NCBI GenBank assembly: GCA_905233945.1
Contig: CAJOFY010000002.1
Coordinates: 67,188 to 131,187 of the forward strand
Direction: 5' to 3'
From: an uncultured bacterium
GTDB lineage: Bacteria > UBP6 > UBA1177
Length of the DNA: 64,000 nt
In this document: piece after piece, positions 1 through 64,000 of the stretch
Position numbering within the stretch: position 1 is the first letter of the stretch
How the letters are laid out: the number at the start of each line of letters is the position of its first letter
Made by a program: the position numbers and the translations under genes
Notes under the pieces: model-generated
What the model saw: only the letters and a program-made list of their open reading frames with translations
What the model was told of the DNA's origin: nothing
The model's database searches: none

Positions 1-374
1 GTTTGATAATGCCGCCGAAAGGGCTCGATTTCAAAGACAGAATCGGCTTTATTTTCCGCGGTGTCTGTGATGTTATGGATGAATTCAAGCCTAATGCGGT
101 AGCTCTGGAGGATGTTTTCATCGCGAAAAACGCCCAGAGCGCGCTGAAACTAGGTCATGTCAGAGGAGCAGTAATGAGTGCCGCGGCAATTCACGGACTT
201 CCCCTTTTCGAATACACTCCGACAAGGGTGAAACAGTCTGTCACCGGCAACGGCAGGGCGGAAAAATTCCAGGTTCAGGAGATGATAAAAATTCTTCTCA
301 GGCTAAAGGAAGCTCCGTACGAAGATGCCGCTGACGCGCTTGCCATTGCAATAACCCACGCATTTACGGTGTAA
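1..374 (+). CDS. ruvC: Holliday junction endodeoxyribonuclease RuvC, C-terminal part (5' end outside window)
   Basis: RuvC is the dimeric resolvase that nicks Holliday junctions held by RuvAB. The visible part has the conserved acidic segment VALEDVFIAKN, which holds the second catalytic carboxylate. It also has the RuvC helix with ARLGHVRG-like text (seen as ALKLGHVRGAV), YTPTRVKQSVTGNGRA, and the C-terminal EDAADALAIAITH with the last catalytic aspartates. The N-terminal strand with the first catalytic Asp is missing because the reading frame runs in from the left edge; the TTG at 3 is not the true start. The gene ends 2 bases before ruvA and belongs to a ruvCAB operon. Identification is firm. 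Confidence 0.93.
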   Translation, partial: LIMPPKGLDFKDRIGFIFRGVCDVMDEFKPNAVALEDVFIAKNAQSALKLGHVRGAVMSAAAIHGLPLFEYTPTRVKQSVTGNGRAEKFQVQEMIKILLRLKEAPYEDAADALAIAITHAFTV

Positions 375-376
375 AA

Positions 377-982
377 ATGATAGGTTACATCAAAGGAACA
401 GTAGTAGCGAACGAAGATCGCGAACTCACGATACTGACTGAAGGCGGTGTCGGATACGTTGTCGGCGTAACTCCGACTCTCAACGTAAAATACCCCGAAG
501 GAGAGGCTGTTTCGCTTTTCGTCCAGACTTTTGTCCGCGAAGATGCGATAGATCTTTACGGATTCGAGCGGATCGAAGAAAAACACCTTTTCAACATGCT
601 CTGCGAAGTAAACAAGATCGGACCGAAAACGGCACTTTCGATCCTTGCTTTCGCTCCGATAGAAGATATCGTCTCTGCGATAATTTCGGGTAACGCGCAG
701 TTTTTCAAGAAAATCAGCGGCGTAGGCGCGAAAACGGCAGAAAAGATAATCATTGATTTAAAAGACAAAACCGACAAATTTTCTGCGATCGCCGCAGGTT
801 CTTCGGAAACGGCCAAGGTCCTTTCAAACGACAAGCAGATCCGCGAAGCTGCCGACGCGCTTGCCGCTCTGGGCTTCAATCCGCTTCAGATCAGGCATGC
901 GATGGCAAAAATAGAGGATAAGGAATCAAAGAGAGCGGAAGAGATCATCAGAGAGGCTCTCAAAGTTATCAGAAACCTCTGA
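377..982 (+). CDS. ruvA: Holliday junction branch migration protein RuvA
   Basis: RuvA binds four-way DNA junctions as a tetramer and loads the RuvB motor. The 201-residue length is normal for the family. The N-terminal OB fold starts MIGYIKGTVV and continues through FVREDAIDLYGF. Two helix-hairpin-helix motifs follow, around residues 70-125 (NKIGPKTALSIL and SGVGAKTAEKIIIDLK). A flexible linker and the small C-terminal RuvB-binding domain (ADALAALGF) end the protein. It sits 2 bases after ruvC and 16 bases before ruvB, so the three junction-processing genes are probably cotranscribed. Confidence 0.97.
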   Translation: MIGYIKGTVVANEDRELTILTEGGVGYVVGVTPTLNVKYPEGEAVSLFVQTFVREDAIDLYGFERIEEKHLFNMLCEVNKIGPKTALSILAFAPIEDIVSAIISGNAQFFKKISGVGAKTAEKIIIDLKDKTDKFSAIAAGSSETAKVLSNDKQIREAADALAALGFNPLQIRHAMAKIEDKESKRAEEIIREALKVIRNL

Positions 983-998
983 TTTACGGTGAAAAACT

Positions 999-2018
999 AT
1001 GAATGAAGAGAGATTGCTCAATTCGCAGGAACTTCCCGAAGATTCCTCGCTTGAAGGCGGACTCAGACCGAAAAACCTGAGCGGCTACATCGGTCAGAAA
1101 GCGGTCGTAGACAATATTAAGATCTATATTGAAGCCGCTAAAAAAAACGGAAGGCAACTTGACCACATCCTTCTCGCAGGCCCTCCCGGACTCGGCAAAA
1201 CCACTCTTAGCCAGATAATCGCCAATGAAATGGGAGTCAATATGTTTTCGACTTCCGGCCCTGTCATCGAGAAAAAAGGCGATCTGGCCGGTCTGCTCAC
1301 CCCTCTCCAAGAAGGCGATGTCCTTTTTATTGACGAGATCCACCGTCTGAATCCGGCCGTTGAAGAGAGTTTGTATCCGGCGATGGAGGATTTCCGTTTC
1401 GACATCATGCTCGGACAGGGACGGGAAGCCAACAGCGTGCCTCTTCCGCTGCAGCCGTTCACGCTTATCGGCGCGACAACAAAGACAGGACTTCTTTCAA
1501 GCCCGCTCAGAGACAGGTTCCAGATAGTTTTCAGAATGGATTACTACAATGTCGAAGACCTTGAAACGATAGTGAAACGCTCGGCTAAAGTTCTGGGTAT
1601 AACGATTGACGATGCCGGAGCTCACGAAATTGCAAGACGTTCGCGCGGAACTCCGCGAATCGCGAACAGGATTTTAAAGCGTGTCCGCGATTTCGCCCTT
1701 GTCAAAGGAAACGGAGACATCGACATATCTATCGCGAAATTCGCTCTCAACCAGATGGAAATCGACGAGGACGGCCTTGACCAGATGGACAGAACGATCC
1801 TTATGACAATAATCGAGTCTTTCCGCGGAGGCCCGGTCGGAATAGAAGCGATCGCGGCAAGCGTCAGCGAGGAGAGACGCACTCTCGAGGACGTTTACGA
1901 GCCTTATCTCATTAAATCAGGCTTCATCGCCAGAACGGCGAAAGGACGCGTGGTAACGAAAAAAACTTTGGACAAGTTCGGAATCAAAGCAAACGACATG
2001 CAGGGGGAACTCTTTTGA
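999..2018 (+). CDS. ruvB: Holliday junction DNA helicase RuvB
   Basis: RuvB is the hexameric AAA+ motor that drives branch migration on RuvA-bound junctions. Its 339 residues show the Walker A motif GPPGLGKT at 61-68, Walker B with DEIH at 112-115, sensor 1 in [19 protein letters not shown], the sensor 2/arginine region [17 protein letters not shown], and a C-terminal winged helix ([19 protein letters not shown], then [17 protein letters not shown]). The order ruvC-ruvA-ruvB is the common one. The stop codon overlaps the TTG start of the next gene, which suggests translational coupling. Confidence 0.98.
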
Positions 2019-3235
2019 AAAAATATTACGAAGAGCTTAAAAAAATTGAAGATTTTGCCTCTTTCGACAGGACGCGGCTTCTTGACTACATTCACAGGCA
2101 GAAGTTCGAGGCATCTGCGGTCTGCGGTGTCGAAGCAAAATTCTGGATAGAGCTCGACTATGTGATCGGTCTCGCGAAGTCGGCTTTTTCCGATGTTACC
2201 GAGGAATACAGGAATTTTTTTGTCGGAAGTGTTCTGCCTCTTATGCAGGAAAAAATCACTACTGTAAAGGAGATAGAGAAAAAGCTCCCCGACAGGGATT
2301 TTTTCTACCTTAAAAAGGATCTGAAGACTTTCAGCGACATTTTTTCGCATTCCTCGAACATAACTGCAAAAAAACTTTACTATTTTCTTCCGTTTCCTCT
2401 TTTTTTGCATGCTGTGGAGTCAATGACGGTGCTTTATCCTCTGCGGGAGAAGACATGCGATGCCGGAATGGCGGTCAGGAAGAACTACGACATTCTGCTG
2501 GCGCGCTATCTTGCCGGAGGTTTCTCTGCGCAGCTGGTTGAAATTATAGATTATCTCATATGGGTTCAGTCGGTTTCACCCAAGGCTCTCGATGCCGACA
2601 GACAGAATTTCCGGGCACGAATCGTCGGGCGTCTTTCCGATTTTATAAATACAAAATCCGATTTCGGCACAGGTTCGGAATATTCGGCGAAAAGTTTTGT
2701 TCTTGAACTTCATGAAGTTCTGACTGACATCAACATCAAAAGCAAAATACAGGGTCTGCTCGATACGATTCAGACGACAGCGATAAGTGTCGGCGAATGT
2801 CTCCGCACGATAGCCTCGATATTTATTGATACTGACACGATTTCCGGTCACGCCAATATTTACAGGGACCTCTACATCGCATCAGAGCTCGCATCTTCGG
2901 TTACAAAGCACATCAAAGAGGGTTCAAACAGCGGAATTTATGAGGATATTGCCCTTTCAAAAGCTCTGAAACCTTATTTTATGCAGGTTTCGCGCTATAT
3001 GCTCGGAACTGCGGAAGATATGGAGATTTGCAGACTTTTTGAGATAATGTTCTATCTTGAGGAGACGGCGCCTTCTTTTATTATGCACGACGACATAATT
3101 CCTCTCCTCGAGAATTCTGCCGAGCTGCTTGAAAGACAGAAAGAACAGATCGCAAAGACTCTGAACAAGGCTTTCGATCCGGAATCGGCAGATCTTTTCA
3201 AAGCCAAGGCAAAACAGGTCTATGCAGGAAAATAG
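2015..3235 (+). CDS. Uncharacterised 406-residue protein coupled to ruvB
   Basis: I do not recognise this family. It starts at a TTG that overlaps the ruvB stop (TTTTGA), preceded by a strong GGGGGA ribosome-binding site, so the non-ATG start is credible. The protein has no signal peptide and no obvious transmembrane segment. It reads as mostly alpha-helical with amphipathic runs, for example around residues 150-230 and 300-390, and is probably cytoplasmic. It lies 4 bases inside ruvB and 11 bases before the pepF-like gene, in the same transcription unit. Position alone does not show a role in recombination. No catalytic motif was seen. Confidence 0.8.
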
Positions 3236-3246
3236 AGAGGCGGACT

Positions 3247-5010
3247 ATGGATATGCGCTGGAATCTTGACGCTCTTTACAGCAGTTTTGATTCTCCGGAA
3301 TTTGCCGGAGATATGGCAGAACTTGATTCTGAAAACGAAAAATACAGGGAATTCGCCGATTCTCTCCGGGAAAGAAGCGATGTTTATCCGGTTCTTGAGC
3401 AGTATGCGGCACTGAGGTCCAGGATCACTTCTCTTTCCGACAGACTTCTCGGGTTTGCAAACCTTGTATTCAGCGCCGATACGGACAACACGGAGGCAAA
3501 TTCATACATAGAATCGGTTACTGTAAAGCAGAATGCTGCGGAGGTTTCCGATGTTAAATTCATAAAATGGCTTTCAAAAAGCGGTTTTGATCCGGAATCT
3601 CTGCGCGGAACAGCTCTTGAAGACTGCATTTTCCATTTCTGCGAACTTATGTCGAAAGGAAGCCATATTCTTGACGACAGGACAGAGGCGACAATTTCGG
3701 CATTGAAACTTACAGGATCTTCAGCCTGGACGAATCTGCACAACGTTCTGATCGGTTCTCTTACCGGCGAGATTTCAAGCGTACCTGGAAGAAGCGAGAT
3801 AAAACCGGTTTCGCAGATACGGGCACTGGCTTATTCCGACAACGCCGGCATCAGAAAAACGGCCTACGAGGCTGAAATCAGGGCCTGCCGGAAAATTGAA
3901 AAGTCGGCGGCAGCCTGTATCAACGCTGTAAAAGGCGAGTCCATAACTCTCGCTAAAATGCGCGGTTACGCTTCGGTACTCGATATGGTTCTTGAAAAAA
4001 ACAGGATGGAAAAGTGTATTCTCGACACAATGTTCGCCGCAATCAGGGAGTATCTTCCTTTCTTCAGAGCCTATTACAAAAAGAAAGCGGAAATGCTCGG
4101 ACTGGACGGGAACCTTCCGTTTTACGATATTTTCGCGCCGGTTGCCGCTTCAAAATCGGAGTTTACCTACAAAGAGGCAGCCGGGTTCATCGTCGGCAAG
4201 TTCTCGGGTTTCAGTAAAAATTTAGGTAATTTCGCGAAAAATGCCTTTGAAAACAGCTGGATAGACTCGGAAATCAGGCCCGGCAAAGTCGGCGGAGCTT
4301 TCTGTCTGAATCTTTTTTCAGTCTCGCAGAGCAGGATCCTCGCCAATTTCGGCGGAACCTACAACGATGTGACTACAATCGCCCACGAGCTCGGCCACGG
4401 CTTCCACGGAAAGTGTCTTTCCGGCAACAGGATTTTTAACACGGTGTACCCTTCGCCGCTTGCCGAAACGGCTTCCATTTTCTGTGAAACGATAGTGAAC
4501 AAGGCTGCGCTCAAAGAATCGGATGCCGGAACAAAACTGGCTATTCTGGAGGCTGAAATATCGGCGGCGGGTCAGGTTATTGTCGATATTTACAGCCGTT
4601 ATCTGTTTGAAACCGCCCTTTTCAAGGCGCGGGAATCGGCTCAGCTTTCGCCGGAACAGCTTTGCGAAGAGATGCTGAAGGCGCAGAAGGAGGCTTACGG
4701 CGACGGTCTTGACGAGAATATTCTTCACCCTTATCTCTGGCTGATAAAGCCGCATTATTACAATACGGAATGGAATTTCTACAATTTCCCGTACGCCTTC
4801 GGTCTTCTTTTTGCAAAGGGGCTTTACGCGAAATATGCAGAAACAGGAAGCAGTTTCGCCGAAAAATACGAATTCCTTCTTTCTGAAACAGGAAAGCGCA
4901 AGGTTTCAGATGTGGCGAAAATAGTCGGAATAGATCTCAGCGACATGAATTTCTGGAAAAACTCTCTCGAACTTATCAAAGAAGACATTTCGGAATTCCT
5001 CGATTTATGA
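3247..5010 (+). CDS. M3 family oligoendopeptidase (PepF-like)
   Basis: This is a 587-residue zinc metallopeptidase of family M3, expected to degrade short peptides in the cytoplasm. The signature HELGHGFHGK begins at residue 380. H380 and H384 are the zinc ligands and E381 the catalytic base. The third ligand is probably E407 in SPLAETASIFCE. The long N-terminal helical half, with WNLDALY at the start, is typical of PepF/oligoendopeptidase F. No signal peptide is present. It follows the unknown gene by 11 bases, and its stop overlaps the start of the transglycosylase gene (ATGA). The exact substrate cannot be read from sequence. Confidence 0.93.
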   Translation: MDMRWNLDALYSSFDSPEFAGDMAELDSENEKYREFADSLRERSDVYPVLEQYAALRSRITSLSDRLLGFANLVFSADTDNTEANSYIESVTVKQNAAEVSDVKFIKWLSKSGFDPESLRGTALEDCIFHFCELMSKGSHILDDRTEATISALKLTGSSAWTNLHNVLIGSLTGEISSVPGRSEIKPVSQIRALAYSDNAGIRKTAYEAEIRACRKIEKSAAACINAVKGESITLAKMRGYASVLDMVLEKNRMEKCILDTMFAAIREYLPFFRAYYKKKAEMLGLDGNLPFYDIFAPVAASKSEFTYKEAAGFIVGKFSGFSKNLGNFAKNAFENSWIDSEIRPGKVGGAFCLNLFSVSQSRILANFGGTYNDVTTIAHELGHGFHGKCLSGNRIFNTVYPSPLAETASIFCETIVNKAALKESDAGTKLAILEAEISAAGQVIVDIYSRYLFETALFKARESAQLSPEQLCEEMLKAQKEAYGDGLDENILHPYLWLIKPHYYNTEWNFYNFPYAFGLLFAKGLYAKYAETGSSFAEKYEFLLSETGKRKVSDVAKIVGIDLSDMNFWKNSLELIKEDISEFLDL

Positions 5011-6806
5011 ACAAAAAAATCGTTAAAAGAAGTGCTGCCGTAATTCTTTTTCTTCTTTTTTCGGCTTCGGCGGTTCTGTTTATTGCCGTAAAGGCTTCAA
5101 AAGGCAGAGTTGAAGATATTTCTTCAAGAACACTCGGTGTTATTAAGGAAAAATACGGCGTCGATGTTGCTTTCACTGGTATGGATGTTTCTTTTTTTCC
5201 TCCCGGAATCTTTTTTGAAAAAATAACGGCTTCCGCTTCCGGAAACGAACTTGCCGTTATGGAGAAGTGCCAAATTTACGATCTGGAAAAAATACTTTTC
5301 ACGGACGATAAAAAATTGAAGATGAAGTGCGGAAAAAGCCGTTTTCATGCCGGTGCCGCCCTGCATTACGAGATGCCGCCAAAAAACGGCGGCGGAGAAA
5401 ATACGGAACCTGCAAAAGTTCCTGAAGCCGCGAAAGCGGGCAAGGACGCCGTTTCGCTTCATTTCGAATCGGAATCGGAATTTCTATTCAACGGCTCTTC
5501 ACTTGGTTTTCTTACGTTTCTGGACATTTCACGCTCGGGCGGAAAAGTCGTTCTGAAAGAGACGGCGCAAAACGGCGGAACGGCGGAAATAATCTTTGCC
5601 GTCCATGGAAAAACTGCGGCGGTCAGACTTGACGGAATAGATCTTGCCCCATACCGTGAATTGATAAAAAAGCGGACTTCTTTTGACATTTCTTCGGGAA
5701 AAATCAGTGCTTTTTCGGAAATAAAAACTGAAAACGGCGGATTTTCAGCGAAAAACGACATTACGGTCAAAGACACCGCATTTTTTCACCCGCTCATAGA
5801 TTCAAAGGCGTTCACTCTGCCGCTCCTGCGCTTTGAGGGGGAAGTTTATGTCAACTTGAAGGAAAAGTCTTTCTCGACTTCCGGGGCTTCACTTTCACTC
5901 GGCGGAATAAACGCAGTACTTTCGGCAAGTTATGCAAAAAACTCAAAAGAATTTTCGATAAAGACCGAATCTGCGAAACTGAACAAGCTCGAGACGCTGA
6001 TTCATGACGAAACTTTTGAAGGATACCTTTTCGGCGGTTCTCTCGAACTTGAGGCCGCGTATTCCAAGAAAGACGGAGAGGAACCGCTTTTTTCCGTGAG
6101 CGGCAGTCTTGTCGAGCCGAAGCAGCTTTCCGACAGGCTTGATTATCTCAAGAAAACTTTTGATTATGTCTACACTAACGGTGACGGAGTCAAAAAAACA
6201 ATCGTCGTAGGAGAGCGTAATCCGCGCTACACGCCGATATCTCTTGTCCCGGAACACCTTATATGGGCTGTTGTCGTATCTGAGGATGCCGGTTTTTTTG
6301 TCCATCCCGGAGTCGATTTTCAGGAACTTGACGCTGCGGTCAAGGACAACATAAAAAAGCACAAACTGCGCGGCGGATCGACAATTCCGCAGCAGCTCGC
6401 AAAAAATCTGTTTCTCAGCCGCGAAAAAACGCTTCTGCGCAAATTCCGCGAGGTTCTTCTTGCGATAGAGCTTGACGCAGCCCTTTCAAAAGAGCGTATT
6501 CTTGAAATATACTTCAACATAATCGAATGGGCTCCCGGCGTTTTCGGTATTTCGCACGCAGCTGAATACTATTTCGGTAAACAGCCTTACGAACTGACGC
6601 CGCTTGAATCGGCATATCTGGCTTCGGTAATTCCCGGGCCGAGCAAATACCACTACCAGTTTCTTACCAGAAATGTCAGTGAAAACTGGTATAAAAGCCT
6701 TTACAGAATCCTCGGAATAATGAACGAAACAGGCCATCTTCCGACAAACGATTACTTTGATGCGCTTCAGCAGACACTTGTTTTCAGGGAAACGGAAGAA
6801 GAATAA
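5007..6806 (+). CDS. Membrane-anchored GT51 peptidoglycan glycosyltransferase with AsmA-like N-terminus
   Basis: The C-terminal third is a GT51 glycosyltransferase that polymerises lipid II. The catalytic Glu is at about residue 426 in SEDAGFFVHPGVDF. Other motifs are GGSTIPQQLAKNLFLS and ILEIYFNIIEWAPGVFGI. No penicillin-binding transpeptidase domain follows, so it is monofunctional like MtgA. One N-terminal membrane helix (about residues 8-28) is followed by roughly 350 residues of beta-rich sequence resembling AsmA/DUF3971-type periplasmic repeats. That makes it much longer than the ~240-residue MtgA. The ATG overlaps the stop of the peptidase gene by 4 bases. The AsmA assignment is inferred from overall pattern and is less sure than the enzyme domain. 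Confidence 0.88.
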   Translation: MNKKIVKRSAAVILFLLFSASAVLFIAVKASKGRVEDISSRTLGVIKEKYGVDVAFTGMDVSFFPPGIFFEKITASASGNELAVMEKCQIYDLEKILFTDDKKLKMKCGKSRFHAGAALHYEMPPKNGGGENTEPAKVPEAAKAGKDAVSLHFESESEFLFNGSSLGFLTFLDISRSGGKVVLKETAQNGGTAEIIFAVHGKTAAVRLDGIDLAPYRELIKKRTSFDISSGKISAFSEIKTENGGFSAKNDITVKDTAFFHPLIDSKAFTLPLLRFEGEVYVNLKEKSFSTSGASLSLGGINAVLSASYAKNSKEFSIKTESAKLNKLETLIHDETFEGYLFGGSLELEAAYSKKDGEEPLFSVSGSLVEPKQLSDRLDYLKKTFDYVYTNGDGVKKTIVVGERNPRYTPISLVPEHLIWAVVVSEDAGFFVHPGVDFQELDAAVKDNIKKHKLRGGSTIPQQLAKNLFLSREKTLLRKFREVLLAIELDAALSKERILEIYFNIIEWAPGVFGISHAAEYYFGKQPYELTPLESAYLASVIPGPSKYHYQFLTRNVSENWYKSLYRILGIMNETGHLPTNDYFDALQQTLVFRETEEE

Positions 6807-6814
6807 AGACTGCG

Positions 6815-6853
6815 CCCCTAAGTTAGGGGAGCCGTCACGGAGTGACTGAGGAG
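6815..6853. repeat. Palindromic intergenic element, copy 1
   Basis: Two short inverted repeats lie back to back in the gap between convergent genes. The first, at 6815-6829, is CCCCTAA-G-TTAGGGG. The second is GTCAC-GGA-GTGAC at 6834-6846, followed by TGAGGAG. The arrangement and text (GGGG, GC-GTCA, loop, TGACTGAGG) match the element at 26850-26886. It may act as a bidirectional terminator for the transglycosylase and dapH units, although no long T-tract follows. The rest of this 139-base gap holds no gene. Confidence 0.6.
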
Positions 6854-6945
6854 TGTGTTCTTGGCTCGCCTTGATAAGGATTGACTAAAAAATCCACGCC
6901 CTCGCCCTTGGGCACTCCCTCCCCGAAACGGTGCGGGAGAGTTAA

Positions 6946-7644
6946 TTAAAGATTACGCAGTGCTTCGACAAGCTCGGTTTTTGACTGGGTCTTTTCATCG
7001 ACCTGTTTGATGATCTTCGCTGGAACTCCCGCAACAACACAGCAAGCCGGCACGTCTTTCGTAACTACCGAACCAGCTGCGACGACCGAGTTCTCGCCGA
7101 CTGTGACACCTTCAAGAATCACGGCGTTCGCGCCGATCATGACTCCGTCGCAGATTTTAACGGGAGTTGCGCTCGGAGGCTCGATGACGCCGGCAAGGAC
7201 TGTTCCCGCGCCGATGTGGCAGTTTCTGCCGACTATTGCTCTTCCGCCGATGACGGCGTTCATGTCGATCATAGTTCCTTCGCCGATTACCGCGCCGATA
7301 TTGATCACCGCACCCATCATTATAACGCATTTGTCGCCGATTTCAGTCATTTCGCGGATGACTGCGCCCGGCTCGATCCGTGCATTGATTTTTGTAAGGT
7401 CTGCAAGGGGAATCGCCGAGTTTCTGCGGTCATTTTCAAAGCGGGTCATCGTTACTTCGTGATGAGCAGCGGCAAAATCACGGATCTTGTCGAACTCGTC
7501 GTAAACCTCAACGAAATCAAGGCCTCTGTAACTTTCCGCGAGAACCGAAAAGTCGCATTTTTCGATATTTCCTTTGAAAAGCGCGCGCACCGGCGTCTTT
7601 TTCTTCGATTCGCTTATAAGTTTTATTATTTCGAATGCATCCAT
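6946..7644 (-). CDS. dapH: Tetrahydrodipicolinate N-acetyltransferase DapH
   Basis: DapH transfers an acetyl group to 2,3,4,5-tetrahydrodipicolinate in the acetylase branch of lysine and diaminopimelate synthesis. At 232 residues it has the usual family length. The N-terminal domain ([19 protein letters not shown], then [32 protein letters not shown]) precedes a left-handed beta helix of hexapeptide repeats ([48 protein letters not shown]). A typical C-terminal AGVPAKIIK turn follows. The start lies directly after the stop of the upstream glycosyltransferase gene on the same strand. DapD succinylases differ in the N-terminal domain, so DapH is favoured. Confidence 0.93.
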
Positions 7645-8367
7645 CTATTTCTCCAGTATTTTTTTGCCCATGAATCTGAGTTTCCAGACGCCGAAAAGGG
7701 CTTCTTTGAAGATTTTGCCGCTCATTTTGCTCGTTCCTTCGGTCCTGTCAGGAAAAATTATCGGCAGTTCGAACACTTTGCCGCCGCTGATTTTTGTTCT
7801 GAAAGCCATTTCTATCTGGAATCCGAAACCCGAAAGAACAAGCGGAGTTGAAATCACTTTTTTGAGAAGTCCGGCGTTCCAGCACTTGAATCCGGCAGTG
7901 ACATCGTGGACGCCGAGTCCGAGTATCGTGCTTGCATAGAAGCTGCCGCCTCTTGAAATTATGCGGCGGTCAATGCTCCAGTTCTCGGTTCCGCCGCCTT
8001 TGACATAGCGGGAACCTACGACAACGGTGTAGCCTTCGTCCGATTTTTTTACCATTTCGGGAAGATATTCTGGTTTGTGCGAAAAGTCTGCATCCATCTG
8101 GATTATTTTTTCATACCCTTTTTCAATCAGAGTGCCGAAACCGTCAAGGTATGCCGCCCCTAAACCTTCCTTGCTCCTGCGCACTTTCAGAAGAACAAAC
8201 GTATTTTCCTTCATCAGATTTCTGACAATGTCAGCCGTTCCGTCAGGAGAATTGTCGTCAACAATCATAATGTCGGCTCCCGGCAGTACGGCGTGAACCG
8301 CCGTTATTATCGCCGCGATGTTTTCTTTTTCGTTGTAAGTCGGAATACAGACAGCAGTTTTGCCCAT
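7645..8367 (-). CDS. Polyprenol-phosphate mannosyltransferase-like GT2 glycosyltransferase
   Basis: The protein is 240 residues from ATG 8367, chosen because GGGAGGTG stands just upstream; an in-frame TTG at 8388 would place that site inside the coding region. It has the GT2 fold with CIPTYNEKENIAAII, MIVDDNSPDGTADIV, the DxD-like MDADFSH, and VVGSRYVKGGGTENW, all standard in dolichyl/polyprenyl-phosphate mannose synthases. There is no C-terminal membrane domain. It probably makes a lipid-linked sugar donor at the inner membrane, but the sugar cannot be decided here. It is directly followed by dapH. Confidence 0.88.
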   Translation of the reverse strand: MGKTAVCIPTYNEKENIAAIITAVHAVLPGADIMIVDDNSPDGTADIVRNLMKENTFVLLKVRRSKEGLGAAYLDGFGTLIEKGYEKIIQMDADFSHKPEYLPEMVKKSDEGYTVVVGSRYVKGGGTENWSIDRRIISRGGSFYASTILGLGVHDVTAGFKCWNAGLLKKVISTPLVLSGFGFQIEMAFRTKISGGKVFELPIIFPDRTEGTSKMSGKIFKEALFGVWKLRFMGKKILEK

Positions 8368-8397
8368 TTTCACCTCCCAAAAAAACAAAAGTCCGCC

Positions 8398-8425
8398 ATT
8401 ATAACCCGATTTTTTTAAATATCGA
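8398..8425 (-). promoter_or_regulatory. Probable promoter of the glycosyltransferase-dapH unit
   Basis: On the minus strand a perfect TATAAT lies at 8398-8403. A weak -35 (TCGATA) stands 16 bases upstream at 8420-8425. The -10 is 31 bases before the ATG at 8367. Confidence 0.5.
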
Positions 8426-8454
8426 GACTAAACTCAAATAGTTCAGCCAAAAAA

Positions 8455-8482
8455 TTGATTTTTTTACCTTTTAATGTAACAT
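8455..8482 (+). promoter_or_regulatory. Probable promoter of the lipoprotein-lolCD-bamA unit
   Basis: TTGATT at 8455-8460 and TAACAT at 8477-8482 are separated by 16 bases and point towards the ATG at 8518. The divergent glycosyltransferase promoter lies just to the left, so this 150-base gap is a two-way promoter region. Confidence 0.5.
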
Positions 8483-8517
8483 CACGCCCGATTTTGTATT
8501 ATGTTTTGAGGTTTGAA

Positions 8518-9408
8518 ATGTTAAAGTTAGTGATTTTTTTGATTTTTTCGGCGATTTTTTGTTCATGCGCATCTGAACCTTCAGCAAAAGACGACAAGCC
8601 TTCGTCCGCGAGGACATCTGCTGCGGCAAAGGCTGCCAAAGAGCGTTACAGACTCACTTCCAAAGGTGACGAGATTAAGTTCGACGGCAAAGTCTACGAA
8701 ATGAAACAGTACGATGTAAACAAAGACAAAAAACCTGATATTATTAACGTTTTCAAGAAAGTCCCGAATGAAAAGGGAGGACATGATCTTGTGATTTCCG
8801 TCAAAATGATGGATCTTAACCACGATTCAAAAATTGATGTATGGCGCTACTTCAACGAAGAGACAGGTGCAGTGGTCAAAGAGGATCTTGACCTTGATTT
8901 CGACAACAGCGTTGACCGTGTCGACTACTTCATCGGCGGCGTTGTCAGAAGAAGCGAGTTCGATTTCCAGTTCGACGAGAAACCGGACATCATTAAAAGT
9001 TACGACGAAACCGGACAGATCATCGCCATAGAATCAGACCAGAACGGTGACGGCATCATCGATTACTGGGAATATTACAAAAACGGCGTCATCGAAAAGA
9101 TTGAAAAAGACACAAACAAGGACGGAAAGCCGGATGTTTCCAAAATGCCGGGTGACGAAGATTTCAAAAGCGCAGAGCCCGTTGACGAGAAACTTGAGGC
9201 GAAACCTGCCGAGAATGTTCAGGAAAAGCCTGAAGACGAGATAAAAGTCGAAATCGAAACTGCAGAAGAACCGGAACCGGCTGCGGCTCAGGCTGCCGAG
9301 ACTGCGAAAGAAGAAGTAAAAGCTGAAGCTGCCAAGGCTGCGGAAGAAGAGCCGAAACAGGAAGAACCGCAGCAGGAAGAGGCAAAACCTGCGGAAGAAT
9401 CGAAATAG
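8518..9408 (+). CDS. Lipoprotein with Asp-rich calcium-binding-like repeats and a Glu/Ala-rich tail
   Basis: The 296-residue product starts at ATG 8518, preceded by GAGG; an in-frame upstream ATT/TTG region lacks a ribosome site. A hydrophobic leader ends in a lipobox-like IFCSC. Residues about 45-205 hold about six spaced Asp-rich motifs (DVNKDKKPD, DLNHDSKID, DLDFDNSVD, DQNGDGIID, DTNKDGKPD), each followed by an aromatic strand such as WRYF, VDYF or WEYY. They resemble EF-hand or thrombospondin type 3 loops, which suggests calcium binding. The last ~90 residues are repetitive Glu/Ala/Pro/Lys. It leads the lolC-lolD-bamA unit. Its function is unknown; an envelope role is inferred from the company it keeps. 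Confidence 0.85.
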   Translation: MLKLVIFLIFSAIFCSCASEPSAKDDKPSSARTSAAAKAAKERYRLTSKGDEIKFDGKVYEMKQYDVNKDKKPDIINVFKKVPNEKGGHDLVISVKMMDLNHDSKIDVWRYFNEETGAVVKEDLDLDFDNSVDRVDYFIGGVVRRSEFDFQFDEKPDIIKSYDETGQIIAIESDQNGDGIIDYWEYYKNGVIEKIEKDTNKDGKPDVSKMPGDEDFKSAEPVDEKLEAKPAENVQEKPEDEIKVEIETAEEPEPAAAQAAETAKEEVKAEAAKAAEEEPKQEEPQQEEAKPAEESK

Positions 9409-9450
9409 TTCCGCAAAAATCCTTGTTTTCCCCAGTTTCAAGAGATCCGA

Positions 9451-10749
9451 ATGAGTGAATTTGTCAGGTTTATCGCTTTAAGATACTTCACTCAAAGTCA
9501 CCGCAAACGTACCCTCTCACTTATTTCCCTTATTTCGGTGCTCGGGCTTTCGCTCGGTGTCGCAACTTTGATAATCGTCCTTTCGGTTATGGACGGTTTG
9601 ATTGCAAAAACCGAGGAAATCGTTCTCAAATCGGCAACTCATGCCAATGTTTACAGACTGGTCGGAAATTTTGACACCTATACCGAAGTCGCAAAGCAGG
9701 TCGAATCGATTCCAGGCGTACTCGGGGCGGCTCCGGTTGTATTCAGGGAAGTGCTTCTCATGTCGGAAAAAGGGCTTGCAACCGCGTTTCTGAACGGGAT
9801 CGAGCCTGAAGGATACAAAAAAATAGCAGATCTTTCGGAACTTGTCGTCAAAGGTGACTATAACTGCATGAAATTGAAGGAAAAATGCGGATATGTCGCG
9901 CAGAATCTCTCGAAAATAAGCGACCTCGACGAATTTCTGGATGAAAAACCGCAGTTTATCCCCGCTGTTTTGGGAAGTGACCTTGCAGAAAAGCTGAAGG
10001 TTTCGCCGGGTTCCGTAATATCGCTTGTAACTTCGGGTTCGAGAAGCACTGCCGGCGAAGATGCAATGCCTGTGAGCGGCAATCTGGTCGTTGCCGGAAT
10101 TTTTGAATCGGGAATGTACGACTACGATTCCCGCTATCTTTATGCCGGACTCGAGGAAACGCAGCAGCTTCTCGACATCGGGCGCAACGTGAGTTTTGTT
10201 TCGACAAAAGTTGACGAGCCCGGGAAAATCGAGGACTTCCGGATCATGATGAGCGAGAGGGTCGGCGGTTTTCCGTTTGCAGTCCAGGACTGGCGTGACC
10301 TCCACAAAACTACATTCAAATTTTTTCATCTCCAGAAGCTGATAATGTTCATAATCCTCGTTTTTATCGCGGTCGTCGCATCATTCGGAATAATCACGAC
10401 GCTGATCATGCTCGTCATCGACAAGACGCGTGAAGTATCTATTCTGCGTTCCGTAGGAGCTAAAAAACGGGTGATCCGCGGAATTTTCATGCTCGACGGA
10501 TTTATAATCGGCCTTTTGGGAACGGTCCTCGGCTCGATTTTTGCAGTAGCGGTCTGTTTTCTGCTGAAAAATATCGAATTTCAGATAAGCAAAGAAATAT
10601 ACTTTTTTTCGACTTTGCCGGTGCAGATGTCGGTCGAGACATTTGCAGCCGTTATATTTTCAACGCTTCTGATTTCGGTTGCGGCGACGCTTTATCCGAG
10701 TATCAAGGCTTCCGGAATCACTCCGGTAGAGGGGCTTAGACATGAGTAA
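9451..10749 (+). CDS. lolC: Lipoprotein-releasing ABC transporter permease LolC/LolE
   Basis: This is the membrane subunit that extracts lipoproteins from the inner membrane and passes them to LolA. It has 432 residues. The N-terminal RFIALRYFTQSHRKR and a first helix (LGVATLIIVLSVMDG) are typical. A large periplasmic domain (about residues 50-285) and three C-terminal helices complete the LolC/E FtsX-like topology, including LVIDKTREVSILRSVGAKK between helices two and three. Only one permease gene is present, so the transporter may be a homodimer (LolF-like use), or the partner may lie elsewhere. It is followed 51 bases later by lolD. Confidence 0.92.
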   Translation: MSEFVRFIALRYFTQSHRKRTLSLISLISVLGLSLGVATLIIVLSVMDGLIAKTEEIVLKSATHANVYRLVGNFDTYTEVAKQVESIPGVLGAAPVVFREVLLMSEKGLATAFLNGIEPEGYKKIADLSELVVKGDYNCMKLKEKCGYVAQNLSKISDLDEFLDEKPQFIPAVLGSDLAEKLKVSPGSVISLVTSGSRSTAGEDAMPVSGNLVVAGIFESGMYDYDSRYLYAGLEETQQLLDIGRNVSFVSTKVDEPGKIEDFRIMMSERVGGFPFAVQDWRDLHKTTFKFFHLQKLIMFIILVFIAVVASFGIITTLIMLVIDKTREVSILRSVGAKKRVIRGIFMLDGFIIGLLGTVLGSIFAVAVCFLLKNIEFQISKEIYFFSTLPVQMSVETFAAVIFSTLLISVAATLYPSIKASGITPVEGLRHE

Positions 10750-10800
10750 AGTATTGTCGGAGCGCGGGCGGCCCGCCTGCATTGGAGATGAGGTTGCAAT

Positions 10801-11481
10801 ATGAGTGAAAACGCTATTCTGACTTTGGAAAACATAAAAAAATCCTACTTTGTGGAAGGTCACAGGATAGATGTCCTGCGCGGCGTAAATCTGGAAATGA
10901 AAGAGGGCGAGCACCTTTCGCTTACCGGAAAAAGCGGCTCGGGAAAATCGACTCTGCTCAACATAATGGCAACTCTGGAGAAGCCCGACAGCGGCAGACT
11001 TCTGCTCAAAGGCGAGGAACCCTCAAAGTTTTCTGATGCAAAGCTCAGCGCCTTCAGAAACCGTGAAATCGGCATCGTTTTCCAGTTTCACCATCTTCTG
11101 CCGGAATTTACGGCGCTTGAAAACGTTGCGATCCCGCTGATGCTGACCCAGTCGAAAAAAACGGCTCTCGAAAAGGCTGAAAAAATGCTCGGAAGGGTCG
11201 CACTTTCGCACCGTCTGAACCACAAACCGGCGGAACTTTCGGGCGGAGAGCAGCAGCGCGTCGCCATTGCCCGGGCACTTGTCACAGAGCCGTCGCTTCT
11301 TTTGATGGATGAACCTACGGGAAATCTGGACAACGAGACAGGAAAAATGATAATAGCACTTATTCTTTCCATTGCTGAGGAAAGAAATTTGACGACTCTT
11401 TTCGTTACGCACAATCAGGATTTTGCTGCGGAAATGGGAAGAGTTATTGAGATAAATGAAGGAGTTATCCGTAGTATATGA
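10801..11481 (+). CDS. lolD: Lipoprotein-releasing ABC transporter ATPase LolD
   Basis: LolD powers the release of lipoproteins by the LolC/E permease encoded just upstream. The 226-residue protein has Walker A GKSGSGKST near residue 44, the Q-loop VFQFHHLLPEFTALENV, signature LSGGEQQRVAIARAL, and Walker B LLLMDEPTGNLD. The H-loop is in LFVTHNQDFA. The FQFHHLLPEF segment is characteristic of LolD as against other MacB-like ATPases. The stop overlaps the bamA start by 4 bases, so lipoprotein sorting and outer-membrane protein assembly are coupled in one transcript. Confidence 0.95.
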   Translation: MSENAILTLENIKKSYFVEGHRIDVLRGVNLEMKEGEHLSLTGKSGSGKSTLLNIMATLEKPDSGRLLLKGEEPSKFSDAKLSAFRNREIGIVFQFHHLLPEFTALENVAIPLMLTQSKKTALEKAEKMLGRVALSHRLNHKPAELSGGEQQRVAIARALVTEPSLLLMDEPTGNLDNETGKMIIALILSIAEERNLTTLFVTHNQDFAAEMGRVIEINEGVIRSI

Positions 11482-13811
11482 ATAAATTTTTTCTCTTTTT
11501 TGCTGTTTTTCTTCTTTTTCTGCCGGTGATCGCGCTTCAGGTCGACGATGTCGCGGTAGAGGGAACAATCAGGACGGAACAGTCGATTCTGACGCAGTAT
11601 TTCAAAGAAAAACGGGACTACAGCGAAAAGGAAATAAATGAAATTCTTGAAAAAATCATTGCAATCGAGATTTTTGAGGATGTTTCGATCTATTACGATG
11701 ACGCAAAACATCTTCTGAAATTCAAAGTCGTGGAGTTTCCGATAATCCGCTCGGTCAAATTTTCCGGCAACAAGAAAATTGACAGCGACGACATCAAGGA
11801 AGTTCTCACAGTCAAGAAAAACGAACTCCTCGACATGAACAAAATTTCCAAAAATACTGCTGCGATTTTAGGGCTTTACCACGACAAGGGCTATCTTTCG
11901 GCTACTGTTGACGCCGATGTTGCACTCGACAAGGAGAAGCAGGAAGTCAACATCGATTTCAAAATTTCGGAAGGCCGTACAAGTCGCGTCAAAAAGGTTA
12001 CGATTGTCGGCAACAAATACCTTTCGGAAGCTGAACTCAAAAAATACATGACAGTGCAGGAAGACGGTCTTTTCTCGATTTTCAACGACGGCGGCTACAA
12101 GAAAAGCGCGCTGGAAGAGAGCATGGGGGCAATTACTTATCTCTACAACGAAAACGGTTTTGTCGATGTCAAAGTGTCGAAACCGACTGTCACGATTTCG
12201 AAAGACAAGCGCGACATCTACATTTCATACATCGTTGAAGAGGGAAAACGCTACAAAGTCGGCCAATACGAGATCGAAGGCGATACGCTCGACAGCGGCA
12301 AACTGCCCGACATGAAGTTCACGCAGAAACCGGGCGAATGGTACCAGCACTCGAAAACCATCAAGGATTTCGAGAGACTGAAAAGCATTTACGGAAACGA
12401 AGGCTATCCTTTTGTCGAAATTCTCCCCGGCAGGCATCTTGACGACAGAAAGCAGTCTGTCGACATGAATTTTATCGTCAGAAAAGGTGAAAAGTGCTTT
12501 ATCGAGGAAGTCGCCTTCACCGGCAACGACAGGACGCGCGACAAAGTTCTGCGCCGCGAAATGGAGATTTCGGAGGGCGATCTCTACAACTACTCGCAGC
12601 AGAAAGAAAGTGAATTTAACCTGAAAAGAACCGGTTTCTACGACGAAGTAAAAATCGAAGTCGTCAAAGGCTCGTCTCCCAACATGGCGAAAATGGTCGT
12701 TACTGTCAAGGAACGTAAAAGCGGAACATTCAATGTCGGCGCCGGTTTCTCGTCGTTCGAGAGTTTCCTTTTCAACGCGAAAGTCGAACAGAACAACTTC
12801 CTGGGTTACGGTCAGAGTCTGAGTCTTTCCGGACAGCTCAGCAGAATGCGCCGCGAAGTGAGCCTTAGTTTCTATGAGCCGTGGTTTGTCGATTCCAATG
12901 TTTCGTTCAACGTTTCGTTCTATTACAGATACCTGAACTATGATTCCGATATTTACGAATACTATGCCGACTACAGCCAGAACAGCTTCGGTTTCAGTGT
13001 TACATTCGGTATTCCGCTTGCGAAGTACCTGCGTGCATACTTAGGCTACAAATTGAAAAAAGTCGACATCAACGGTGCGACGGAACACCAGATGAATTAC
13101 CTCTACCGCGACATTTTCTCCTCCGGTCTGACCGCAAGGCTTGCTGTTGATATGCGTAACGACAGAATGTACGCGACGAAAGGTATATACGTCATCGGCG
13201 GAGTCGAATACTTCCCGCGCTGGATGGGAAGCGACGAGGATATCCTCAACCTCGACTTCAACTTCAGGTGGTATCAGGAACTTTTTCTTGGCGTCGTTTT
13301 CAGGACAAATATCGAGCTCGGCTACAATATCCATTTGCAGAACAAGCCGCTGCCATACGCCGAAAGGTTCAAGCTCGGCGGCATGTACAGCGTCCGCGGA
13401 TATCCGTTCTATTCGATAGGACCGAACCACGACCGCAGCGACACCGACTACAACATTCCGTCTGACGGAAAGGATCCGACAAGTTCGACCTATCCTTACA
13501 TCATCGGCGGCGACAAACAGTTCATAATGAACAACGAGCTTGAGATTCCGATTGTAAAATCGATGCGTATAAGCATTGTAGGCTTTGTCGATCTCGGCAA
13601 CTCGTGGGCGAAGGACGAGCATCTTTTCTACATAAATTCCAAGGAAAACGATATCTATGACCTTCCTCTCGGCGTTTTGTGGAGCGCCGGATTCGGTCTG
13701 CGCTGGGTAACTCCGATGGCTCCGCTTTCGTTTGAATGGGGCTTCCCGCTTACCCCGAGACCGGGTGACCCGAAATTCCAGTTCGAGTTCAACATCAAAA
13801 ACTCTTTCTGA
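11478..13811 (+). CDS. bamA: Outer-membrane protein assembly factor BamA
   Basis: BamA inserts beta-barrel proteins into the outer membrane. The 777-residue protein has a cleavable signal peptide (about residues 1-19). A series of POTRA domains fills roughly residues 20-410, with repeated patterns such as VKFSGNKKIDSDDIKEVL and VAFTGNDRTRDKVLRREM. A C-terminal 16-stranded Omp85 barrel follows. The conserved lid-lock motif appears as GGMYSVRGYPF near residue 637. The last residue is Phe (FNIKNSF), as expected for BAM substrates. The gene overlaps lolD by 4 bases and is followed by apbE. No ompH/skp or lpxD is seen here, unlike in many proteobacteria. Confidence 0.96.
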   Translation: MNKFFLFFAVFLLFLPVIALQVDDVAVEGTIRTEQSILTQYFKEKRDYSEKEINEILEKIIAIEIFEDVSIYYDDAKHLLKFKVVEFPIIRSVKFSGNKKIDSDDIKEVLTVKKNELLDMNKISKNTAAILGLYHDKGYLSATVDADVALDKEKQEVNIDFKISEGRTSRVKKVTIVGNKYLSEAELKKYMTVQEDGLFSIFNDGGYKKSALEESMGAITYLYNENGFVDVKVSKPTVTISKDKRDIYISYIVEEGKRYKVGQYEIEGDTLDSGKLPDMKFTQKPGEWYQHSKTIKDFERLKSIYGNEGYPFVEILPGRHLDDRKQSVDMNFIVRKGEKCFIEEVAFTGNDRTRDKVLRREMEISEGDLYNYSQQKESEFNLKRTGFYDEVKIEVVKGSSPNMAKMVVTVKERKSGTFNVGAGFSSFESFLFNAKVEQNNFLGYGQSLSLSGQLSRMRREVSLSFYEPWFVDSNVSFNVSFYYRYLNYDSDIYEYYADYSQNSFGFSVTFGIPLAKYLRAYLGYKLKKVDINGATEHQMNYLYRDIFSSGLTARLAVDMRNDRMYATKGIYVIGGVEYFPRWMGSDEDILNLDFNFRWYQELFLGVVFRTNIELGYNIHLQNKPLPYAERFKLGGMYSVRGYPFYSIGPNHDRSDTDYNIPSDGKDPTSSTYPYIIGGDKQFIMNNELEIPIVKSMRISIVGFVDLGNSWAKDEHLFYINSKENDIYDLPLGVLWSAGFGLRWVTPMAPLSFEWGFPLTPRPGDPKFQFEFNIKNSF

Positions 13812-13821
13812 CGGAGCGCGC

Positions 13822-14799
13822 ATGAACAAAGTGAAAGGCTTGGCAAAAATCGTTTTTTTTCTTTTTCTGCCGGGCTTTTTCTGCGGATGCGCGAAAAAAA
13901 CGGAAGTGCAGAGTTTCACTTTTTCCGGCATGGGAACGGTTCTGAGTGTAATTTACACCGGCGAAAAGAACGAAGCTGCCGAAAACGCGGTGAAAAAAGA
14001 CGCGGAAACTGTTGAAAACGAGCTCAGCTACTACAAAGAATCGAGTTTCGTCTCGATTCTGAACCGCGAAGCGCACGAAAAAGAGGTCAAAGTCCCCTCT
14101 CATGTCTGCCGGCTGATTGAAGACAGTCTGAAATACGGCGAAATGAGCGGCGGTTTTTTTGACATAACCTACAAAAGCACGGGAGAACTCTGGGAAAACA
14201 ATGGAAACAAAATTCCGGATGAAAAAGCGATCGAGGAAAAACAGCGTTTCGTAGGCGGTGACAAAGTAGAAGTCAACTGTGAAGAAAACGTAATAAAATT
14301 CGCAAACAATGGCGTTAGAATCGATCTCGGAGGAGTCGCGAAAGGTTATGCGATAGACCGCGCAGGGGAAGTCCTGAAAAAGCACGGAATAGAAAATTTT
14401 ATTGTCAATTACGGCGGCGATATGCTTGTCTGCGGCAGCAAAAACGGAAATCCGTGGTCCGTCGGCATAAAAAATCCAGACAATACTTCGGAAATACTGA
14501 AAAAACTCGAAATAAACCCGTCAGGATGCACCGGAATTGCGACTAGCGGCGACTACGAGAGATTTTTTATGATAGAAGGCGAGGCTTTTTCGCACATAAT
14601 GAACCCTAAAACGGGAAAACCGGTGAAAGATGCGAAATCTGTCACTGTAATCGGGAAGAACGCGGTTCTGACGGATGCTGCCGCGACTGCTGTTTCAGTT
14701 GCTCTGCACGAAAAAGAGGCTGTCGAAAAAATTGTGGAAAAATTCAATGTAAAAATATATACTCTCGGCGCAAAAGGTTCGCTCTTGAAAGAATGGTGA
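13822..14799 (+). CDS. apbE: FAD:protein FMN transferase (ApbE family lipoprotein)
   Basis: ApbE covalently attaches FMN to threonines of periplasmic flavoproteins such as Nqr/Rnf subunits. The start at ATG 13822, after GGAG, gives 325 residues with a leader ending in GFFCGC, a lipobox. An earlier in-frame ATG would run through the end of bamA and lacks a signal sequence. Family motifs are FSGMGTVLSVIY, DLGGVAKGYAIDRAGEVL, FIVNYGGDMLVCG, SHIMNPKTGKPV and LTDAAATAVSVAL, the last with the metal-binding Asp. No Rnf or Nqr genes lie in the window, so its target is not visible. Confidence 0.93.
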   Translation: MNKVKGLAKIVFFLFLPGFFCGCAKKTEVQSFTFSGMGTVLSVIYTGEKNEAAENAVKKDAETVENELSYYKESSFVSILNREAHEKEVKVPSHVCRLIEDSLKYGEMSGGFFDITYKSTGELWENNGNKIPDEKAIEEKQRFVGGDKVEVNCEENVIKFANNGVRIDLGGVAKGYAIDRAGEVLKKHGIENFIVNYGGDMLVCGSKNGNPWSVGIKNPDNTSEILKKLEINPSGCTGIATSGDYERFFMIEGEAFSHIMNPKTGKPVKDAKSVTVIGKNAVLTDAAATAVSVALHEKEAVEKIVEKFNVKIYTLGAKGSLLKEW

Positions 14800-14826
14800 T
14801 TTAATGTCGGCAAAGCAGGGTGTCAA

Positions 14827-17800
14827 ATGAAATGTTTTTACTGTTCTAAATCGGATGAAAACGGAGAAGCCGGAGTCTGTTCAGGCTGCGGCAAAAGTTT
14901 GGCTCGAATATGTCCGGTATGCAAAATAAAGTATGAAAAAAATGCGAAATTCTGCATGTCGTGCGGCGGAAAACTCGATGATTTACCCGTCAAATCCGAA
15001 AAAAGCGAAACGGCACCGGAACCGGCAGAAGACGATAGCGTAAAAATTGAATTTGACGACGACATTCCGCGCGGTGTTTCCGAGACCGCAGAAAGTCCGG
15101 CCAAAAAGGAAAAGGAGGATTTTCTCGAAATAGATCTCGGCATCGAAGCGGCTCCTGAAGAGGATCCGGGTGAAAAAACGCTCAAAGTCCAGACTGAGCA
15201 GCCGTCTGAAAGAAAACCTCGTGTCACGATTGAAATAAAAATGGATGACGACCATGATAAAGAGGAGGATTCCGGACCTGATCTTCAGTTCGAAAAGCAG
15301 GTCATGGAGCAGCGCAAACGTGGCAGCGAGCCGAAACATGATGCCAGACCGTACAGAAAAACGCTTGAATCCATTGAAGAAAAATCGGCTAACGACTTTA
15401 TTACCAAATGGGAGTCCCGCAGAGATCCGAAAGAAATCAAAAAAACTCAGGAATCCAGGAAGGATGACAACAGTTTTGACGCTCTTTTCGCTGAGCTGAC
15501 ATCCCTGACCAATGAAGTGGTGCAGGAAGTCGCCGAAGTTTCCGGAAAGCGCGGAAAAGCAAAGCCGCAGCCCCTTTTTGAAACACCTGCCGGAGAACAT
15601 GAGGGAGCAGCGCAGCCTGCAAAAAAACAGGAGGAACCCGAAGCTCTCACACTGGAGATAGAACCTGCCGGAACCTCTGACGAGGCAGTTGAGCTTGTTG
15701 CTGAAACTTCGGAAGAAAAAATTCCTGAAAAAACAGAGGTCACTGAAGAACATAAACCTGATGACGCGGCTTTTGCGGCGGCGGAGCAGATGCTTGTCAA
15801 AAGTGCCTCGAATTATAAACTGAAACCGCGGCAGGTTAACGAGACTTATGATGTTTCGTTCAATGCTCTTATCGCAGAAACCGTGACTCCGGAATTTGAG
15901 GATTCATGCACGCCGATGCTCAGAAAAATCGAGCAGAGATTCCGTGTCTGCAAAGGTGGCTCTTTCTTTCTGCGCGGGGCGTCAGGCATAGGCAAAGGTC
16001 GTTTTTTCAGCAAAATCAAGGCTTTTTCCGAAAAAAACAAAGGCGGAGACCTTTCGTTCAGAGTCATTGTCAGCGATGCCAACATTTTTGATTTTGATTT
16101 TATGATTTTCATTAGTCTTATCAAGGAGTTGATGGGAATTTCAGGCGATGATCCCGCTGCGGTGGCTAAAAAATTCAACTCTGTTTTCGGCGACGCGCTT
16201 CCGGAAGGCAAAAAAGAGTGCCTTACCGCTCTCATCTGCCTCAATTTTGTTCCGCTCAAAACAAAACTGCCGAAACATGACATGGAGTATCTGATTTCAT
16301 ACGTTCTCTACTGCCTTAGCCGCAACAAGCCCGTTCTCTGGGTTATAAACAACGCAAACGCGCTCAATGTCAGGACTGTGAAGTTTCTCTCGAACCTCCA
16401 TTCCATCTTTGATTACGCGCCGATGGCTGTTGTCTGCATAGTTGATCCTGATGCGCCGGTTCTCGCAAACGCTGAAAAGGAAAATATTTATGATTTCGCC
16501 GGTTTTGGTGAAAAAATGCTCGAAGAGACGGTGTATGAGGTCCTGGGCACAAACAGAATCCCTGCCGAAATCGAAAAACTTCTCCGCGAAAAAGCTGGCG
16601 GAAATATGCTTTTCACCCTTCAGCTTACCGAATACCTCAAGGATTTGGGGCTTATTTTTGAAATGAAGGGAAGCTGGCGTTTCGCAAAACTTCCCGACGA
16701 TTTCGAGTGTCCCGACAACATTGACGACCTTATCGCAAAACGCATAACCATGCTTCCGGAAGATCTTCTTGTCACGTTGAAGGAGATCACGCTTCTCAAT
16801 CTCTATTCTGTTCCGAGAGAGTTTTTTGCACATGTTGCGACGACAGGTTCCGAATGTGTCGACGAGCTTGTGAAAAAAGGTTATCTTGTCATTGACGGAG
16901 ACTCACTGCGCTTCGCTTCAAGAGCTATTCTGACAGCTCTAAAAAAGATGATAAAAATCGGTAAGCAGGAACGTGCTTTTTACCGCGGAACAGTCGACAA
17001 ACTGGCATCATCAAAGTTCGAGATCGGCTCGGTCAACAGGCACTGGCTGCTTCTCAGCTACATAAATCTGGGCGGAATCGTTGACAAGAACATGAATTCA
17101 TTTCTTTTCTCATCAGCGGTATATATGGAAAAACTGGGATTTTTCGAAATCGCGCAGAGAAGTTACCAGACGATAATTTCCTCTTTCGAAGCAGATGATA
17201 CCGAAGACGACTTCAGGATTCTTCCAGAAATAAAGAACGCGAGACTCTGGCGCATAGTCGAGCCGCAGTGGGCGAAAATCTTCTGGGAAAAGCTGCTCAC
17301 TTATGCAAAACAGCATTTCGACTATCATCTCGAGCTTCTTTCAAAGTCGGAACTTCTGCTTCTTGACGAGAAAAACATAAACTTTGTCGCAGTTGCGGAC
17401 ATAATCAAAAAATTCCACATCGCCGGATGTTACGAGGAAGAGTTCCGCCTTATCGACAAGACAACCGACATTTTGATCGGCAACGGAAATCATCTCGAAG
17501 CCAACACTTTCGCAGTCAGAGGTTACAAACTTCTGCGCGATGTTATCGTAAAGTCTGACGGAAAAGGTGTACGGCCTGCCGAATTTATCTATATTCTCTA
17601 CATCAGGAGCGCGTGCAAACTTGCCGAAATCTGCATAATGCTCAAAAACTATCCGCAGGCGACCACGATTTTGGAAGAATCGCTTAACTATGCTGACAAA
17701 TTCGGGATTTCATATTTCAAATCAAAAATCATGTTCCTGCTCGGCAAAATCAGGATGATGAACAACGAAGAGTGGGAAGATCTCATCAAGGACGGTTTCA

Positions 17801-17928
17801 CAAACGCCCTCATCGGCATGGATTTCTCGATTCTCAAGGCGTATCTCCACTTTTTCGAGGAAAACGGACTTGAAAACAACGAGTGGGTCGAGCCTTTCCT
17901 TGAATACAAAAACTGCATGAATTTCTGA
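14827..17928 (+). CDS. Zinc-ribbon AAA-type ATPase with helical C-terminal region
   Basis: The 1033-residue protein begins with two zinc ribbons (CFYCSK..CSGCGK and CPVCKIKY..CMSCGGK, residues about 3-47). A highly charged, Pro/Glu-rich disordered stretch follows to about residue 335. An ATPase domain has the P-loop GASGIGKG at 384-391 and a Walker B-like LWVINNANAL near residue 508. This architecture resembles the ATPase-plus-TPR half of large signalling proteins (adenylate-cyclase/serine-kinase-associated AAA or MalT-like STAND ATPases). The C-terminal ~350 residues are helical and TPR-like (ACKLAEICIMLKNYPQATTI). No cyclase or kinase domain is present. It is likely cytoplasmic; the partner is unknown. 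Confidence 0.8.
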   Translation: MKCFYCSKSDENGEAGVCSGCGKSLARICPVCKIKYEKNAKFCMSCGGKLDDLPVKSEKSETAPEPAEDDSVKIEFDDDIPRGVSETAESPAKKEKEDFLEIDLGIEAAPEEDPGEKTLKVQTEQPSERKPRVTIEIKMDDDHDKEEDSGPDLQFEKQVMEQRKRGSEPKHDARPYRKTLESIEEKSANDFITKWESRRDPKEIKKTQESRKDDNSFDALFAELTSLTNEVVQEVAEVSGKRGKAKPQPLFETPAGEHEGAAQPAKKQEEPEALTLEIEPAGTSDEAVELVAETSEEKIPEKTEVTEEHKPDDAAFAAAEQMLVKSASNYKLKPRQVNETYDVSFNALIAETVTPEFEDSCTPMLRKIEQRFRVCKGGSFFLRGASGIGKGRFFSKIKAFSEKNKGGDLSFRVIVSDANIFDFDFMIFISLIKELMGISGDDPAAVAKKFNSVFGDALPEGKKECLTALICLNFVPLKTKLPKHDMEYLISYVLYCLSRNKPVLWVINNANALNVRTVKFLSNLHSIFDYAPMAVVCIVDPDAPVLANAEKENIYDFAGFGEKMLEETVYEVLGTNRIPAEIEKLLREKAGGNMLFTLQLTEYLKDLGLIFEMKGSWRFAKLPDDFECPDNIDDLIAKRITMLPEDLLVTLKEITLLNLYSVPREFFAHVATTGSECVDELVKKGYLVIDGDSLRFASRAILTALKKMIKIGKQERAFYRGTVDKLASSKFEIGSVNRHWLLLSYINLGGIVDKNMNSFLFSSAVYMEKLGFFEIAQRSYQTIISSFEADDTEDDFRILPEIKNARLWRIVEPQWAKIFWEKLLTYAKQHFDYHLELLSKSELLLLDEKNINFVAVADIIKKFHIAGCYEEEFRLIDKTTDILIGNGNHLEANTFAVRGYKLLRDVIVKSDGKGVRPAEFIYILYIRSACKLAEICIMLKNYPQATTILEESLNYADKFGISYFKSKIMFLLGKIRMMNNEEWEDLIKDGFTNALIGMDFSILKAYLHFFEENGLENNEWVEPFLEYKNCMNF

Positions 17929-17957
17929 AAATCTTAATTTGTTTTTTTGAGGGAAAA

Positions 17958-18470
17958 ATGAAAGGGTTTTTGAAAAAAATTCTCTTTTTATCGGTTTTTC
18001 TCTGTGTTTCATCTCTGTTTCCGGCAGAAAATTACAGTTTCGAGCTTTATTCGATGAGCGGAAAGCTGATTTCGACCGAAGAAATAATGAAAAAGTCCGG
18101 GGCGAAGTATCTGATTGTCGATTTTTTCTCGCTTATCTGCGAGCCTTGTAAGAGATCCCTTCCGAAATGGGATGAATTTTACAAGGAAAACAAGGCTAAA
18201 GGCTTTGAATTTATTCTTGTTTCGCTTCCTGCACAAGAGGAAATAAAGAAAGTTAAGAAAGATCTGAAAAATTACTTTAAGAAAAACAAATTCGGTTTTG
18301 ATGTCGTTTTTGACCAGTATTCGAAAGTCGGAAAACATTTCGGAGCTGTCGATGAAAAAACGGAAGATGTCACGCTTCCGATGATATTTGTTCTGGATAA
18401 ATCGGGAAAGATTCTTTTTAAAGCTGAATCCTACGACGAAGCGATTTCTAAAATAAAAAATCTTAAATAA
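17958..18470 (+). CDS. Secreted thioredoxin-like protein (TlpA/ResA type)
   Basis: The 170-residue protein has an N-terminal signal peptide (KKILFLSVFLCVSSLFPA), then a thioredoxin fold. The active-site motif is CEPC within DFFSLICEPCKRSLPKW, and a cis-Pro is in LPMIFVLDKSGKILFK. Periplasmic TlpA/ResA-like proteins reduce disulfides or help cytochrome c maturation. The Glu after the first Cys matches ResA (CEPC). The gene ends the envelope operon, 29 bases after the ATPase gene, and is convergent with the LPP20-like gene 1 base away. The redox target is not visible; the many cysteine-rich lipoproteins in this window are possible clients, by inference only. Confidence 0.87.
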   Translation: MKGFLKKILFLSVFLCVSSLFPAENYSFELYSMSGKLISTEEIMKKSGAKYLIVDFFSLICEPCKRSLPKWDEFYKENKAKGFEFILVSLPAQEEIKKVKKDLKNYFKKNKFGFDVVFDQYSKVGKHFGAVDEKTEDVTLPMIFVLDKSGKILFKAESYDEAISKIKNLK

Positions 18471-18471
18471 A

Positions 18472-19335
18472 TCAATAACTTATCTGCTCGGAAATTTCCC
18501 GGACTGCTTTTGTGATTCCGTTGTCCAAAGCTTCTTTCGCGCTGTATGCCGCCCCTTTGGCTTCGATGTTCCAGCGGTTCAGGATTTCGCCGGTGAGGAG
18601 GCTTATGAGTTCCGCTTTGAGTTCGATTATTGAATAAAATTCGCCGCTGTATTCCTCGGCTTTAGCTTCCTTTATTTCGATTTTGAGAAAGAACGCCTTG
18701 TGTGATTCTGCTGCGATTTTTCCGGTATCCTGCGCTTCTGCGAAATCGATCTGCTGGTTGAGTTTTATCCCTTTTTTGCTGAAAACGGGAAAGAGTTCGC
18801 GGATTTTGTCGGCAGCTTCGGGGAGGTCCGATTTCATTGCCCATACGCCGAAACCGTCGACTTCCGTTTTTATTCTCGCAAGCTCTGTCCTGGGTATTGA
18901 AAGAAGAATAAAAGCATTGTATTCATTGCCTTTTTTGCTGTGGAGACATTCTATGAACTTGTCTTTTATGTGGTAGTTTTTCACCTCGATTTCCTTGCCG
19001 GTGACCGAACTTTTTATGCCGATAGTGTAGGAATATTCGCCGTTTTCTTCGATTTCACGCGACCTGAACTCGCTCTTTACCGAAACTCCGAAGTAGTTGC
19101 TGACTTTCGCGAAAGCGTTCTGAGTGGCGATTGCGACGGCATCTTCTTCAGATTTCGCGATGCTTGCCTCTCCGACAAAAAGAATGACATCTTCTTTCTC
19201 GATTTTTTCGGGAACTTTTGTCCATGCCGGACGGTTGCTCTCCGAAACGTCCGGTTTTCCGCTCCGCGGCGCATCAGTTGTTCCGCACGCAGCAAAACAA
19301 AGCACGGAAAGTAAAACTACAAAAAACTTTTTCAT
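18472..19335 (-). CDS. LPP20-like lipoprotein
   Basis: The 287-residue product has a lipoprotein signal ending FAACGTT. A domain similar to the LPP20 family follows: PAWTKVPEKIEKEDVILFVG, then AIATQNAFAKVSNYFGVSVKSE. LPP20 proteins are outer-membrane lipoproteins first described in Helicobacter, often of unknown function. The C-terminal half (RTELARIKTEV onward) contains a second, TolB-N-like region with SLLTGEILNRWNIEAKGAAYSAKEALDNGI. It lies 74 bases downstream of the glycosidase-like lipoprotein gene on the same strand and has its own probable promoter. Confidence 0.82.
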   Translation of the reverse strand: MKKFFVVLLSVLCFAACGTTDAPRSGKPDVSESNRPAWTKVPEKIEKEDVILFVGEASIAKSEEDAVAIATQNAFAKVSNYFGVSVKSEFRSREIEENGEYSYTIGIKSSVTGKEIEVKNYHIKDKFIECLHSKKGNEYNAFILLSIPRTELARIKTEVDGFGVWAMKSDLPEAADKIRELFPVFSKKGIKLNQQIDFAEAQDTGKIAAESHKAFFLKIEIKEAKAEEYSGEFYSIIELKAELISLLTGEILNRWNIEAKGAAYSAKEALDNGITKAVREISEQISY

Positions 19336-19401
19336 GAAAATCTCCTGAAAAACATAAAAAAAACTTTCGGGGAGGATTTTTCTGTCCGGAAATGATTGAG
19401 C

Positions 19402-19429
19402 ATTATAGTTTACTTTATCTCTTTAAGAA
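19402..19429 (-). promoter_or_regulatory. Possible promoter of the LPP20-like gene
   Basis: On the minus strand TATAAT at 19402-19407 is preceded, after 16 bases, by TTCTTA at 19424-19429, which overlaps the 3' end of the upstream lipoprotein gene. The -35 is weak. Confidence 0.4.
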
Positions 19430-22400
19430 GGAACTTGAGTGTCGATATGTTCGCTCTGTTGTAGCCCTCTGTTCCGCCGCCTGCGCCGCCGGTATAAAGC
19501 TCAAAGTGCTTGAAATAGGACATGTTGAAAGCGTCTTTTATTTCGACCTTATAGGTTTTGCTGCTGAGCAGATCGACCTGAACAAACGACGATTCGCCCC
19601 AGGTCTCCCAGTCGTCACGCCCCAAATGCGGCATAAAGACCATTTTTTCCAAAACAACTTCATTGTTTTCATCGGTAATTTTAACTATTTTGTTGCATGA
19701 AGTGATTCCTGTGTCTATCGGACGTCCGCTGGCGTATTCCAAAGAGATGAGATATGTTCCGCTGTGCTCCGGTCTGACATTTGAAACGGAAAGAACTTCA
19801 GCAGGTCTTCCCCAGTCGCCGAAGTGATCCTTGCCGTGGTACAAATCACCGTTCGCAGCTGTTATAGTCGGAGTCTGGTCGAAATGGTTTGCCGTGAACT
19901 TCCATTGCGCCCGTTCGTTGTCGTTTTCGCCCCAGTAGCATGCAGGATCCGCATGATGGCTTTCCCAGCCTGCGGTATTTACTGCAGAAACACTGTAACA
20001 GTATGATTTTGTTGAATAATCGCCAGAATCATTGTCGACCCACGAAGTTTCATTGACATTTTCCGCCACTTTTACGCCGTCACGATAAATATTGTATGAA
20101 TCTGCATCATCGGAGGGCGAAAATTCGACTTTGAGGCTTCCTCCCTCCAATCTGACTGAAACATTCTCGACACCGCGGGGTGCCCAGCATGCCTGATAAT
20201 TGTTGACGCAGTCCAGGAGATTTGTCCTTCCGGCGCTGCCTGTCTGCTTCAAACGCAGTTCGATTCTGTTTATTCCGTCATCTCCATATTCAATGGAGTT
20301 TTCCGGTTTGAAATCAGAATCTTCGTCAGAAAAAGGTTCTGTTTTCTCTACGCCGTTAAGTTTAAGCGAATCCAGGACATAAAAACCTTCAGTTTCATTG
20401 TTTTTAGGAGGAAGAATGATTTTCAGTTCAATCGTTTTTCCTTTGAAATTCAGGTTTTTAAGAACGATTTCGCTGCTTCCGGCAAAGAAAGTGTTTCTCA
20501 GATTGACGGGGATTTTCGGAGAGAACCAGATCTTTTTCAAAGTCTGATCCCTGCCGAAAAGAACATCGAGAACCATCGAAATGAATCCGCCGATACTCCA
20601 GAGCTGACGCCTTGAATTTACATGCGGGCCGCTCATCCTGTCACCTTGGAAATCAAGATAGGCATTGTCTTCAAGCCATGAGTTGAGAGTGGTAAATTCA
20701 AAGTTTTCCATGTTCGAGAGGTTGAAAGCCGCTCCGCGTACAAGGCTCATGAACGCGTTCTCGTAAAATTTGTCGTTTTCCACTTTTGCCGCGGCACGAA
20801 GAGCATATGAAGTTACAAAAGGCCATATTGCGCGGTTGTGGTAGATTTTTCTCTGCGGCTCCTGCGGGAAAATTACCGAGGGACCTGCTTCGGTGATCGG
20901 GTATTCTTCAAGAATTGCAGAATGTATTTCGGCTGCCATCTCTTCATTCCAGTCAGCAATATCAGAAGTCGTTCCAAGAATGAGAAGCGAAAGACCTAAA
21001 AGATCCCTTTTGTCAACTGCGGAATAATCAAGGAAAGTCGTTTTCATGCTTGCAAAAGTCTTTCTGTCAATTTCCGGCATATAAATATAAAATCCCGATT
21101 TTATCGCCTGCAGAAGCTGCCATGACTGGGATCTGAGTTCTTCGACATCAGCATCACGATGCAGTTCTTCAGCAAGAGAGGAAGCCATGTTCATCGCAAT
21201 AAAATGGAGAACATTCGTCGAAAGGCTCTTCGACATTCCTATGTGTTTTGTATTCTTCGCAGTCCAGAGCGGATAAGTCTGCTCTCTCCAGTCGAGAAAA
21301 GACTGTTCGCCGCGGTACAAACCGTCTTTTTCATCGAAAACATAGAGTCTGTCGGCATCAAGAGTGTTTTTTATCGCCTCGTAGGATTCTGCAAGAAACG
21401 CTTCGTATTCTGCTCCTTTAAGGTTTTTCAAAGTTTCATAGGCACCGAGCATCCAGACAATGCGGTCTGTGCTTACCGGCCACGATCCGCCGGAGCCTGT
21501 ATCCTGGACTATCTGTATGTTTCCGCCGCCGACTGAATCCTTCCACGGTGAAATCTTGAATTCAAGCGAGTTCTTCGATCTCTCAGGTTCAAGGAAAGCG
21601 ATTCCGGAATGAACTGCGTAAGCGGTGTCGCGGGTCCAGACATAGTGCCATGCCGCACCTGTTTCGAAACATTCGCAGTCAACCGGATTCTCGTTATTCA
21701 TGCTGTAGTCCGTAATCGCCGAAACTTTATTTGCGTCAAGTTCTGTGATCGCAAGCGCAAAAAGGGCGTCGAGCATGGTGTTTCCGCTGCGGAGAAGAGG
21801 TCTGTTTTCTTTTTCAGAAACAAGACATTCCTTGGATTCCAAAGGTTTTCCGCAAACCTTCATATAGTCGTTTTTATTGCTCAACTCATCAAAATAATAC
21901 CAGCCGTACTCATCACCGTGTTCCCAGCGCAGAGGTGCATTCGTAGTCAGAGTATAGCTTCTGAGTTTGCAGCCTGAAACCGAGACCGTTCCTGTTTTGC
22001 CTTTCCACTCGACTGATGAAGGAGTTGCACCGTCACATTCTTCAGGCGCATCGCCGTCAGTGTCACCGTCGGAATCGTCATCACCGGTTTCATCGGAGTC
22101 GGCGTCGCTGTCGGATTCGCCGTCATCGTCACAATCCGCATCAGAGGAATCATCCGTTTCGTATGTGTCGGTGTCGGAATCATCAACGACAATATCGTCC
22201 TCAACATCGGTATCAGAATCGCCGTCATCAGGTTCGCTGTCGTCAGAACCGGAACCGTTGTCGTCAGTATCATCACCGCCGCAACAATCCGAATCCCCGG
22301 TTTCCGTGTCATCTCCGGTACCTGTGTCATCGTCCTTGCCGCTCGGATCTGTATCGGAACCATCATTGTTTTCCGGTATATCGTTGTCTGTTGCAGCAGG

Positions 22401-22571
22401 ATCAGAATCTGTATCGGAAGACCCGTTTCCGCCGGAATCGCCGTCGTTGCAGTCCAGACAATCCGAATCATTAAATTCTGTGTCGGAATCAGAATTTGAG
22501 TCGCTGCCTTTTCCTCCGCCGCAGCTGAACATAAAAATCGCGGCAAAGATCAGTAAAAAAAGTTTTTTCAT
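19410..22571 (-). CDS. Large surface lipoprotein with six-hairpin glycosidase-like domain
   Basis: The 1053-residue protein has a lipobox (FMFSC at residue 17) and then about 165 residues of extreme Ser/Asp/Gly low complexity. The central part (about 250-780) resembles an (alpha/alpha)6 glycoside hydrolase of the glucoamylase/GH63/rhamnosidase superfamily: HYVWTRDTAYAVHSGIAFL, YHNRAIWPFVTSYALRAAAK, and SRRQLWSIGGFISMVLDVLFG. A fibronectin-III-like segment (about 795-870, ADSYNIYRDGVKVAENV) and a C-terminal jelly-roll-like domain follow. It is probably a surface enzyme attacking alpha-linked glycans. The exact family and catalytic acids cannot be fixed by eye. It is the last gene of the trmL-led run, 5 bases after the small membrane protein. 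Confidence 0.78.
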   Translation of the reverse strand: MKKLFLLIFAAIFMFSCGGGKGSDSNSDSDTEFNDSDCLDCNDGDSGGNGSSDTDSDPAATDNDIPENNDGSDTDPSGKDDDTGTGDDTETGDSDCCGGDDTDDNGSGSDDSEPDDGDSDTDVEDDIVVDDSDTDTYETDDSSDADCDDDGESDSDADSDETGDDDSDGDTDGDAPEECDGATPSSVEWKGKTGTVSVSGCKLRSYTLTTNAPLRWEHGDEYGWYYFDELSNKNDYMKVCGKPLESKECLVSEKENRPLLRSGNTMLDALFALAITELDANKVSAITDYSMNNENPVDCECFETGAAWHYVWTRDTAYAVHSGIAFLEPERSKNSLEFKISPWKDSVGGGNIQIVQDTGSGGSWPVSTDRIVWMLGAYETLKNLKGAEYEAFLAESYEAIKNTLDADRLYVFDEKDGLYRGEQSFLDWREQTYPLWTAKNTKHIGMSKSLSTNVLHFIAMNMASSLAEELHRDADVEELRSQSWQLLQAIKSGFYIYMPEIDRKTFASMKTTFLDYSAVDKRDLLGLSLLILGTTSDIADWNEEMAAEIHSAILEEYPITEAGPSVIFPQEPQRKIYHNRAIWPFVTSYALRAAAKVENDKFYENAFMSLVRGAAFNLSNMENFEFTTLNSWLEDNAYLDFQGDRMSGPHVNSRRQLWSIGGFISMVLDVLFGRDQTLKKIWFSPKIPVNLRNTFFAGSSEIVLKNLNFKGKTIELKIILPPKNNETEGFYVLDSLKLNGVEKTEPFSDEDSDFKPENSIEYGDDGINRIELRLKQTGSAGRTNLLDCVNNYQACWAPRGVENVSVRLEGGSLKVEFSPSDDADSYNIYRDGVKVAENVNETSWVDNDSGDYSTKSYCYSVSAVNTAGWESHHADPACYWGENDNERAQWKFTANHFDQTPTITAANGDLYHGKDHFGDWGRPAEVLSVSNVRPEHSGTYLISLEYASGRPIDTGITSCNKIVKITDENNEVVLEKMVFMPHLGRDDWETWGESSFVQVDLLSSKTYKVEIKDAFNMSYFKHFELYTGGAGGGTEGYNRANISTLKFLLKEIK

Positions 22572-22576
22572 AGTGT

Positions 22577-22876
22577 CTACCTATTGCTGTTAATAAAAAA
22601 ATTAAAGTTGAAGCCATTGTTTTCACTGTCATTTTCGTTAATTCCGAGCGAATCTTTCACAGTGAATACAAGAACGAGGACAAAAATCAGAATCCCCAGA
22701 AAAATACATGTCCTTTTAAGGAGAATCCCCGAAAAAAGAAAAATCAAAGCGAGCGCCGAATAGAGTTCCGCACCCTGCGCACCGTTCAGCACAAAAGCTG
22801 AAAGTGCAGACAGAATCAATATATCAAGAATATTCCACCAGACAGGTTTTATGTTTTTTCTTTTTTTCTCACTCAT
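22577..22876 (-). CDS. Small hydrophobic membrane protein, unrecognised
   Basis: The 99-residue protein begins with a basic segment (MSEKKRKNIKPVWW) and has about three hydrophobic stretches (ILDILILSALSAFVL, ALALIFLFSGILL, IFLGILIFVLVLVF). A short Asn-rich tail ends it (NENDSENNGFNFNFF). It starts at the base after the stop of the cNMP-binding gene, so it is probably translated by coupling. I recognise no family. The tight spacing on both sides makes it a credible gene in the transporter operon. Confidence 0.7.
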   Translation of the reverse strand: MSEKKRKNIKPVWWNILDILILSALSAFVLNGAQGAELYSALALIFLFSGILLKRTCIFLGILIFVLVLVFTVKDSLGINENDSENNGFNFNFFINSNR

Positions 22877-23317
22877 CTATTTTTTAGCAACTTTTTCGGC
22901 AAGTTTGGCATTCAGTTCTCTGATGCGTCCCGTAAGAACGCGGATAACACCGAGAGCAACCTCGTCGCGCTGTTTTAAAATCTCAAGGAAATCGTCACTT
23001 TCCATTTTGAGAACAAGAACATCGTTTCTTGCCACAATATCGGCGCTTCTCGGCTGGTTGTCGATGAGCGCCATCTCGCCGAATCCTGCCCCTTCCTTCA
23101 TAACGGCAACGACATTTCCTCCGGCAACGACCTCGACTTCGCCTTTCACGATCATAAAAAGCTCTTTTCCGAGATCGCCCTCGTTCACGATATACTGCCC
23201 TTTCTCGAAACTCTCCTCTTCGAGCAGAGCGGCTATATCGGCAAGGACTTCACCGGGAATATCGTGAAAAAGCTCAATGTTTTTAAGTGCAAGCACCCTT
23301 TCGACTCGTGTAAGCAT
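22877..23317 (-). CDS. Cyclic nucleotide-binding domain protein
   Basis: The 146-residue protein is a single CAP-type cNMP-binding domain: LFHDIPGEVLADIAALL, GQYIVNEGDLGKELFMIVKGEVEVV, and the phosphate-binding cassette GFGEMALIDNQPRSADIVA. The Arg in PRSA is the usual cyclic-phosphate contact. A short C-terminal helix (ELNAKLAEKVAKK) follows, with no DNA-binding domain, so it is not a Crp-like regulator. In related transporters such a domain is fused to the NTT-HEAT protein; here it is encoded 8 bases downstream of that gene. It may act as a separate regulatory subunit. A GGAGG site precedes the ATG. Confidence 0.88.
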   Translation of the reverse strand: MLTRVERVLALKNIELFHDIPGEVLADIAALLEEESFEKGQYIVNEGDLGKELFMIVKGEVEVVAGGNVVAVMKEGAGFGEMALIDNQPRSADIVARNDVLVLKMESDDFLEILKQRDEVALGVIRVLTGRIRELNAKLAEKVAKK

Positions 23318-23325
23318 CTTTCCTC

Positions 23326-26205
23326 CTATGCTTCAGGCTGCAGAACAGAACGCGAATACCGGCAGAGATATGCGTCTGTATCGTTCAAAAGATAATGTCC
23401 GTCCGTTTCGGCGATCTTCATTTTAAGATAATTCATCGCATAAAGCGCGGCTTCGCGGACTATCGGGCTCGGATCATACAAAAACATCTGTATTCTGCCG
23501 TAAATATCGGCAATATGCTCGTGAGCAATCGCATAAAGCGTTACGCAGCGCACCCATTCGGAATCATCTGAAAGCAGAGTCTCGATAATATCGTTTATTT
23601 TCAGTTTCTTTACACTGAAGAACTGATAACCCAGACTGAGTTTTTCCTCTTCGGTCCTGCTTTCGATAAGCGGAACGATTATCGGCCTTATATCCTTGTC
23701 AACAATGTTGTCGATGATTTCAAGTGCGTTTGCCCGCTGTGAAGGAAGAACGAATTTTCTGGTTATGTTGAAATAGATGTTGTCAAAGAGCGAATTGCCG
23801 TACATCAGCGAAAGTATTGAGAAAATACGCTGATAGCAGTTGTCGAGCTTCGTTGACATGACATCGGTCAGACAGTCGGTCTTCAAGTTTTTACGAATCT
23901 GGACTGAGAAGTAAAGCGTCTGGAAATATTGATAAATTTCTCTTAAAAGCAGAACTTTGAGCGCATCTTTGTCAAGAGTCACCTTTTCAATCTTTGAAAG
24001 AAGTTTTTTCATGCTGTTAAGGGCGATATTCCGCATTTCGTCGCTTTCGGTGTCAAGCGACAGAGCAAGCAGCCTGAAGGATTCCGGCACGTATATGTCA
24101 CCGAGCATTTTCGCGACTTCGCTTTTCAGACGGTAACTCTCAAGTTTGTTCGACAAAATGTCGGCAGCAGGTTCAAGAATCTTCTCGCCGAATTTTGAAA
24201 GCACTTTCGCAACATCAAAACTGACTTCCCGGTCAAAAAGCATGTAAAAAAGTTTCGGAATAAAGACGTTGGAATCGATTTTAGAAGCGGCATTGACCGC
24301 GGCACGTCTGACAACCGGACTCGAATCGTTCAAAAGGGTGAAAAGCTGCTGATCCATGTTCTTCTGGCCGAGTTCGCCGAGAATATAGGCCGCAGCAGCC
24401 CTGTCAGTCGCGTTTTCGGACTCAAAAAACGCCTTGAGATAGGAACCCGCCGTCATTGCACCGACAACGCCGGCATATTTGATGAGAGCTATTACCGCAG
24501 CTTCCCTTATCATGATTTTGTCGCTTTCAAGGAACGGCGAGATAAATTTCACAGACTTGTCCATCTGGATGTAGCCGTATGTCAGGATCGCCTCACGGAG
24601 AACATCATCATCCTGTTCTTTGAATAATTTCAATATGTTATATGTATTATATCTGCTTTCCATACGGCGCATGAGCGACAGGATTTTGACCTTGATCTTA
24701 GGAGTCGCCTTTGAAAGAAGCGCGACAAAATCGCGTCCGAAAGCGGAGTTTCCTGAACTTTCGACCATATCGATGGCCATTGACAGATCCTCGTCGTCAC
24801 CGCTTTCAATCGCTTTCTGTACAATGCTCTGAAGCACATTAAGCTGCATCGTAAGCTGGTTCGTGCCGAAACGTTTTTTCTTGATGTTGTCAATCAAAAC
24901 CGAAAGATAGCGGCTTCTGATGCCGACAATCGTCCCGAGCCAGAGAATGCCGATTACAGTGACAATCCACGAAATCAGCTTGACATCGGAAGGAACGATA
25001 CCCGCCTTTCCGAGATAGCTGACAGCAAGAAGAATAAAGCCCGAAACACCGATGAATATCGGTTTGACCATGCCGTCGATTATCGCTTTCGTCCTGCTTT
25101 TTATCTTGGGGTCAAGCGGAATATACAAAAGCTGGATCGCCGCGTCGTTTATGGTGTAGCGGAACGCACTGTCGCCCGATTTCGCCATTGTTATCGCGAC
25201 AAGAGGCGCCGCAAGGCCGAACATTACAAGATCCGGCGGAACCGCGATGAAAAAGATCGAACTCAAAGTGAGAATCGCCGGAAGTATTCCCAGACTCATG
25301 AAAATGCTGAATTTGAGCAGCCGCGAAGTCGCCACAAGCTGGAAGAAAAGCGAGAAAACGCCGCCGAAAACCGAATATACGAAACCGAAGTAAGCGGCCA
25401 GTTTCTGCGGATCGGTTATTGTGTCGGAAGCGACAATCTTGAACTGGTAGTCGACAAGCGTAACAACGACGTAGATAAGGGCAATCATTATCGCGATGTA
25501 CTTGACGTAAGGCGTCTTTGAGATGCTTACCTGCGAAGCCGCCGCATTCGCCGCCTGTTTCGGCGTAAGAGTTTTCGAAACGACACCTCTCTGGAGTCGG
25601 CTCTGATACTTTCTCCCCATAAAGCGGACAATAAGAATGCAGATGAACATGCACAGAGCGTTTATGAACAGGAGATACTGCACTTTTCCGAGAAGGACCG
25701 CCAGCTTTCCTACCGAGCCGCCGACAGCCATGCTTGCGATGATTCCGCCGCACCCGACAAAGCCTAAGACCCTCTTCGCCTCACGCGAATCAAGCAGTTC
25801 GTTGGTGAACGACCAGAACTGGAACATCATAAATGCGCCCAAAAGCTCGATAAAAATGTAAAGCAGCGAAAAAGCCCAGGAAATTTCGCTGTTTATCAGC
25901 CCGACAAATATAAGCGTAAAGACAATCCCGATTGAAAAAGTCGCCGTTATGAGCTTGTCCATCCGGTAAAACGAGCTTCTTTTCGTGTAAAAGAACGTCG
26001 CCGTCGAAACCAGAATCGCGACACCGATATACATGAACGAAAGCATCAGCCTGTCGCCTTTGTATTTGTTCAGAAAAAGCGTGTCACGGACGATTCGGCC
26101 CATAACCATGATGGAAGTCGCCAGAAAATTGTATGCAAAAAGCATGAATGCGCGGTTTCTTTCATCCGGATTGTTCATGCTGAAAGCTGCCAGAAGCCTT
26201 TTCAT
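23326..26205 (-). CDS. NTT-family (ATP/ADP carrier-like) membrane protein with C-terminal HEAT repeats
   Basis: The 959-residue protein has about 12 transmembrane helices in residues 15-440. They resemble nucleotide transporters of the Npt/Tlc family (FMLFAYNFLATSIMVMGRIVRDTLFL; FQFWSFTNELLDSREAKRVLGFVGCGGIIAS). The remaining ~500 residues are HEAT-like helical repeats (DDVLREAILTYGYI, DSSPVVRRAAVNAASKI, DPSPIVREAALYAMNYL). NTT proteins exchange ATP for ADP in intracellular parasites. Relatives with HEAT and cNMP domains occur in free-living bacteria, and their substrate is unproven. It lies 2 bases after trmL and 8 bases before the cNMP-binding gene. ATP import should not be assumed. Confidence 0.85.
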   Translation of the reverse strand: MKRLLAAFSMNNPDERNRAFMLFAYNFLATSIMVMGRIVRDTLFLNKYKGDRLMLSFMYIGVAILVSTATFFYTKRSSFYRMDKLITATFSIGIVFTLIFVGLINSEISWAFSLLYIFIELLGAFMMFQFWSFTNELLDSREAKRVLGFVGCGGIIASMAVGGSVGKLAVLLGKVQYLLFINALCMFICILIVRFMGRKYQSRLQRGVVSKTLTPKQAANAAASQVSISKTPYVKYIAIMIALIYVVVTLVDYQFKIVASDTITDPQKLAAYFGFVYSVFGGVFSLFFQLVATSRLLKFSIFMSLGILPAILTLSSIFFIAVPPDLVMFGLAAPLVAITMAKSGDSAFRYTINDAAIQLLYIPLDPKIKSRTKAIIDGMVKPIFIGVSGFILLAVSYLGKAGIVPSDVKLISWIVTVIGILWLGTIVGIRSRYLSVLIDNIKKKRFGTNQLTMQLNVLQSIVQKAIESGDDEDLSMAIDMVESSGNSAFGRDFVALLSKATPKIKVKILSLMRRMESRYNTYNILKLFKEQDDDVLREAILTYGYIQMDKSVKFISPFLESDKIMIREAAVIALIKYAGVVGAMTAGSYLKAFFESENATDRAAAAYILGELGQKNMDQQLFTLLNDSSPVVRRAAVNAASKIDSNVFIPKLFYMLFDREVSFDVAKVLSKFGEKILEPAADILSNKLESYRLKSEVAKMLGDIYVPESFRLLALSLDTESDEMRNIALNSMKKLLSKIEKVTLDKDALKVLLLREIYQYFQTLYFSVQIRKNLKTDCLTDVMSTKLDNCYQRIFSILSLMYGNSLFDNIYFNITRKFVLPSQRANALEIIDNIVDKDIRPIIVPLIESRTEEEKLSLGYQFFSVKKLKINDIIETLLSDDSEWVRCVTLYAIAHEHIADIYGRIQMFLYDPSPIVREAALYAMNYLKMKIAETDGHYLLNDTDAYLCRYSRSVLQPEA

Positions 26206-26207
26206 TT

Positions 26208-26666
26208 TTATACCCTGAAATCAAGTTGTTTCATTGCTTCAAAAATCACCGCAGTCGCCGCGCTCGCGAGGTTCAAACTTCTCACCCTGCCGTCGAGCAT
26301 CGGAAGAAAGCGCGTCTGTTCCCTGTATCTTCCCAGAATTTCGTCGCCGAGCCCCTCGGATTCGCACCCGAAAACAAGGAAATCGCCGTTTTTATAGGGA
26401 ACTCTGTCATATCTTTTTTCACCTTTCTGCGAGAAAAAGTGCATTTTTGCCGGGTCGTTCGCCGCAAAAAAATCGTCCTTTGAATCCCATTCCGTAATCT
26501 CGACAAATTTCCAGTAATCTACACCGGCACGTTTAACAGCCGCCGTATCGAGCCTGAAGCCGTAAGGTTTGACGAGGTGAAGCCTGCATTTCTGCGAAAG
26601 CACAGTGCGTGCGATATTGCCTGTATTCTGCGGAATTTCCGGATTTATGAGTACAATTTCGAACAT
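26208..26666 (-). CDS. trmL: tRNA (cytidine/uridine(34)-2'-O)-methyltransferase TrmL
   Basis: TrmL is a SPOUT methyltransferase that 2'-O-methylates the wobble base of tRNA-Leu isoacceptors. The start at ATG 26666 gives 152 residues, the family length, and begins FEIVLINPEIPQNTGNIART, the classical N-terminus. The longer reading frame upstream covers untranslated sequence with a palindromic element. The C-terminal trefoil knot is seen in FLVFGCESEGLGDEIL and RSLNLASAATAVIFEAM. It leads a run of five close genes whose other products are envelope proteins, an unusual setting. Confidence 0.93.
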   Translation of the reverse strand: MFEIVLINPEIPQNTGNIARTVLSQKCRLHLVKPYGFRLDTAAVKRAGVDYWKFVEITEWDSKDDFFAANDPAKMHFFSQKGEKRYDRVPYKNGDFLVFGCESEGLGDEILGRYREQTRFLPMLDGRVRSLNLASAATAVIFEAMKQLDFRV

Positions 26667-26696
26667 AATTCCCGACTCAAAAATCAAAAACATAGG

Positions 26697-26723
26697 ATTA
26701 TACTGTTTTTCTAAGAAAAACAA
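26697..26723 (-). promoter_or_regulatory. Possible promoter of the trmL-led unit
   Basis: On the minus strand TATAAT (26697-26702) lies 30 bases before the trmL ATG. TTGTTT (26718-26723) stands upstream with a 15-base spacer. The remaining ~130 bases up to the palindromic element show no gene. Confidence 0.42.
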
Positions 26724-26849
26724 AGTTTTCACCGTAAAAACGTGGTCTGCAACCCACCTGTTTCCCATCGCCTGAAAAATCTCCCTTCGCCACACTGGAG
26801 AGCTATCAGATATCCTACCGATTCCTGCCGCCAGTCCAGGCTCCACTGA

Positions 26850-26886
26850 AGTAGGGGCGCTGTCAAACGAGTTTGACTGAGGGGTC
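26850..26886. repeat. Palindromic intergenic element, copy 2
   Basis: The element contains AGTAGGGG, then the inverted repeat GTCAAAC-GA-GTTTGAC at 26862-26877, then TGAGGGGTC. It has the same plan as the element at 6815-6853 but a different stem sequence with matching compensating arms. It overlaps the stop codon of the POTRA/barrel gene and separates it from trmL. A terminator or mobile-repeat origin are both possible. Confidence 0.6.
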
Positions 26887-28141
26887 AGAACCCTCCCACA
26901 CCTATCGCGGCGGAAAATTTCAGAGAATTCTGTGTGATGTCGTGCGACACCCCGACCGCTATTGCAGGAAAGGCGAAGCTTTTGAGATAGACTTTGATTC
27001 CTGTCGAATAGCCGAAATCCATGACGAGCAAACCGCCGAAATCCTCTCCTAAAAACTGTTCGAGAAGGCCATATGCCGAAATTACGAAATACTTCATTTT
27101 GTAGATGCCGACTTCAAGGCCGAGGTCGATTCCCGCCATTTTCGCGCTGTGGAACTTATCGGGCATGATCGTGGTTCCGACTATCATCTGCGAAGGAAGC
27201 AGAACGAGAGGGACATTCTGCGAAAAATATCCCGCATACTGCGTGAGAACGCGGAGACGTGTTACCGGAAGCGGTTTTTGAATAACAATCCTCACCTCTG
27301 CCGATTCAGCCCGTTTTCCCGTTGTCAGAAAAGTTATTTCGCCGCCAAGACTCACCGATTTTTCCGACATGAACCACTCGTTGAGCTCGGAAACACTGAA
27401 ATCCCAGCCTCCGTTCAATGAAAAAGCGTGGAACGAGCTGAGTTTTTCCTTATATTCAGAATATTTTTTATTGAAATCTATGTGCGTGTAGTTGTAACCA
27501 AGCCCCGCCTCTATCCTGGAGTGTTTTGTGATTTTGTCGCTTACCGAGACATTGACGGATCCGCCCATCGTGTCGTATTCGAGCATTTTTTCGTCACGGC
27601 TGTTCATCTCCTCGCGGTCACGGTGCGTAAACGCCGCACCGACCGAAAAACCAGGATGCGCCGCATCAAGAGAAGGACGCGAATAGGCCATGAGAGCCAT
27701 CTGGATATTTTTGGAAAAAACACCGCCGATAAGATAGTTGTCCCTGATTCCGAAAGCGTTCGTGTCCATGACGAAAGCTCCGCCCATAAAGCCCTGGTCC
27801 GACGAATACATGAGAAAAGGTATCGGCAGAAACGAAAACTTTTCCTTCACTTTTATACTCAGAAAAGATTTTCCTTTTTCATCCTTTTCAAGCGTCACTT
27901 TTATTTCGGAAAAAAGCTGAAGTTCTTCGAGAGCGGTTTCGACTTCGTGCAGGTCCAGAGAGGCTGCGGGAACTTCAGAAAACCTTTCAAGAACGGCTTT
28001 CATATAGGATTCTTTCGTTTTTTCAAGCCCTTCGAACCTGATTTCCGTGACCGAAGGCTCAGCGGAATCCTGCGGAAAAATTCCGGTTGAAAAAAATAAA
28101 ATCAGCAAAAGCGGGATTATATATTTTGCCGCCGTACGCAT
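26885..28141 (-). CDS. Outer-membrane protein with one POTRA-like domain and a beta barrel
   Basis: From ATG 28141 the product has 418 residues with a good signal peptide (AAKYIIPLLLILFFSTGIF). An upstream in-frame start at 28201 would lie inside suhB and hide the signal. Residues about 30-105 form a POTRA-like unit (VTEIRFEGLEKTKESYMKAV, then VETALEELQLFSEIKVTLE). The rest is alternating beta strands ending in Phe (AIGVGGF). It looks like a reduced Omp85-type or surface-antigen protein with only one POTRA, shorter than BamA. The cargo or role is unknown. It is last in the PEGA-suhB unit. Confidence 0.82.
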   Translation of the reverse strand: MRTAAKYIIPLLLILFFSTGIFPQDSAEPSVTEIRFEGLEKTKESYMKAVLERFSEVPAASLDLHEVETALEELQLFSEIKVTLEKDEKGKSFLSIKVKEKFSFLPIPFLMYSSDQGFMGGAFVMDTNAFGIRDNYLIGGVFSKNIQMALMAYSRPSLDAAHPGFSVGAAFTHRDREEMNSRDEKMLEYDTMGGSVNVSVSDKITKHSRIEAGLGYNYTHIDFNKKYSEYKEKLSSFHAFSLNGGWDFSVSELNEWFMSEKSVSLGGEITFLTTGKRAESAEVRIVIQKPLPVTRLRVLTQYAGYFSQNVPLVLLPSQMIVGTTIMPDKFHSAKMAGIDLGLEVGIYKMKYFVISAYGLLEQFLGEDFGGLLVMDFGYSTGIKVYLKSFAFPAIAVGVSHDITQNSLKFSAAIGVGGF

Positions 28142-28145
28142 ACAA

Positions 28146-28949
28146 TCAGATAAAAAGCCGCTGTTTGAGGGAAATTTCGATCTCGTTTCTGACAAAATCA
28201 TACATCTGCGGGTTCGACGCGATTATCGTTTTGCCAAGAATATAGTCGTTTCCGCCTGAAAAATCGGTCACAATGCCGCCAGCTTCCTTCACGATCAGAG
28301 ATCCTGCCGCTACATCCCACGGAGAAAGGCCGGCTTCGTAGAAAAAGGCGAATTTTCCGCACGCAGTATAAACGAGATCGGTCACAGCAGAGCCGAGCCG
28401 CCTCATCGCGCGGGTTTTCTGAACCATATTGCAGAAAACAGGCAGAGTGCCCGTTCCGCCGTGCTGCGTTATGTCGGCGAAACCTGTCGCCCCGACGCAG
28501 TTGATCGCCGAAGAATCAGCGTTCACATGGATTTTTTCACCGTTAAGCCATGCTCCTTTGCCAGCTTCGGCGCTGAACATCTCGTTTGTAACGGGAAGAA
28601 AGCATACAGCGAAATCGACTTTTCCACCGTCAAAATGCGCAATCGAAATCGCGAAAGGGGCGATTCCGGCGACAAAATTGGTCGTTCCGTCAATAGGATC
28701 GATTATCCAGCACGGCTTTGCAAGACCGGTCTCGGGATTGAATTCCTCGCTTAAAAAGCCGATATTATCAACTGTTTTCAACGATTCGAGAAGCATTTTC
28801 TCGACTGTGGTGTCGGCCTCCGTTACCAGATCGCACTTTGATTTGAAAGATTTTTTAAGTTCCGGCGAACAAAAAAATTTCATAGCGGTATTTCCCGCCG
28901 ATTCCACAGTTTTTATGACTTGGTTAAGCCTGTCAGAGCAAATGTTCAC
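28146..28949 (-). CDS. suhB: Inositol-1-monophosphatase family protein (SuhB)
   Basis: The 267-residue Mg-dependent phosphatase has the family metal-binding motifs. E68/E69 are in GFLSEEF, D84 and D87 in WIIDPIDGTTNF, and the last Asp in GLSPWDVAAGSLIVKEAGG. It should hydrolyse inositol-1-phosphate or related sugar phosphates. In some bacteria SuhB also acts in rRNA antitermination; this cannot be told apart from sequence. It begins with GTG inside the end of the DUF1844 gene (17-base overlap), with GAGG nine bases upstream. Confidence 0.93.
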   Translation of the reverse strand: MNICSDRLNQVIKTVESAGNTAMKFFCSPELKKSFKSKCDLVTEADTTVEKMLLESLKTVDNIGFLSEEFNPETGLAKPCWIIDPIDGTTNFVAGIAPFAISIAHFDGGKVDFAVCFLPVTNEMFSAEAGKGAWLNGEKIHVNADSSAINCVGATGFADITQHGGTGTLPVFCNMVQKTRAMRRLGSAVTDLVYTACGKFAFFYEAGLSPWDVAAGSLIVKEAGGIVTDFSGGNDYILGKTIIASNPQMYDFVRNEIEISLKQRLFI

Positions 28950-29211
28950 GCAGTTTTTCCTCTGAATTGAGGATGACGCCGTTAAGATAGGAATCTTCCT
29001 CTTCGGTAAGATTCCCTTTCGTTTTTTCCGCGAGCATTTTGAGAAGCCCGATATTGAATTTGGCGATTTCGATATTCTCGTTCATCCCGCCGACACCTTT
29101 GACTTTGATTTCGCCCAGATTCAGCAGAACAGCCGAATAAACCGATGAAACGAGGCTTTCAAAAGAGGGACTGACTATGGATGCAAGCTCGGAAGCGGTT
29201 TCCTTTTCCAT
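28933..29211 (-). CDS. DUF1844-like small protein
   Basis: The 92-residue protein from ATG 29211 is preceded by a GGTG site. It is helical, with FESLVSSVYSAVLLNLGEI, then NIEIAKFNIGLLKMLAEKTKGNLTEEEDSYLNGVI, a pattern matching the DUF1844 family of short cytoplasmic proteins of unknown role. The longer upstream reading frame overlaps the 62-residue gene and is not used. It overlaps suhB by 17 bases, so the two are likely coupled. Confidence 0.75.
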   Translation of the reverse strand: MEKETASELASIVSPSFESLVSSVYSAVLLNLGEIKVKGVGGMNENIEIAKFNIGLLKMLAEKTKGNLTEEEDSYLNGVILNSEEKLREHLL

Positions 29212-29219
29212 CTTTTCAC

Positions 29220-29408
29220 CTAATAGTTTCTTTTGATGTTCGCTTCTTTGATGAGGGCAGCTTCGTCTATCGTGTCGTATTCGGTGCACTCTTCAAGGCT
29301 GTCGAGATATTTTTTGTATTCTTCTTCGGTGATTTCGCCGCTTTTCAGCTTTCTTTCATAGGTTCTGGTATCGATTTCAGGCATATTTGTCTTATTTTCC
29401 TTATCCAT
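29220..29408 (-). CDS. Small acidic protein, 62 residues, unrecognised
   Basis: The ATG at 29408 follows an excellent AGGAGG site, so expression is credible. The product is charged and probably cytoplasmic: MPEIDTRTYERKLKSGEIT, then EEEYKKYLDSLEEC. The KLKSGEITEEEYKKYLDSL segment resembles short helical SHOCT-like or oligomerisation motifs. No family is certain. It sits 13 bases after the PEGA gene and 8 bases before the DUF1844 gene in one operon. Confidence 0.72.
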   Translation of the reverse strand: MDKENKTNMPEIDTRTYERKLKSGEITEEEYKKYLDSLEECTEYDTIDEAALIKEANIKRNY

Positions 29409-29421
29409 TTTATCCTCCTGA

Positions 29422-30963
29422 CTATTGAAAATTAATATCCAGTGTTGCACCGCTGCCGCCGCCGCCGCTTGTGCATTTTCCCAATCCGCAGACTACTCCG
29501 GCTGCCACACCGCCTGCAACGACAACGCCGACAACTGTCCAGAGCCACCACTCTTTGTAAACTGGCTTTTTCTCTTTGCTGTCCTTGTCGCTTTCAGCCG
29601 GCGCGTTCTCGGAAAGACCGAGCATTTCGGCTTCTTCCATGAGCAGATCGGATATTGACTTGTATTCGTAAGGATCGTCAACAAGAGCCTTGTTGAACTG
29701 ATTGAGAGCATCGGAGCTGTCCGCTTCGCCCTTTTCGGGAAGGTTGAAAACAGCTTCCGACTTTTTGAACTCCTTCTTGTTGCTGTCTATCATGTATCCC
29801 TGATATTTGAGCCTTTCGTCCGATCCGAGAGAGGCTTTGATGACAAGAACATTGTCAACGTCAAGTTCTTTCGCGAGATCGACCGATTTGCGCATCATCG
29901 AAGCTGTGCCGAAATCCGATTTCATTGCGGAAACAGCCTCGTCCATTGACGAAGATGACGAGTTTTCAGTCAGTGTTTCGGATATTGATGCCGTTTTTCC
30001 GTTGCGGACGGTAACATTCCCGCCGGCATCGCGGAAACCGTTTTTGTGAATACGGTAGTAATGCTTTCCTGCGCTGATTCTGCGGAGAGTGACAGGTGTC
30101 ATTCCCGCTATTTTACCGTCAATAAAAACAAGAGAGCCTTCCTGGTTGCACTGAACTTTGATAGAACCTGAACCGGCATCCTCGGCATTGCTTTTGGCGT
30201 CTTTGAACGCTGAAACGACTTCGGACGAGAAACTTTCATCCGGCATTCCGTCGGGATTAAGCGAAATGTAAGCCGCGAAATGCGCTTCTGCCTGCTCGTC
30301 TTCGTCAAGCAGCTTGTAACTTGCTCCGAGATAAAGAAGGACTTCGCTCAGAAAAGCGGTGTCACCTAATTTTTCGATATTGTCCTCAAGGAATTTCAGA
30401 GCCGATTTGAACTTTTCTATCGCCTCTTCAGCGGCTAAATCGGCATAAAGGGCCTTGCCTTCCTCGAAGTTTTTCTTTGCGGTCTTCATTCCGGAAGCCT
30501 GTATTCCGCCGAAAACAGCCGCTTCAGTCCCGACATAGTCGAAATCTTTCGATTCGGCAAGATGAGACGCGGTCTCTGCCGTGACATGAGACGCAGCTTT
30601 GACGGTGTGGGAATCATCAAACAGATAGAAAGCGATGATTTTTTTGCCGTTTGATGTATAGGTTTCCTCTTCCTCTGCCTTTGCGGGCTTTTTCGCAGCC
30701 GGAGATTCATCTTCCGATTCTTCGGCGTCCTCTTCCGATTCAGATTCTTCCGACTCCCCGGATTCTTCCGATTCTTCCTCGTCTTCCTCGGATTTTTTGC
30801 TCTTTGACCCGGACTCTTCCTCATCCTCCTCTTCTTCAAGGCCGAGATCAAGTTCGTCAAGCTCAAGGTCGTCGGCGCGAAGCTCGGCAAGAGATACTCC
30901 TGCCGGAGTCAGAGAAAGGAAAGTGAAAGCAACAAGCACTAAATAAACTACTGAAAATCTCAT
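29422..30963 (-). CDS. Envelope protein with acidic region, TPR-like helices and a PEGA domain
   Basis: The 513-residue protein has a signal peptide (about residues 1-26) and then ~75 residues of nearly pure Glu/Ser/Asp/Lys. A helical TPR-like region (about 155-250) contains EALLYLGASYKLLDEDEQAEAHF-type text, seen here as EVLLYLGASYKLLDEDEQA. A PEGA domain follows at about 263-330 (GSLVFIDGKIAGMTPVTL, HYYRIHKNGF). Near the C-terminus one hydrophobic helix (WWLWTVVGVVVAGGVAAGVV) is followed by a Gly-rich tail. PEGA domains are found in surface proteins. It may be anchored by the C-terminal helix. It heads a five-gene unit with its own promoter. Confidence 0.8.
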   Translation of the reverse strand: MRFSVVYLVLVAFTFLSLTPAGVSLAELRADDLELDELDLGLEEEEDEEESGSKSKKSEEDEEESEESGESEESESEEDAEESEDESPAAKKPAKAEEEETYTSNGKKIIAFYLFDDSHTVKAASHVTAETASHLAESKDFDYVGTEAAVFGGIQASGMKTAKKNFEEGKALYADLAAEEAIEKFKSALKFLEDNIEKLGDTAFLSEVLLYLGASYKLLDEDEQAEAHFAAYISLNPDGMPDESFSSEVVSAFKDAKSNAEDAGSGSIKVQCNQEGSLVFIDGKIAGMTPVTLRRISAGKHYYRIHKNGFRDAGGNVTVRNGKTASISETLTENSSSSSMDEAVSAMKSDFGTASMMRKSVDLAKELDVDNVLVIKASLGSDERLKYQGYMIDSNKKEFKKSEAVFNLPEKGEADSSDALNQFNKALVDDPYEYKSISDLLMEEAEMLGLSENAPAESDKDSKEKKPVYKEWWLWTVVGVVVAGGVAAGVVCGLGKCTSGGGGSGATLDINFQ

Positions 30964-30998
30964 TTTGCAATCCTCAAAAACATCAAAAAAACCGATTG

Positions 30999-31026
30999 TC
31001 TATACTTAAAAAATTTTAAGAGTCAA
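30999..31026 (-). promoter_or_regulatory. Promoter of the PEGA-suhB unit
   Basis: On the minus strand TTGACT (31021-31026) and TATAGA (30999-31004) are separated by 16 bases. The -10 is 35 bases before the ATG at 30963. It is divergent from the DUF1015 promoter. Confidence 0.62.
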
Positions 31027-31042
31027 ATAAAGTCCCGCTTTC

Positions 31043-31071
31043 TTGACAAAAGCGCGTCTCAATAATAAGAA
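31043..31071 (+). promoter_or_regulatory. Promoter of the DUF1015 gene
   Basis: A perfect TTGACA at 31043-31048 is followed after 17 bases by TAAGAA at 31066-31071, about 42 bases before the ATG at 31114. An AGGAGGAATCC ribosome site precedes the start. Confidence 0.6.
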
Positions 31072-31113
31072 GTGCCGTTTTCTGTTTATTAACTTCAATT
31101 TTAGGAGGAATCC

Positions 31114-32355
31114 ATGGTAACAGTAAGACCTTTCAGAGCTATCAGACCGCGTGACGAAATCGCTTCCAAAGTCGCGGCTTATCCTTATGACGTTCTCAAT
31201 TCGGAAGAGGCAAGGGAACTTGCAAAAGACAACCCGATCTCTTTCCTTCACATCAACAAACCCGAAATCGACCTTCCGAAAGGGACCGATCTCTATGACG
31301 ACAGCGTTTATGCAAAAGGAAAAGAGAATTTCCAGAAAATGATGAAGGAAGGAACACTTGTTCAGGACAAGGAACCGCACCTTTACATCTACCGCCAGGT
31401 CATGAACGACCATGAGCAGTACGGTATCGTAGGCTGCGCAAGCGCTGACGACTACAACAACGACCTCATCAAAAAGCATGAGCTTACCCGTAAGAAAAAA
31501 GAGGACGACAGAACCCGCCACGTAATCGAACTCAACATCAACGCAGGTCCTGTTTTCCTTACATACAGAGACAACAAACGCATCGACGAACTCGTTGCAG
31601 AAGTTGTTAAAGGCAAACCCGAAGTCGATTTCACAGCTGACGACGGCATCCGCCACACTGTATGGGTGATCAAAGACAACAAGATCAACAACGAAATCAC
31701 GGGAACGTTCTACAACGAAGTTCCGCTCCTTTACGTTGCTGACGGTCACCACAGAAGCGCAAGTGCAGCAAGAGCAAAGGCTGAAAGAATGAAAAACGAT
31801 CCGCACTGGAATCCGGAAAAGGAATACAACTTCTTCCTCGCTGTTTTCTTCCCGGCTACACAGCTCAAGATCCTCGACTACAACAGAGTTCTTCTCACAA
31901 TGAACGGCCTCACCAAAGAAGAGTTCATGAAGAAAGTTCTCGAAAAGTTTGAAATCGTCCGCGAAGACGAAGCAAGGCCTAGATGCGCAAAAGAATTCGG
32001 CCTTTACATGGATAAAAAATGGATCACGATCAAAGCGAAAGACGGCACATTCCCGGCTGATGACCCGATCGAAAGCCTTGACGTCGCTATTCTTCAGAAC
32101 AACCTTCTTGCTCCCATTCTTGGAATCGGCGATCCGAGAAGCGATGAGAAAATCGACTTTGTCGGCGGAATCAGAGGAACCGAAGAACTCGAAAAGAGAG
32201 TTGACAGCGGCGAATGCACAATGGCGTTCAGCATGTTCCCGACCTCAATCGAACAGCTTATGAGCGTTGCGGACGCAGGCAGGATCATGCCGCCGAAATC
32301 GACATGGTTCGAACCGAAACTCAGAAGCGGACTTCTTGTCCACATTCTTGACTAA
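31114..32355 (+). CDS. DUF1015 family protein
   Basis: The 413-residue cytoplasmic protein matches the DUF1015 family: VRPFRAIRPRDEIASKVAAYPYDVLN at the N-terminus (positions 3-28), then SFLHINKPEID, and the hallmark LLYVADGHHRSASAARA near residue 210. The family's biochemical role is not established. I recall it being linked to ParB/Srx-like folds and serine metabolism in some genomes, but treat that as weak. A consensus -35, a perfect AGGAGG site and a strong preference for a narrow codon set suggest high expression. The DUF1566 lipoprotein gene starts at the very next base after its stop. Confidence 0.88.
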   Translation: MVTVRPFRAIRPRDEIASKVAAYPYDVLNSEEARELAKDNPISFLHINKPEIDLPKGTDLYDDSVYAKGKENFQKMMKEGTLVQDKEPHLYIYRQVMNDHEQYGIVGCASADDYNNDLIKKHELTRKKKEDDRTRHVIELNINAGPVFLTYRDNKRIDELVAEVVKGKPEVDFTADDGIRHTVWVIKDNKINNEITGTFYNEVPLLYVADGHHRSASAARAKAERMKNDPHWNPEKEYNFFLAVFFPATQLKILDYNRVLLTMNGLTKEEFMKKVLEKFEIVREDEARPRCAKEFGLYMDKKWITIKAKDGTFPADDPIESLDVAILQNNLLAPILGIGDPRSDEKIDFVGGIRGTEELEKRVDSGECTMAFSMFPTSIEQLMSVADAGRIMPPKSTWFEPKLRSGLLVHILD

Positions 32356-32877
32356 ATGAAATTTTTTTTCCTCATACTTCTTCTGTCTGCCGCTTTTTTC
32401 CTTCTGTCATGCGGCGGAAGCGAATCGGCGGCGGACATTCCTGAATGTAGCGGAAATTCAGTTTTTCCATGCACTGATGCGGCGAGCGGGTTTATATGGT
32501 CCGAAAAGGCTTCCCGCCCGAAAAACTGGGATGAAGCTCTTTTTTACTGCGAAAATCTCAAGGAAAACGGCATCAAAAACTGGCGTCTGCCGAACATCGA
32601 CGAGCTCAGGACGCTGATTCAGGACTGCTACGGCACTGTTACCGGCAGCGAATGCCGGGTCAGCGACGCGAGAGGCTGCCTTTCCTACGCTTCATGCTGG
32701 TCAACATTCTGCTACTGCGAATTTGACGAAAAAGGATACAGCAAATTCAGTGACTTAGGCAGCTTCTGGTCATCTTCCGCCGCAAACGAAGAAGGCGCCT
32801 GGTATATCAATTTTTACGAAGCAAAACTTATCGACGACTACAAGGAAAACTCTTACAGCGTCCGCTGCGTGAAGTAA
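32356..32877 (+). CDS. DUF1566 domain lipoprotein
   Basis: The 173-residue lipoprotein has a signal ending LLSCGGS. A single DUF1566 module follows: TDAASGFIWSEKASRPKNWDEALFYCENL (positions 37-65), NWRLPNIDELRTLIQDC, FWSSSAANEEGAWYINF, and SVRCVK at the end. DUF1566 modules are secreted or surface domains with a FimH/lectin-like, C-type-lectin-related look, but their ligands are unknown. It is a short relative of the modules in the 2634-residue protein. It starts directly after the DUF1015 stop with no ribosome site of its own, so coupling is likely. It converges with dut, 3 bases away. Confidence 0.85.
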   Translation: MKFFFLILLLSAAFFLLSCGGSESAADIPECSGNSVFPCTDAASGFIWSEKASRPKNWDEALFYCENLKENGIKNWRLPNIDELRTLIQDCYGTVTGSECRVSDARGCLSYASCWSTFCYCEFDEKGYSKFSDLGSFWSSSAANEEGAWYINFYEAKLIDDYKENSYSVRCVK

Positions 32878-32880
32878 CTG

Positions 32881-33333
32881 CTATCTTATTCCCGTGCTTC
32901 CGAAGCCGCCTTTGGACCTTTCGGTTTCGGAAATCTCTGAAACTATTGAGAATTCAGCCTGCTGAACCGGCGCCACCACAAGCTGCGCGATGCGGTCGCC
33001 TTTTCTGATTTCAAAAACTTTGTCCGACATGTTGGCCAGGATCACTTTGATTTCGCCGCGGTAGTCGCTGTCGACCGTTCCCGGAGAATTGAGAACGAAA
33101 ACGCCGTTTTTTGCTGCAAGCCCGCTGCGGCTTCTCACCTGGATCTCAAAATTTTCGGGAATTTCAGGGAAAAGCCCGGTTGAAACCATTTTCCAGCTCC
33201 CCGGATTTATTGAACAGTCTTCGTTTGAAGAGACATCGGCGCCGGCTGCTCCCGAAGTTTTGTATTCGGGAAGCACGGCACCTTCAGAAAGTTTGAATTT
33301 TATTGAGATTTTATCTGTGGTTTTCTCTGCCAC
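32881..33333 (-). CDS. dut: dUTP diphosphatase
   Basis: Dut hydrolyses dUTP to dUMP, keeping uracil out of DNA. All five trimeric-dUTPase motifs are present: AAGADVSSN, RSRSGLAAKNG, NSPGTVDSDYRGEI, GDRIAQLVVAP and the C-terminal RSKGGFGSTG. I place the start at GTG 33333, preceded by GGAG at six bases, giving the usual 150 residues. The ATG-like start at 33420 would add 29 residues of the wrong character inside pnp. The chosen start overlaps the end of pnp by 23 bases, so dut is probably translated by coupling to pnp. Confidence 0.92.
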   Translation of the reverse strand: MAEKTTDKISIKFKLSEGAVLPEYKTSGAAGADVSSNEDCSINPGSWKMVSTGLFPEIPENFEIQVRSRSGLAAKNGVFVLNSPGTVDSDYRGEIKVILANMSDKVFEIRKGDRIAQLVVAPVQQAEFSIVSEISETERSKGGFGSTGIR

Positions 33334-35533
33334 CGCGCTCTCCGCCTCTGCGGTCTCCGTTTCTGGAATCGTCTCTCCTCGGCGGTCTTGCAGGTCTTTC
33401 TTTCGTCCAGTCTTTGTCAAAGTCGCCCGGTTTCATGCTGAGTTTGAATTTGCCGCCCGCCTCTATTTCTGTGACGATGACTCTGACTTTCTGACCCAAA
33501 TGCAGATAATCATTTACGTTTTCAACTCTTTCGTCAGAAATTTTGCTGACATGGAGAAGACCAGTCGTGCCTCTCCAGATTTCTACGAATGCGCCGTATT
33601 CTTCAATTCTTGTAACTTCGCCTTCATAGACTTTGCCGAGTTCGACATCGTCTGTGAACGATTTTACAAGAGCGATCGTTGCGTTGAGGACTTCCTGGTT
33701 CTTTGCCGAAATCGTGACCGTTCCGTCCTGCTCGACTTCAACATCGGCGCCTGTCTCTTCGACGATCGATTTGATATTTTTGCCGCCTGTTCCGATGAGG
33801 TCTTTGATCTTGTCGACATCGATCTTCATCTGGCAGAGTTTCGGAGCGTTCGGGCTGAGTTCCGGTCTCGGAGCAGCAATCGCCTTTTCCATTTCGCCGA
33901 TGATGTGCATTCTTCCGACTTTCGCCTGAAGCATAGCACGCTCCATAACTTCTTTCGGCAGACCTTTGATTTTGATATCCATCTGAATTGCCGTGATACC
34001 GTCTTTGGAGCCTGCGACTTTGAAATCCATGTCGCCCAAGTGGTCTTCATCGCCCAGAATATCGGAAAGGATGTAGAAATCTTCTCCGTCCTGAATAAGT
34101 CCCATTGCGATCCCGGCAACATGCTTTTTAACAGGAACACCCGCATCCATAAGTGCAAGCGATCCCGAGCAGACTGTTGCCTGAGAGGAAGAACCGTTCG
34201 ATTCCATGATCTCTGAAACGAGTCTGACAGTGTAGGGGAACTCTTCTTTCGGCGGGATTATTGCAGAAAGCGCCCTTTCAGCAAGGTTTCCGTGGCCGAG
34301 TTCGCGTCTTCCCGGAGATTTGAGTCTTGCGACTTCGCCGACTGAGAAAGGCGGGAAATTGTAGTGGAGCATGAAGCGTTTGCTCGAACCTTCGGTAACG
34401 GTGTCAACTTTCTGCTCGTCTTTGCCGATCCCGAGAGTGAGAACGCCCAGCGACTGAGTTTCGCCGCGTGTGAAAACAGCCGAGCCGTGGGTCATCGGAA
34501 GAACGCCGAGATCGATCGTGATCGGTCTGATCGAAGTGAGGTCGCGGCCGTCGATTCTTCTGTTTTCGGTGATTATCTGATGTCTCATCGCATATTTGAG
34601 GTAATCGTCGAAGAAGGTTTTCGCGCGGTTGATGACGGTTTGAGGCTCGTCAATGTTCATGAAGTCCGCGCCTTCCTCGATTTTTTTGGTTACTCTTTCG
34701 ACAAGTTCCGCCTTCGCTTCATCGAGAAGTGCGTATCTTTTGAGCTTTTCGGTCGTCGAAAGGGCTTCCTTGACGATTTCTTCGCAGTTTTCATGGACGA
34801 ATTTCTCAAGATTTTCGTCTTTTACCCTTGCAACTTCAGCCCTTTTGGTCGGGTTGATCTGTTTTGCAAGCTTGTCCTGCATTTCAAGAAGCGGTTGTAT
34901 TGCCTGATGACCGAGTTCTATCGCGCGGGTCATATCTTCTTCGCTTACTTCCTTCGATTCGCCTTCGACCATGACGATCGAGTCGTAGTTTCCCGCGACC
35001 GTGATATCGATGTCGTAGTCTTCATCGTCGCTGACAGCCGGATTTATCATGAATTCGCCGTTCTTTCTGACGACTCTGCATCCTGCTACCGGACCGTTGA
35101 AAGGAATGTCCGAAATCATAAGGGCAGCCGAAGCGGCCGTGATCGACATTACTCTCGGATCGCAGTTCGGGTCGAAACTGAGAAGGTTTACGAGGATCTG
35201 CGTCTCGTTTGTGAACCAATCTGCAAACATCGGTCTGAGCGGTCTATCGATAAGACGTGACGTAAGTTTTTCCTGCGTGCTGGGCTGTGATTCTCTCTTC
35301 AGGAATCCGCCGGGAAATCTGCCTGCAGCGTAGAATTTTTCGGTGTAGTCAACGGTAAGCGGAAAGAAATCGCTGTCAGCGACCGGATCTCCTTTTGCCG
35401 CGACGACTGTTGCAAGAACAACTGTTCCACCGTAATTGCACCATATCGCGCCGTCAGCCTGTTTCGCGTAACGTCCTGTTGTGAGTGATAAATCTTTGCC
35501 GTTAAAAACTATAGATTCTTTTACCGGATTCAT
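33311..35533 (-). CDS. pnp: Polyribonucleotide nucleotidyltransferase (PNPase)
   Basis: PNPase degrades RNA 3' to 5' with phosphate and acts in mRNA turnover. Its 740 residues show two RNase PH domains (GRFPGGFLKRESQPSTQEKL; then ILGDEDHLGDMDFKVAGS with the catalytic Asp residues). A KH domain (DKIKDLIGTGGKNIKSIVEE) and an S1 domain (GKVYEGEVTRIEEYGAFVEI) follow. The Arg/Gly-rich tail (RRGGERGGRENHR) is disordered and may help RNA binding. It follows rpsO in the classical order, with 64 bases between that show no clear hairpin. The dut start lies within its last codons. Confidence 0.97.
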   Translation of the reverse strand: MNPVKESIVFNGKDLSLTTGRYAKQADGAIWCNYGGTVVLATVVAAKGDPVADSDFFPLTVDYTEKFYAAGRFPGGFLKRESQPSTQEKLTSRLIDRPLRPMFADWFTNETQILVNLLSFDPNCDPRVMSITAASAALMISDIPFNGPVAGCRVVRKNGEFMINPAVSDDEDYDIDITVAGNYDSIVMVEGESKEVSEEDMTRAIELGHQAIQPLLEMQDKLAKQINPTKRAEVARVKDENLEKFVHENCEEIVKEALSTTEKLKRYALLDEAKAELVERVTKKIEEGADFMNIDEPQTVINRAKTFFDDYLKYAMRHQIITENRRIDGRDLTSIRPITIDLGVLPMTHGSAVFTRGETQSLGVLTLGIGKDEQKVDTVTEGSSKRFMLHYNFPPFSVGEVARLKSPGRRELGHGNLAERALSAIIPPKEEFPYTVRLVSEIMESNGSSSQATVCSGSLALMDAGVPVKKHVAGIAMGLIQDGEDFYILSDILGDEDHLGDMDFKVAGSKDGITAIQMDIKIKGLPKEVMERAMLQAKVGRMHIIGEMEKAIAAPRPELSPNAPKLCQMKIDVDKIKDLIGTGGKNIKSIVEETGADVEVEQDGTVTISAKNQEVLNATIALVKSFTDDVELGKVYEGEVTRIEEYGAFVEIWRGTTGLLHVSKISDERVENVNDYLHLGQKVRVIVTEIEAGGKFKLSMKPGDFDKDWTKERPARPPRRDDSRNGDRRGGERGGRENHR

Positions 35534-35597
35534 TTTGCCTCTTTAAAAATTAGATTGTGAATTGAAAAAAACTGGAAACGCGAAAGAAAAATGTTGA

Positions 35598-35864
35598 TTA
35601 CTTACGCAGACCAAGTTCTTTAATAAGTGCCGTATATCTGTCAAAACTGTTCCCCTTGATGTAGTTGAGAAGTTTCTGTCTTCTGCCAACCATCTTGAGA
35701 AGTCCGAGTCTTGAGTGATTGTCTTTCTGGTGTGTTTTAAAATGTTCTGTAAGTTCATTGATTCTAGCGGTGAGAATCGCAACCTGAACCTCAGGCGAAC
35801 CCGTGTCGCCTTCTTTTGTTGCGAACTGAGCGATAACAGCCGATTTTTTTTCTTTATCAAGCAT
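35598..35864 (-). CDS. rpsO: 30S ribosomal protein S15
   Basis: The 88-residue S15 binds the central domain of 16S rRNA. Its family text is clear: [19 protein letters not shown], then [19 protein letters not shown], and [10 protein letters not shown]. It is paired with pnp, as in most bacteria. A consensus-like promoter lies 43 bases before the ATG, and AGGAGG is present at 12 bases. Confidence 0.97.
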
Positions 35865-35906
35865 ACCCTAAATCCTCCAATAACAAGGGTCAAAAAAAAC
35901 GCGGAA

Positions 35907-35934
35907 AGTATATGGATTGCGAACAAAAAGTCAA
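35907..35934 (-). promoter_or_regulatory. Promoter of rpsO-pnp
   Basis: On the minus strand TTGACT (35929-35934), a 16-base spacer and TATACT (35907-35912) lie 43 bases ahead of the rpsO start. The long leader could hold an S15-type autoregulatory fold, but none was worked out. Confidence 0.68.
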
Positions 35935-35981
35935 TAAATTTGTTTTGCCGGGAAAGTTTGTTTTTAAAAAATCAAATGAAA

Positions 35982-37331
35982 TCAATACATTACCTCAGGC
36001 ATGGCCGATTCTGCAATTCCGACCGGAAAATATTTAAAAAGGTGTCTGGCGGAACTTTCCGAAACGTAAATGTTACGGAAATCGAAAAAGTAGTTGTCTT
36101 TCATGCTGCCGAGCATTTTTTCGAGATCCAGTCCTCTGAACTGGTTCCATTCGGTGAGGATCACTAGAGCGTCGCTCTCTTTTGCTGCGTCGTAACTGTC
36201 ATCGCAGTATGTTAGAGCCTCTTTGAAAGCGGCGAGCCGCCATGCCGACTCCTTCATTCCCTGCGGACAGAAAGCCTTGATTTTTGCTCCCGATTTTATC
36301 AGCTCGGGAATTATGTAAAGGCTTGGTGCCTCGCGCATGTCGTCGGTGTCGGGTTTGAACGAAAGCCCTAAAACCGCTATGGTTTTTCCGTGCAGATCGC
36401 CCATCGCGGTCTGTATTTTCTCAACCATTTTCGCTTTCTGGATTTCGTTCGCCTTTATTGCCGCCTCAACGACCAGAAAGTCGAGCCCGTTCTTTTTCGC
36501 AATAGACTCTATCGCCTTCGTGTCTTTCGGGAAACAGCTTCCGCCGTATCCGCAGCCGGCGTGGAGGAATTTCGGGCTGATTCTGCCGTCCATTCCCATC
36601 GCTTTTGAAATTTCCTGAATATTTCCGCCGACTTTCTCGGCAAGCAGAGCCATTTCGTTGATGAACGAGATTTTTACGGCGAGAAACGCGTTGCAGGCAT
36701 ATTTTATGATTTCGGCTGTTTCGATGTTCGTTATGATGAAAGGGGTGTTGTTTATGTAGAGCACGCGGTAGACTTTCTTCATAATTTCAGCCGATTTCGC
36801 GTTTTCGCAGCCGATTACGATTCTGTCCGGATGGGTAAAATCGTGAATCGACTTGCCCTCGCGCAGAAACTCGGGATTCGAGACAACGTCAAATTCGATT
36901 TTCGCTCCGCGCTCTGCAAGTTTTGCCGCCACAGTCTCTTTCACGAGCCTTCCCGTGCCGACAGGAACAGTCGATTTCGTGACAATAACTTTGTATGAAT
37001 CAATATAATTTCCGATATCAGATGCGGCAGCAAGCACATAAGCCAGATCTGCGCTTCCGTCCTCTTTGGGCGGAGTTCCGACCGCTATGAAAATGACATC
37101 ATTCCCGCGGACCGTGCTTTCGATATCAGTCGTGAACAAAAGTCTGCGGCTGCGGTGATTTCTCCCCACAATATCCTCAAGCCCCGGCTCATATATCGGA
37201 ATCTCCCCTTTTTTCAGTTTTTCGATTTTCTCCGCGTTACTGTCCATGCAGGTGACTTCATGGCCGAAATCGGCGAGACACGCACCCGCGACAAGACCGA
37301 CATAACCGGAACCGATAACACCTATTTTCAT
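35982..37331 (-). CDS. ugd: UDP-glucose/GDP-mannose 6-dehydrogenase
   Basis: The 449-residue NAD-dependent enzyme makes a UDP-uronic acid from the sugar nucleotide for surface polysaccharides. The N-terminal Rossmann motif is GSGYVGLVAGACLADFGHEV. The catalytic Cys is C266 in GCGYGGSCFPKDTKAI. The C-terminal cofactor domain has VLGLSFKPDTDDMREAPSLY and the usual ALVILTEWNQFRGLD. Ugd is favoured over GDP-mannose dehydrogenase on the overall pattern, but the substrate is inferred. It follows the 142-residue lipoprotein gene by 9 bases. No other polysaccharide genes lie next to it. Confidence 0.9.
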   Translation of the reverse strand: MKIGVIGSGYVGLVAGACLADFGHEVTCMDSNAEKIEKLKKGEIPIYEPGLEDIVGRNHRSRRLLFTTDIESTVRGNDVIFIAVGTPPKEDGSADLAYVLAAASDIGNYIDSYKVIVTKSTVPVGTGRLVKETVAAKLAERGAKIEFDVVSNPEFLREGKSIHDFTHPDRIVIGCENAKSAEIMKKVYRVLYINNTPFIITNIETAEIIKYACNAFLAVKISFINEMALLAEKVGGNIQEISKAMGMDGRISPKFLHAGCGYGGSCFPKDTKAIESIAKKNGLDFLVVEAAIKANEIQKAKMVEKIQTAMGDLHGKTIAVLGLSFKPDTDDMREAPSLYIIPELIKSGAKIKAFCPQGMKESAWRLAAFKEALTYCDDSYDAAKESDALVILTEWNQFRGLDLEKMLGSMKDNYFFDFRNIYVSESSARHLFKYFPVGIAESAMPEVMY

Positions 37332-37340
37332 TGTTTTTTC

Positions 37341-37769
37341 CTAATAATTCTCACAATCTTCAGTCAATTCACTATTCGCCCGGTCGCAGTCGATATCCTC
37401 CCATGTACCTTGGCATTCGTATTTTTTTCCGTTGTATTCATACCATCTGCCGCCGTTTTCATCTGTGCATACTTGGTAGTCACACGTACTGCCGCTTTCG
37501 TATTCGCAATTAGTCTGGCCGCAGGCTTTGTAAACTTCCTCGACAGCCTTGTCGCAGTCAATATCTTCGTGTTTGCCTTCGCATTTGTATTTTTTGTCTT
37601 CATACTCGAACCATCCTGTCCCTTTACTCTCATTCGCGCAGAGCATAACTTCTGAACCAGGACACATCAGTTCACCGACGTTCTCGCACTGAACATTTTC
37701 ATCGCCTCCGCACGAAACAAGCGCGAACGCGCTGAATACGAAAATCACTGCCGCTAAAATTTTTTTCAT
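37341..37769 (-). CDS. Small cysteine-rich lipoprotein with two repeats
   Basis: The 142-residue lipoprotein has a signal ending ALVSCGGD. Its mature part contains two copies of a ~45-residue cysteine repeat: GWFEYEDKKYKCEGKHEDID and RWYEYNGKKYECQGTWEDID, each followed by a DCD motif. The second core is nearly the same as WYEYNGKKYECKG in the 84-residue gene upstream, so the two are paralogues. About a dozen Cys residues suggest disulfides in the periplasm or at the surface. No known family is recognised. Its own probable promoter lies upstream and ugd follows by 9 bases. Confidence 0.8.
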   Translation of the reverse strand: MKKILAAVIFVFSAFALVSCGGDENVQCENVGELMCPGSEVMLCANESKGTGWFEYEDKKYKCEGKHEDIDCDKAVEEVYKACGQTNCEYESGSTCDYQVCTDENGGRWYEYNGKKYECQGTWEDIDCDRANSELTEDCENY

Positions 37770-37803
37770 AGTAAACCCCGCATAAAAGCCGTAAAAACAG
37801 AGT

Positions 37804-37831
37804 ATTTTAGCCGAAAAGGAATTTTAGTCCA
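37804..37831 (-). promoter_or_regulatory. Possible promoter of the 142-residue lipoprotein-ugd unit
   Basis: On the minus strand TAAAAT (37804-37809) is preceded after 16 bases by TGGACT (37826-37831). The -10 text GCTAAAATAC matches the upstream paralogue's promoter. Confidence 0.5.
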
Positions 37832-37879
37832 TTTAAAGATGTCAAATGACAGAATTATGAATTCAGAATAAAGGCTTTT

Positions 37880-38134
37880 TTAGAGTCCCATGCAATCCAT
37901 AACGATTGTCTGAGCCGCTTCCGAACAGTCAGCAGTTGAACCGCTGCCTTTGCATTCGTACTTTTTGCCGTTGTATTCATACCATACTTTGCCGCCTTCT
38001 TTAGCACAAGCCTTGTAATTGCAGTCAGCATCGCCGCTGTCTTCGCAGTGAGTCGAACCTCCGTCGCTGCCGCCGCATGAAACGAGTGCAAATACGCTAA
38101 GTACAAAAATCATTGTTGCAAAAAACTTCTTCAT
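37880..38134 (-). CDS. Small cysteine-rich lipoprotein, single repeat
   Basis: The 84-residue lipoprotein starts at ATG 38134 after GGAGG; a longer frame to 38254 would overlap the next gene and lacks a signal sequence. The signal ends ALVSCGGSDGG. The mature part has one cysteine repeat (KVWYEYNGKKYECKG) shared with the 142-residue protein and six or so further Cys residues. It likely arose from the same ancestor by duplication. Its function is unknown. Confidence 0.78.
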   Translation of the reverse strand: MKKFFATMIFVLSVFALVSCGGSDGGSTHCEDSGDADCNYKACAKEGGKVWYEYNGKKYECKGSGSTADCSEAAQTIVMDCMGL

Positions 38135-38171
38135 AACAAACCTCCAAATTAAAAATTGCAAAAAACGAAGT

Positions 38172-38199
38172 ATTTTAGCGAAAAAATGATTGAAATCAA
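38172..38199 (-). promoter_or_regulatory. Promoter of the 84-residue lipoprotein gene
   Basis: On the minus strand TTGATT (38194-38199), a 16-base spacer and TAAAAT (38172-38177) precede the ATG at 38134. The -35 sits at the end of the upstream gene. Confidence 0.55.
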
Positions 38200-38204
38200 T
38201 TTTT

Positions 38205-38810
38205 CTATTTTTCGTAATAAAGTTTGAAAGTTTTAGTGAAATCAGTGAGTTCATTTTTTAATTCGGTGTTGGCTTCCGCGATGTTGGAAATGGTTTTTTT
38301 CATGTCGTTTCTTTCCGAAACCATTTTAGCCGCCCATCTGGTGTACATTTTTTCAAGCGACGAAACCGAGGTCGCGAGGTAAAGCAGTTTTCCGTATTCG
38401 GTGCCGTAAATCCTGCCGATAAAGTCCTCCAAATTAGCGGCAGACTTTTTCTGGACAAGAAGCTGCTCGAATTCCTGCGCGATTATGAGTTTTATCGATT
38501 CGCCGTTCGCCATATTCACGAGTCCGCAGCTTTTTTCGATGCTTTCCTGAAGAAAATTAAGGAGATATTCTGCGTTGGCAAAAACGTTTGTCGCCACGTT
38601 TTTGTGTTCCAGAGCCTTTTTGTGAAGCCCCGAAACTGCATTCGCAAGCGCCTTGTTCTTCTGCGGAAGCTCCTGGCACTGTTTTTTCGCATCGGCCAGA
38701 ATTATAACCGACTGGTTATAGAGCTGCGCTGCAAAAACCTGCGCTTCATCCTGCTGCGCGCTTAAAAAACCGAAAATTAAAATGATGAGAGCAAAAACTA
38801 TTTTTTTCAT
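38205..38810 (-). CDS. Secreted helical protein of unknown function
   Basis: The 201-residue protein has a signal peptide (KKIVFALIILIFGFLSAQ) and an almost wholly helical mature part (LYNQSVIILADAKKQCQEL; SNIAEANTELKNELTDFTK), with possible coiled-coil character near the C-terminus. It is not a lipoprotein, because no Cys follows the hydrophobic stretch. It starts 3 bases after the stop of the arylsulfotransferase-like gene and has no strong ribosome site, suggesting coupling. I recognise no family. Confidence 0.75.
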   Translation of the reverse strand: MKKIVFALIILIFGFLSAQQDEAQVFAAQLYNQSVIILADAKKQCQELPQKNKALANAVSGLHKKALEHKNVATNVFANAEYLLNFLQESIEKSCGLVNMANGESIKLIIAQEFEQLLVQKKSAANLEDFIGRIYGTEYGKLLYLATSVSSLEKMYTRWAAKMVSERNDMKKTISNIAEANTELKNELTDFTKTFKLYYEK

Positions 38811-38813
38811 CGG

Positions 38814-40709
38814 TTATTTCAGTGATGCCGAAATTTCAAAACGGTAAGCCCTGAAAGCGGAAAATTCGTTTATCGGATAGTCGTCATCTATGTATCTGTC
38901 CAGTTTTATTCTGTTTTTCTCAGAATTATCCTTAGGGTCGATTTCAACTATGAAAGCTCCCGTCGGACCGTCGCCGTATGCGCTTCTGAACATTTCCGGA
39001 ATGAAGGATGAACCGAGAGAGCCAGAAGTTATGAGGCGGTTGCCGTTTTCAAGCTCGTTTGCTCCGCTTACGATGAGACTCATCGAATACCACATCGGGT
39101 CGTCGTTCAGGACATATTCCCAGATCTGCTGGATCGTTCCGCCGTAGCCGTCCTTGTCGGGAGTGATTTTGTATTCGACGACACGGCTGTAGTGATTCTG
39201 TGAAATCGGCGGAAATTCAAAATTTCTTGCCAGACCGTTGTCGAAAAGCATCAGGTTTCCGTTTTTGAGTATCGTCGGGTTGTGAGCGCGGAAAGGCCAT
39301 GAGAAATCTTCGTGCGGCTCCAACCCCTGTTTAACCGACAAGTCTTCGATTTCATTTCCGTTTTTATCAAGCGGAGTAAGGAAGAACTCGGGGTATTTGA
39401 ACTCGAATTTGTCATAATCTTTGTAGCGAATTCCGTTGATCGGAGTTCTTTCGTTGACATATTTTTCGCCCGCTACGATTTTGCCGTCATCGTTTTTCTG
39501 CGAGTAGTCGCCGACCCAGGTCAGCTGATTCGCAGGATCGTATTTTTCAGTGAAGGAATCGCTTTTTCCGTCACCGTCGGCATCATCGATAAGGCCGAAA
39601 AGATGCGGCGCGAGGTACCATTTCAAGTATCCTGCGTGGTTGAGTTTCACTATTCCGGCAGTCTGGGAACCGACAATTATCGACTCATCGGACTCGTCGT
39701 AAAAAATCGCGTTATGGTGGAGCGGATTGTTCGTCTGTCCCGGGATTTCGGTGCTTGTCGGCTGCATATCCATGAAAAGATCGGCAAGATCCGGCAGAGT
39801 ATCGTTGAGATTCCAGACGCGGCGCAGCTGAGGATTTGCGGGATCAGCAGGATTGATTTCGATGACTCTGTCCTCGATATATTCGCTTCCCGCCTTGTCG
39901 ACACCGAGAAGGTAGTTGCCGTCGGGCTTGATGAAAACTTCGTGATGGACGTTTTTGTATTCAAGCGGCGCGACATCGATATCCTCAAGAACGTAGCCCA
40001 TAAAGTCGTATTTCGTGACGTGGGTTTCCCCTTCTCCGCCTCCGCAATAAAACGTGTCGTCTTTTATAACTATCGGAAAACATACAGGAAACGGCAGATC
40101 AGAGTACCAGCGGACACGCCCGAGCTCGTCGAGCGCGATTCCGTTCATTTCGGTTCTCGAACGGGGAGTTCTGAGCCAGTTGACCATCGTCCAGCCCGAA
40201 TTTATCGTTCCTGTCATCGTTATTGCCGGAAAATCTTTCGGAAGCTCGCCGGTTTTGAGAGTGAAAGTCTTTTCGTCAACCGTTTTTCCGCTTTCATCCG
40301 CTGCCGTGACAGTAACCTTGTTGCCGTAAGCCGGGAAAAGCCCGAGAACCGGGATTTTCACAGTTTCCGCAGCATCGCCTGCAACAGTGTATTCACGCGC
40401 AAAAGGCTCCCTGCCGGCTTCCTTGTCGGCGACTTTGACCGAAACTTTAGAAATTCCGGCAGATTTCATCGGAATTTCGGCACTGAGCGGAATATTTCCC
40501 GAAGGATTCATCTTAGGCGCAGAGAAAACAGAACCGGTAAGATCGATGTCGCCCGCATCATCTTCTTCCACGTCGGCATCACTTTGTTCAGTGTCGCCGT
40601 CGTCATTATTGCTGTTGTCTGAATCGTTTGCCGGTTTAGAACTTCCGCCGCAGGAAACAAGCATTAAAAAAACAAACACTATCGTTGTAAAAACAAAAAA
40701 TCTTTTCAT
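38814..40709 (-). CDS. Arylsulfotransferase (ASST)-like lipoprotein
   Basis: From ATG 40709 (AGAGGTT upstream) the product has 631 residues. The lipobox is LMLVSCGGS. A Ser/Asp/Glu linker (residues ~20-50) and an Ig-like N-terminal domain (SAEIPMKSAGISKVSVKV) follow, as in AssT. The beta-propeller carries NVHHEVFIKPDGNYL, NPLHHNAIFYDESDESIIVG and RAHNPTILKNGNLMLFDNG. These are the histidine blocks that in AssT bind and carry the sulfuryl group. AssT moves sulfate between phenols in the periplasm and usually pairs with DsbLI. No Dsb pair is seen here, and the lipid anchor is unusual. Substrate unknown. Confidence 0.82.
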   Translation of the reverse strand: MKRFFVFTTIVFVFLMLVSCGGSSKPANDSDNSNNDDGDTEQSDADVEEDDAGDIDLTGSVFSAPKMNPSGNIPLSAEIPMKSAGISKVSVKVADKEAGREPFAREYTVAGDAAETVKIPVLGLFPAYGNKVTVTAADESGKTVDEKTFTLKTGELPKDFPAITMTGTINSGWTMVNWLRTPRSRTEMNGIALDELGRVRWYSDLPFPVCFPIVIKDDTFYCGGGEGETHVTKYDFMGYVLEDIDVAPLEYKNVHHEVFIKPDGNYLLGVDKAGSEYIEDRVIEINPADPANPQLRRVWNLNDTLPDLADLFMDMQPTSTEIPGQTNNPLHHNAIFYDESDESIIVGSQTAGIVKLNHAGYLKWYLAPHLFGLIDDADGDGKSDSFTEKYDPANQLTWVGDYSQKNDDGKIVAGEKYVNERTPINGIRYKDYDKFEFKYPEFFLTPLDKNGNEIEDLSVKQGLEPHEDFSWPFRAHNPTILKNGNLMLFDNGLARNFEFPPISQNHYSRVVEYKITPDKDGYGGTIQQIWEYVLNDDPMWYSMSLIVSGANELENGNRLITSGSLGSSFIPEMFRSAYGDGPTGAFIVEIDPKDNSEKNRIKLDRYIDDDYPINEFSAFRAYRFEISASLK

Positions 40710-40740
40710 CTTAACCTCTTTAAAAATCAAAAAGCGAAAA

Positions 40741-40768
40741 ATTATAAGAAAAAATGAAAAAAAAACAA
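40741..40768 (-). promoter_or_regulatory. Probable promoter of the ASST-like gene
   Basis: On the minus strand TATAAT (40741-40746) with TTGTTT (40763-40768) 16 bases upstream lies 32 bases before the ATG at 40709. It sits just downstream of the 9-base tandem repeat. Confidence 0.5.
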
Positions 40769-40778
40769 GATTAATGCT

Positions 40779-40850
40779 GGGATGGCAGGGAGTTTAGGGA
40801 ATTTAAGGATAGTAGGGAATTTAGGGTGTCTAGGGTATTTAGGGAGTTTT
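40779..40850. repeat. 9-base tandem repeat, eight units
   Basis: Eight consecutive 9-base units run without a gap in register, with consensus GGGAATTTA on the plus strand: GGGATGGCA, GGGAGTTTA, GGGAATTTA, AGGATAGTA, GGGAATTTA, GGGTGTCTA, GGGTATTTA, GGGAGTTTT. It fills most of the gap between the giant lipoprotein's stop and the ASST promoter. It is non-coding on both strands. Confidence 0.85.
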
Positions 40851-40867
40851 TCCTAGATTCCCTCGTC

Positions 40868-40888
40868 GGTTCCTGAGCCTGTCGAAGC
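40868..40888. repeat. Short dispersed-repeat-like motif
   Basis: The text TTCCTGAGCCTGTCGAAG is of a kind seen as a scattered intergenic repeat in many bacterial genomes. Only this one copy was seen here, and it may be part of a transcription terminator for the giant gene. Confidence 0.3.
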
Positions 40889-40889
40889 C

Positions 40890-43800
40890 CTACCTCACGC
40901 AGCGGACGTAACGGGAATCTTTTTTAGTTTTATCGCTTGCACCGAAATGACCGGTTGAAAAGTTTATATACAGAGCTGCACTGATATCGGTCATTGAAAC
41001 GGAAGAAGTCCAGAACGGCATTTTAGCAACATCAGGAAGATCTGATGCCGGAGAAGATTTGTCGTCGTTGATGAGAGAGAAAAGCTCGTTTTTATTCGGG
41101 AGACGCCAGTCACTGTAACCGGCATAAGTCAGATTTTCGCAGTAATCAAGCGCTTCCTGCCATGTTATATAACCAAGACCTCGGATTCCCTGCCAGATAA
41201 GACCGCTTGTCGTATCGGTAATTATGGTATCTTCGCCTACTGTTGATACAACAAGAGCAGCTTCTGGCGGTTCTTCACCTATGACACAGCGGTAATATTT
41301 CTTTTTGCTTTTGTTGGCTACACCTGATGATCCTGTCGAAAAATCTATATACCACATACTTTCGGAAGATGCAGATGATTTTGAGGTCCAGAATTCTCCG
41401 GTGCCTGTGAAATAATCGGTGTCTGTTACCGGATTTGTTCTGCTGTTGTCAGTAATTGTGTAGAGTTCCTTTCTGGTCGGGAGTCTCCAGCCGGTTTTCC
41501 CTGCGTAATTCGAGCCGCGGCACTCACTGTCTGCAGTATCCCATGCAGAAGTTGCAGTTTTTATGGTCTGCTGCCACTCAAGCCCCGTGTTGCTGTCAAT
41601 AACTGTTTTTTCGTTTTCAACCGTGCTGTCGATCACGAATTTTTTCGGAGCACAGAAACCGAAAGCTGCATACTGCGAATCCTGGCCGAAGAACTCTTCT
41701 CCTTTCGCCGGACAAATTATTTCTTCCGAATTGTTGTAGCACTTCTCCTGACCGGTACAGATTCTGGCTAAACTGACTTGGGCACACTCGGAAGTTCTGC
41801 TATCCCAGACGTATCCGTTTTCGCAGCCGCAGGAATATTTGTTCCATGCGGAAGCAATACATTCGTATGTCGAATTTTCAACACCTGCACACGGATTTGG
41901 ATCAGCCTCACACGGGCTTGTGCACTCTTTTCCGTTCCAGAACTTGTTTTCTCCGCACGGATTTACGCACTCTCTTCCGTTCCAGATCCCATTGCCGCCG
42001 TTGCAGGTATCCGAACGGACACAACGGACAGAGTCTTCATAAGACGGGGAAGCTCCTGAAACTCCGCCGTCAGAGAAGTTGATACTCCATGCATGGTTTG
42101 AGTAAAGGCGCGTGGAAGATGACCAGAAATAGAGCGAATATCCGTAAGGAATAACTTCCGGGAAGTGTGTCGCCGGATTGTAGCTGTTCATATCGATTAA
42201 TGAAGCAAGCTCGTTTCTGTTGGGCAGTCTCCAGTCGCTGAAACCGGCGTAAGTCAGTTCTTCACAGTATTTGAGGGCATCCTGCCATATCTTTTTATTT
42301 GCATCATCGTATATATCGTATGAGTCAGAACTTCTTTGCCAGATAAGCCCTGTCGTCCTGTCGGTAACGATGTCTTCTGTGCCGACAGTTGTGATGACAA
42401 GATTTTCATCTGTTACATACGGCAGTTCTATTCCTCTGACACAGCGGACATACTGATTTTTGCTGGTTTTAGCTGAATCGCTGACAACTCCTGTGGTTCC
42501 GAATCTGACACGCCATGCCTTATCATTATAGGTGTCCGAAGACCAGACATCATTCGTTACCATAAAATAATCAGTATTCATTGCAGGATTTGATCTGCCT
42601 ATGTCAACGATGGTCTGAAGCTCATTCACGCTCGGAAGCCTCCAGCCGCTTTTCCCTGCGTAGGAAGTGAGTCCGGTGCAGTAGTCATTTGCGCTATCCC
42701 ATGAGTCGGCTGAAACAGCAGTCCGCTGCCACTCAAGACCGGTATTGTTGTCAAAGACGGTCTCTTCGTTTTCTACATCGTTTCTAATTGTAAAACTTTG
42801 CGGAATACAGAAATTTGCAGCCGCATAGTATGCATCCTGACCGAAGAGATCTTCACCGAGTGCAGGACAGTCAGTCTCTTCATGTGAATTGTCGTAGCAC
42901 TTTGTCTGACCGGTGCAGATGTTTCCTAAAGGCAGAGGTTTGTTGCAGCGGTGATCGTGCCAGAAATAGCCGTCAACGCAGCCGCATACATATTCGTTCC
43001 ACGCTGAAGCAGAGCAGGTTTCTGTTGAATTTGCAATGTCGCACGGATTGAAATCACAGGGATTCTGCAGACATTCAGAATCGTGATAGAAATAGTTGTC
43101 AACACATTTGTATCTGCACTCGCTTCCGCTCGGAGTTTCATTGTATTCCGCGTTTTCAGAGGGCCACCACATTTCACCGTTCCAAGTCTGGTTGATCTTG
43201 AAAACTGAGTTCCATTCCGCGTTTGCCGGAAGACCGGAGCATGCAACATTTTCTTTTGTATCGGCAACACACAAATTATTTTTCCAGGTATAGTTCGTGT
43301 CGCATTTAAAGGAGCAGCGGTTGATGTTTTCGTCTTCACTGAACTGCATCTCGTTCGCTCTCGGCATCCAGTCGCCGTCACCCAGACTCCATTCCTGCAC
43401 AATCTGAGAAACTGTCCAGACTGCGTGTCCCGGAAGGGTTCCGGTGCATTGCGCGATTTTCTTGTCAAGCATACACTTCAGCAGATCGTAATCCCAAGTA
43501 TAGTGATCTCTGCATTTGAAGCGGCATTCGGTTGTGCTCGGAGTTTCATTGTATTCCGGAACAGTTGACGGATACCAGTTGCCTTTTCCGTCAGGATACT
43601 GCGTGATTGTTCCGACTGTGTTCCAGACTGCATTGTCAGGCAGAGTGTTGTCGCAGCCTTTGGTTATTTCATCATGAAGAACGCATTTCGCAAGAGAGCT
43701 GTTCCATTCGAAGTTCGTGTAGCATACGCATGAATAGCCGTTTCCGTCTTCTTCCGCAGTGCAGACGCCTGTCGAATTGACTGTGTTCCTGCACGGATCG

Positions 43801-46800
43801 AATTTGCACGGATCGGCGCAGTCGTCTCCGAAGCATGCCGAATCGTTTCTTACGCAGAGAACGTATTTTGTTTCGGATTTGCTGTCGGCACTGATTTTGC
43901 CGCTTTCAAAATCGACCGGCCATGCCTTTGCAGGCTCGCTCGTCGAAGTCGTTGAAGTCCAGAACTCTTTCGCCGCAATGCCGGGGAAAGCGCTCATCAC
44001 GCCGCTGTTTTCAGTGTAATCGACAAGCGATGCGAGCTCGTTTCTGTTCGGAAGTCTCCAGTCGGTCTGACCGCCTGCAATGCTGTTTTCGCAGTGGGAA
44101 AGGGCTTCCTGCCACGTTTTTGAGGAAGTGTAGTTTTTAAGCCACATAAGTCCGCTTTCTGTATCCTTGACTGTTTCGTCAGCCGTATCGTCAAAACGCT
44201 CGGAAGCCGTGTCGCTCTCTTTTACGCGGATGCAGAGAACATAGTTCGATTCCGAGTCAGCGACACTTTCAAGTGCTCCGTCTGCCGTAACGATCCATGC
44301 GTTTCCGGGATTCTTAGCATCTTCTGCTGCCCATAAAGCTGCTTGAGCTGTGAAGAAATTCGTGTCAAGTGCCGGATTGAATTTATTGCTGTCTATGATA
44401 GTGAGAAGTTCCTGCGGTTTCGGGATCCTCCAGCTTGCCGAGGAACCGCTTCCAATATTGAGATCCGAGCAGTATTTATCAGCCTGAGTCCACGTCATTG
44501 CGCTTGTTGAAGCCTTTTTCTGCCACTCGTAGTGGGTGAAACTGTCAACAACTGTATCTTCGGAGATTTCAAAGCTGTGAGCCGTGCAGTAGCCGAGTTT
44601 TGCATACTGCGCATCCTGCCCGAAGAAAGATGTTCCGTAAGCGGGACATTCATTTGTCGCCGAAGTGTTATTGAAGCATTTTGTCTCGCCCGTGCAGATG
44701 TTGGCAAGTGAAAGCGGATCCGGGAGACATTCATTTGTATTTTCATTCCACTTGTAGCCTTTCTTGCACGAGAAAACGCACTCTTCGCGCGTCAGACCGT
44801 ATCTTGCCGCAGGTTCCGGAGTTTCGGGCATCCATTTCGAGCCGTTGTAAGTCTGGCTGAATTTGCCGTTTCCATCGTTCCAGAGGGCGTTTTCGGGAAG
44901 TGTTCCGCATGAAGCTGTCTTTCTTGAACAGTTTTCTTTCGTGATCCAGTCTGAGCAGTTAGACGCGCACGGAGCCATACCGCTGGACGAGCCGAAACCT
45001 GAGATTTCTGAGCATGCTTTCGAGCCGCCGTCGCACCCTTCGCCGTTATCGATAACGCCGTCGCCGCAGACTGACGCTTTTCCGCACTGTGACTTGTCGA
45101 AAGTGCAGGTCGTTTTATTGCATGCCGCCTTCTTGTCGGGGTTTGTCGCCGCAGGATAGATGTCGCCGCATCTGACTTCGAGATTTGAGCCTGAAACTGA
45201 AGGTTCGCACTCTTCAGCGGAATCGACTATGCCGTTTCCGCATGCGTTTTTCGCAACGACCGTGATTTCCTTCGTGTTGTTTCCTGCATAAACCGTGACC
45301 GCTTCGAGATAGTCATACATCTCTTCTCCGACTGCAAGAAGAGTGTATCTACCTGAATTTATTCTGATATTAAGTTTTTCATAAGAATCGCTTACGAATT
45401 TCGTCGATTCGTTTGCAACAAGCTGCATTTCCTTGTCATAAATCTGGATATAGACTCTGGACGGGTGTTTTTCAGTATTGATTTTGACCTGAAGCTCGAG
45501 ATTTGCGTCCCCATTGCCCGAAACCTCCTTGTCAAGCCTGATTTCAACGCTGAAATCGGCTCCTGCCGAAACGTTTACAGCGGCATTTTTCGCGTAGAAT
45601 CCGTCAGCAAAAGCGTCGATCGTGTATGAAGCAGGAGCAAGTCCCGAAATCTTTACTTTACCTGTGGAATCTGGGTAAAGAGCCTTGTTGCCGGGATTCA
45701 GGATCATGCCAGGATTTGCCGTAAGCGGAATCGCGTGGCTTTCCGAATCGTAAAGGAAAACGGTGAGAGTTGCCGAAACAGGCTTCGTCTCTACTCCGTC
45801 AGAATCACTGTTCGCAAGAAATTCGTAAACTTTCTGCGTCGAATATGTTTTTCCTGAAATCTTCGATGTCGCGACAACCGTGACTTTGCCAGTGACGCTC
45901 CCGAGTTCGTCAACGTTTTCGCTGCCGAGAAGTTCTTTAAGCGGTTTGAGACCCGCTTCGATCGTGCCGGGAGCAAGAACTATCGATTTTTCCTTGAGTT
46001 CCCCTTTCGGCTTGTAGTAGGTTCTAGTGTTTTCAGTTACTCTGTCGAAAGCATGAGCTTCGATTTTAACAAGAACTTTTTCAACTTCAGCGGAAGCTGC
46101 GGCTTTGAGATAGATTTTGTCGGTGAGTGCGCTTACTTTTGAAATGTATGGCTTTGTCTCAAGGTCGGCACCTTCAAGCACCTGAACCGTGTGAGCCGAA
46201 GCGTCGAAAGTGTCAACAATGGTGACTGCATTCGCGTTGCGGTTGATTCCGTCAAAAACAAGGTAAGCAGTTTCCAGCAGCTTTTCGTTCAGGCTTTCAA
46301 GTTCGCTTCCACCATAGAAAACTGTGCCGGCGTAACGCAGAGCAAGATACAATGTTCTGAAAAGACTGAGTTTTTCGGAATCGCTGAGACGCGTGTTGAA
46401 GGGCATGAAGAACTTTGTGAAAATCTCATTTGCCGCTGCAACCGTGATTTCGACTCCGTCCGCCGTGACGTGTCCCGCTTCATTTACTGCATAAACTTTG
46501 CTGCACTCTGCCAGTTTTGTTTCGGGGTTGAACCACGCGCAGACAAGCTGGTCAGCCGTGAGAGCTGTGGAAACACCGCTGAAATCAGGTCCTTTTGAAG
46601 AAGTCGTGATGTAGTTTGCAAAAATCATCATCTCTTTCTTTGTCGCGGCATATTTATTTGACTCATCTGTTTTTCCGGTGAGCGCCTTTTTAGCTTCCGC
46701 TGAATAATCTTCAGGAATTACTCCGCTGTAAGTCAGAGGAATCATTGAAGAATCAAACATGTCAGCAAGAGTTGCGCTCCTGTTGTATGAAGTTGTCGCG

Positions 46801-48794
46801 GTATAAAGCGCCGCAATCGCACTCCTGAGATCAAGACCGTTTTTGACCGCAGCAACTGCTCCGCCGGCTTTCTTCGTTTTCATTCTGTTGTAGAATTCCG
46901 AAACAAAGAAAAGGTTTTCGAAAAGGTTGAGGTTGCGCTGGTAACCTGTCTCTCTGTTCATAAGCTCGTCAAGATCCGCGCCGAGATCTGCAAGTTTGCT
47001 GCAGGTGAGATAGGAGAGAAGCTCCTCTTTGTCGGCACTATCGGCTTTGTATTTTTCAACACCTTTTTTAATAAACTCAACCGGCGAATAGCCTTGATAG
47101 AATGAGCCGTCGCACCATCTTGAAACTATTGCTTCGACCGGAACTGCAAGGGATGTAGAATCAAGTGTGAAATCGGAGAAATGGCCGGTTTTTGCAATCA
47201 TGACGCTTGAACTTGTCCCGAGCATGATAGGATCACCTGAAGCCGTGCTCATAATCGGGTCGCCTGAAGCTGAAGTCATTATCGGATCGCCCGAAGAAGC
47301 CGACATTATCGGATCACCTGAAGAAGAGTTCATAATCGGGTCTCCTGAAGCTGATGTCATAATGGGATCACCGCTTGCTGAGCGGGCAATCTGCATGATC
47401 GGGTCGCCTGAAGCAGAGAACATTATCGGATCGCCGCTTGCCTCAAGCATGATCGGGTCGCCCGAAGCCGAATCAAGGACATCGTTGGCGTTTCCGCTGC
47501 TTCTCTTAGCCGAAAGCATGATCGGGTCGCCGCCGAAAACAGTCCCAAGTTCATATATGAAATAGAGCGAATCACCTGTGAAAGTAGTTCCCTCAGGACC
47601 GAATTCTATTCTGGAGATCCTGCTTCCGTCACCGGTTCTGATAACCTTGTAAGTCAGCTTTGTTACAGGCGAATTTCCGTTTGTAATGATCGTATTTTTG
47701 GGAATTACCGCATAAATTCCGTGGTCGATGTAGTGCGAAACGTCTTTTGTCATGTCGCTTACGTCGATTGTGCCCGAAACATCTTCAAGAAGATAGAGGA
47801 CAGTCGCCGAATCTTCCGAAATCATGATCGGATCGCCGCTCATTATGGGATCACCGCTCATGATCGGGTCGCCGCTGTCGCTGACAAGTTTCGTGCGGAC
47901 AACGTATTCACCCGGATTTGTTGAAGAAATCTTGAACTCAGCCTTATTGTCGGTTTTGTTCATCGCAGCCCATGAAATCGAAAATCCGGGGGCGATTTTT
48001 GTGCTGCCCCCCTCGATTGCAAAAGGAACTTCGTTGTTTGCCGGATTTTCTTTATCGATTACGACCTCTTTTTTGGCCGCCAGAATTTTGAAACCGTTGA
48101 AAAATTTACGGAATTCAAGGCTTCCGTTCACATCGGCAGCGATTTTTTCAGAAATATTCTTGCTGTCTGTTGAATTCAAATAGGAGGAGAGAAGTTTTTT
48201 GCCTTCCGAAATGCCGGAAAGTTTTGAATAGTCGAGCTCACCCAGCCATTCGCCGGTTCCGAGTTTCGCGTAAGCACGGATTTTTGTTTCGCTTTTCCGC
48301 AGGTCGGAACATGCCGGATCAAGAAGAAGGACTGCGTTCGTGATTTCGGAAATATTGGCAACATGGTCACTCAGACCTTTGAAACAGCTTGTGAAACCGT
48401 TTGCCGTTACACAGTAGCTTTTTGTTGAGGAAATATCGGCATTGAAGGAGTATTTTCCGTCAGAATCTGTAGAAGCAGAAGCCAGAACATCGGTTTTGCC
48501 GCATTCGACAAGAGCAACCTCACGATTTGAAACCTCACTTCCGATCTGATAAGTTCCTGAAATCAGATGGTTTTCCGTTTCTTCAACTTCACCAGAATCA
48601 ACGTCGACATCGGGAACCGTGTCACCGTCATCATCCGCACCCGGAGTAGCGGAATCTTCGTCAACATCGGTGTCGGTAATCATGTCACCGTCAGAATCAG
48701 GAATCTCGTTTTCACCGCCTTTCTTCTTGCCCTTGCTGCACGAAACAGCAAAAATCATGCAGAAAACTGCGAGAACAACAAAAAACTTCTTCAT
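40890..48794 (-). CDS. Giant repeat lipoprotein with GDPIM repeats and six DUF1566 modules
   Basis: The 2634-residue lipoprotein starts after GGAG, with a signal ending FAVSCSKGKKKGG and an Asp-rich linker. GDPIM motifs occur three times at about residues 307-324 and ten times at about 420-525. Between them lies a ZU5-like segment (IEFGPEGTTFTGDSLYFIYE). Two Myxococcus-type repeats (CGNGIVDSAEEC, CGDGVIDNGEGC) lie near 1182-1255. Four copies of a cysteine repeat starting LPxxAxW occur at about 1297, 1715, 1787 and 1855. Six DUF1566 modules form three pairs (about 1412-1651, 1999-2263, 2385-2634), each pair preceded by an ICTGxxKCxNN linker. It is surely surface-exposed; adhesion or ligand binding is inferred. 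The reading frame is intact throughout. Confidence 0.88.
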   Translation of the reverse strand: MKKFFVVLAVFCMIFAVSCSKGKKKGGENEIPDSDGDMITDTDVDEDSATPGADDDGDTVPDVDVDSGEVEETENHLISGTYQIGSEVSNREVALVECGKTDVLASASTDSDGKYSFNADISSTKSYCVTANGFTSCFKGLSDHVANISEITNAVLLLDPACSDLRKSETKIRAYAKLGTGEWLGELDYSKLSGISEGKKLLSSYLNSTDSKNISEKIAADVNGSLEFRKFFNGFKILAAKKEVVIDKENPANNEVPFAIEGGSTKIAPGFSISWAAMNKTDNKAEFKISSTNPGEYVVRTKLVSDSGDPIMSGDPIMSGDPIMISEDSATVLYLLEDVSGTIDVSDMTKDVSHYIDHGIYAVIPKNTIITNGNSPVTKLTYKVIRTGDGSRISRIEFGPEGTTFTGDSLYFIYELGTVFGGDPIMLSAKRSSGNANDVLDSASGDPIMLEASGDPIMFSASGDPIMQIARSASGDPIMTSASGDPIMNSSSGDPIMSASSGDPIMTSASGDPIMSTASGDPIMLGTSSSVMIAKTGHFSDFTLDSTSLAVPVEAIVSRWCDGSFYQGYSPVEFIKKGVEKYKADSADKEELLSYLTCSKLADLGADLDELMNRETGYQRNLNLFENLFFVSEFYNRMKTKKAGGAVAAVKNGLDLRSAIAALYTATTSYNRSATLADMFDSSMIPLTYSGVIPEDYSAEAKKALTGKTDESNKYAATKKEMMIFANYITTSSKGPDFSGVSTALTADQLVCAWFNPETKLAECSKVYAVNEAGHVTADGVEITVAAANEIFTKFFMPFNTRLSDSEKLSLFRTLYLALRYAGTVFYGGSELESLNEKLLETAYLVFDGINRNANAVTIVDTFDASAHTVQVLEGADLETKPYISKVSALTDKIYLKAAASAEVEKVLVKIEAHAFDRVTENTRTYYKPKGELKEKSIVLAPGTIEAGLKPLKELLGSENVDELGSVTGKVTVVATSKISGKTYSTQKVYEFLANSDSDGVETKPVSATLTVFLYDSESHAIPLTANPGMILNPGNKALYPDSTGKVKISGLAPASYTIDAFADGFYAKNAAVNVSAGADFSVEIRLDKEVSGNGDANLELQVKINTEKHPSRVYIQIYDKEMQLVANESTKFVSDSYEKLNIRINSGRYTLLAVGEEMYDYLEAVTVYAGNNTKEITVVAKNACGNGIVDSAEECEPSVSGSNLEVRCGDIYPAATNPDKKAACNKTTCTFDKSQCGKASVCGDGVIDNGEGCDGGSKACSEISGFGSSSGMAPCASNCSDWITKENCSRKTASCGTLPENALWNDGNGKFSQTYNGSKWMPETPEPAARYGLTREECVFSCKKGYKWNENTNECLPDPLSLANICTGETKCFNNTSATNECPAYGTSFFGQDAQYAKLGYCTAHSFEISEDTVVDSFTHYEWQKKASTSAMTWTQADKYCSDLNIGSGSSASWRIPKPQELLTIIDSNKFNPALDTNFFTAQAALWAAEDAKNPGNAWIVTADGALESVADSESNYVLCIRVKESDTASERFDDTADETVKDTESGLMWLKNYTSSKTWQEALSHCENSIAGGQTDWRLPNRNELASLVDYTENSGVMSAFPGIAAKEFWTSTTSTSEPAKAWPVDFESGKISADSKSETKYVLCVRNDSACFGDDCADPCKFDPCRNTVNSTGVCTAEEDGNGYSCVCYTNFEWNSSLAKCVLHDEITKGCDNTLPDNAVWNTVGTITQYPDGKGNWYPSTVPEYNETPSTTECRFKCRDHYTWDYDLLKCMLDKKIAQCTGTLPGHAVWTVSQIVQEWSLGDGDWMPRANEMQFSEDENINRCSFKCDTNYTWKNNLCVADTKENVACSGLPANAEWNSVFKINQTWNGEMWWPSENAEYNETPSGSECRYKCVDNYFYHDSECLQNPCDFNPCDIANSTETCSASAWNEYVCGCVDGYFWHDHRCNKPLPLGNICTGQTKCYDNSHEETDCPALGEDLFGQDAYYAAANFCIPQSFTIRNDVENEETVFDNNTGLEWQRTAVSADSWDSANDYCTGLTSYAGKSGWRLPSVNELQTIVDIGRSNPAMNTDYFMVTNDVWSSDTYNDKAWRVRFGTTGVVSDSAKTSKNQYVRCVRGIELPYVTDENLVITTVGTEDIVTDRTTGLIWQRSSDSYDIYDDANKKIWQDALKYCEELTYAGFSDWRLPNRNELASLIDMNSYNPATHFPEVIPYGYSLYFWSSSTRLYSNHAWSINFSDGGVSGASPSYEDSVRCVRSDTCNGGNGIWNGRECVNPCGENKFWNGKECTSPCEADPNPCAGVENSTYECIASAWNKYSCGCENGYVWDSRTSECAQVSLARICTGQEKCYNNSEEIICPAKGEEFFGQDSQYAAFGFCAPKKFVIDSTVENEKTVIDSNTGLEWQQTIKTATSAWDTADSECRGSNYAGKTGWRLPTRKELYTITDNSRTNPVTDTDYFTGTGEFWTSKSSASSESMWYIDFSTGSSGVANKSKKKYYRCVIGEEPPEAALVVSTVGEDTIITDTTSGLIWQGIRGLGYITWQEALDYCENLTYAGYSDWRLPNKNELFSLINDDKSSPASDLPDVAKMPFWTSSVSMTDISAALYINFSTGHFGASDKTKKDSRYVRCVR
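47200..47535 (-). repeat. Coding GDPIM repeat array (ten copies)
   Basis: Within the giant gene, ten GDPIM motifs are spaced mostly 27-33 bases apart, with Ser/Ala/Thr spacers such as SAS or TSA. The core DNA is kept more constant than the spacers, though codons vary (ATCGGRTCNCC on the plus strand). A second block of three back-to-back copies with an 18-base period lies at 47823-47876. Confidence 0.85.
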
Positions 48795-48838
48795 GGGAAT
48801 CTCCTATTAAAACAAATACAATTCAAAAAAAGCACAAT

Positions 48839-48866
48839 ATTTTAGAAAAAACGTGGAAAAACTCAA
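48839..48866 (-). promoter_or_regulatory. Promoter of the giant lipoprotein gene
   Basis: On the minus strand TTGAGT (48861-48866), a 16-base spacer and TAAAAT (48839-48844) lie 45 bases before the ATG at 48794. It overlaps the divergent moxR promoter region. Confidence 0.55.
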
Positions 48867-48872
48867 GATTTG

Positions 48873-48900
48873 TTGCAGAGAAGCATCTTTCTGCTAAAAT
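48873..48900 (+). promoter_or_regulatory. Promoter of the MoxR-like gene
   Basis: TTGCAG (48873-48878) and TAAAAT (48895-48900) are separated by 16 bases and precede the ATG at 48926, which has a GGAGG site. Confidence 0.55.
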
Positions 48901-48925
48901 CGGCAGTCTTTTGATTGGAGGAAAC

Positions 48926-49867
48926 ATGGAAAGCGCGGAACTTCAGCAGATTTTAAACAACGTAAAAAACAATATCGCAAAACTTGTAAAAGGGCACGAT
49001 TCAGTCATCACAAAAACGGTCTGTGCCTTCTTTTCAGGCGGACATCTGCTGCTCGAGGATGTTCCGGGAACAGGTAAAACAACGCTGGCGAAAGCTCTCG
49101 CGAAGTCACTCGGAATGAAATTCAACCGCATCCAGTTTACTCCAGATTTAATGCCGTCCGACATTACAGGCGTCTCGATTTACAGCCCGAAAACTTCCGC
49201 GTTTGAGTTCAAAAAAGGGCCTGTTTTTGCCAACATAATCCTTGCCGACGAAATCAACCGCGCCTCTCCGAGAACGCAGTCTGCTCTTCTCGAGGCGATG
49301 GGCGAAGGTCAGGTTAGCACCGATGCCGGGCAGTTTGTCCTCGAAAAGCCGTTTTTCGTCATCGCGACGCAGAACAATATCGAATCGAAAGGCACTTACA
49401 CGCTGCCTGAGTCACAAATGGATCGTTTCGCGATGAAACTTTCGCTGGGTTATGTCTCAGCCGAGGCCGAAATGGAGATTTTAAACGGGCGAGGTTTTGT
49501 TTCAGAGCTTGAAAATCTTGAAGCGGCAGTCTCTTTTGACAAGGCGTGCGAAGCAATCCGCGCTGTCGAAGAAATCAAAGTGAGCGACGAACTTAAATAT
49601 TTCATAATAAAATTAGTCGATTCCACGCGCAGCGCCCAGAACGTAAAACTCGGCGCAAGCCCGAGAGCTGCACTTTCGCTGATGAAAGCCGCTCAGTCAA
49701 CAGCAGCATTCGACGGACGCAGTTTTGTGATTCCCGACGACATTCTCTCGAACGCAGTCCAGGTCCTTGCCCACAGGATAATTCTCGACAATTCCTCTTT
49801 TATTTCAGGAAAATCCAAAGAAAGTGTAATAACTTCGATTCTTGAAAACACTAAAGTGCCAGTGTAA
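48926..49867 (+). CDS. MoxR-family AAA+ ATPase
   Basis: The start at ATG 48926, right after TTGGAGG, gives 313 residues. MoxR motifs are HLLLEDVPGTGKTTLAKALA (Walker A), FANIILADEINRASPRTQSALLEAM (Walker B, positions ~106-130), and sensor 1 in PFFVIATQNNIESKGTYTLPE. The C-terminal lid has SPRAALSLMKAAQSTAAFDGR. MoxR ATPases act as chaperones that usually work with a neighbouring DUF58/vWA protein. Here the next gene is the convergent panB, 14 bases away, so any partner is encoded elsewhere. The partner and target are unknown. Confidence 0.93.
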   Translation: MESAELQQILNNVKNNIAKLVKGHDSVITKTVCAFFSGGHLLLEDVPGTGKTTLAKALAKSLGMKFNRIQFTPDLMPSDITGVSIYSPKTSAFEFKKGPVFANIILADEINRASPRTQSALLEAMGEGQVSTDAGQFVLEKPFFVIATQNNIESKGTYTLPESQMDRFAMKLSLGYVSAEAEMEILNGRGFVSELENLEAAVSFDKACEAIRAVEEIKVSDELKYFIIKLVDSTRSAQNVKLGASPRAALSLMKAAQSTAAFDGRSFVIPDDILSNAVQVLAHRIILDNSSFISGKSKESVITSILENTKVPV

Positions 49868-49881
49868 AATCACAAAAGAGT

Positions 49882-50649
49882 CTATTTTCCCCCTACCACA
49901 TCTTTTCTGTATTCTTTGAGGGCATTTGTCACCAGAGAATCAAGGTTGAGATATTTTTTGAGGAATGACGGATTAAAATCGGCATTCATGCCCAAAAGGT
50001 CATAGATTACAAGCACTTGCCCGTCTGCGTCAGTACCTGCGCCGATTCCGATCGTGGGGATTTTTAATTTTTTGGTGATTTCAGCTGCAAGAGTTTCGGG
50101 AATTCCTTCCAAAACTATCATGTCGGCACCTGCTTTTTCGACTTCAATAGCCGATTCCATGATGAAACTGCGTTCTTCCTTTGTTTTGCCTCGTTTAACA
50201 AAACCACCGAATTTATTGACGAACTGAGGTGTCAAACCGACATGGGCTACGACCGGGATCCCGAAATTTGAAAGAGCTGAAATCAAAGGTGCAACTTCGC
50301 GGCCTCCTTCAAGTTTGACCGCTTCAGCGCCGGCTCTCACAAGTTTTACGGCACTTTCGATCCCTTTTTCAACTGAAGGCTGATAACTTCCGAAAGGCAT
50401 ATCGGCAATCAGGAAAGGATCAGCAGCCCCTCTTTTGACTGCGCTGACATGGTGTGCGACCTCTTCGACCGAAACGTTGAGAGTGTTTTCCTCGCCTTTT
50501 ATAACCATGCCGAGGCTGTCGCCGACAAGAATCGAATCGATCCCGGCTTTTTCGACGAGACGAGCGAAAGATGCGTCATAGCAGGTCACCATCGAAATTT
50601 TTTCAGTTCCTTTCATGCTTTTGAGTTTTGGAAGAGTGACTTTCATCAT
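49882..50649 (-). CDS. panB: 3-methyl-2-oxobutanoate hydroxymethyltransferase
   Basis: PanB makes ketopantoate from alpha-ketoisovalerate and methylene-THF, the first step to pantothenate and CoA. The 255 residues match the family: MVTCYDASFARLVEKAGID, ILVGDSLGMVIKGEENTL, LIADMPFGSYQPS, AVKLEGGREV, VVAHVGLTPQ, and IPTIGIGAGTDADGQVLVIYDLLG. The metal and substrate residues (DS, E in KLEGG, GIGAG) are kept. The ATG overlaps the rsmA stop by 4 bases. No panC or panD is seen nearby. Confidence 0.96.
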   Translation of the reverse strand: MMKVTLPKLKSMKGTEKISMVTCYDASFARLVEKAGIDSILVGDSLGMVIKGEENTLNVSVEEVAHHVSAVKRGAADPFLIADMPFGSYQPSVEKGIESAVKLVRAGAEAVKLEGGREVAPLISALSNFGIPVVAHVGLTPQFVNKFGGFVKRGKTKEERSFIMESAIEVEKAGADMIVLEGIPETLAAEITKKLKIPTIGIGAGTDADGQVLVIYDLLGMNADFNPSFLKKYLNLDSLVTNALKEYRKDVVGGK

Positions 50650-51455
50650 TTTTTTCTCCCGATTTCATCGTTAATTTTCAGAATTGTCTCCCAGTCAAGT
50701 TCCTCGGCGCGCTTCGAAGCGATCCCGAATTTATCCAAAACAGCTGTATTTATTGAATTTATCTTAAAAACATTCTGCAGAGTCTTTCGCCTGTTCGAAA
50801 AAAGAATCCGCACCGTGTCGGCAAAAGCGGAAAGCTCGTTTTTCGCCAAATCATGCCTTTCGAAAGTTACTTTCAAAACCGCGCTTTCGACTTTCGGAGC
50901 GGGATAAAAATCCTCGGCATGAACGGTAAATTCATATTCCGCATGTCCGAGAAGACGAATCAAAGCGGCAACCGGCCCGAAATCGCGGGTTCCCGGCAAA
51001 GCGGCGAATTTCTGCGCGACTTCCTTCTGCAGAAGAAAAACCGCGCCGTCAAGATAGCGGCTTTCAAAGCAGGTATTCATCATGATGAGAGAACTTACCT
51101 GATACGGCAGATTTCCGAAGACAAAACCCCTAACATCTTTATAATATTCAGAAAAATCTATTTTTGAGCCATCTTTGCACGCAATTTTGGCTTTGTCCGA
51201 AAAACGGCTTTCGAGAATTTTCAGCATGTTTTCGTCAAGATCGACAACTGTGAAAGGATCCAGCCCTTTTTCGACTGCTTTTTCGGTGAGCGAGCCGAGT
51301 CCGCCGCCGATCTCGACATAAAAACCTTTGTTTACCGGCACCAGATCAATGATTCGATGAAGAACATCGTCATTGAACAAAAAATTCTGTGAAAACTTCC
51401 TGTCGGCATGAAGAGAAGCTTTCGCGAGATATTTTTTAATTTCAGCCAGATTCAA
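50646..51455 (-). CDS. rsmA: 16S rRNA (adenine(1518/1519)-N6)-dimethyltransferase RsmA
   Basis: RsmA (KsgA) dimethylates two adenines near the 3' end of 16S rRNA during 30S maturation. I choose TTG 51455, preceded by GCAGGTG, giving 269 residues that begin NLAEIKKYLAKASLHADRK. The ATG at 51497 lies inside the rplQ terminator hairpin and is unlikely. Motifs: KFSQNFLFND, the SAM-binding VEIGGGLGSLTE, TVVDLDENML, and the catalytic FGNLPYQVSS. The C-terminal helical domain is present. It is followed by panB with a 4-base overlap. Confidence 0.94.
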   Translation of the reverse strand: MNLAEIKKYLAKASLHADRKFSQNFLFNDDVLHRIIDLVPVNKGFYVEIGGGLGSLTEKAVEKGLDPFTVVDLDENMLKILESRFSDKAKIACKDGSKIDFSEYYKDVRGFVFGNLPYQVSSLIMMNTCFESRYLDGAVFLLQKEVAQKFAALPGTRDFGPVAALIRLLGHAEYEFTVHAEDFYPAPKVESAVLKVTFERHDLAKNELSAFADTVRILFSNRRKTLQNVFKINSINTAVLDKFGIASKRAEELDWETILKINDEIGRKK

Positions 51456-51470
51456 AGCGGCACCTGCAAA

Positions 51471-51497
51471 TAAAAATGGCTGCCCGAAAGCAGCCAT
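51471..51497 (-). terminator. Rho-independent terminator of the ribosomal superoperon
   Basis: A perfect 8-base-pair hairpin, ATGGCTGC-loop-GCAGCCAT (51476-51497), is followed on the minus strand by TTTTATTT. It lies 28 bases after the rplQ stop. A-rich sequence on the other side gives it some bidirectional character. Confidence 0.82.
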
Positions 51498-51524
51498 AAA
51501 AAATCAAAACAAAAACAAGAAAAA

Positions 51525-52001
51525 CTAAGCGTTTGCTTCTTCAGCTTTCGGCTCTGCCGGAGCTTCGGCGACAGGTGCTTCCGGAGCCTTTGTCTCAGCC
51601 TTCGGAGCTGCTTTCTTAGCTTTTTTCTTTACCGACTCGTCTGCGCCAAGGTATTCGATAAGCGCTGTAGGAGCCGCGTCGCCTCTGCGGAATCCGAGTT
51701 TGATTATTCTCGTGTAACCACCTTCTCTGTTGGCAAATCTCGGTCCGAGTTCCTTCAAAAGTTTTGTTATAACTTCTTCTCTGTCCGATTTAACCAGTTT
51801 CGAAAGCTGGGTAATCGAAGCTGTCGTATTCTTCTTTGCAAGAGTGATCGCCTTGTCAGCTACTTTCTGGAGCTCTTTCGCTCTGATCAAAGTTGTCTGA
51901 ATACGTTCACTTTTCACCAGTGAATTCAGCAAGTTACAAAGCATAGCCTCGCGATGCGAGCTATTTCTGTTCAATTTTCTTCCTGCTCTTTTATGTCTCA
52001 T
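51525..52001 (-). CDS. rplQ: 50S ribosomal protein L17 with acidic C-terminal extension
   Basis: The first ~120 residues are standard L17 (MRHKRAGRKLNRNSSHREAM; LVKSERIQTTLIRAKELQK). The last ~40 residues are an Ala/Glu/Pro/Lys tail (KKAAPKAETKAPEAPVAEA), longer than in E. coli. Such tails occur in some lineages and are probably disordered. The ATG overlaps the rpoA stop by 4 bases. It is the last gene of the superoperon, before the hairpin at 51476. Confidence 0.96.
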   Translation of the reverse strand: MRHKRAGRKLNRNSSHREAMLCNLLNSLVKSERIQTTLIRAKELQKVADKAITLAKKNTTASITQLSKLVKSDREEVITKLLKELGPRFANREGGYTRIIKLGFRRGDAAPTALIEYLGADESVKKKAKKAAPKAETKAPEAPVAEAPAEPKAEEANA

Positions 52002-53011
52002 TGTTTGCTCCCTGCGTTCTTTTCTATTTGTTCAATAATTCTGGCATCCGGGAAATTTTCGATTTCCATTCCAAAATGCAATCCCATCTTCATCAAAAGA
52101 ACTTTTATCTCGTTGAGAGATTTTCTTCCGAAATTCTTTGTCTTCAGCATATCGGCCTCTGTCTTGGTAACAAGTTCGCCGATATACTTGATTTCCGCGT
52201 TTTTAAGGCAGTTGTTCGATCTGACACTGAGGTCAAGGTCGTCAATAGTCTTGTAAAGGTTCATATTAACTTCGCCGGTAACATCGGAAGAATTAAGCTC
52301 ATCCACTTCTTCGACTGCAAAACTGATGAAGAACTTCGTGTGTTCTCTCAAAATCATAGCCGCATAAGCCAAAGCATCGCGGGGAGTGAGTGAACCGTCA
52401 GTTTCCAGATCAAAAGTCAGTTTGTCAAACTCAAAACTGTTTTTAACTCTTGCATTGGAAACTTTGTAGTTTGCCCTGACAACCGGAGAGAAAAAAGAAT
52501 CTATCGGAATATATCCTTCGCTGAATATATCCTGATTATGCGCTTCGGACGGAACATAGCCTCTGCCGATTCCGACAAGGAGCTCCATTTCGAAATCAAC
52601 GCCTTCGTCCATTTCGAAAAGAGGAAGATCTTTGTTGAGAATCGTAAGACCTGCTGTTTCCTGAATATCCCCCGCTGTTACAGTTCCTTTGCCGCTTTTC
52701 TTGAGGACAAGATAGTGAAGTTTGTCTTCATGTGCGACAAAACGGATCTGTTTGATGTTGAGGATAATGTCGATAACATCTTCTTTTATTCCGGGAATTG
52801 TTGCAAACTCGTGCTCGACACCTTTGATTTTAACGCCGATAACGGCAGCTCCGCGAAGACTGGAAATAAGGATTCTGCGAAGCGCGTTGCCCAAAGTTAT
52901 GCCGTATCCTTTCATAAGCGGTTCGCAGATGAAGCGGCAGTAATTCGGCCCCTGCTCTCCGATTTTGACCTCTTTCGGCATAATCAATGTTTTCCAATTG
53001 GCTCGAAACAT
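51998..53011 (-). CDS. rpoA: DNA-directed RNA polymerase subunit alpha
   Basis: The start at ATG 53011, after GGAGGG, gives 337 residues. The N-terminal dimerisation domain (EPLMKGYGITLGNALRRILISSLRGAAV; positions ~30-57) and the C-terminal domain (DDLDLSVRSNNCLKNAEI; NFGRKSLNEIKVLLMKMGL) are intact. An earlier in-frame start at 53044 would overlap the end of rpsD. It lies between rpsD and rplQ, the standard order. Confidence 0.97.
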   Translation of the reverse strand: MFRANWKTLIMPKEVKIGEQGPNYCRFICEPLMKGYGITLGNALRRILISSLRGAAVIGVKIKGVEHEFATIPGIKEDVIDIILNIKQIRFVAHEDKLHYLVLKKSGKGTVTAGDIQETAGLTILNKDLPLFEMDEGVDFEMELLVGIGRGYVPSEAHNQDIFSEGYIPIDSFFSPVVRANYKVSNARVKNSFEFDKLTFDLETDGSLTPRDALAYAAMILREHTKFFISFAVEEVDELNSSDVTGEVNMNLYKTIDDLDLSVRSNNCLKNAEIKYIGELVTKTEADMLKTKNFGRKSLNEIKVLLMKMGLHFGMEIENFPDARIIEQIEKNAGSKQ

Positions 53012-53024
53012 CAGAATCCCTCCA

Positions 53025-53660
53025 TTACTTAGAGTAAAGCTCAACTATGAGATTTTCCTTGATATCCTGCGGTAAATCTTCTCTTTCGGGAAGGCGGATA
53101 ACTTTTCCCTTCATTTCGTCTTTATTCAGTTCCAACCATGCCGGAGTCGCGATTCTTGCAGCGATGTTCTCGTCAGCCATGATCTCTTTGAATATCTTAG
53201 CGTCCCTGCTTCCTTCCTTAACTGCAACAACATCTCCTTCCTTTACGATGAAGGACGGAATGTCTGTGCCTTTTCCGTTGACAGAAAAATGTCTGTGGTT
53301 GATAAGCTGTCTTGCCTGAGCTCTGCTGTTCGCGAAACCAAGGCGGTAAACAACGTTGTCAAGTCTGCATTCAAGCATCCTGAGCAAGTTTTCACCGGTT
53401 GCGCCTTTCTTAAGATCAGCTCTCTTGTAGAAAATGCTGAACTGTCTTTCAAGCATACCGTACATTGCTTTTGTTTTCTGCTTTTCACGAAGCTGGATTT
53501 TGTACTCCGTTACTCTTTTTTTCTCACGGCCATGGAGACCGGGCGAATAAGGTTTTCTGTCGAACGAGCATTTGTCGGAATTGCAGCGCTCGCCTTTAAG
53601 AAAAAGTTTTACACCTTCTCTTCTGCAAATTTTGCATTTTGCTTCTTTGTTCTTAGCCAA
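53025..53660 (-). CDS. rpsD: 30S ribosomal protein S4, zinc-binding (C+) form
   Basis: The 211-residue S4 has four N-terminal cysteines (C9, C12, C26, C31) that form a zinc site, then YSPGLHGREKKRVTEYKIQL and the S4 RNA-binding domain (RLDNVVYRLGFANSRAQARQLI). The start codon is TTG, with AAAAGGAGG at five bases. That ribosome site lies in the loop of a small hairpin (53661-53679). S4 regulates its own operon in model bacteria, so this could be an operator; that is inference. Confidence 0.97.
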   Translation of the reverse strand: MAKNKEAKCKICRREGVKLFLKGERCNSDKCSFDRKPYSPGLHGREKKRVTEYKIQLREKQKTKAMYGMLERQFSIFYKRADLKKGATGENLLRMLECRLDNVVYRLGFANSRAQARQLINHRHFSVNGKGTDIPSFIVKEGDVVAVKEGSRDAKIFKEIMADENIAARIATPAWLELNKDEMKGKVIRLPEREDLPQDIKENLIVELYSK

Positions 53661-53684
53661 AGCTTCCTCCTTTTAAGCTAAAAG
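53661..53684 (-). promoter_or_regulatory. Possible translational operator at rpsD
   Basis: On the mRNA strand AGCTT-AAAAGGAGG-AAGCT puts the ribosome site in a loop next to the TTG start. The overlapping CTTTTA-GCT-TAAAAG forms a second, mutually exclusive hairpin. Both stems are short (5 and 6 base pairs). Confidence 0.35.
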
Positions 53685-53702
53685 TTTACACTAAACAACG
53701 AA

Positions 53703-54083
53703 TTAAACTCTTCTTTTCTTTTTAGGACGACAACCGTTGTGCGGTATCGGAGTGATATCTCTAAGAAGTGTTACGTTGTAACCGATATTTGCGAATCCTC
53801 TGATCGCAGCTTCTCTTCCGCTTCCCGGACCTTTTACGAAAACGCTCAAAGTCTTGAGACCGTATTCCTGAGCCTTTTTGCCGGCATCTTCAGCAGCCAT
53901 CTGAGCAGCGTAGGGAGTGCTCTTCTTGCTGCCGCGGAATCCTTTGAGACCTGCGCTCGACCATGACAGAACGTTGCCGCTTACATCAGTGATTGTAACA
54001 ATCGTGTTGTTGAAACTGCACTGAATATAGGCAAGTCCGGTCTGAATATTCTTTTTAACTCTTTTCTTTTTTTCAGGTGCCAT
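53703..54083 (-). CDS. rpsK: 30S ribosomal protein S11
   Basis: The 126-residue S11 is clear from [54 protein letters not shown] and the tail [18 protein letters not shown]. It forms the 30S platform. It lies between rpsM and rpsD as usual. Confidence 0.98.
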
Positions 54084-54102
54084 ACTCTCTCTCCTTCAAC
54101 TA

Positions 54103-54471
54103 TTATTTTTTCTTTTTCATAAGATTGCGTCTCGGGCCCTTTCTCGTTCTTGCATTGGTGCGCGTACGCTGACCTCTGCACGGAAGGCCTCTTCTGTGTC
54201 TGCGGCCTCTGTAGCTGCCGAGATCCATCAATCTTTTGATGTTCATAATAGTTTCTTTTCTAAGATCACCTTCGACCGTGTATTTCTGATCGATAATGGC
54301 TCTGATCTTGATAGCCATCGGCTCATCGACATCATCACTTTTTATATTTCTGTCAATGCCGGCTTCATCAAGTATTTTCTGAGCACTCGTTCTGCCTATG
54401 CCGTATACATAAGTCAGGGCGATTTCCATTCTCTTCTTCCTCGGAAGATCAATTCCTGCAATACGAACCAA
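54103..54471 (-). CDS. rpsM: 30S ribosomal protein S13
   Basis: The 122-residue S13 begins [20 protein letters not shown] and has [16 protein letters not shown] and [20 protein letters not shown]. It contacts the P-site tRNA and the 50S head bridge. The start is TTG at 54471, preceded by a perfect AGGAGGTGA, which decides the start. Confidence 0.97.
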
Positions 54472-54503
54472 GTGTCACCTCCTCTTTTTTCGCGACAACT
54501 ATA

Positions 54504-54617
54504 TTAACCTTGTTTTTGTTTATGCTTAGGGTTCTCGCATATAACTCTGAGAATACCTTTTCTCTTAACGATTTTGCATTTTGAGCATATCTTTTTTACC
54601 GAAGCTCTTACTTTCAT
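54504..54617 (-). CDS. rpmJ: 50S ribosomal protein L36
   Basis: A short 37-residue gene: [20 protein letters not shown], then [17 protein letters not shown]. It has the CxxC...C...H zinc pattern of the C+ form of L36. It sits between infA and rpsM, its normal place, with GGAGAGAG before the ATG. Confidence 0.96.
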
Positions 54618-54627
54618 CTCTCTCTCC

Positions 54628-54885
54628 TTAATTATTCTGATTAGCGTTGTTAGCGTTATTGCTGCTTTTCATTCTGTGAATGATCCTTCCTCTTGTCAGA
54701 TCGTAAGGCGAAAGCTCGATCTGCACTTTGTCGCCCGGCAGAATGCGGATGAAATACTTGCGCATTTTTCCCGAAATGTGAGCCAGAACCGAGTGGCCGT
54801 TTTCCAAAGCCACTCTGAACATAGCGTTCGGCAGAGTGTCAACTATCGTTCCTTCTACAATGATGCCTTCTTCCTTGTTGCTCAT
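54628..54885 (-). CDS. infA: Translation initiation factor IF-1 with Asn-rich tail
   Basis: IF-1 binds the A site of the 30S subunit during initiation. The 85 residues contain the full OB fold: [39 protein letters not shown] and [20 protein letters not shown]. The normal protein ends near residue 73; here [12 protein letters not shown] is added. The tail looks like a recent low-complexity extension. It lies 7 bases after secY; adk and map are not between them. Confidence 0.97.
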
Positions 54886-54892
54886 CGGGAAA

Positions 54893-56035
54893 CTATCCTC
54901 TTCTGCTTTTTATAAGAGAGCCTTTACCGCCGATGGAGAAACCTTCATAGTTGTTGCTGATGAGGTAACTCTCGATCTGGGAAGCCATATCCATCGCGAC
55001 ACCGACAACAATGAGTATCGAAGTTCCGCCCATGTAGAACGGAAGTCCCATTTTGTTTCTGAGCAGATCCGGCAGCATGCAGACAGCGCAGAGATAAATC
55101 GCGCCGCCGAACGTGATTCTCGAAAGGACCGTGTTGATGTATGCAACAGTCTCTTTTCCAGGTCTGATTCCGGGAATGTATCCGCCCTGCTTGTTTATGT
55201 TCTCCGCAACATCTTCAGTCTTGAACTGAATGAAAGTATAGAAGAACGCGAAGAAAATTATAAGGGCAAGATAAAGAAGGTTGTAGAGCCATCCGCCCGG
55301 ATTAAGCCATGCCTGAAGCGATCCCATGCTGAAATTGAAGAAATTGGAAACCGTAGCAGGGAAAACCAGAAGCGCACTCGCGAAAATCGGCGGAATAACG
55401 CCGGAAACGTTGATTCTGAGCGGCAGATGAGAATTCTGGATCTGCCTTGCGCCGCCGTTGGATCTTCTCGCATACTGAACCGGAATTCTTCTCTGCGAAC
55501 TTTCGACAAATACGATTACCGCGAAAGTGACGACCATAACCAGAACGAATATAACGACCTGATGCGGCTGAATCATTCCTTCTTTAAGGTATTTGCCCAT
55601 ATCGAAGAACATTCTCGGGAAACGTGCCACGATCGATGCGAAGATGATGAGTGAAACACCGTTTCCGATACCGCGGTCGGTAATCTGCTCACCGAGCCAC
55701 ATAAGGAAAAGTGTTCCGGCAGTCAGAGTGATGACCGTGAGAATCCTGAAGAACCAGCCCGGATTGTTGACGACAACTTCGCCCGCAGATCCGGTAAGGC
55801 TTTCAAGGAACTTCGACATCATGAAGCCCTGAACCAGACACAAAATAACTGTGCCGTATCTCGTCCACTGGGTTATCTTTTTATATCCCTGTTCTCCTTC
55901 TTTCTGCCATTCGCCTATCTGCGGAACAATTACCGCAAGAAGCGACATGACGATCGAGGAACTGATGTAGGGCATGATTCCGAGCGCGAATATCGAAAGG
56001 TTTTCCAAAGCACCGCCGCCGAACATATTGAACAT
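54893..56035 (-). CDS. secY: Protein translocase subunit SecY, part after the frameshift
   Basis: This 380-residue frame covers SecY from the first periplasmic region to the C-terminus. It includes [68 protein letters not shown] and the tail [18 protein letters not shown]. About nine of the ten membrane helices are present. The first helix is encoded in a different frame just upstream (56039-56192). The ATG at 56035 is an internal Met of the conserved MFNMF motif, not a natural start. SecY is essential, so a sequencing or assembly error is more likely than real loss. Confidence 0.9.
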
Positions 56036-56038
56036 ATT

Positions 56039-56192
56039 TCGTGGACATGATCTTTTCCATAACCGAACGGTTTACACCGGGTGTTGTTACAAATATGCCG
56101 AGTCTGTAGACTCCGAGCATCAGCAGGGTAAAGATAACCTTATCCCTGAGATCCGGAATTCTGAAAATGTTTTTTAACGCCTTACTTAACAA
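56039..56192 (-). pseudogene. secY: SecY N-terminal fragment, out of frame with the rest
   Basis: Starting at TTG 56192 after AGAGGAGA, the frame encodes LSKALKNIFRIPDLRDKVIF, TLLMLGVYRLGIFVTTPGVN and RSVMEKIMSTK, the cytoplasmic N-terminus and first helix of SecY. It then runs out of frame into YVQYVRRRC. Compared with E. coli SecY, about six residues between the VMEK position and MFNMF seem to be missing as well. A deletion of 3n+2 bases therefore fits better than a single inserted base. The start overlaps rplO by 11 bases. Confidence 0.85.
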
Positions 56193-56634
56193 GCTCTATC
56201 TCCTCTGCTTTTCCGCCAGCTTTTTCAATAGATTCCTTTGCGCCTTTTGTAAATTTATGAGCTTTGACTGTCAAAGCTTTGCTTCCGAGGTCGAACTGGC
56301 CGAAGAATTTGACCATGTCGTCGTTGGCGTGGCAAAGCCCTGCAGCAAGAAGTTTATCGAGCTCGACAACTTCGCCGTTTTCGAACTGATTCAGGTATCT
56401 TACATTGATTTCGCAGACTTTTTTAGCGAACTTGTTGAAGAAACCTCTCTTCGGGATTCGTCTGTTGTAAGGCATTGTACCGCCTTCAAAACCTCTTCTG
56501 ACACCGCCGCCGGAACGTGCTTTCTGACCTTTGTGGCCTCTTCCAGCCGTGCTGCCTGTGCCGCTGCCGTTACCTCTGCCCACTCTCTTCCTGTTTTTCA
56601 GGCCTTCGGGTCTTGTAAGTTCATGAAGCTGCAT
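56182..56634 (-). CDS. rplO: 50S ribosomal protein L15
   Basis: The 150-residue L15 begins MQLHELTRPEGLKNRKRVGR, followed by the Gly-rich GNGSGTGSTAGRGHKGQKAR and GGTMPYNRRIPKRGF. It is a 23S rRNA-binding protein. It starts 4 bases after rpsE; rpmD, normally between them, is absent. It overlaps the secY start by 11 bases. Confidence 0.97.
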   Translation of the reverse strand: MQLHELTRPEGLKNRKRVGRGNGSGTGSTAGRGHKGQKARSGGGVRRGFEGGTMPYNRRIPKRGFFNKFAKKVCEINVRYLNQFENGEVVELDKLLAAGLCHANDDMVKFFGQFDLGSKALTVKAHKFTKGAKESIEKAGGKAEEIELVK

Positions 56635-56638
56635 TATG

Positions 56639-57163
56639 TTACTCCTCTTCTTTCAACTGATAATCTTTAACACCGACATTTCTCTTAGCTTCTACACTTT
56701 CGATGCCTTCGACATTCAAAAGAGCGTTAAGAGTTGCCTTAGCCATGTTGTGCGGGTTGTTCGAACCGATACTCTTTGAAAGAATATCCGTAACGCCTGC
56801 CGCCTCGAGAACAGCTCTGACCGCAGAACCTGCAATAACGCCGGTACCAGCCGATGCCGGACGAAGGATGACTTTTCCTGCGCCGTATTCACCGACTATT
56901 TCGTGAGGAACCGTTCCTCTGAGCAGTTTGATCTGCTGAACATTCTTTTTCGCTCTTGCAACACCTTTTCTGATTGCTTCCGGAACTTCTCTTGCTTTGC
57001 CGAGGCCGATGCCGACGGAGCCGTTTCCGTCACCGACAACCATCAATGCCGCGAAGCTGAAATTTTTACCGCCTTTAACAACCTTTGCAACTCTGTTTAC
57101 ATAAACAAGTTTCTCGTTGAGTTCAAGCGACTCCGGATTAACAGGTTTATTCATTTCTTTCAT
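56639..57163 (-). CDS. rpsE: 30S ribosomal protein S5
   Basis: The 174-residue S5 has [59 protein letters not shown] and [16 protein letters not shown]. It helps decoding accuracy at the 30S body. It lies 9 bases after rplR. Confidence 0.98.
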
Positions 57164-57172
57164 AGCTACTCC

Positions 57173-57532
57173 TTAGAATTTAAGTCCATTTTCCCTTGCT
57201 GCATCGGCGAGAGCCTTTACTCTGCCGTGGAAAGGATAACCGTTTCTGTCAAAAACGACTGCTTCGATACCTTTCGCCTTGCATCTTTCAGCGATAAACT
57301 CTCCGATTTTCTTTGCGACAGCCTTTTTATCACCTTCGGGCTTTACAAAGTTTTTCTCATCGGACGAGGAAGCCGCCAGTGTTTTTCCAGCAACATCGTC
57401 TATAACCTGTGCATAGATGTGTCTGTTGCTTTTGAAAACAGTAAGTCTCGGACATTCCGGAGTGCCGGAAATTTTCTTTCTGATAGCCGCTTTTCTTCTG
57501 ATTCTTCTTTCTTTTTTAATATCTGGTCTCAT
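57173..57532 (-). CDS. rplR: 50S ribosomal protein L18
   Basis: The 119-residue L18 binds 5S rRNA. Seen: [38 protein letters not shown], and the C-terminal [20 protein letters not shown], then AARENGLKF. Order rplF-rplR-rpsE is standard. Confidence 0.98.
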
Positions 57533-57546
57533 AAATCCCTCCGTAA

Positions 57547-58089
57547 CTACTTGCCTGCAGCCTTACCAGCTTTTCTTCTGATAAACTGATCTTTGTAGAA
57601 AATACCTTTACCTTTGTAAGGTTCAACCGGACGGAGTTTTTTGATTTTCGCAGCGAAATCGCCAAGGAGCTCTTTGTCTGCGGATGTAAGGGTTACTTCA
57701 TTGTTCGTCTTGTTGACTTCGGCAGAAATCCCCTTAGGTAATACCATCTCTACAGGATGAGAAAAACCTAAAGAAAATCCGAGTTTATCACCCTTAAGCT
57801 CAAATTTGTATCCGGTACCCTTTACTTCAAGAGTTTTTGAAAAACCGCTGACTACACCGTGAACCATGTTTGCGATGAGAACTCTGGAAAGGCCGTGAAG
57901 CGCCTTGCTCTCAGCAGTATCATCGTTTCTTGTAACATGGATTTCGGAACCTTCGACAGCTACATTGATGGAAGGATGAATCGCCTTTTCCAATGTTGCT
58001 TTCGGGCCCTGAACCGTCACGACGTTGTCTTTTACGGAGACTTTCACATTGCTGCCGAACGGGATCGGCATTTTTCCTATTCTTGACAC
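57547..58089 (-). CDS. rplF: 50S ribosomal protein L6
   Basis: The 180-residue L6 starts at GTG ([16 protein letters not shown]) with GGAGGG upstream. Typical motifs are [38 protein letters not shown], and the C-terminal [20 protein letters not shown]. It lies near the GTPase centre of the 50S subunit. Confidence 0.97.
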
Positions 58090-58101
58090 TTTAACCCTCC
58101 G

Positions 58102-58500
58102 TTACCATACTCTGCAAATAATTTCACCGCCGACATTGAGTTCTCTCGCCTTCGCGTCGGTCATAACACCTTTCGATGTGGTGACGATCGAAATTCCGAG
58201 TCCTTCGCGGACGAAAGGAATCTCTTTAGCCTGTGAGTAAACTCTTCTTCCTGTTGTACTTACTCTTTCAAGATTGGAAATAACGCTTTTGTTGCGATAG
58301 TATTTCAAATCAACAGAGATTGTTTTCTTACCGTCAAGTTCATTGACTCTGTAATCATTGATGTAGCCTTCCTCTTTGAGAACTCTCGAAACTTCTTCAA
58401 GAATTTTGGAAGAAGGAATGCCCGAAACGGTTTCCTTGCCTGCAAGGATCGCGTTTCTGACTCTGGTAAGATAGTTGGAAACTAAATCATTCATTGCCAT
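58102..58500 (-). CDS. rpsH: 30S ribosomal protein S8
   Basis: The 132-residue S8 has DLVSNYLTRVRNAILAGKET, the segment SKILEEVSRVLKEEGYI, and the C-terminal FVREGLGISIVTTSKGVMTD with GGEIICRVW. ATG 58500 is favoured because GAGGTG stands six bases upstream. S8 binds 16S helix 21 and in E. coli represses the spc operon. Confidence 0.97.
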   Translation of the reverse strand: MAMNDLVSNYLTRVRNAILAGKETVSGIPSSKILEEVSRVLKEEGYINDYRVNELDGKKTISVDLKYYRNKSVISNLERVSTTGRRVYSQAKEIPFVREGLGISIVTTSKGVMTDAKARELNVGGEIICRVW

Positions 58501-58516
58501 AATTTCACCTCTTCAA

Positions 58517-58702
58517 CTACCAGCTTGACTTGGTAACACCGGGGATAAGCCCTTCGTTAGCAAGTTTTCTGAAGCACAATCTGCACATATTAAACTTTCT
58601 GAAAACAGCCTTAGGTCTGCCGCAAAGAGGGCAACGAGTATAGGCTCTGACTGCAAATTTCGGTTTTCTTTCCGCTTTCAAGCGAAGACTTTTCTTAGCC
58701 AA
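58517..58702 (-). CDS. rpsZ: 30S ribosomal protein S14 type Z
   Basis: The 61-residue zinc-binding S14 has [20 protein letters not shown] with two CxxC pairs and ends [15 protein letters not shown]. It begins with TTG at 58702, after AGGAGGACAG. This is the C+ form, like S4 and L36 here, whereas enteric bacteria carry the long zinc-free S14. Confidence 0.97.
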
Positions 58703-58718
58703 ACTGTCCTCCTACAAA

Positions 58719-59270
58719 TTAACTGTTAAAAGGCATGTTGAACTTCTTGAGAAGAAGTTTTGCATCTTTGTCGTTAGTCGCCGTGGTGACTATCGTGATG
58801 TTGAAGCCTTTTGATTTTTCAACTTTATTGAAGTCGATTTCCGGGAAAATGAAGAACTCTTTGATACCGAGCGTGTAATTTCCCCTGCCGTCGAAACCTT
58901 TTCCCGAAACACCTTTGAAGTCTTTAACACGCGGAAGCGCGATGTTGATGAGGTGGTCAAGGAAATCGTACATGTTGTCCTTGCGGAGAGTTACCGATGT
59001 TCCGATAGGCATACCTTCTCTGAGTTTGAAGGTAGCGATTGATTTTCTCGCCTTGTTGACAACAGGTTTCTGACCTGCGATGGCCGTAAGCTCTTTTACA
59101 GCGTCCTCAAGGATCTTTTTGTTAGCGATAGCTTCGCCGAGACCCATGTTGACAACGATTTTCTCGATTTTCGGAACAGCCATAACACCGACATTAAGCT
59201 CGTTTTTCAAAGCCGGCTTAATCTCGTTTTCATACAAAGCTCTGAGTCTGCTCTTATACTTTTCACTCAT
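58719..59270 (-). CDS. rplE: 50S ribosomal protein L5
   Basis: L5 binds 5S rRNA and contacts the P-site tRNA. ATG 59270, six bases after GGAG, gives 183 residues; a GTG at 59282 would place that site inside the gene. Motifs: [36 protein letters not shown]-like text (here [20 protein letters not shown]) and [20 protein letters not shown]. Confidence 0.97.
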
Positions 59271-59281
59271 TTTCTTCTCCA

Positions 59282-59593
59282 CTATTCAACGGTTTCGCCG
59301 GTTTTCTTGCTGACTCTTACGCGTTTGCCGTCTTCAAGAGTTTTCATTCTGAAAGAAGTAGGCTCTCCGGTCTTCGGATCAATCGCAACAACATTGGAAA
59401 TGTGGATCGGCATGCTTTTGTCAACAATGCCCGCTTCCTTTGTCGCGGTCTGCTTCTGATGTTTCTTGTAAACGTTTACGCCTTCGACAACAACTTTGTC
59501 TTCAGCAACAAGGACTTCCAGAACTTTTCCGGTTTTGCCTTTGTCTTTTCCGGCAATAACCTTTACCATATCATTCTTTTTTATTTTAGCCAT
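59282..59593 (-). CDS. rplX: 50S ribosomal protein L24
   Basis: The 103-residue L24 contains the KOW motif ([20 protein letters not shown]) and [20 protein letters not shown]. It starts early 50S assembly near the exit tunnel. It ends 11 bases before the rplE start. Confidence 0.98.
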
Positions 59594-59604
59594 TGCAGCA
59601 CCTC

Positions 59605-59973
59605 TTATAATACTTCCGGAGCGAGAGAAACTATCTTCATGAAGCCTTTCGCACGGAGTTCTCTGGCAACAGGGCCGAAAACACGTGTTCCGACAGGCTC
59701 GTAACTCTCGTCAATCATAACGACAGCGTTGTCGTCAAAACGGATGTAGGAGCCGTCTTCTCTGCGGACTTCCTTGCTCTGACGGACGATAACAGCCTTT
59801 TTAACATCGCCTTTTTTGATTTTGCCTTTAGGATCAGCAACTTTTACAGCTACGACGATAACATCGCCTACACCGGCATATCTTATCTTCGAACCGCCGT
59901 AAACCTTAACGCACTGAACTTCTTTGGCACCGGAGTTGTCTGCCACGGCCAGTCTTGTCATTTCCTGTATCAT
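59605..59973 (-). CDS. rplN: 50S ribosomal protein L14
   Basis: The 122-residue L14 has [40 protein letters not shown], and [20 protein letters not shown]. It sits at the subunit interface. Order rpsQ-rplN-rplX is standard. Confidence 0.98.
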
Positions 59974-59976
59974 GGT

Positions 59977-60231
59977 CTATCTCCTGCTTTCGCCGATTTT
60001 TTCTTTTACAAACCAAGTCTTTCTTTTGCTGATGGGCGCGCACTCCTGAATTCTGACGATATCGCCTTCATGGAACGCATTTTCCTCATCGTGTGCAAGA
60101 TATTTCTTGCGTGCGGTGACAACCTTCTTGTAAAGAGGGTGTTTGAAACGGCGCGTTACGCGGACCGTTACTGTTTTGTCCATAGCATCGGAAACGACTG
60201 TGCCGACAAGTATTCTTTTTGCCTTAATCAT
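59977..60231 (-). CDS. rpsQ: 30S ribosomal protein S17
   Basis: The 84-residue S17 shows [40 protein letters not shown] and [20 protein letters not shown]. Its ATG shares its first base with the rpmC stop (TAATG), so translation is probably coupled. Confidence 0.98.
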
Positions 60232-60434
60232 TATTTCACCTCAGTCCCGTTCTTCTTTTCAGTAATGATGGTTTTGATCTTAGCGATCTCTCTTCTCACA
60301 GTCATGATGCGGGAAGGATTCTCAAGCTGTCCCATCGTTTTCTGCATTCTAAGATTGAACTGTTCCTCTTTAGCGGTAAGAAGCTGTGCCTCGAGTTCCG
60401 CCAAAGTTTTTGCTCTCAATTCAGAAACTTTCAT
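60231..60434 (-). CDS. rpmC: 50S ribosomal protein L29
   Basis: The 67-residue L29 is a helical hairpin at the tunnel exit: [39 protein letters not shown] and [20 protein letters not shown]. It overlaps the end of rplP by 4 bases. Confidence 0.98.
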
Positions 60435-60850
60435 TTCAGTTCATCTCCCTTTCCAATGATTTTCGTTCTAAGAGGAAGCTTGTGGGAAGCAAGGCGGAAA
60501 GCTTCGTTAGCTGTTTCCGGATCGACATCGCCAAGCTCGAAAAGGACGCGCCCGGGTTTGATAACGCAAACCCACTCTTCCGGGTTACCTTTTCCCTTAC
60601 CCATTCTGACTTCGAGGGGTTTCTTCGTGATGGGTTTGTCCGGGAAAATACGGATCCACATACGACCGCCTCTTTTTACCGCTCTCATGATAGCGACACG
60701 GGCAGCCTCGATCTGTCTGCTGTTGATCCAGCCGCATTCCGTAGCCTTAAGAGCGAATTCACCGTAATCAATACTGTTGCATGAAGTAGCAAGACCGGTT
60801 CTCTTGCCCTTCATCATCTTTCTGTGTTTAACCTTATTTGGCATTAACAT
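60431..60850 (-). CDS. rplP: 50S ribosomal protein L16
   Basis: The 139-residue L16 has [40 protein letters not shown], and [20 protein letters not shown] with the C-terminal [19 protein letters not shown] 60850 is used because GGGTGA lies six bases before it; a second ATG follows two codons later. Confidence 0.97.
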
Positions 60851-60863
60851 GGCAATTCACCCG

Positions 60864-61535
60864 CTATTTGTTTTTCTGTTGTCTTCTTCTCGGTTCGGAT
60901 TTCCTTTCAGCGAAATCGCCTTTGGACAACCAAACTTTTACACCGATAACGCCGTAGCTGGTTTTAGCGGTAGCGAAACCGTAGTCGATGTTAGCTCTCA
61001 AAGTATGAAGCGGAGTTCTTCCTTCCTGATATCTTTCGGTTCTCGCGATTTCTGCACCGCCGAGTCTTCCCGATGTCTGGACTTTGATTCCTTCCGCGCC
61101 GCTTTTCATAGCCTGGCCGATAGCTCTCTTCATAGCTTTTCTGAAGTGAGCCCTTCTTTCAAGCTGCTCTGCAATGCTTTCGCTTACGAGCTGAGCGTCG
61201 ATCTCGGGTTTCTTTACTTCTTCGGTCTGAACGAAAACATCAGTCGCATCTTTCGCGATCTTAAGAACCATCTCTTTGATCTTTTCGATTCCGACACCCT
61301 TTCTTCCAACTACTATTCCGGGCTTTGCAGTATGGATTATGATCTTCAGTCTTTCGCCGGATCTTTCAATATCAGTTCTTGCGATACCTGCGGAATAGAA
61401 TTCCTTTTTTACCGCCTTTCTGATTTTAAGATCTTCATGAAGCCACTTGCTATAATTCTTATGACTGTACCATACCGATTCCCAGGTCCGGGTAACCCCG
61501 AGCCTCAGCCCTATGGGATTAACTTTTTGTCCCAA
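60864..61535 (-). CDS. rpsC: 30S ribosomal protein S3
   Basis: The 223-residue S3 begins GQKVNPIGLRLGVTRTWESV and has a type 2 KH domain (IIHTAKPGIVVGRKGVGIEK) and GRLGGAEIARTERYQEGRTP, LHTLRANIDYGFATAKTSYG. It forms the mRNA entry site. The start is TTG 61535 with CGGAGGTGA upstream, which decides it. Confidence 0.97.
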   Translation of the reverse strand: MGQKVNPIGLRLGVTRTWESVWYSHKNYSKWLHEDLKIRKAVKKEFYSAGIARTDIERSGERLKIIIHTAKPGIVVGRKGVGIEKIKEMVLKIAKDATDVFVQTEEVKKPEIDAQLVSESIAEQLERRAHFRKAMKRAIGQAMKSGAEGIKVQTSGRLGGAEIARTERYQEGRTPLHTLRANIDYGFATAKTSYGVIGVKVWLSKGDFAERKSEPRRRQQKNK

Positions 61536-61550
61536 AGTTCACCTCCGTCA

Positions 61551-61901
61551 CTAATCTTTTGTGTTTTCAGCAAGCTCAATTGTAATATGGCTTGATCTTT
61601 TCAATATTTTAGCCGCTCTTCCCTGCGCTCTCGGCACGAATCTCTTCATAACCTGACCTTCATCGACCATGATGGTTTTGATGAAAAGGTTATCGGGATC
61701 CATGTTGAAATTGTTTTCTGCATTAGCTATTGCAGAATCAAGCAGCTTTTTAAGAGCCAGCGCTGATTTTCTCGGCGTGAACTCTAAAATGTTTTTAGCA
61801 TCGCCTGCTTTTTTCCCTCTCACGATGTCAGCAAGTTCTCTGACTTTCTGCGGGGACATCCTGAAATTTCTAAGCTTTGCTGTGACGATTTTCGTCTCCA
61901 T
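61551..61901 (-). CDS. rplV: 50S ribosomal protein L22
   Basis: The 116-residue L22 shows AKLRNFRMSPQKVRELADIV, RGKKAGDAKNILEFTPRKSA and the tunnel loop region MKRFVPRAQGRAAKILKRSS. The gap upstream to rpsS (73 bases) is the largest in this cluster and holds a promoter. Confidence 0.97.
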   Translation of the reverse strand: METKIVTAKLRNFRMSPQKVRELADIVRGKKAGDAKNILEFTPRKSALALKKLLDSAIANAENNFNMDPDNLFIKTIMVDEGQVMKRFVPRAQGRAAKILKRSSHITIELAENTKD

Positions 61902-61942
61902 TTCGCATCTCCAACGATCGAAAAAAAAATTAAGCGGTCGGT

Positions 61943-61970
61943 ATTATACTCACGACCTAAAAAAATGCAA
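61943..61970 (-). promoter_or_regulatory. Internal promoter ahead of rplV
   Basis: On the minus strand a perfect TATAAT (61943-61948) and TTGCAT (61965-61970) are 16 bases apart, just after the rpsS stop and 42 bases before the rplV ATG. It would allow transcription of rplV onward without the start of the S10 unit. Confidence 0.66.
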
Positions 61971-61974
61971 GAAA

Positions 61975-62244
61975 TTATTTCTTGCTGCCACCGGAATGAG
62001 ACCTGAAAGTCCTTGTCGGCGAAAACTCACCGAGCTTAAATCCGACCATATCTTCAGTTACGAAAACAGGGATAAACTTCTGTCCGTTGTAGACGGAAAA
62101 AGTCAAACCCACCATTTCGGGGATAATGGTTGATCTTCTGGACCAGGTTTTTATCGGTTTTTTATCTCCGCTGTCTATAGCCTTAACAACCTTGTTCCAC
62201 ACATGGGAATCAACAAAAGGTCCTTTTTTAACTGAACGAGGCAC
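61975..62244 (-). CDS. rpsS: 30S ribosomal protein S19
   Basis: The 89-residue S19 has [60 protein letters not shown] and [14 protein letters not shown]. It starts at GTG 62244 with GGAGGG upstream. It lies between rplB and rplV as usual. Confidence 0.97.
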
Positions 62245-62268
62245 TGTAACCCTCCATAAAAATTACTA

Positions 62269-63099
62269 CTATTTTCCTCTTCTTCTGATTCTGAACTTTT
62301 CAGTTCTCTTATTGCTGCGGGTACGGAAACCTTTTGTCGGCTGTCCCCAAGGAGAAACCGGATGACGTCCGCCCGAAGTCTTGCCTTCACCGCCGCCGTG
62401 CGGGTGATCAACAGGGTTCATAACGACACCGCGGTTGTGCGGTCTCTTGCCTGCCCATCTTTTCTTGCCGGCCTTACCTTCTTTGACGTTGGAAATTTCC
62501 TGATTTCCGACTGTTCCGATGGTGGCTCTGCACTCAAGATGGATTATTCTGATTTCGCCCGAAGGCATTCTGACTGTGGCATGGTCGCCCTCTTTGCCGA
62601 GAACCTGAACACCGCTTGCAGCAGCTCTTGCGATCTGGCCGCCTTTTCCGATTTTAAGTTCTACGTTGTGAATGAATGTTCCGACCGGGATGAAACGGAT
62701 TTTCATCGAGTTTCCCGGTTTGATATCGGCTTCTTTTTCGCCTGCGGAAACGATGACATCGTTGACCATAAGTTTGTCAGGGGCGATGATGTATCTCTTT
62801 TCGCCGTCGTTGTAGAAAACAAGAGCGATTCTAGCGTTTCTGTTAGGATCGTATTCGATTGCCGCGATACGTCCCGGAACGTCGAATTTGTTTCTCTTGA
62901 AATCGATTACACGATACATGTTTTTGTTGCCGCCGCCTCTGAAACGGGAAGTGATTCTGCCCGTGTTGTTGCGGCCACCGGATTTTCTGATCGGTTCGAT
63001 CAGAGATTTCTCGGGTTTCGACTTCGTGATTTCAGCGAAATCGCTTCCGGTCATGTTTCTGCGACCGTTTGAAGTCGGTTTGAAAATTTTGATACCCAT
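62269..63099 (-). CDS. rplB: 50S ribosomal protein L2
   Basis: The 276-residue L2 has [40 protein letters not shown], and the peptidyl-transferase loop region [20 protein letters not shown] with its conserved His. The C-terminal is [20 protein letters not shown]. It is needed for subunit joining. Confidence 0.98.
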
Positions 63100-63128
63100 A
63101 ATTTACTCCGAAACCTTAAAATTAGTTA

Positions 63129-63431
63129 TTAAACACCTTCGACGAGATTGATTTTATCACCGTCTTTAAGTCTGATGTAAGCCTTTTTCCAAGTCGATCT
63201 TCTGCCGATGTTGCGTCCGACTCTTTTAACTTTGCCGGCTGTGATGACAGTGTTTACGCTGACAACCTTGACACCGAAAAGAGCTTCTACAGCTTCTTTG
63301 ATCTCTTCTTTCGTCGAGTCAAACTTTACTTCGAAAGCATAGCCTTCTTTCGCGTCGCCGCTGGTAAGTGCAGAAGATTTTTCCGTAAGAAGCGGGCGTT
63401 TGATAATGTCAAAATATTTTTCCTTTTTCAT
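63129..63431 (-). CDS. rplW: 50S ribosomal protein L23
   Basis: The 100-residue L23 has FDIIKRPLLTEKSSALTSGD, FEVKFDSTKEEIKEAVEALF and GVKVVSVNTVITAGKVKRVG, GRRSTWKKAYIRLKDGDKIN. It forms the docking site for trigger factor and SRP at the tunnel exit. Confidence 0.97.
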   Translation of the reverse strand: MKKEKYFDIIKRPLLTEKSSALTSGDAKEGYAFEVKFDSTKEEIKEAVEALFGVKVVSVNTVITAGKVKRVGRNIGRRSTWKKAYIRLKDGDKINLVEGV

Positions 63432-63434
63432 CGT

Positions 63435-64000
63435 CTACTCTCCGTCATTGATTTCGCTGACTCTTTTTCTTCTCGGGTTGAGCCTGTTCTGAAGAAGCGC
63501 GTCAACATATTTTACAGATTCTTCGGTGAAAACGACATTCTTATACGCGATAAGGTCGTAAAGATTGATGACATCCTGCGGCAGGAAGGAGAACTCCGGA
63601 AGATTTCTCATGCTGAAGTAGAAATTCTCCTCGTTTTCGCCTGCGATGATGACAGCTTCCGAAAAATTCCATGTTCCTTTGAGAAGCGCAACCGCGTCTT
63701 TCGTTTTGATCTTGTCGAAATCGAAACTTTTGATTACGAAAAGATTACCAGAACGAAGTCTGTCGGAAAGAACAGCAGCGACTGCAGCGGTTCTCTTTCT
63801 GAGCGGAACATTGTAGCCATAGCTTCTCGGCTGCGGTCCGAAAGCGGGAGCACCGCCTCTGAGTGTAGAGGATCTCATAGTTCCTCTTCTCGCTCTGCCC
63901 GTTCCTTTCTGTTTCCACGGTTTTGAGTTTCCGCCGGAAATCGTAGCGTAGGTTTTTGTAGCGTGTGTGCCCTGACGGACAGCGGCAAGCTGCATTTTTA
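63435..64000 (-). CDS. rplD: 50S ribosomal protein L4 (5' end outside window)
   Basis: The frame reaches the right edge, so the N-terminus is missing; the Met at 63995 is internal (the family has VVVAYLANQRQGT-like sequence before RQGTHATKTYATISGGNSKP). WKQKGTGRARRGTMRSSTLR and GGAPAFGPQPRSYGYNVPLR are the tunnel loop. The C-terminal is VKYVDALLQNRLNPRRKRVS with an acidic end. Confidence 0.95.
   Translation of the reverse strand, partial: KMQLAAVRQGTHATKTYATISGGNSKPWKQKGTGRARRGTMRSSTLRGGAPAFGPQPRSYGYNVPLRKRTAAVAAVLSDRLRSGNLFVIKSFDFDKIKTKDAVALLKGTWNFSEAVIIAGENEENFYFSMRNLPEFSFLPQDVINLYDLIAYKNVVFTEESVKYVDALLQNRLNPRRKRVSEINDGE

Follow-up and report, generated by a model that had tools for sequence, protein, structure and literature searches.

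The window, a stretch of 64,000 nt from a bacterium of a lineage called UBP6-type (genome size 2.65 Mb), carries 3 closely spaced minus-strand frames for proteins of 959, 146 and 99 aa; re-derivation of the ORF positions returned these frames as the first-pass annotation had given them. They encode, respectively, a membrane protein with HEAT repeats (NTT-HEAT), a free cyclic-nucleotide-binding domain (cNBD) protein and a small membrane protein (Table 1). The NTT-HEAT and cNBD genes are separated by 8 bases, the cNBD stop codon is followed with no gap by the ATG of the 99-aa frame, and a glycosidase-like gene lies 5 bases downstream of the latter. We observed the TrmL-like gene upstream in 20 of 24 loci from the window's order; 3 of the remaining 4 are contig ends, and the fourth is L051, for which the upstream 8 kb were read. 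Scans of the locus for promoters and terminators gave counts of 10 and 13, vs 12.9 and 13.4, respectively, in shuffles.

Table 1. Features of the locus, numbered by position in the window
Feature	Position	Strand	Evidence or context
NTT-HEAT protein, 959 aa	23326..26205	-	ORF, Pfam, AlphaFold model, structural matches
NTT (TLC, MFS-fold) membrane part, residues 1-442	24880..26205	-	Pfam TLC 46-433; model helices 13-442; AtNTT1 Z 39.0 over 1-438
HEAT-repeat helical solenoid, residues 455-955	23341..24843	-	Pfam HEAT_2 in 3 stretches, best 591-653; model helices
Free cyclic-nucleotide-binding domain protein, 146 aa, cassette FGEMALIDNQPRSADIVA	22877..23317	-	Pfam cNMP_binding, cassette alignment
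Small membrane protein, 99 aa, adjacent, judged not part of the module	22577..22876	-	Clear in one genus only
Acidic-linker lipoprotein-like protein, weak six-hairpin glycosidase similarity (context)	19410..22571	-	Co-occurs with the 99-aa gene at the locus
TrmL-like tRNA methyltransferase (context)	26208..26846	-	2 bases upstream of the NTT-HEAT gene

The 959-aa protein belongs to the Pfam TLC/NTT family (PF03219, 69.4 bits vs a cut-off of 21) and scored 84.2 bits with HEAT_2 (cut-off 27.7). Its HEAT repeats lie C-terminal to a single NTT domain in the same polypeptide, which is the arrangement of the NTT-HEAT proteins of Major, Embley and Williams, 2017 (PMC5381601). An AlphaFold model, for which the input was 35 aligned sequences from the window and related loci, had a mean pLDDT of 83.3 and a pTM of 0.65, and it showed twelve long helices within residues 13-442 and a helical solenoid onward to residue 955. 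By profile, the NTT part matched AtNTT1 (E 6.8e-43) and Chlamydia NTT1 (E 1.2e-46), and these 2 transporters occupied ranks 1-4 and 6 in a Foldseek search with the model. The best structural match to this predicted model was ADP/Pi-bound AtNTT1 (9j3m, Z 39.0 over 421 residues, 2.9 A), which identifies the NTT fold; 9j3l followed at Z 35.0, LacY was third at Z 30.5, and the remaining three NTT1 entries scored 29.4-30.4. LacY thereby outranks three of the five NTT1 entries; that unrelated MFS carriers score close to NTT1 reflects a shared fold and nothing more. The Pfam scores and the predicted fold thus bear out the original description of an NTT-like membrane protein with HEAT repeats.

We compared the membrane part with 9j3j at the positions of 4 AtNTT1 transport residues, adding 84 to the 9j3j chain number to obtain the published numbering (K71=K155, E161=E245, E301=E385, K443=K527; matched by eye). 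The profile alignment placed K155 at Y59, E245 at E120, E385 at D252 and K527 at I385, a pairwise alignment putting K527 at V387 instead; an initial guess that K155 aligned with R40 was ruled out by the profile alignment. Of the canonical set K155/E245/E385/K527, then, E245 alone is identical at the aligned sites and E385 is conservatively replaced. Among 45 NTT-HEAT rows, which include the window and some truncated sequences, position 59 is Y in 31, F in 11, I in 1 and a gap in 2, with K or R in none; E occupies position 120 in 26, and D occupies position 252 in 44. Position 385 has K or R in 7 rows and position 387 in none. Four residues away from the K527 site at 385, position 381 (K381 in the window) has K or R in 32. 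According to an excerpt of the AtNTT1 mutational literature (PMC3306366), ADP binding depends on K155, ATP binding on K527 and translocation on E245, and the K155R change abolishes ADP binding. Excerpts of a second report (PMC4256464) describe the 4 residues as strongly conserved among bacteria and state that the substrate range of NTTs cannot be predicted from primary sequence.

Because the ADP- and ATP-binding lysines of AtNTT1 are missing at the aligned sites, ordinary ATP/ADP exchange by the NTT-HEAT protein appears doubtful from these alignments. It is accordingly unlikely, in our judgment, that the protein is an ATP/ADP exchanger of the intracellular-parasite or plastid kind with added regulation, even though it has the same fold, an ADP/Pi-bound exchanger as its best structural match, and E120 and D252 to keep the charge at E245 and E385. 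K381 could also stand in for K527, and the same excerpts (PMC4256464) report that the microsporidian ThNTT1 and ThNTT3, which lack three of the four residues at aligned sites, still import ATP and GTP. Against these points are to be set the Tyr at the K155 site, the Ile or Val at the K527 site, the effect of K155R in AtNTT1, and a score of 61.6 bits with NCBIfam TIGR00769, the canonical ATP/ADP translocase subfamily, for which the cut-off is 387.2. The missing lysines bear also on a second alternative, in which the NTT part is transport-dead and the protein acts as a HEAT scaffold or receptor anchored in the membrane, passing on a signal together with the cNBD. HEAT repeats are protein-binding, and a likely regulatory partner is encoded next to this protein. 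However, we observed that eight positions of the membrane part (W131, D252, F255, Q289, P309, G386, G389 and W422) are invariant over 35 aligned rows, which is more conservation than a mere anchor should need, and we regard a scaffold of this kind as quite improbable.

The 146-aa protein scored 77.5 bits with Pfam cNMP_binding (PF00027, cut-off 27.5), and its cassette FGEMALIDNQPRSADIVA is intact, with Glu and Arg present. We take the Gly, Glu and Arg-Ser of this cassette to be the residues that hold the cyclic phosphate in CRP. The Pfam match, the intact phosphate-binding cassette and the 8-base spacing agree with the proposal, made in the first-pass annotation, of a linked but separate cNMP-binding protein. 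Among 43 distinct domains that we aligned, of which two belong to another protein of L060 that is not adjacent, the cassette Gly is present in 43, Glu in 36, Arg in 41 and Ser or Thr in 34. The Arg is lost in L063 and in L045, a locus from the same genus with PSDAD instead of PRSAD; seven domains, among them those of L026, L029, L062, L063 and L068, have the Glu replaced. With the cassette replaced in several loci, some such cNBDs may not bind cyclic nucleotide. A class III cyclase match (101.8 bits) is present in the window's own genome, together with a second, weaker protein, and the translation of the cyclase shows the usual metal and catalytic residues. The genome has five cNMP-domain matches in four frames, the cNBD of the locus being one, and the other cNMP-binding proteins could be targets of the cyclase.

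At E <= 1e-10, 36 of 118 genomes matched the 959-aa protein. A match was present in 24 of 25 genomes from the window's order and in 0 of 3 from the other family of the phylum; the one order-level genome missed, G024, is 65% complete and is missing the cNBD as well. Taking one locus per matching genome (L001-L024), we observed that a separate cNBD gene follows in 22 of the 24, the other two (L019 in G018 and L024 in G021) being contig ends inside the NTT-HEAT gene. In both of these genomes a second contig begins with the tail of the gene (G018:C258, 1-348; G021:C2, 1-996), and the cNBD follows on that contig (406-843 and 1049-1486, respectively), so that the 2 genes are adjacent in 24 of the 24 genomes that have both. 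When whole genomes of the order were searched with the cNBD protein, the same 24 of 25 yielded close relatives (E 1e-53 or better), and each of these sits at the NTT-HEAT gene. Of 22 loci in which the gap between the 2 genes was measured, 14 have 8 bases, and three negative values arise because the longest frame was taken. The linkage of the 2 genes in the order is far beyond chance.

Outside the order, we examined 28 distinct loci (L025-L027, L029, L030 and L060-L082; L028 coincides with L076), which were drawn from pattern and similarity searches and hence are not an unbiased sample. In other phyla, fused homologues occur: the cNBD is fused to the NTT-HEAT protein in 10 of these loci, separate and adjacent in 7 (gaps of -14 to 121) and not adjacent in 8, and contigs end in 3. 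A weak cNBD match lies ~5 kb upstream in 2 of the loci that have no adjacent cNBD (L075 and L081). That 8 of 28 loci have no adjacent cNBD indicates that NTT-HEAT proteins can dispense with it. Pairwise distances among the NTT-HEAT proteins correlated with those among the cNBDs, with r of 0.97 for 39 loci, 0.96 for the 22 UBP6-type loci and 0.70 for 17 distant loci (last cNBD used where two exist; the duplicate L028 removed); in each set, r was reached by none of 999 label shuffles, the shuffle being one that ignores shared ancestry. We also looked for a further conserved partner in L060-L082, with adjacent cNBD ORFs excluded, and saw no common one among the 25 commonest of 68 Pfam families in 71 neighbouring ORFs (70 of 93, plus one longer ORF of L068; L080 contributed none). 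The most frequent family was Omp85, with 5 of the 71.

The distribution of the 99-aa gene was different from that of the other 2. Pfam gave no family over cut-off for its product. In whole-genome searches, 13 of the 25 order genomes had a clear match, and all of these were from the window's genus (13 of 15), whose genomes are mostly rumen and gut MAGs; no match was found in 11, and in G016 a partial match of marginal score (E 8.9e-4, 32% over 57 residues) lies on another contig. In all 13 genomes that clearly have it, the 99-aa gene is at the NTT-HEAT locus with the glycosidase-like gene beside it. The two other members of the genus, G004 and G010 (77% and 72% complete), have a MutT-like gene after the NTT-HEAT and cNBD genes on one contig and the glycosidase-like gene on a different one. 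Different genes, named by eye, follow the cNBD in other genera; the glycosidase-like gene occurs in 22 of the 25 order genomes and in those other genera is on other contigs. In six regions that have other downstream genes, we found no ORF related to the 99-aa protein. On the simplest reading, the 99-aa and glycosidase-like genes arrived at the locus together within the genus, and the 99-aa protein appears to be a local neighbour rather than a conserved subunit.

The first-pass annotation had grouped all 3 genes into a possible cyclic-nucleotide-gated complex. The linkage of the 3 genes holds inside the genus but not outside it, where we observed the lack of conserved linkage that the annotation itself had named as counting against the idea. 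The 99-aa gene follows without a gap in the window and is linked in 13 of 15 genomes of the genus, as a complex with 3 subunits might suggest; nevertheless, the gene for the putative third subunit is tied to the glycosidase-like gene in a single genus and has other genes in its place elsewhere. On this distribution we reject the 3-protein complex, which we consider very improbable.

The unit made up of the NTT-HEAT and cNBD genes is real, is strongly conserved in the order and is of a kind already described. Our preferred reading, to which we give a probability of roughly 60%, is that the locus represents, in a gut bacterium of UBP6 type, the published NTT-HEAT-cNBD family in its split (unfused) form, and that it provides secondary transport tuned by a cyclic nucleotide. 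For the coupling, the ligand and the substrate of the predicted transport we infer the following. The NTT part, with its MFS fold, would carry out secondary transport of a metabolite that is anionic and possibly resembles a nucleotide, and the cytosolic HEAT solenoid would be the arm on which the free cNBD docks. The cNBD would bind a cyclic nucleotide, probably cAMP from the genome's class III cyclase, and the ligand-bound cNBD would then move against the HEAT arm, such that transport may be raised or lowered. Cyclic-nucleotide control of the putative transporter is plausible. We suggest, much more tentatively, that the whole NTT-HEAT-cNBD clade may consist of cyclic-nucleotide-controlled secondary transporters that have left ATP/ADP exchange for a different anionic substrate, with a control domain that is freely fused, separate or absent, and with some lineages adding a second single-domain NTT as a hetero-pair. 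What the locus contributes is a further lineage and clean comparative data; it is no new system. Its split form is handy for experiments, since these can be run with or without the sensor. To our knowledge, secondary transporters under cyclic-nucleotide control are few, and proof of such control would therefore matter.

In the open-licence literature we found the term NTT-HEAT in 2 articles (PMC5381601 and PMC6995639), and we found there neither a functional study of an NTT-HEAT protein nor a paper on the 9j3j structures. Major et al. described NTT-HEAT proteins as a monophyletic clade that was widespread and, in 2017, uncharacterised, with members in Chlamydia and oomycetes (PMC5381601). For some members they reported a separate cNBD gene downstream, within several nucleotides, or a fused NTT-HEAT-cNBD version in other lineages, and they had already proposed control by cAMP; the fusion part of this description is repeated in an excerpt of PMC6995639. 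With the split arrangement published in 2017, the contrast drawn in the first-pass annotation, of a separate cNBD as new against the fused forms as known, does not hold. The window's locus, with its 8-base spacing, has the same domain order and the same immediately downstream cNBD gene as theirs, and shares the idea of cAMP control; it differs in lineage, UBP6 being absent from their Table 1, and we found no further difference.

As the nearest stand-in for a complex of the NTT-HEAT and cNBD proteins, we modelled the fused homologue L065 (Marinimicrobia, 1056 aa; mean pLDDT 83.6, pTM 0.68), which folded as an NTT part, a solenoid and a C-terminal cNBD. This model matched AtNTT1 and cAMP-receptor proteins and, as a multi-domain match, the sperm Na+/H+ exchanger SLC9C1, whose structure is solved, at TM-scores of ~0.1, which make SLC9C1 a precedent of domain order only. 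SLC9C1 is also a secondary carrier with a cytosolic cNBD, and in that sense a precedent for how the locus proteins might work, although it has a different carrier fold, a voltage sensor, no HEAT repeats and a fused cNBD. AtNTT1 and Chlamydia NTT1 (PDB 9j3j-9j3o), in contrast, have the NTT fold in common with the 959-aa protein (Z 39.0 to 9j3m), which keeps their E245 as E120 and replaces their E385 by D252 while missing their K155 and K527 at the aligned positions; they are without HEAT repeats or a cNBD, whereas the locus protein adds a HEAT solenoid to the shared fold.

The lipoprotein-like protein encoded just downstream of the 99-aa gene in the window carries a long linker rich in Asp, Ser, Thr and Gly, and relatives of this protein are present in 22 of the 25 genomes of the order.

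Features with coordinates
Feature	Locus	Position	Remark
Lipoprotein-like protein, 1053 aa	window	19410-22571	glycosidase similarity weak
cNBD	L045, same genus	10881-11339	

In 2 species of the genus (L047 and L048), the position of the 99-aa gene after the cNBD gene is occupied by a gene that we take, from a sequence motif, to be MutT/Nudix-like. In the cassette alignment, the phosphate-binding Arg is missing from the cNBD at L045, which may reflect either a genuine change or a sequence error.

Elsewhere in the window's own genome, a membrane protein (L031, contig C12) ends in a C-terminus with 2 cNMP-binding domains and is a second candidate cyclic-nucleotide effector of this genome. Contig C11 also contains a frame of 1279 aa (L084 and L085) that the class III cyclase domain matches more weakly and in separate pieces.

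At 2 comparison loci, L044 (L013) and L072, two overlapping ORFs stand in place of one NTT-HEAT frame; perhaps these are assembly frameshifts. Among the distant loci, a single-domain NTT gene adjoins the NTT-HEAT gene at 6 (L026, L062, L066, L067, L071 and L078), and NTT-HEAT genes are doubled in tandem at 2 others (L061 and L077). Such tandem pairs, of which we found no mention in the consulted part of the 2017 description of NTT-HEAT proteins (PMC5381601), may represent hetero-pairs.

Follow-up and report, generated by a model that had tools for sequence, protein, structure and literature searches.

The window (the whole 64,000-nucleotide stretch of DNA analysed here) comes from the genome of a UBP6-like bacterium and contains the gene of a giant lipoprotein that carries arrays of the pentapeptide GDPIM (Table 1). 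The first-pass annotation had reported 13 copies in this 2634-residue protein, and we located all 13 on the minus strand between 47223 and 47873 (residues 308-524), each an exact copy, in agreement with its coordinates and counts. Shuffled sequence, even with two mismatches allowed, averaged 3.8 matches and never exceeded 10 in 100 shuffles. The first three copies (residues 308, 314 and 320) stand back to back with a period of 18 bases, as had also been described. They are followed by an isolated copy at residue 422 and by nine units at residues 445, 454, 463, 475, 484, 493, 502, 511 and 520, so that successive spacings are 6, 6, 102, 23, 9, 9, 12, 9, 9, 9, 9 and 9 residues. After the isolated copy, the periods are 69, 27, 27, 36, 27, 27, 27, 27 and 27 bases; of the spacer periods of mostly 27-33 bases described earlier, that of 27 bases is common, but no 33-base period was found.

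Table 1. Features of the giant lipoprotein gene in the window
Feature	Position	Strand	Basis or remark
Giant lipoprotein gene, 2634 aa	40890..48794	(-)	Signal peptide, lipobox, PKD-like domain, ZU5-like domain, Lcl_C domains
Signal peptide and lipobox (MKKFFVVLAVFCMIFAVSC); predicted export and lipid anchor	48738..48794	(-)	Sequence
PKD-like beta-sandwich domain; the first array is predicted to lie in a hairpin that links two of its strands	47781..48077	(-)	AlphaFold2, Foldseek
First array, three back-to-back SGDPIM units	47823..47873	(-)	
ZU5-like segment preceding the second array	47535..47777	(-)	hhalign against ZU5 lipoprotein profile
Isolated GDPIM copy (VFGGDPIMLSA) that opens the second array region; preceding residue Gly	47517..47531	(-)	
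Second array, nine GDPIM units, most of them 9 residues apart; preceding residue Ser in all	47223..47462	(-)	
Strand GHFSDFTL, 3' of the second array	47163..47186	(-)	HF[ST] resembles the PIDD ZU5 autocleavage site HF/S
Best-scoring of six Lcl_C (PF07603) stretches, C-terminal part	42015..42371	(-)	Pfam

Arrays are predicted by structural modelling to be positioned in loops between the strands of their host domains. In the AlphaFold2 model of the window protein, the PKD-like domain has pLDDT values mostly of 70-90 outside the array, and Foldseek matched it to the PKD-like domain of ColH (4u6t; probability 1.00, TM 0.59 by target length, E 0.03). The first array is absent or shorter in several orthologues, in which a plain turn takes its place. 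The second array is modelled between strands of the ZU5-like domain with pLDDT below 40. Both arrays had been linked to a ZU5-like segment: the second indeed follows it, but the first sits in the separate PKD-like domain. Array-bearing related proteins match Pfam ZU5 (PF00791) above cut-off (29.9 bits against a cut-off of 21 in paralogue L009), but the segment in the window protein matched the ZU5 lipoprotein profile weakly (hhalign probability 27%, E 7e-4) and received no call for PF00791.

Beside the giant lipoprotein gene, at 48911-56035, translations read by eye point to a MoxR-like AAA gene and a translation cluster with KsgA-like, L17-like, RNA polymerase alpha, S4-like and SecY-like open reading frames. 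On the other side, CCTGAGCCTGTCGAAG lies just past the 3' end of the gene (40872-40887), with five more copies clustered on contig C20 of the same genome, and the gap after the gene holds seven near-copies of a 9-base unit (AGGGAATTT-like) with an 18-base super-period (40787-40849).

Conservation of the pentapeptide

Across approximately 950 units, 71 of the 96 possible synonymous 15-mers were in use, and the 13 copies of the window protein show nine different 15-base codings. One-residue variants in or near the arrays numbered 20, half of them GDPVM, in loci that were fetched by exact matches, which inflates conservation somewhat; most units are not those that triggered the search. So many spellings with so few variants show that selection keeps the peptide. 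The GDPIM peptide is thus under purifying selection, as the first-pass annotation had proposed from the varying codons. Among orthologues of the giant lipoprotein, the motif codons differed by 18-28 synonymous and 0-13 non-synonymous changes and the spacers by 9-18 and 10-24, respectively, counts that are approximate because a repeat was aligned automatically.

In ZU5 arrays of seven or eight units, the units hold their position across genes, with LNA early and MTT last; across ZU5 genes, the identity of spacers at the same position was 0.53 against 0.40. This positional identity indicates that the arrays have not been homogenised recently. Some arrays are irregularly spaced (6, 9, 10, 12, 13, 17, 23 or 24 residues); distances of 6, 9 and 18 residues recur frequently, and units that have lost the motif often retain their length.

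DNA slippage, or a selfish coding repeat devoid of peptide function, would account for the variation in copy number among orthologues (5 to 21) and for the nearly identical units of two outliers, L102 and L150, which may be recent tandem duplications. However, an origin of this kind is strongly disfavoured by the codon data, in which most synonymous spellings are used and the peptide stays fixed, the units are old and positionally conserved, and the pattern read backwards gave no match across the order. We regard it as extremely unlikely.

Homologues with missing or decayed repeats had been named as evidence against a function. In the genus, a Pfam ZU5 match was found in 14 of 15 genomes, and 28 of the 30 ZU5 proteins fetched keep 3-8 copies; decay of the repeats is rare among the ZU5 proteins sampled. 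The two proteins devoid of copies are L247, which lies near a contig end, and L161 of genome G013, a motif-free homologue whose genome has no copy anywhere. L161 is the sole ZU5 lipoprotein of G013 and has a different, non-repeated insert at the site where other genomes have the array.

Coordination of the preceding residue within genomes

The residue directly before GDPIM, here called x, is coordinated within a genome, across unrelated genes. It is Ser in 54 of 57 copies in the window genome, Gln in 25/25 in JAGLDR, Ser in 15/15 in JAGOEX and Leu or Met in 37/41 in JAGAAT; elsewhere it is mostly Ala or Gly. Pairs of genes within a genome shared x in 291 cases, against a mean of 163.5 and a maximum of 211 in 5000 shuffles; this comparison ignores the shared ancestry of genes within a genome, and part of the coherence therefore reflects the descent of paralogues. 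Three groups, giant type 1 (Gly in orthologues), giant type 2 (Ala in orthologues) and the short ZU5 proteins (Ala in orthologues), all have Ser in the window genome. In several rumen genomes, Ala and Gly coexist as x, split by gene family.

Set against the caveat of paralogue descent, x in the window protein differs from the orthologues at 9-11 of 11-12 sites, and the spacers of the giant lipoprotein are still partly shared with them (LEA, FSA and QIARSA are kept). The Ser codons at x include both AGC and TCN, which speaks against one unit having simply been copied over the rest.

Metal binding had been suggested earlier for the regular Met/Asp/Pro pattern, and no positive evidence for it emerged. 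A role of the repeated Met and Asp residues in binding metal, or in taking up oxidants as a methionine sink, would be in keeping with the near invariance of these two residues. However, Gly and Pro are equally invariant, which coordination alone does not explain, and the coordinated switching of x is left without an explanation, making a metal or redox site very improbable.

Distribution and host proteins

The window genome has 57 GDPIM copies in seven array genes on six contigs. Within the same order, copies were found in 24 of the 25 genomes searched, the window genome included: G007 has three, 23 genomes have 6-114, and G013, which is 97% complete and has no giant lipoprotein, has none. The rest of the phylum, represented by three genomes (G025-G027), yielded no GDPIM and, in a search run with no positive control, no ZU5 match; more distant genomes had at most two copies. 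A contig scan across 84,980 species sets a lower bound on the taxonomic spread. Matches listed outside the order included at least the small proteins of rumen Spirochaetes (L047, L055, L060, L086, L117, L121, L124 and L125), with weaker matches in Bacteroidales and Bacillota. In the Spirochaete family, only these eight of the 119 genomes searched have at least four copies. Bacteroidales arrays are rare (1/393 genomes sampled, the query genome itself), for which reason L078, L102 and L123 are weak cases. Plasmid and phage collections gave no meaningful match, and the sole viral-contig match had a single GDPIM in the open reading frame examined.

Seven of the Spirochaete proteins (L047, L055, L060, L117, L121, L124 and L125) have approximately 120-140 residues and consist largely of GDPIM units. 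A Spirochaete protein was modelled by AlphaFold2 with pLDDT near 90 and short strands beginning at PIM, although AlphaFold can be over-confident on repeats. This model, together with the common spacings and the preserved length of motif-less units, would suit a structural repeat, as in the repetitive strand structure suggested by the first-pass annotation, either a beta-solenoid or meander with a turn at xGD and a strand at PIM, or arrays of different proteins that stack and knit a surface coat. Stacking of identical residues would require x to match in such a structure, and self-association would likewise account for the matching of x across the genome. However, the array of the window protein is predicted to be disordered, spacings are mixed inside one array, and the Spirochaete model had no PDB fold match at E 0.001. 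A structural or self-assembling repeat is the foremost rival to the ligand array proposed below; it is possible but on the whole unlikely.

The array hosts are unrelated proteins, predicted to be exported: ZU5 lipoproteins, the giant lipoprotein, an alpha-2-macroglobulin (L069), amylase-like (L062), sulfatase-modifying-factor-like (L142; FGE-sulfatase-like) and coiled-coil (L031) proteins and the small Spirochaete proteins. A lipobox-like motif is present in 124 of the 131 array proteins whose N-terminus lies within the locus. ZU5 is the commonest host domain, and several hosts carry the array without it. HF[ST] follows 104 of 125 arrays, and HYS follows 11.

These ends raise the question of processing. 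A protease would cut within or beside every unit, for instance following x or Met; alternatively, the ZU5 domain would cut itself at HF/[ST] just past the array, which would then serve as a release hinge. In PIDD, self-cleavage takes place at HF/S following each ZU5 domain (PMC3210808), bacterial surface proteins have been proposed to contain ZU5 autopeptidases (PMC3482391), and 6 of 7 aligned Spirochaete proteins have an exact GDPIM C-terminus. However, the CxH motif of the superfamily (PMC3482391) was not seen in the MTTGHF[ST] ends, which have Thr two residues before His. A single cut would leave most of the many sites superfluous, and several hosts have no ZU5 domain; both points weigh against processing as the main role, and we consider it possible but improbable as the explanation of the arrays.

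A proposed ligand array and its relation to known systems

We propose that the arrays are multivalent xGDPIM ligands read by a trans-acting partner, to which we assign a probability of about 45%. In this proposal, xGDPIM would be a portable short linear motif that exported proteins present many times over on extended loops or tails. A dedicated partner acting in trans would read the motif, and its pocket for x would differ between genomes; this partner may be a receptor, a scaffold or a processing enzyme, located in the envelope or in the extracellular space. We infer that this partner exists, binds x and lies outside the cytoplasm. A fixed pentapeptide on unrelated hosts, with irregular spacing and a genome-wide x, is best explained by a trans-acting reader with a pocket that meets x, and the varying copy number and spacing are as expected for avidity and not for one rigid structure. 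The motif may well serve as a docking tag for a partner not described so far, given that the word itself is retained exactly and its preceding residue changes in concert throughout whole genomes. Against the proposal stand the coexistence of Ala and Gly as x in several rumen genomes and the ordered strands predicted for the Spirochaete array. The search for a candidate partner was negative: clustering of the genes that neighbour 120 array loci revealed no shared family beyond local synteny.

More tentatively, the xGDPIM tags may form a surface recognition or assembly code. A common factor would read them; its specificity for x would have shifted between lineages and forced joint changes of the sites, and the tag would have passed between phyla that share a habitat. 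A five-residue word on diverse exported proteins, with x switching genome-wide, is what an undiscovered reader would be expected to leave behind. Identifying this reader would uncover a system for surface assembly, sorting or adhesion in an uncultured lineage of ruminant guts and sediments, and the coordinated switching of x would offer a natural record of coevolution between motif and reader. Array-bearing and array-free relatives can be compared for a partner gene, which provides a ready handle.

Multivalent motif arrays on surface proteins are already known as a kind. The GDPIM array itself matches no Pfam or NCBIfam family, and a literature search on GDPIM returned no relevant paper and no description of the array; as a type, the tandem GDPIM peptide array appears to be undescribed so far. 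The fibronectin-binding repeats of FnBPA and SpsD (tandem beta-zipper) present many copies of a short motif on an extended surface region and are multivalent and read by a partner (PMC7343985, PMC7480013), much as proposed here for the GDPIM arrays. The GDPIM arrays differ in that motif and hosts are unrelated to these, the array is placed by models in loops of folded domains, many unrelated hosts occur per genome, and x switches genome-wide. By AlphaFold2, the array is disordered in the window protein and ordered in the Spirochaete protein.

Every named family whose defining feature was tested failed or did not decide. The GDPIM hosts resemble autoproteolytic ZU5 domains (PIDD, bacterial surface proteins) in that ZU5 is their commonest domain and HF[ST] follows the array, but the GDPIM array also occurs in proteins that have no ZU5; we found no description in the literature of a ZU5 domain carrying a repeat array. 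The GDPH motif of VWD domains shares Gly-Asp-Pro with GDPIM and likewise occurs in exported beta-sandwich proteins. Its autocleavage needs the His and makes use of a VWD context, and mutation of the His inhibits cleavage (PMC10880436). Self-cleavage of this type, raised by the first-pass annotation, was rejected, as Ile replaces the required His and Pfam gave no VWD match. GDPH-type self-cleavage is disfavoured, as is sortase anchoring: PF04203 was absent from 15 genomes, 14 of them array-bearing, and the control genomes were positive.

The calcium beta-roll of RTX proteins, too, repeats every nine residues and contains Gly, Asp and a hydrophobic position. The GDPIM units do not follow GGxGxDxUx, reading instead xxxxGDPIM with Ser/Ala/Thr/Asn spacers, 6-residue periods are usual in other array families, and neither Pfam nor NCBIfam called RTX. 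Searches of the PDB by sequence and fold with the Spirochaete protein returned nothing significant, the only sequence match being a weak one (E 0.65) to a lipase region that resembles RTX repeats. The bait region of alpha-2-macroglobulins was set aside since the array of L069 precedes MG2 (289-375) and the BRD match lies at 595-741. Finally, L019 has a single GDPIM inside a FabZ-like segment (HFPGDPIMPGVL), where the FabZ motif probably overlaps the array word by chance.
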